Of a stretch of DNA of 5,771 bases, positions 1 to 5,771 are shown piece after piece. How positions within the stretch are numbered: position 1 is the first letter of the stretch; every line of letters begins with the position of its first letter. Position numbers and translations under genes: made by a program. The DNA is from an uncultured bacterium (GTDB lineage: Bacteria > Bacteroidota > Bacteroidia > Bacteroidales > Paludibacteraceae), in assembly GCA_947074225.1 (NCBI GenBank), contig CAMTOX010000137.1, positions 1 to 5,771 on the forward strand, read 5' to 3'. The notes under the pieces were generated by a model. That model searched no databases and had not been told where the DNA came from. It saw only the letters and a list, made by a program, of their open reading frames with translations.

Positions 1-53
1 GCATACGAGTTTTCTGAATGTGACTGGAGTTCAGACGTGTGCTCGTCCGATCT
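1..53 (+). other. Illumina TruSeq i7 adapter left on the contig end (not genomic)
   Basis: Bases 1-11 match the end of the P7 primer (GCATACGAGAT, with T instead of A at 10). Bases 12-19 read TTCTGAAT, the primer form of the 8-base index ATTCAGAA (D705 in the TruSeq HT set, from memory). Bases 20-53 match the Read 2 primer site ending in CTTCCGATCT, with one mismatch (G for T at 45). Order and spacing match the commercial adapter exactly, so chance is excluded. The stretch is an untrimmed artefact that marks the physical end of the contig and should be masked. Confidence 0.97.
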
Positions 54-101
54 TATGAAGATAATTATGGTAACCGTAAAAACTTCGTCAAAGTAAATTA
101 A
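54..101 (+). CDS. C-terminal tail of a truncated upstream gene (partial)
   Basis: Directly after the adapter an open frame runs 15 codons to TAA at 99-101, reading YEDNYGNRKNFVKVN. It ends 5 nt before the ATG of the AsmA-family gene, the spacing expected inside an operon, so it is probably the 3' end of a same-strand gene lost at the contig break. The fragment is too short to assign a family. A competing frame starts at ATG 55 and stops at 94-96 after 13 codons, but it is tiny and less convincing. If the first reading is right, the AsmA-family gene is probably co-transcribed with it and its promoter lies outside the window. Confidence 0.35.
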   Translation, partial: YEDNYGNRKNFVKVN

Positions 102-106
102 TACCT

Positions 107-3100
107 ATGAAAAAGACCCTTAAAATTGTTGCGTGGACTCTCTTATCGCTACTCATAGTGGTTGTTATTACCATTAGTGTGGTAACCTATGTGGTATTCA
201 CACCAGAACGGTTAACACCAATTGTTCAAAAAGAGGGAAGTAAATTACTTTCCTGCAGTAGCGAAATAGAACGTGTAGAGTTAACATTCTTCTCTACATT
301 CCCTAACTTCGGACTACGTATTGAGCAGGTACTTCTAATTAACCCCATGTTAGGAGCACCAAACGATACCTTGGCAGCAATTGAATACCTCACGGCAAGT
401 GTCGATTTAATGGCATATCTTAAAGAGGAACGAGTAGCATTAAATGAGTTTACTCTCTATAAGGCTTCGGTAAATCTTTATACTAATGCCCAAGGAGTAA
501 GCAATTTCAATATTATTCAGAGTAGCGATACCACAGAGAACGATACCACAACGACTTCGTCATTACCGGAATTTATAGACCTTAAACGGATAATATTTAA
601 ACAAGTACAAGGTAGTTACATTGACGAAACAGCAGGACTCAATGCTGCATTGGCAAATTTAGAAGGTACCATAGCTCTAAAGATGAATCCCTCCGATTGC
701 GATGCCGATATAAATTTGAAACTACAAACAGTGGATTTTTCTATGGCCGACTCCCTGCCACTTTATGTTCAAATGGCAGAAATTCAACTCGATGCTAAAG
801 CAAAACTTGCTGACAACCAATTGAATACTACTTTTAAATTAGGGGTAGACTCCTTGTTTCTTAAACAGGCCGATGCTGTTTATGTGGACAAAATGCCTCT
901 TAAATTGGTGGCAAATGCCAAAGCAAATTTAGACAACAAGGAGCTGCAAATTCAAGATACAAAACTTTCTTATGGCACCCTACAGCTCGATATTTTGGGT
1001 AATGTGGCTTCACAACACGAGCGTATCTATACTAACCTAATGCTTAAGAGTAATTCATGGAATATTCCATACCTTTTAACCTTAGTGCCGGCCGACTTTA
1101 CAGAACCTCTTCAGGGTATGGAGATTCAAGGAGAGGCTATGATAGAGGCAAAAGTGCAAGGGTACTACTCCGACTCGCTAATGCCACTTATTACAACACA
1201 ACTTATTCTGGAGAATGGAACTTTTGATGCCGACTTCCTACCTATATCGTTGACGAAACTCAATGCAAAACTCAATGCCGATATAGATATTAATAGCTCG
1301 GGAATCTCTAAGGTCAAGATTGAAGAACTTCAAGCTAAGACTCCAGAATCTACAATAGCAATAACCGGAACTATCGATGACCTCTTGGGTAAACAATACT
1401 GTAGCCTACAGCTCAATGGCGACCTATCTATGCATGAGGCAGAACTTTTCTTGCCGGACAGCATGGTCATGACTTTACAAGGTAGGACAGTAGGCAATTT
1501 AAAAGCACAATTTAAATTGGAGGACCTCACAGAGCTACGTTTGGAGAAGCTTAAGGCAAATGGTAACTTTACTTTTACCAATTTTGCCATGACTACAGAT
1601 AGTATGCAGGTGAATACTCCAGAGCTAAAATTGGCTTTAGAGATCCCTACACCTCAGAAGGTGTTGGCTTTTAAGCCATGCTTGCAAGCCACCATGACTA
1701 CTTCGGCTTTAGATGCTACTATGACCAATCTTGGACATGTGCAACTACAAAATGCCACCATAGATGCTGTTGTGAGCAATCCGTTGGACGAGAAACTGCC
1801 GCTCTCGGCTATAGCGACATTGAAAATGGAACATTTAAACGGTGAAATGGATACTTTAACAGCTGCTATTAATGGCTTAATGGCTAAAGTAACCTATTTG
1901 CCCGACCCTAAAGATAAGAACTTACAGGAGATAACCTTAAACTACTTTAGTCGTTCTATGACGGCTGCTATGGGTAAGATGGCATCGGTAGAAACCAAAG
2001 GATTGAAGATTGATGCCGACGCACTTTACAATAGCAATGAAACGGAATTACTCATGCAATGGAATCCAAAGCTTACGGTAGATTTAGTAGAAGGTGTGAT
2101 ACATACTGCCGAAATTCCTCTCGATTTATCCGTACCACGCATTAACTTTAACTTCTCGCCAGGATATGCCTATATTAACGATAGCCGTATTCTCTTAGGA
2201 AACTCAGACTTTAGCCTAATTGGAGAGGTGAGTAATTTAGACGAGTATGTACGCGGAACAGGATTACTCTTGGGCGAACTTCAGTTCGTGAGCCGTGTTA
2301 CCGATGTGAATCAAATCATGGAACTCATGAATGGTGTGGGTAGAACAGATAGCGTAGTACCGATGGAATCGGCTCAAGATAACCCCTTCATGGTTCCTAA
2401 AGGTATGGACATAGCTCTGGAAACAAAGATTGATAGAGCCTATGCCGGTAACGGAGAGTTTGACAATGTGGGAGGAAAAGTAACCATTCAAGATGGTATA
2501 TTAATTCTAGAACAGATGGGTTTCACCTCTAAAGCTGCCGAAATGCAACTCACTGCCATGTATAGAAGCGACAGAATGAACCACCTTTTTGCAGGAGTAG
2601 ACTTCCATTTGCTCAATATTGATGTGGCAGAACTAATAAACCTCATCCCAGATATCGATACCATTGTGCCTATGCTTAAAGCATTCGATGGTAAAGCTGA
2701 GTTCCATTTGGCTGCCGAAACCTATTTGAAGTCAAACTACGATATTAAGATGTCGACTCTTCGTGGGGCGGCAGCTATAGAAGGACAAAATCTTGTGCTC
2801 TTGGATAACGAAACTTTCTCGACCATCTCTAAATATATGATGTTTAATAAACAAACACGTAATAAGGTGGATACTATGAGCATTGAGATGACAGTGTTCC
2901 GTAACGAGGTAGATGTTTACCCATTCCTTATTGTGATGGATAAGTACCATGCCATCATTAGCGGGCGCCATAACCTGGACATGACTTTCGACTATAACCT
3001 TTCGGCTATATCGCCCATTCGCTTAGGATTGGAGGTAAAAGGAAATCCCGATAACTTGAAGTATAAGCTTACTAAGGCAGAGAATAAAACACTCTTTATG

Positions 3101-3193
3101 CCTGAAAAACGCAATGCCGTAGAAGCACAAACCATGCGACTGAAACAGATGATTAGCGACTCTTTAAAGGCGAATGTAAAAAAGAAGGAGTAG
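107..3193 (+). CDS. AsmA-family inner-membrane-anchored periplasmic protein
   Basis: The 1028-residue protein starts with a short basic stretch (MKKTLK) and one hydrophobic segment at residues 7-31, an uncleaved N-terminal anchor that leaves the rest in the periplasm. The motif VELTFFSTFPNFGLRIEQV (57-75) is typical of the AsmA N-terminal region. A Ser/Thr/Asp-rich linker follows at 139-152. The body is repetitive beta-strand sequence, and the AsmA C-terminal-type region covers roughly 780-990 (VTIQDGIL at 792, LRGAAAIEGQNL at 885-896). The tail is basic. AsmA, TamB and YhdP relatives form long beta-groove bridges that affect outer-membrane assembly and lipid transport; the exact substrate here is unknown. 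No Shine-Dalgarno site is visible, which is normal for Bacteroidetes. ATG 107 is chosen because it comes just before the membrane segment and follows the upstream stop by 5 nt. Length is normal for Bacteroidales homologues and the frame is intact. Confidence 0.9.
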   Translation: MKKTLKIVAWTLLSLLIVVVITISVVTYVVFTPERLTPIVQKEGSKLLSCSSEIERVELTFFSTFPNFGLRIEQVLLINPMLGAPNDTLAAIEYLTASVDLMAYLKEERVALNEFTLYKASVNLYTNAQGVSNFNIIQSSDTTENDTTTTSSLPEFIDLKRIIFKQVQGSYIDETAGLNAALANLEGTIALKMNPSDCDADINLKLQTVDFSMADSLPLYVQMAEIQLDAKAKLADNQLNTTFKLGVDSLFLKQADAVYVDKMPLKLVANAKANLDNKELQIQDTKLSYGTLQLDILGNVASQHERIYTNLMLKSNSWNIPYLLTLVPADFTEPLQGMEIQGEAMIEAKVQGYYSDSLMPLITTQLILENGTFDADFLPISLTKLNAKLNADIDINSSGISKVKIEELQAKTPESTIAITGTIDDLLGKQYCSLQLNGDLSMHEAELFLPDSMVMTLQGRTVGNLKAQFKLEDLTELRLEKLKANGNFTFTNFAMTTDSMQVNTPELKLALEIPTPQKVLAFKPCLQATMTTSALDATMTNLGHVQLQNATIDAVVSNPLDEKLPLSAIATLKMEHLNGEMDTLTAAINGLMAKVTYLPDPKDKNLQEITLNYFSRSMTAAMGKMASVETKGLKIDADALYNSNETELLMQWNPKLTVDLVEGVIHTAEIPLDLSVPRINFNFSPGYAYINDSRILLGNSDFSLIGEVSNLDEYVRGTGLLLGELQFVSRVTDVNQIMELMNGVGRTDSVVPMESAQDNPFMVPKGMDIALETKIDRAYAGNGEFDNVGGKVTIQDGILILEQMGFTSKAAEMQLTAMYRSDRMNHLFAGVDFHLLNIDVAELINLIPDIDTIVPMLKAFDGKAEFHLAAETYLKSNYDIKMSTLRGAAAIEGQNLVLLDNETFSTISKYMMFNKQTRNKVDTMSIEMTVFRNEVDVYPFLIVMDKYHAIISGRHNLDMTFDYNLSAISPIRLGLEVKGNPDNLKYKLTKAENKTLFMPEKRNAVEAQTMRLKQMISDSLKANVKKKE

Positions 3194-3268
3194 ACTTAAT
3201 AGTGGTGTAGTAAATTAGCTATGTTGAAGGACGAAAAAGTAAAATGTAAATATACACAATAGCTTATA

Positions 3269-3313
3269 AAATAAAATGGGCAGATAGTGAATTACTATCC
3301 GCCCATTTTATTT
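3269..3313. terminator. Bidirectional intrinsic terminator between convergent genes
   Basis: Arms 3269-3281 and 3301-3313 pair over 13 bp (AAATAAAATGGGC with its complement). After one A/C mismatch the stem continues for 6 bp (3283-3288 with 3294-3299) and closes on a 5-nt loop. The outer stem is A/T-only and the inner part G/C-rich, so each strand ends in a U-rich tract. It lies 75 nt past the AsmA-family stop and 7 nt past the PIN gene stop, so it probably serves both convergent genes. Confidence 0.88.
3275..3286 (+). repeat. 12-bp direct repeat, left copy (flanks the STAS-PIN operon)
   Basis: AATGGGCAGATA here recurs in the same orientation at 4255-4266. The copies bracket the two minus-strand genes. 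This copy forms part of the terminator stem, which gives it a separate reason to exist. Roughly one chance 12-mer match is expected in a window this size, so a mobile-cassette reading is only weakly supported. Confidence 0.4.
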
Positions 3314-3320
3314 GCTGTAA

Positions 3321-3884
3321 CTATTGTTCCTCTGTTGGCTCTAAGAATCCACGATGAGCCGATAGAATGTCTACGCGGCTATCTTTGAAATCCAAATCGT
3401 TCGTCACCAAAATATACCCTTTACTCTCGCAAATATTCTCTATCAACTTATCGTTAAAATCTAATGAGTCTAACTTCAGCGACTTCTCAATATCTGCTTT
3501 AGAGATACTTTTAGTGTCTATGCCAAAGTGTGTTAGTATCACCTTGGCCAAATCCTGTATATGTTCCACACTCTCTTCGCCATAGGTAGAGTTTCTGAAA
3601 TTCTTAAAATAAGCATACTGAGGTAGCTCACGGCTGCTCTTGCTACGTTCGTTATAGGCGGTATAATCAATACGTAGAGCACGGTTAATAAATTCTGACA
3701 ACACACTGGAGTCTATCACCATATTCATTTTCTGCTCAAGCATATCGGCAAAAAGGTGTGAATAGTCGGTCACTGCCCAACCTGCCATAGTGGGGTAGTA
3801 AAGATAAAGCAGCACATTGGTATCGTAAAAGAAGGTCCTATCGGCAAGCTCTGGCAATGCATCTATGTAATATCGTTCTGCCAT
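3321..3884 (-). CDS. PIN-domain ribonuclease-like protein, second gene of the STAS-PIN operon
   Basis: This 187-residue protein has the ordered acidic motifs of a PIN nuclease. FFYDTNVLLYLY gives D21 at the end of the first strand, SSVLSEFINR gives E64, LDFNDKLI gives D142/D145, and LVTNDLDF gives N162-D163. Together these would form the Mg/Mn-binding RNase site, and all four positions are present. PIN proteins cleave single-stranded RNA, and the best-known are VapC toxins. This one is about 50 residues longer than a typical VapC, with extra sequence at about 72-140 between the second and third acidic motifs. Its ATG lies 3 nt after the stop of the STAS-like gene, so the two are almost certainly co-transcribed and translationally coupled. 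It ends 7 nt before a strong terminator. No VapB, PhdYefM or AbrB-type antitoxin is present; the upstream slot holds the STAS-like protein. Its RNA target is unknown. Confidence 0.87.
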   Translation of the reverse strand: MAERYYIDALPELADRTFFYDTNVLLYLYYPTMAGWAVTDYSHLFADMLEQKMNMVIDSSVLSEFINRALRIDYTAYNERSKSSRELPQYAYFKNFRNSTYGEESVEHIQDLAKVILTHFGIDTKSISKADIEKSLKLDSLDFNDKLIENICESKGYILVTNDLDFKDSRVDILSAHRGFLEPTEEQ

Positions 3885-3887
3885 GCT

Positions 3888-4235
3888 CTACTCCTCTATA
3901 ATGTTTGCAATATGATTGCGCATTACCTCCTCGTGTGCAAAATAGTGCGGGGCAAGCCCATGCACCTTATGCCACGTCATATAAAACTGGTTGTTAAGTC
4001 CCTTCACACTGAGCAGTGTCTCAACATACTCTGGCGGAAACTCCTTATACAACTTCCCTACGGCATGGTTCAGAAAGGCTGCAATAACCAATTCTACACC
4101 ATTAAAGGAGAGCACCACTGCATTGCCCCGTTTTAATGCCGGCTGCACCTGCTCGTACACCTTCATACCATCGGTTGCTCTAACGCAAAACTGACTCCCT
4201 ATCACCTCTTTTACCTCTATTACTAATGGTTCCAT
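3888..4235 (-). CDS. STAS-like domain protein (DUF4325 family), first gene of the STAS-PIN operon
   Basis: This 115-residue protein has no signal peptide or membrane segment and is probably cytosolic. The pattern RATDGMKVYEQVQPAL (19-34), then VVLSFNGVEL (40-49), then AAFLNHAVGKLY (52-63) fits the STAS-like DUF4325 family as recalled, where a strand ending in an F-x-GVE turn precedes a helix. Classical STAS proteins act as anti-anti-sigma factors or signalling switches; no biochemical role is known to me for DUF4325. The position usually Ser or Thr before the F-L/A helix appears to be Ala here (A52-A53), which would argue against phosphorylation, but this alignment is by eye. No helix-turn-helix or ribbon-helix-helix is visible, so it is not an obvious DNA-binding antitoxin. 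Being first in the operon and 3 nt from the PIN gene, it is probably a partner or regulator of the nuclease. ATG 4233-4235 is the only start that keeps the whole fold. Confidence 0.8.
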   Translation of the reverse strand: MEPLVIEVKEVIGSQFCVRATDGMKVYEQVQPALKRGNAVVLSFNGVELVIAAFLNHAVGKLYKEFPPEYVETLLSVKGLNNQFYMTWHKVHGLAPHYFAHEEVMRNHIANIIEE

Positions 4236-4254
4236 GGTATTTAATTTTCATTTT

Positions 4255-4266
4255 AATGGGCAGATA
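4255..4266 (+). repeat. 12-bp direct repeat, right copy (flanks the STAS-PIN operon)
   Basis: AATGGGCAGATA is identical to 3275-3286. It lies 19 bp upstream of the STAS-like start codon, probably within the operon leader. See the left copy for its limits. Confidence 0.4.
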
Positions 4267-4281
4267 CCTAATCATAGATTC

Positions 4282-4353
4282 CGGCAGCTACCTTTTCAAT
4301 TTCTATCTTTGCATATTTAATTTGTCAATACCTATATTGCAAAGATGCTGCCG
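4282..4353. promoter_or_regulatory. Nested inverted repeat upstream of the STAS-PIN operon, possible operator/promoter
   Basis: Outer arms CGGCAGC (4282-4288) and GCTGCCG (4347-4353) are perfect complements. Inner arms ATCTTTGCA (4305/4306 onward) and TGCAAAGAT (about 4338-4346) are also complementary. The left outer and inner arms are separated by about 17 nt while the right ones abut, so this is two dyads and not one hairpin. The inner arms contain Bacteroidetes -7-like sequences facing each other: TATCTTTG on + (4304-4311) and CATCTTTG on - (4347-4340), the latter one base off consensus. The minus-strand element would start transcription near 4333, giving a leader of about 100 nt before the STAS-like gene. 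No good -33 TTTG is seen for either, so the promoter call is tentative. Confidence 0.45.
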
Positions 4354-4429
4354 AAATGTTTATATCTGCATCTTTTTGCATTCATTAGTTCATGCTTTCT
4401 AAACAGAAACAAGCTATAGTGCCGAAGTC

Positions 4430-4460
4430 GTTGTGAGGCACAAAAAATAATATACCTTTG
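4430..4460 (+). promoter_or_regulatory. Bacteroidetes-type promoter of the msrC gene
   Basis: The -7 element TACCTTTG (4453-4460) matches TAnnTTTG exactly. A -33-like GTTG (4430-4433, three of four bases of TTTG) precedes it with a 19-nt spacer, the usual spacing for the primary sigma factor in Bacteroides. Transcription should start around 4466-4468, giving a leader of only about 20 nt before ATG 4486. Confidence 0.75.
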
Positions 4461-4470
4461 TGTCTCACAA
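4431..4470. promoter_or_regulatory. 14-bp dyad operator overlapping the msrC promoter
   Basis: TTGTGAGGCACAAA (4431-4444) and TTTGTGTCTCACAA (4457-4470) are inverted copies matching at 13 of 14 positions, the odd pair being G/T, with a 12-nt A+T-rich spacer. The left arm covers the -33 element and the right arm covers the end of the -7 element and the expected start site. That placement fits a dimeric or tetrameric repressor blocking RNA polymerase. Most of the left arm lies upstream of the start site, so an RNA hairpin is unlikely. The regulator cannot be named; a redox or nutritional sensor would fit the downstream gene. Confidence 0.7.
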
Positions 4471-4485
4471 TCTAAAACCTTTATT

Positions 4486-4974
4486 ATGAGTCATCAAGTT
4501 ATTATAGACCCCACAGCCGATAAGGCCTCTCAATATGAAGCATTATTACCACAAATTTCTTCTGTTATTGCCGACGAGAGCGATTGGGTGGCCATCTGGG
4601 CTAATACCGTGGCCATGCTTCACGATGCCTTTGGTTTCTTTTGGGTGGGTTTTTACAGAGTAGTAGAGACACAATTGGTGGTAGCTCCTTTTCAAGGAGC
4701 TGTTTGCTGCTCGCGCATTGATTATGGGCGGGGTGTTTGTGGCACTGCATGGAAAGAGCAGCACACCATCATTGTCCCCGATGTGGAACGCTTCCCAGGA
4801 CATATTGCATGCAGTAGCCTCTCGCGGTCGGAAATTGTAGTGCCATTATTTCATAAAGGCAACGTAGTTGCTGTTCTCGACATAGATAGCACCGAACTTA
4901 ACAGCTTCGACTCTACCGACAGCCTCTATCTGGAACAACTCATGCAGATATTGGCGCAAAAACCTCTACCTTAG
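4486..4974 (+). CDS. msrC: Free methionine-(R)-sulfoxide reductase (fRMsr), GAF domain
   Basis: This 162-residue cytosolic protein is a single GAF domain of the YebR/MsrC family, which reduces free methionine-(R)-sulfoxide back to methionine with electrons from thioredoxin. It has the family hallmarks: GFFWVGFYRV (50-59), APFQGAVCCSRI (67-78), GRGVCGTA (81-88), GHIACSS (105-111), SEIVVPL (115-121) and VLDIDS (130-135). Cys75, Cys85 and Cys109 are spaced by 10 and 24 residues, exactly as the three redox cysteines of characterised enzymes (Cys84/94/118 in E. coli), so the enzyme should be active. Glu116, Asp132 and Asp134 fall where the substrate-binding acids lie. An extra Cys74 sits next to Cys75. 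Length is normal for the family. The gene stands alone with its own promoter, and a dyad over that promoter suggests repression. ATG 4486 lies about 20 nt after the predicted transcription start. Confidence 0.93.
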   Translation: MSHQVIIDPTADKASQYEALLPQISSVIADESDWVAIWANTVAMLHDAFGFFWVGFYRVVETQLVVAPFQGAVCCSRIDYGRGVCGTAWKEQHTIIVPDVERFPGHIACSSLSRSEIVVPLFHKGNVVAVLDIDSTELNSFDSTDSLYLEQLMQILAQKPLP

Positions 4975-5066
4975 TCCGCTTCCCACAGAGGTACTTCATG
5001 CTTTTGAATCTCTATCAATGAATTTCTCGCTTACTGCTTCTATGTAACAAAGCGCCTATAAACAGC

Positions 5067-5121
5067 TATCAAAGTCGAACCAAATTCGGATCCTATATCC
5101 GACTTTGGTTCGACTTTGATA
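5067..5121. repeat. Long near-perfect hairpin downstream of msrC
   Basis: Arms 5067-5084 and 5104-5121 are perfect 18-bp complements (TATCAAAGTCGAACCAAA on the left). After one T/C mismatch, 5086-5091 (TCGGAT) pairs with 5097-5102 (ATCCGA) around a 5-nt loop, giving 24 bp in total. It begins 92 nt after the msrC stop and has no U-tract behind it, so it is not a textbook terminator, although it could stabilise the 3' end or slow polymerase. It looks more like an extragenic palindromic repeat. Confidence 0.8.
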
Positions 5122-5132
5122 CGACTTTGTTC
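5100..5132 (+). repeat. Three tandem 11-bp repeats (CGACTTTGnnn)
   Basis: CGACTTTGGTT (5100-5110), CGACTTTGATA (5111-5121) and CGACTTTGTTC (5122-5132) share their first eight bases in perfect 11-bp register, about one helical turn. The first two copies overlap the right arm of the hairpin; the left arm carries degenerate complements (CAAAGTCG at 5070-5077, CAAATTCG at 5081-5088). A 6-bp hairpin (TTCCCT 5130-5135 with AGGGAA 5142-5147) follows. The phasing would suit several protein molecules bound on one face of the DNA, or repeat expansion. Confidence 0.65.
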
Positions 5133-5211
5133 CCTCTTTGAAGGGAATGCAGAGTAAATGGAGATAGAGATTTTGTTTTGCGAATTCAACACCGAAAGCA
5201 AATGATTACTA

Positions 5212-5264
5212 GTCTCAAAACAGAAACAAAAGCTTCTGTTTAGACGTTGCGTACAAGGTCTAAA
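5212..5264. repeat. Overlapping, mutually exclusive inverted repeats
   Basis: AAACAGAA (5218-5225) pairs with TTCTGTTT (5234-5241), extended outward by GTCT (5212-5215) with AGAC (5242-5245). Alternatively TTTAGAC (5239-5245) pairs with GTCTAAA (5258-5264). The shared segment 5239-5245 cannot be in both stems. No gene follows to give this an attenuator role within the window. Confidence 0.5.
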
Positions 5265-5279
5265 AGTGTAATGCTTTTT

Positions 5280-5294
5280 CTCTCAGAAAGAGAG
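5280..5294. repeat. Small hairpin (CTCTC/GAGAG)
   Basis: CTCTC (5280-5284) pairs with GAGAG (5290-5294) around loop AGAAA. It is short on its own and listed as part of the palindrome cluster. Confidence 0.4.
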
Positions 5295-5304
5295 CTCCTG
5301 AATA

Positions 5305-5404
5305 ACCGTGGGTAAATGGAGCAATGGCGGAATGTAGCCCACGGTAAAGGGAATAGGTAGTAAGTGCGCCTGAAGGGTGCTGTAAACATGCGTTCAGTAC
5401 CTAT
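5305..5404. repeat. REP-like palindrome pair
   Basis: ACCGTGGG (5305-5312) is the perfect complement of CCCACGGT (5338-5345), and both copies are followed by TAAA. Eight bases on, ATAGGTA (5353-5359) pairs with TACCTAT (5398-5404), enclosing GCGCC (5366-5370) with GGTGC (5376-5380, one G/T pair) around TGAAG. Modules built on CCGTGGG...CCCACGG and GCGCCnTGAAGGGNGC resemble extragenic palindromes I recall from between genes in Bacteroidetes; that comparison is from memory. No coding frame explains the symmetry. Confidence 0.55.
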
Positions 5405-5450
5405 CTACTCCTGAGAAATAGCTTTCTACCATCTGTTGAACTTCTTTTCC

Positions 5451-5519
5451 CTCTTTTTCTTTCGCCTCAAGCCGGCTGGGCTTTCCCTTTTTGACACTCC
5501 AAAAAGGGAAGAAAAAGAG
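5451..5519. repeat. Branched hairpin (three-way-junction-like)
   Basis: The closing stem is CTCTTTTTC (5451-5459) with GAAAAAGAG (5511-5519). Inside it, AAGCC (5469-5473) pairs with GGCTT (5479-5483), and TTCCCTTTTTG (5483-5493) pairs perfectly over 11 bp with CAAAAAGGGAA (5500-5510) around a 6-nt loop. Together they fold into a compact two-armed element. As the left arms are pyrimidine-rich, part of the match could reflect simple composition, but the 11-bp stem contains a G/C core. Confidence 0.6.
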
Positions 5520-5522
5520 TCA

Positions 5523-5684
5523 CCGCTGTAGTAAATCGGCTTCATCGTACAGAGGTAAATCGCTATCCCAACTAAACTCGCGTCGCGTCGCACTACTATT
5601 GATACCATTTCTACACGCTCATACAAAGTTGGGATGGCCGCTCTTACCTCTTCCCGATGTTAACCAGACGATTTACTAAGGCGG
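5523..5684. ncRNA. Extended imperfect hairpin, candidate structured RNA or palindromic element
   Basis: Five collinear stems nest in register: 5523-5526 with 5681-5684 (4 bp), 5529-5538 with 5669-5678 (10 bp, TAGTAAATCG), 5543-5547 with 5655-5659 (5 bp), 5551-5558 with 5644-5651 (8 bp, AGAGGTAA) and 5565-5573 with 5627-5635 (9 bp, ATCCCAACT). These 36 pairs are separated by small internal loops, mostly near-symmetric (2/2, 4/9, 3/3, 6/8). The 53-nt cap contains CGCGT twice in tandem. GTAAATCG occurs twice in the left arm (5531-5538 and 5555-5562), offering an alternative partner for CGATTTAC. It directly follows the branched hairpin, so both may be one element. The strand of any transcript is unknown, and no known RNA family was recognised. 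A MITE-like palindrome is the main alternative. Confidence 0.45.
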
Positions 5685-5771
5685 AGCCGGGTTATTGAGA
5701 TGCACGTCTGAGAAGAGGATTTTTGTTTTGTGCGATTTGAATATTTCATATATCAATTGCAAATAGGTGAT

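What the first reader, a model, noticed from the sequence alone, without database searches (positions are those of the whole stretch)
3321..4235. STAS-like (DUF4325) / PIN nuclease operon as a candidate undescribed two-component system
The sequence shows a PIN-domain protein with a full set of acidic residues (D21, E64, D145, D163), encoded 3 nt behind a small STAS-like protein, with its own terminator. PIN toxins normally follow a DNA-binding antitoxin such as VapB; here a STAS-fold protein without an obvious DNA-binding motif takes that place. STAS proteins elsewhere act by partner switching, so the pair could be a nuclease held or triggered by a signalling switch: an atypical toxin-antitoxin, a defence module or a stress RNase. 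The functional link is inferred only from operon structure.
Basis: partly seen in the sequence, partly recalled or inferred. Interest (0 to 1): 0.7.

Follow-up and report, generated by a model that had tools for sequence, protein, structure and literature searches.

The report
Kinase-less STAS antitoxin with PIN nuclease
Two neighbouring bacterial genes encode a predicted RNA-cutting toxin and a small protein that likely holds it in check; both are relatives of the recently described VapKSC anti-phage system, but here no switch kinase was found and the residue it would phosphorylate is an alanine, so the toxin is likely released in some other way.

Summary
In detail: a PIN gene (3321-3884, minus) lies 3 nt behind a DUF4325 STAS-like gene (3888-4235), with a 20-bp hairpin after it. 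It is not undescribed. PDB sequence search hits 9z7o, the Escherichia VapS-VapC complex; a 2026 EMBO J paper (PMC13373217) describes VapKSC, in which kinase VapK is proposed to phosphorylate the STAS antitoxin VapS on S48 and so free the nuclease VapC. I recovered the three-gene operon in many phyla. The window is an odd offshoot. No vapK lies beside the pair, in the rest of its 67%-complete genome, or in six related genomes, and VapS has Ala52 at the S48 position. All 64 surveyed VapS rows with a VapK on the fetched DNA have Ser or Thr there; of eight kinase-less loci of the branch five have Ala and three Thr. VapC acids are intact and both genes look conserved by selection. Best reading: the phospho-switch has been dismantled and the pair works as a plain STAS-type antitoxin plus VapC, likely released when VapS is lost. 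Neutralisation, release and toxicity are inferred; my fused model gave no confident interface. New variant of a known kind.

The parts
3888..4235 (-). vapS-like gene, STAS-like antitoxin (DUF4325), 115 aa
4080..4082 (-). codon of VapS Ala52 (GCA), at the place of the Ser/Thr thought to be phosphorylated (Escherichia VapS S48)
   Evidence: alignment (A52 opposite the S of ASPFF); survey of this column
3321..3884 (-). vapC-like gene, PIN nuclease (predicted toxin), 187 aa, D21/E64/D145/D163 present
3885..3887 (-). 3-nt spacer (AGC) between the vapS stop TAG and the vapC start ATG, in frame
3269..3313 (-). 20-bp hairpin with T-rich tail after vapC, terminator-like, shared with the convergent gene
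   Evidence: fold -27.4 kcal/mol, z -9.1; not listed by the simple terminator scan
4236..4485 (.). intergenic stretch where vapK would lie in the three-gene operon; no kinase gene, bounded by a divergent GAF gene
   Evidence: ORF list; tblastn with the VapK ORFs of the fetched loci gives no match to the window at E 1e-3

Best explanation
The window carries a VapS-VapC pair, relatives of the VapKSC anti-phage toxin-antitoxin system, but no VapK kinase was found in its genome and its VapS has alanine at the residue that the kinase is thought to phosphorylate, so VapS likely neutralises the VapC nuclease without any phospho-switch. Shown by sequence: the pair, its kinship to the solved Escherichia VapS-VapC complex, intact VapC acids, no vapK at the locus, in the 67%-complete genome or in six related genomes, and Ala52 at the S48 position. 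Inferred: that VapS binds and blocks VapC here as in Escherichia, that VapC is a toxic RNase, and that VapC is set free when VapS is no longer made or is degraded, as in ordinary type II toxin-antitoxin pairs, instead of by DNA-damage-triggered phosphorylation (itself the published model, not shown directly for VapS).
For: VapS and VapC each hit 9z7o by sequence. A VapS-like gene is upstream of the PIN gene in 44 of 45 loci. A kinase gene is on the fetched DNA of 36 of 38 of those loci outside the window's branch (misses: L023, cut by the contig edge; L045, no VapS either) and of 0 of 7 inside it (L002-L008) (gene order). Whole-genome search with the kinase profile at E <= 1e-3: no VapK in G000 (its one match, E 8e-4, is the ATPase part of a 1147-aa frame) nor in G594-G599 (0 of 6), while both controls, G401 and G191, give E 1.0e-131 and 1.2e-130. 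The S48 column is Ser or Thr in 64 of 64 VapS rows with a VapK on the fetched DNA and Ala in 5 of the 8 kinase-less loci of the branch (window, L002-L005). [quoted passage not shown] Acids D21, E64, D145, D163 each 8 of 8 kinase-less. Both genes stay open while most four-fold sites have changed, e.g. L006/L008 VapC 79% identical with 30 of 46 four-fold sites changed. VapS and VapC distances agree within the branch (Mantel r 0.84, 8 loci).
Against: The fused VapS-VapC model has pTM 0.63 with the joint disordered, so no interface was predicted. Three of the eight kinase-less loci (L006-L008) keep Thr, and two further VapS rows without a VapK nearby (L096, L100, outside the branch) keep Ser, so loss of the kinase need not mean loss of the site. 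The Ala rows come from one or two events on the tree, not many, so the Fisher p of 2.3e-6 overstates the case. G000 is only 67.5% complete, the completeness of G594-G599 is not told, and L004's genome was not held. L005 begins only 169 bases upstream of its vapS, and L004's upstream DNA is partly masked, so those loci alone could not exclude a vapK (L005's genome G596 has none). Release by VapS loss has no direct support here.
Confidence: 0.62

Rival explanations
1. Domesticated RNase: in this branch VapC is a chromosomal housekeeping or stress ribonuclease and VapS its standing inhibitor or chaperone, with no toxin-antitoxin or defence role.
For: Kinase-less loci sit between ordinary-looking chromosomal genes with shared order within sub-branches (L003-L005 near a LytTR-type regulator and an ABC transporter; L006-L008 near an HD-domain gene and an ABC-F gene; genes named by eye). 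None of the 8 has a restriction, BREX or Hma-like gene nearby (7 loci by the script, the window by its Pfam hits), against 20 of 66 kinase-bearing loci.
Against: 0 of 8 against 20 of 66 is not significant (p 0.10), and less DNA was held for the kinase-less loci (mean 8.9 kb for 7 loci against 11.5 kb; the window is 5.8 kb). The pair is rare and patchy: 3 of 200 genomes of the window's own family match the PIN profile, counting the window's genome and one weak partial match, unlike a housekeeping gene.
Confidence: 0.2
2. Trans-acting switch: another kinase of the cell phosphorylates VapS at a different residue, so the module is still signal-gated.
For: Thr is kept in L006-L008. In L002 and L004 the gene just upstream on the same strand looks like a hybrid histidine kinase or a piece of one (read by eye).
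Against: Ala52 cannot take a phosphate at the known place; no VapK-like protein was found in 7 genomes; ordinary histidine kinases phosphorylate His and Asp, not Ser/Thr (general knowledge). Residues common in 37 kinase-bearing VapS rows are mostly changed in the 9 rows of the branch (P0034 of unknown context included): the Thr before the site 36 of 37 against 0 of 9, Lys at window position 96 36 of 37 against 0 of 9, Gly13 37 of 37 against 1 of 9 (the window keeps it), as expected if a kinase-facing surface is no longer needed.
Confidence: 0.1
3. Decaying remnant: vapK was deleted and the two leftover genes are on their way out.
For: Such losses seem to occur: in L100 only an 18-residue match to the start of VapK remains upstream of an open vapS-vapC, and in L096 no VapK and no VapC is found on the fetched DNA (short contig).
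Against: In the window's branch both genes are open in 8 of 8 loci with the acids kept, and most four-fold sites have changed while protein identity stays well above them: old and conserved, not decaying.
Confidence: 0.07

Closest known systems
VapKSC (Chambers et al. 2026, EMBO J, PMC13373217; PDB 9z7o)
   Same: VapS-like STAS protein with a C-terminal tail directly upstream of a VapC-like PIN nuclease; sequence similarity of both to the solved Escherichia complex; catalytic acids kept.
   Different: No VapK found at the locus or in the genome; Ala52 in place of S48.
VapBC type II toxin-antitoxin
   Same: Small upstream antitoxin-like gene plus a VapC-fold PIN protein; likely use as a two-gene toxin-antitoxin pair.
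   Different: The upstream protein is a STAS-like DUF4325 protein without a recognised DNA-binding domain.
CapK-CapS regulators (same paper)
   Same: CapS is also a STAS-domain partner of a GHKL kinase.
   Different: CapS is a DNA-binding repressor with a winged helix-turn-helix domain (paper, abstract and section 14); this VapS is 115 aa with only the STAS-like domain recognised, and no kinase was found.
RsbV-RsbW / SpoIIAA-SpoIIAB partner switching
   Different: No kinase found, no phospho-acceptor at the known place, and the partner is a PIN protein instead of a sigma factor.

Membership tests
VapKSC | VapC-like PIN nuclease with the catalytic acids (D28 in Escherichia) | tested here: met
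   profile match to 9z7o_C with D21 opposite D28; acids 8 of 8 in the branch
VapKSC | VapS: STAS domain plus short C-terminal region, directly upstream of vapC | tested here: met
   9z7o_A match, window alone E 1.4e-7 over residues 6-77, profile over nearly the whole chain E 1.1e-22; PF14213; 3-nt spacing
VapKSC | VapK, GHKL kinase gene in the operon | tested here: not met
   no VapK in the window, in G000 (67.5% complete) or in 6 related genomes
VapKSC | Ser or Thr at the VapS S48 position | tested here: not met
   Ala52
VapKSC | VapS neutralises VapC; operon protects against phage | not testable with these tools
   bench assays needed; fused model pTM 0.63 gives no interface
VapBC type II TA | VapC-fold PIN toxin | tested here: met
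VapBC type II TA | VapB antitoxin with a DNA-binding domain | tested here: not met
   only DUF4325 in Pfam, a PHROG of unknown function and nothing in PADLOC or NCBIfam for the upstream protein
CapKS regulator | STAS protein with a winged helix-turn-helix DNA-binding part plus CapK | tested here: not met
   115-aa protein with DUF4325 only; no kinase found
Partner-switching anti-sigma module | GHKL kinase, phospho-acceptor STAS protein and a sigma factor | tested here: not met
   no kinase found, Ala at the site, PIN protein in place of a sigma factor

The most novel reading that the evidence does not exclude
A kinase-gated anti-phage toxin-antitoxin switch has been taken apart in evolution: vapK is gone, the phospho-acceptor of VapS has become alanine, and the remaining STAS protein serves as a stand-alone, phosphorylation-independent antitoxin of VapC under a new trigger. 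It would be a phospho-dead STAS antitoxin kept by selection, a natural S48A, in a lineage that a search seeded on the kinase cannot see; none of my paper searches shows one described before.
Probability: 0.5. Interest if true: 0.62.

Novelty: new variant of a known kind. Interest (0 to 1): 0.5.

Why it matters
The published model rests on a Ser/Thr of VapS said to be absolutely conserved; this window breaks that rule together with the absence of the kinase, which is an evolutionary counter-test of the model. It suggests how a signal-gated immune toxin can turn into a plain toxin-antitoxin pair, and the relatives show possible steps: kinase with Ser/Thr, no kinase with Thr (L006-L008), no kinase with Ala (window, L002-L005). 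It also means that surveys seeded on the kinase miss members. If VapS alone controls VapC here, the question of what releases VapC without a kinase becomes directly testable.

Tried and rejected
Undescribed system: rejected after the PDB sequence search and the EMBO J 2026 paper. Paper searches: DUF4325 or PIN domain (548 papers hold one of them, 20 listed), DUF4325, STAS-like domain with PIN domain, partner-switching with toxin, STAS and nuclease, VapS with VapC (of which 17 listed), three of STAS domain, VapC, phage, restriction-modification (20 listed), VapKSC, STAS domain with antitoxin and PIN. No title or abstract start listed describes a kinase-less pair. Only PMC13373217 was opened: abstract and outline, sections 13 and 14 whole, passages by two word searches ('Bacteroid' and 'orphan' gave 0). 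The rest were seen only in listings. The library holds no preprints. In that paper VapS phosphorylation by VapK is inferred (phosphomimic, mutants, a predicted complex); VapK was insoluble and was not assayed.

Contact with defence genes: counted by similarity to 11 seed proteins, 9 of them checked (the two from L110 were not scanned, but L110's genes cluster with the checked HsdR and HsdS). 20 of 66 kinase-bearing loci and 0 of 8 kinase-less ones (the window itself by its Pfam hits); not significant (p 0.10). L009 and L024 count through one seed each (a helicase, a methylase) and may be loose. L100, which has lost vapK, has HsdM and HsdS but falls in neither group. RhuM alone was not counted. 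HsdM-like genes lie in 8 of 27 loci of the phylum survey against 1.14 expected, but 5 of the 8 come from one genus (outside it 3 of 13 against 0.26); observed is by one seed, expected by Pfam counts. Of 78 loci in that script 66 hold a kinase hit; 64 of these have a VapS row for the S48 column. L023 was dropped from that column (fragment); P0034 and the PDB VapS were left out of its counts.

Trees: in the VapC tree the tool needs 6 changes for the kinase-less label, because it counts 78 other rows, among them metagenome proteins of unseen context, as outside the group.

Limits: the profiles A2 (VapK) and A3 (VapS) were built from these same loci; the scan used two short peptide patterns. I had no Escherichia VapK sequence, so VapK is named from gene order and a GHKL-type C-terminal half: HATPase_c is under Pfam's cut-off in 3 of 4 proteins scanned and absent in the fourth; motif residues are invariant in 24 rows. 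Residue 48 of Escherichia VapS was placed by alignment (chain position 66, counting back the expression tag), which fits the paper's numbering but is my inference.

Full report
What is there. On the minus strand a 115-aa STAS-like gene (3888-4235, PF14213 E 9.1e-15) is followed after 3 nt by a 187-aa PIN gene (3321-3884, PF01850 E 1.9e-4, just under cut-off). A 20-bp hairpin closes the unit (z -9.1). A divergent GAF gene (4486-4974) bounds it upstream, and an AsmA-like gene (107-3193) runs towards it from the other side. PADLOC and NCBIfam give no convincing match for either protein (a VapC model at E 0.096, far under its cut-off).

Relatives. The PIN search returned 32 proteins at E <= 1e-3, the window's own included. 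A scan of the species-genome collection with two peptide patterns of their profile gave 45 loci, in Bacteroidota, Spirochaetota, Fibrobacterota, Campylobacterota, Planctomycetota, Nitrospirota, Pseudomonadota, Methanosarcinales and others (lineages also). In 44 of 45 the STAS-like gene lies directly upstream. In 36 of 38 loci outside the window's branch a third gene lies further upstream: about 286 aa, with the E...N...H and DxGxG residues of GHKL ATPases invariant in 24 aligned rows. In a survey of 395 genomes of the phylum, 26 (the window's own included) have a VapS-type hit. Of the 27 places in the other genomes, all of which I extended, 24 have the kinase, counting one kinase-STAS fusion, and 18 a recognised PIN gene, with two more (L097, L106) that I read as PIN by eye.

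Identity. A profile of the STAS proteins hits PDB chain 9z7o_A, Escherichia VapS (E 1.1e-22), and the PIN profile hits 9z7o_C, Escherichia VapC (E 1.9e-9). The entry belongs to Chambers et al., EMBO J 2026 (PMC13373217; abstract, sections 13 and 14 and passages read). They describe VapKSC: VapS binds VapC in a 2:2 complex and neutralises it; a phosphomimic at S48 fails to; S48A, VapC D28A or VapK F54A abolish about 2 logs of protection against phage Bas42. Their model is that ssDNA activates VapK, which phosphorylates VapS; VapK itself could not be assayed. They found 289 operons, 36% of them within 10 kb of other immune genes, by a search that started from CapK-like kinases.

What is different here. 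(1) No kinase. The window has none; its genome has only weak matches in long frames (E 8e-4 in 1147 aa, E 0.028 in 504 aa); six genomes of the related loci L002, L003 and L005-L008 have none at E <= 1e-3, while two control genomes give E 1.0e-131 and 1.2e-130. L004's genome was not held; no VapK was detected on its 1.5 kb of partly masked upstream DNA. (2) No phospho-acceptor. In the window VapS, Ala52 stands opposite S48 of Escherichia VapS, at the first residue of a predicted helix. Of 64 VapS rows with a VapK on the fetched DNA, 38 have Ser and 26 Thr. Of 11 without, 5 have Ala (window, L002-L005), 3 Thr (L006-L008), 1 Asp (L094, an orphan VapS) and 2 Ser (L096, L100). Of the best 120 of 238 VapS relatives (the window's own among them), 99 have Thr, 14 Ser and 7 Ala; their gene contexts were not seen. 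(3) Other residues common in 37 kinase-bearing VapS rows are changed in all 9 rows of the branch (P0034 included): the Thr before the site, Glu, Lys, Lys and Lys at window positions 68, 72, 89 and 96; Gly13 is changed in 8 of 9 but kept in the window.

History. In the VapC tree (86 rows) the eight kinase-less loci fall inside one 22-row set (100/95) whose other rows are proteins of unseen context. In the VapS tree they fall in one 18-row set (97/88), and Ala needs two changes, or one if only well-supported branches are trusted. So the loss looks old, and the Ala state arose once or twice; the Fisher p of 2.3e-6 ignores this kinship. L100 looks like a separate loss: only an 18-residue match to the start of VapK remains, and Ser is kept.

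Is it alive. VapC acids D21, E64, D145 and D163 are present in 8 of 8 kinase-less loci. Most four-fold sites have changed while proteins stay similar, e.g. L006/L008: VapC 79% and VapS 59% identical with 30 of 46 and 16 of 22 four-fold sites changed; synonymous distances are saturated, so no dN/dS is claimed. VapS evolves faster than VapC (mean identity 44% against 58%) and the two distance matrices agree (Mantel r 0.84, 8 loci; 0.80 over 64 loci). This is what a co-inherited, selected pair looks like.

How it likely works. By kinship to the solved complex, VapS would sit on VapC with its C-terminal tail near the active site and block it. In Escherichia, S48 is buried in that interface (paper, section 13), so Ala there should be compatible with binding; this is inference. 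Without a kinase and an acceptor the published trigger cannot operate. The simplest remaining release is loss of VapS when its synthesis stops or it is degraded. Rivals are a domesticated RNase with a standing inhibitor and a different kinase acting on another residue. My fused-chain model (mean pLDDT 91.5, pTM 0.63) does not settle the interface.

Context. Kinase-bearing loci often sit among methylase-based defence genes: 20 of 66 have a restriction, BREX or Hma-like gene on the fetched DNA (9 of 11 seeds checked), not far from the paper's 36%. Examples are L110, in the window's own family by the genome tool (HsdS, an unclassified 681-aa gene, VapK-VapS-VapC, HsdR); L102 (type III Mod and Res); L089 (HmaA and HmaB); L085 (PglX). 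None of the 8 kinase-less loci has one (7, the window), but less DNA was held for them and the difference is not significant.

Verdict. Observation confirmed; interpretation half right; system known; variant new. It likely works like a two-gene toxin-antitoxin pair, but it is not filed as VapKSC because two defining features were tested and not met.

Noticed in passing
window 1-54: The contig end looks like an Illumina TruSeq adapter read-through (recognised from memory), so the first bases are probably an assembly artefact.
   Followed up: no
window 4486-4974 (+): GAF-domain gene divergent from vapS (PF01590 E 3.6e-11), perhaps a free-methionine-sulfoxide reductase (recalled, not tested).
   Followed up: no
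window 4975-5771: Stretch without a clear gene, with short repeated motifs (GACTTTGGTTCGACTTTGATACGACTTTG) seen by eye.
   Followed up: no
L110:175-9469: VapK-VapS-VapC between an HsdS-like and an HsdR-like gene, i.e. inside a type I restriction operon.
   Followed up: partly
L089:3228-12953 and L085:2548-8040: VapKSC between HmaA and HmaB genes (L089) and directly behind a PglX (BREX) gene (L085; its VapK ORF is shorter, 244 aa).
   Followed up: partly
L109:8038-9324: A single 428-aa frame matches both the kinase (E 1.5e-18) and the VapS profile (E 4.9e-6), next to a RhuM gene: a likely VapK-VapS fusion.
   Followed up: no
L112:5863-7655 (Streptococcus phage Javan172): Prophage next to its integrase carries VapK, VapS and a 176-aa VapC frame (7125-7655, E 1.9e-17) that the record does not annotate.
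   Followed up: partly
L081:4066-5912 (Deinococcus gobiensis plasmid P5): Plasmid-borne trio annotated ATP-binding, STAS-like and PIN proteins.
   Followed up: partly
L114:3822-5525 (IMG/VR contig): Viral-collection contig with a VapC relative and a VapK match upstream; VapS there not checked.
   Followed up: no
L010 and L042 (Methanosarcinales MAGs): VapKSC-like trios in archaeal MAGs; binning errors not excluded.
   Followed up: no
L100:1624-2697 (minus): Apparent separate loss of vapK: only an 18-residue match to the start of VapK is left before open vapS (Ser kept) and vapC, beside HsdM and HsdS genes.
   Followed up: partly
L094:8976-9443 (minus): Orphan VapS without VapK or VapC nearby, with Asp at the S48 position, as if permanently phosphomimetic.
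   Followed up: no
L002:2-4553 and L004:575-1426: The gene just upstream of kinase-less vapS on the same strand looks like a hybrid histidine kinase or a piece of one (by eye; L004 partly masked).
   Followed up: no
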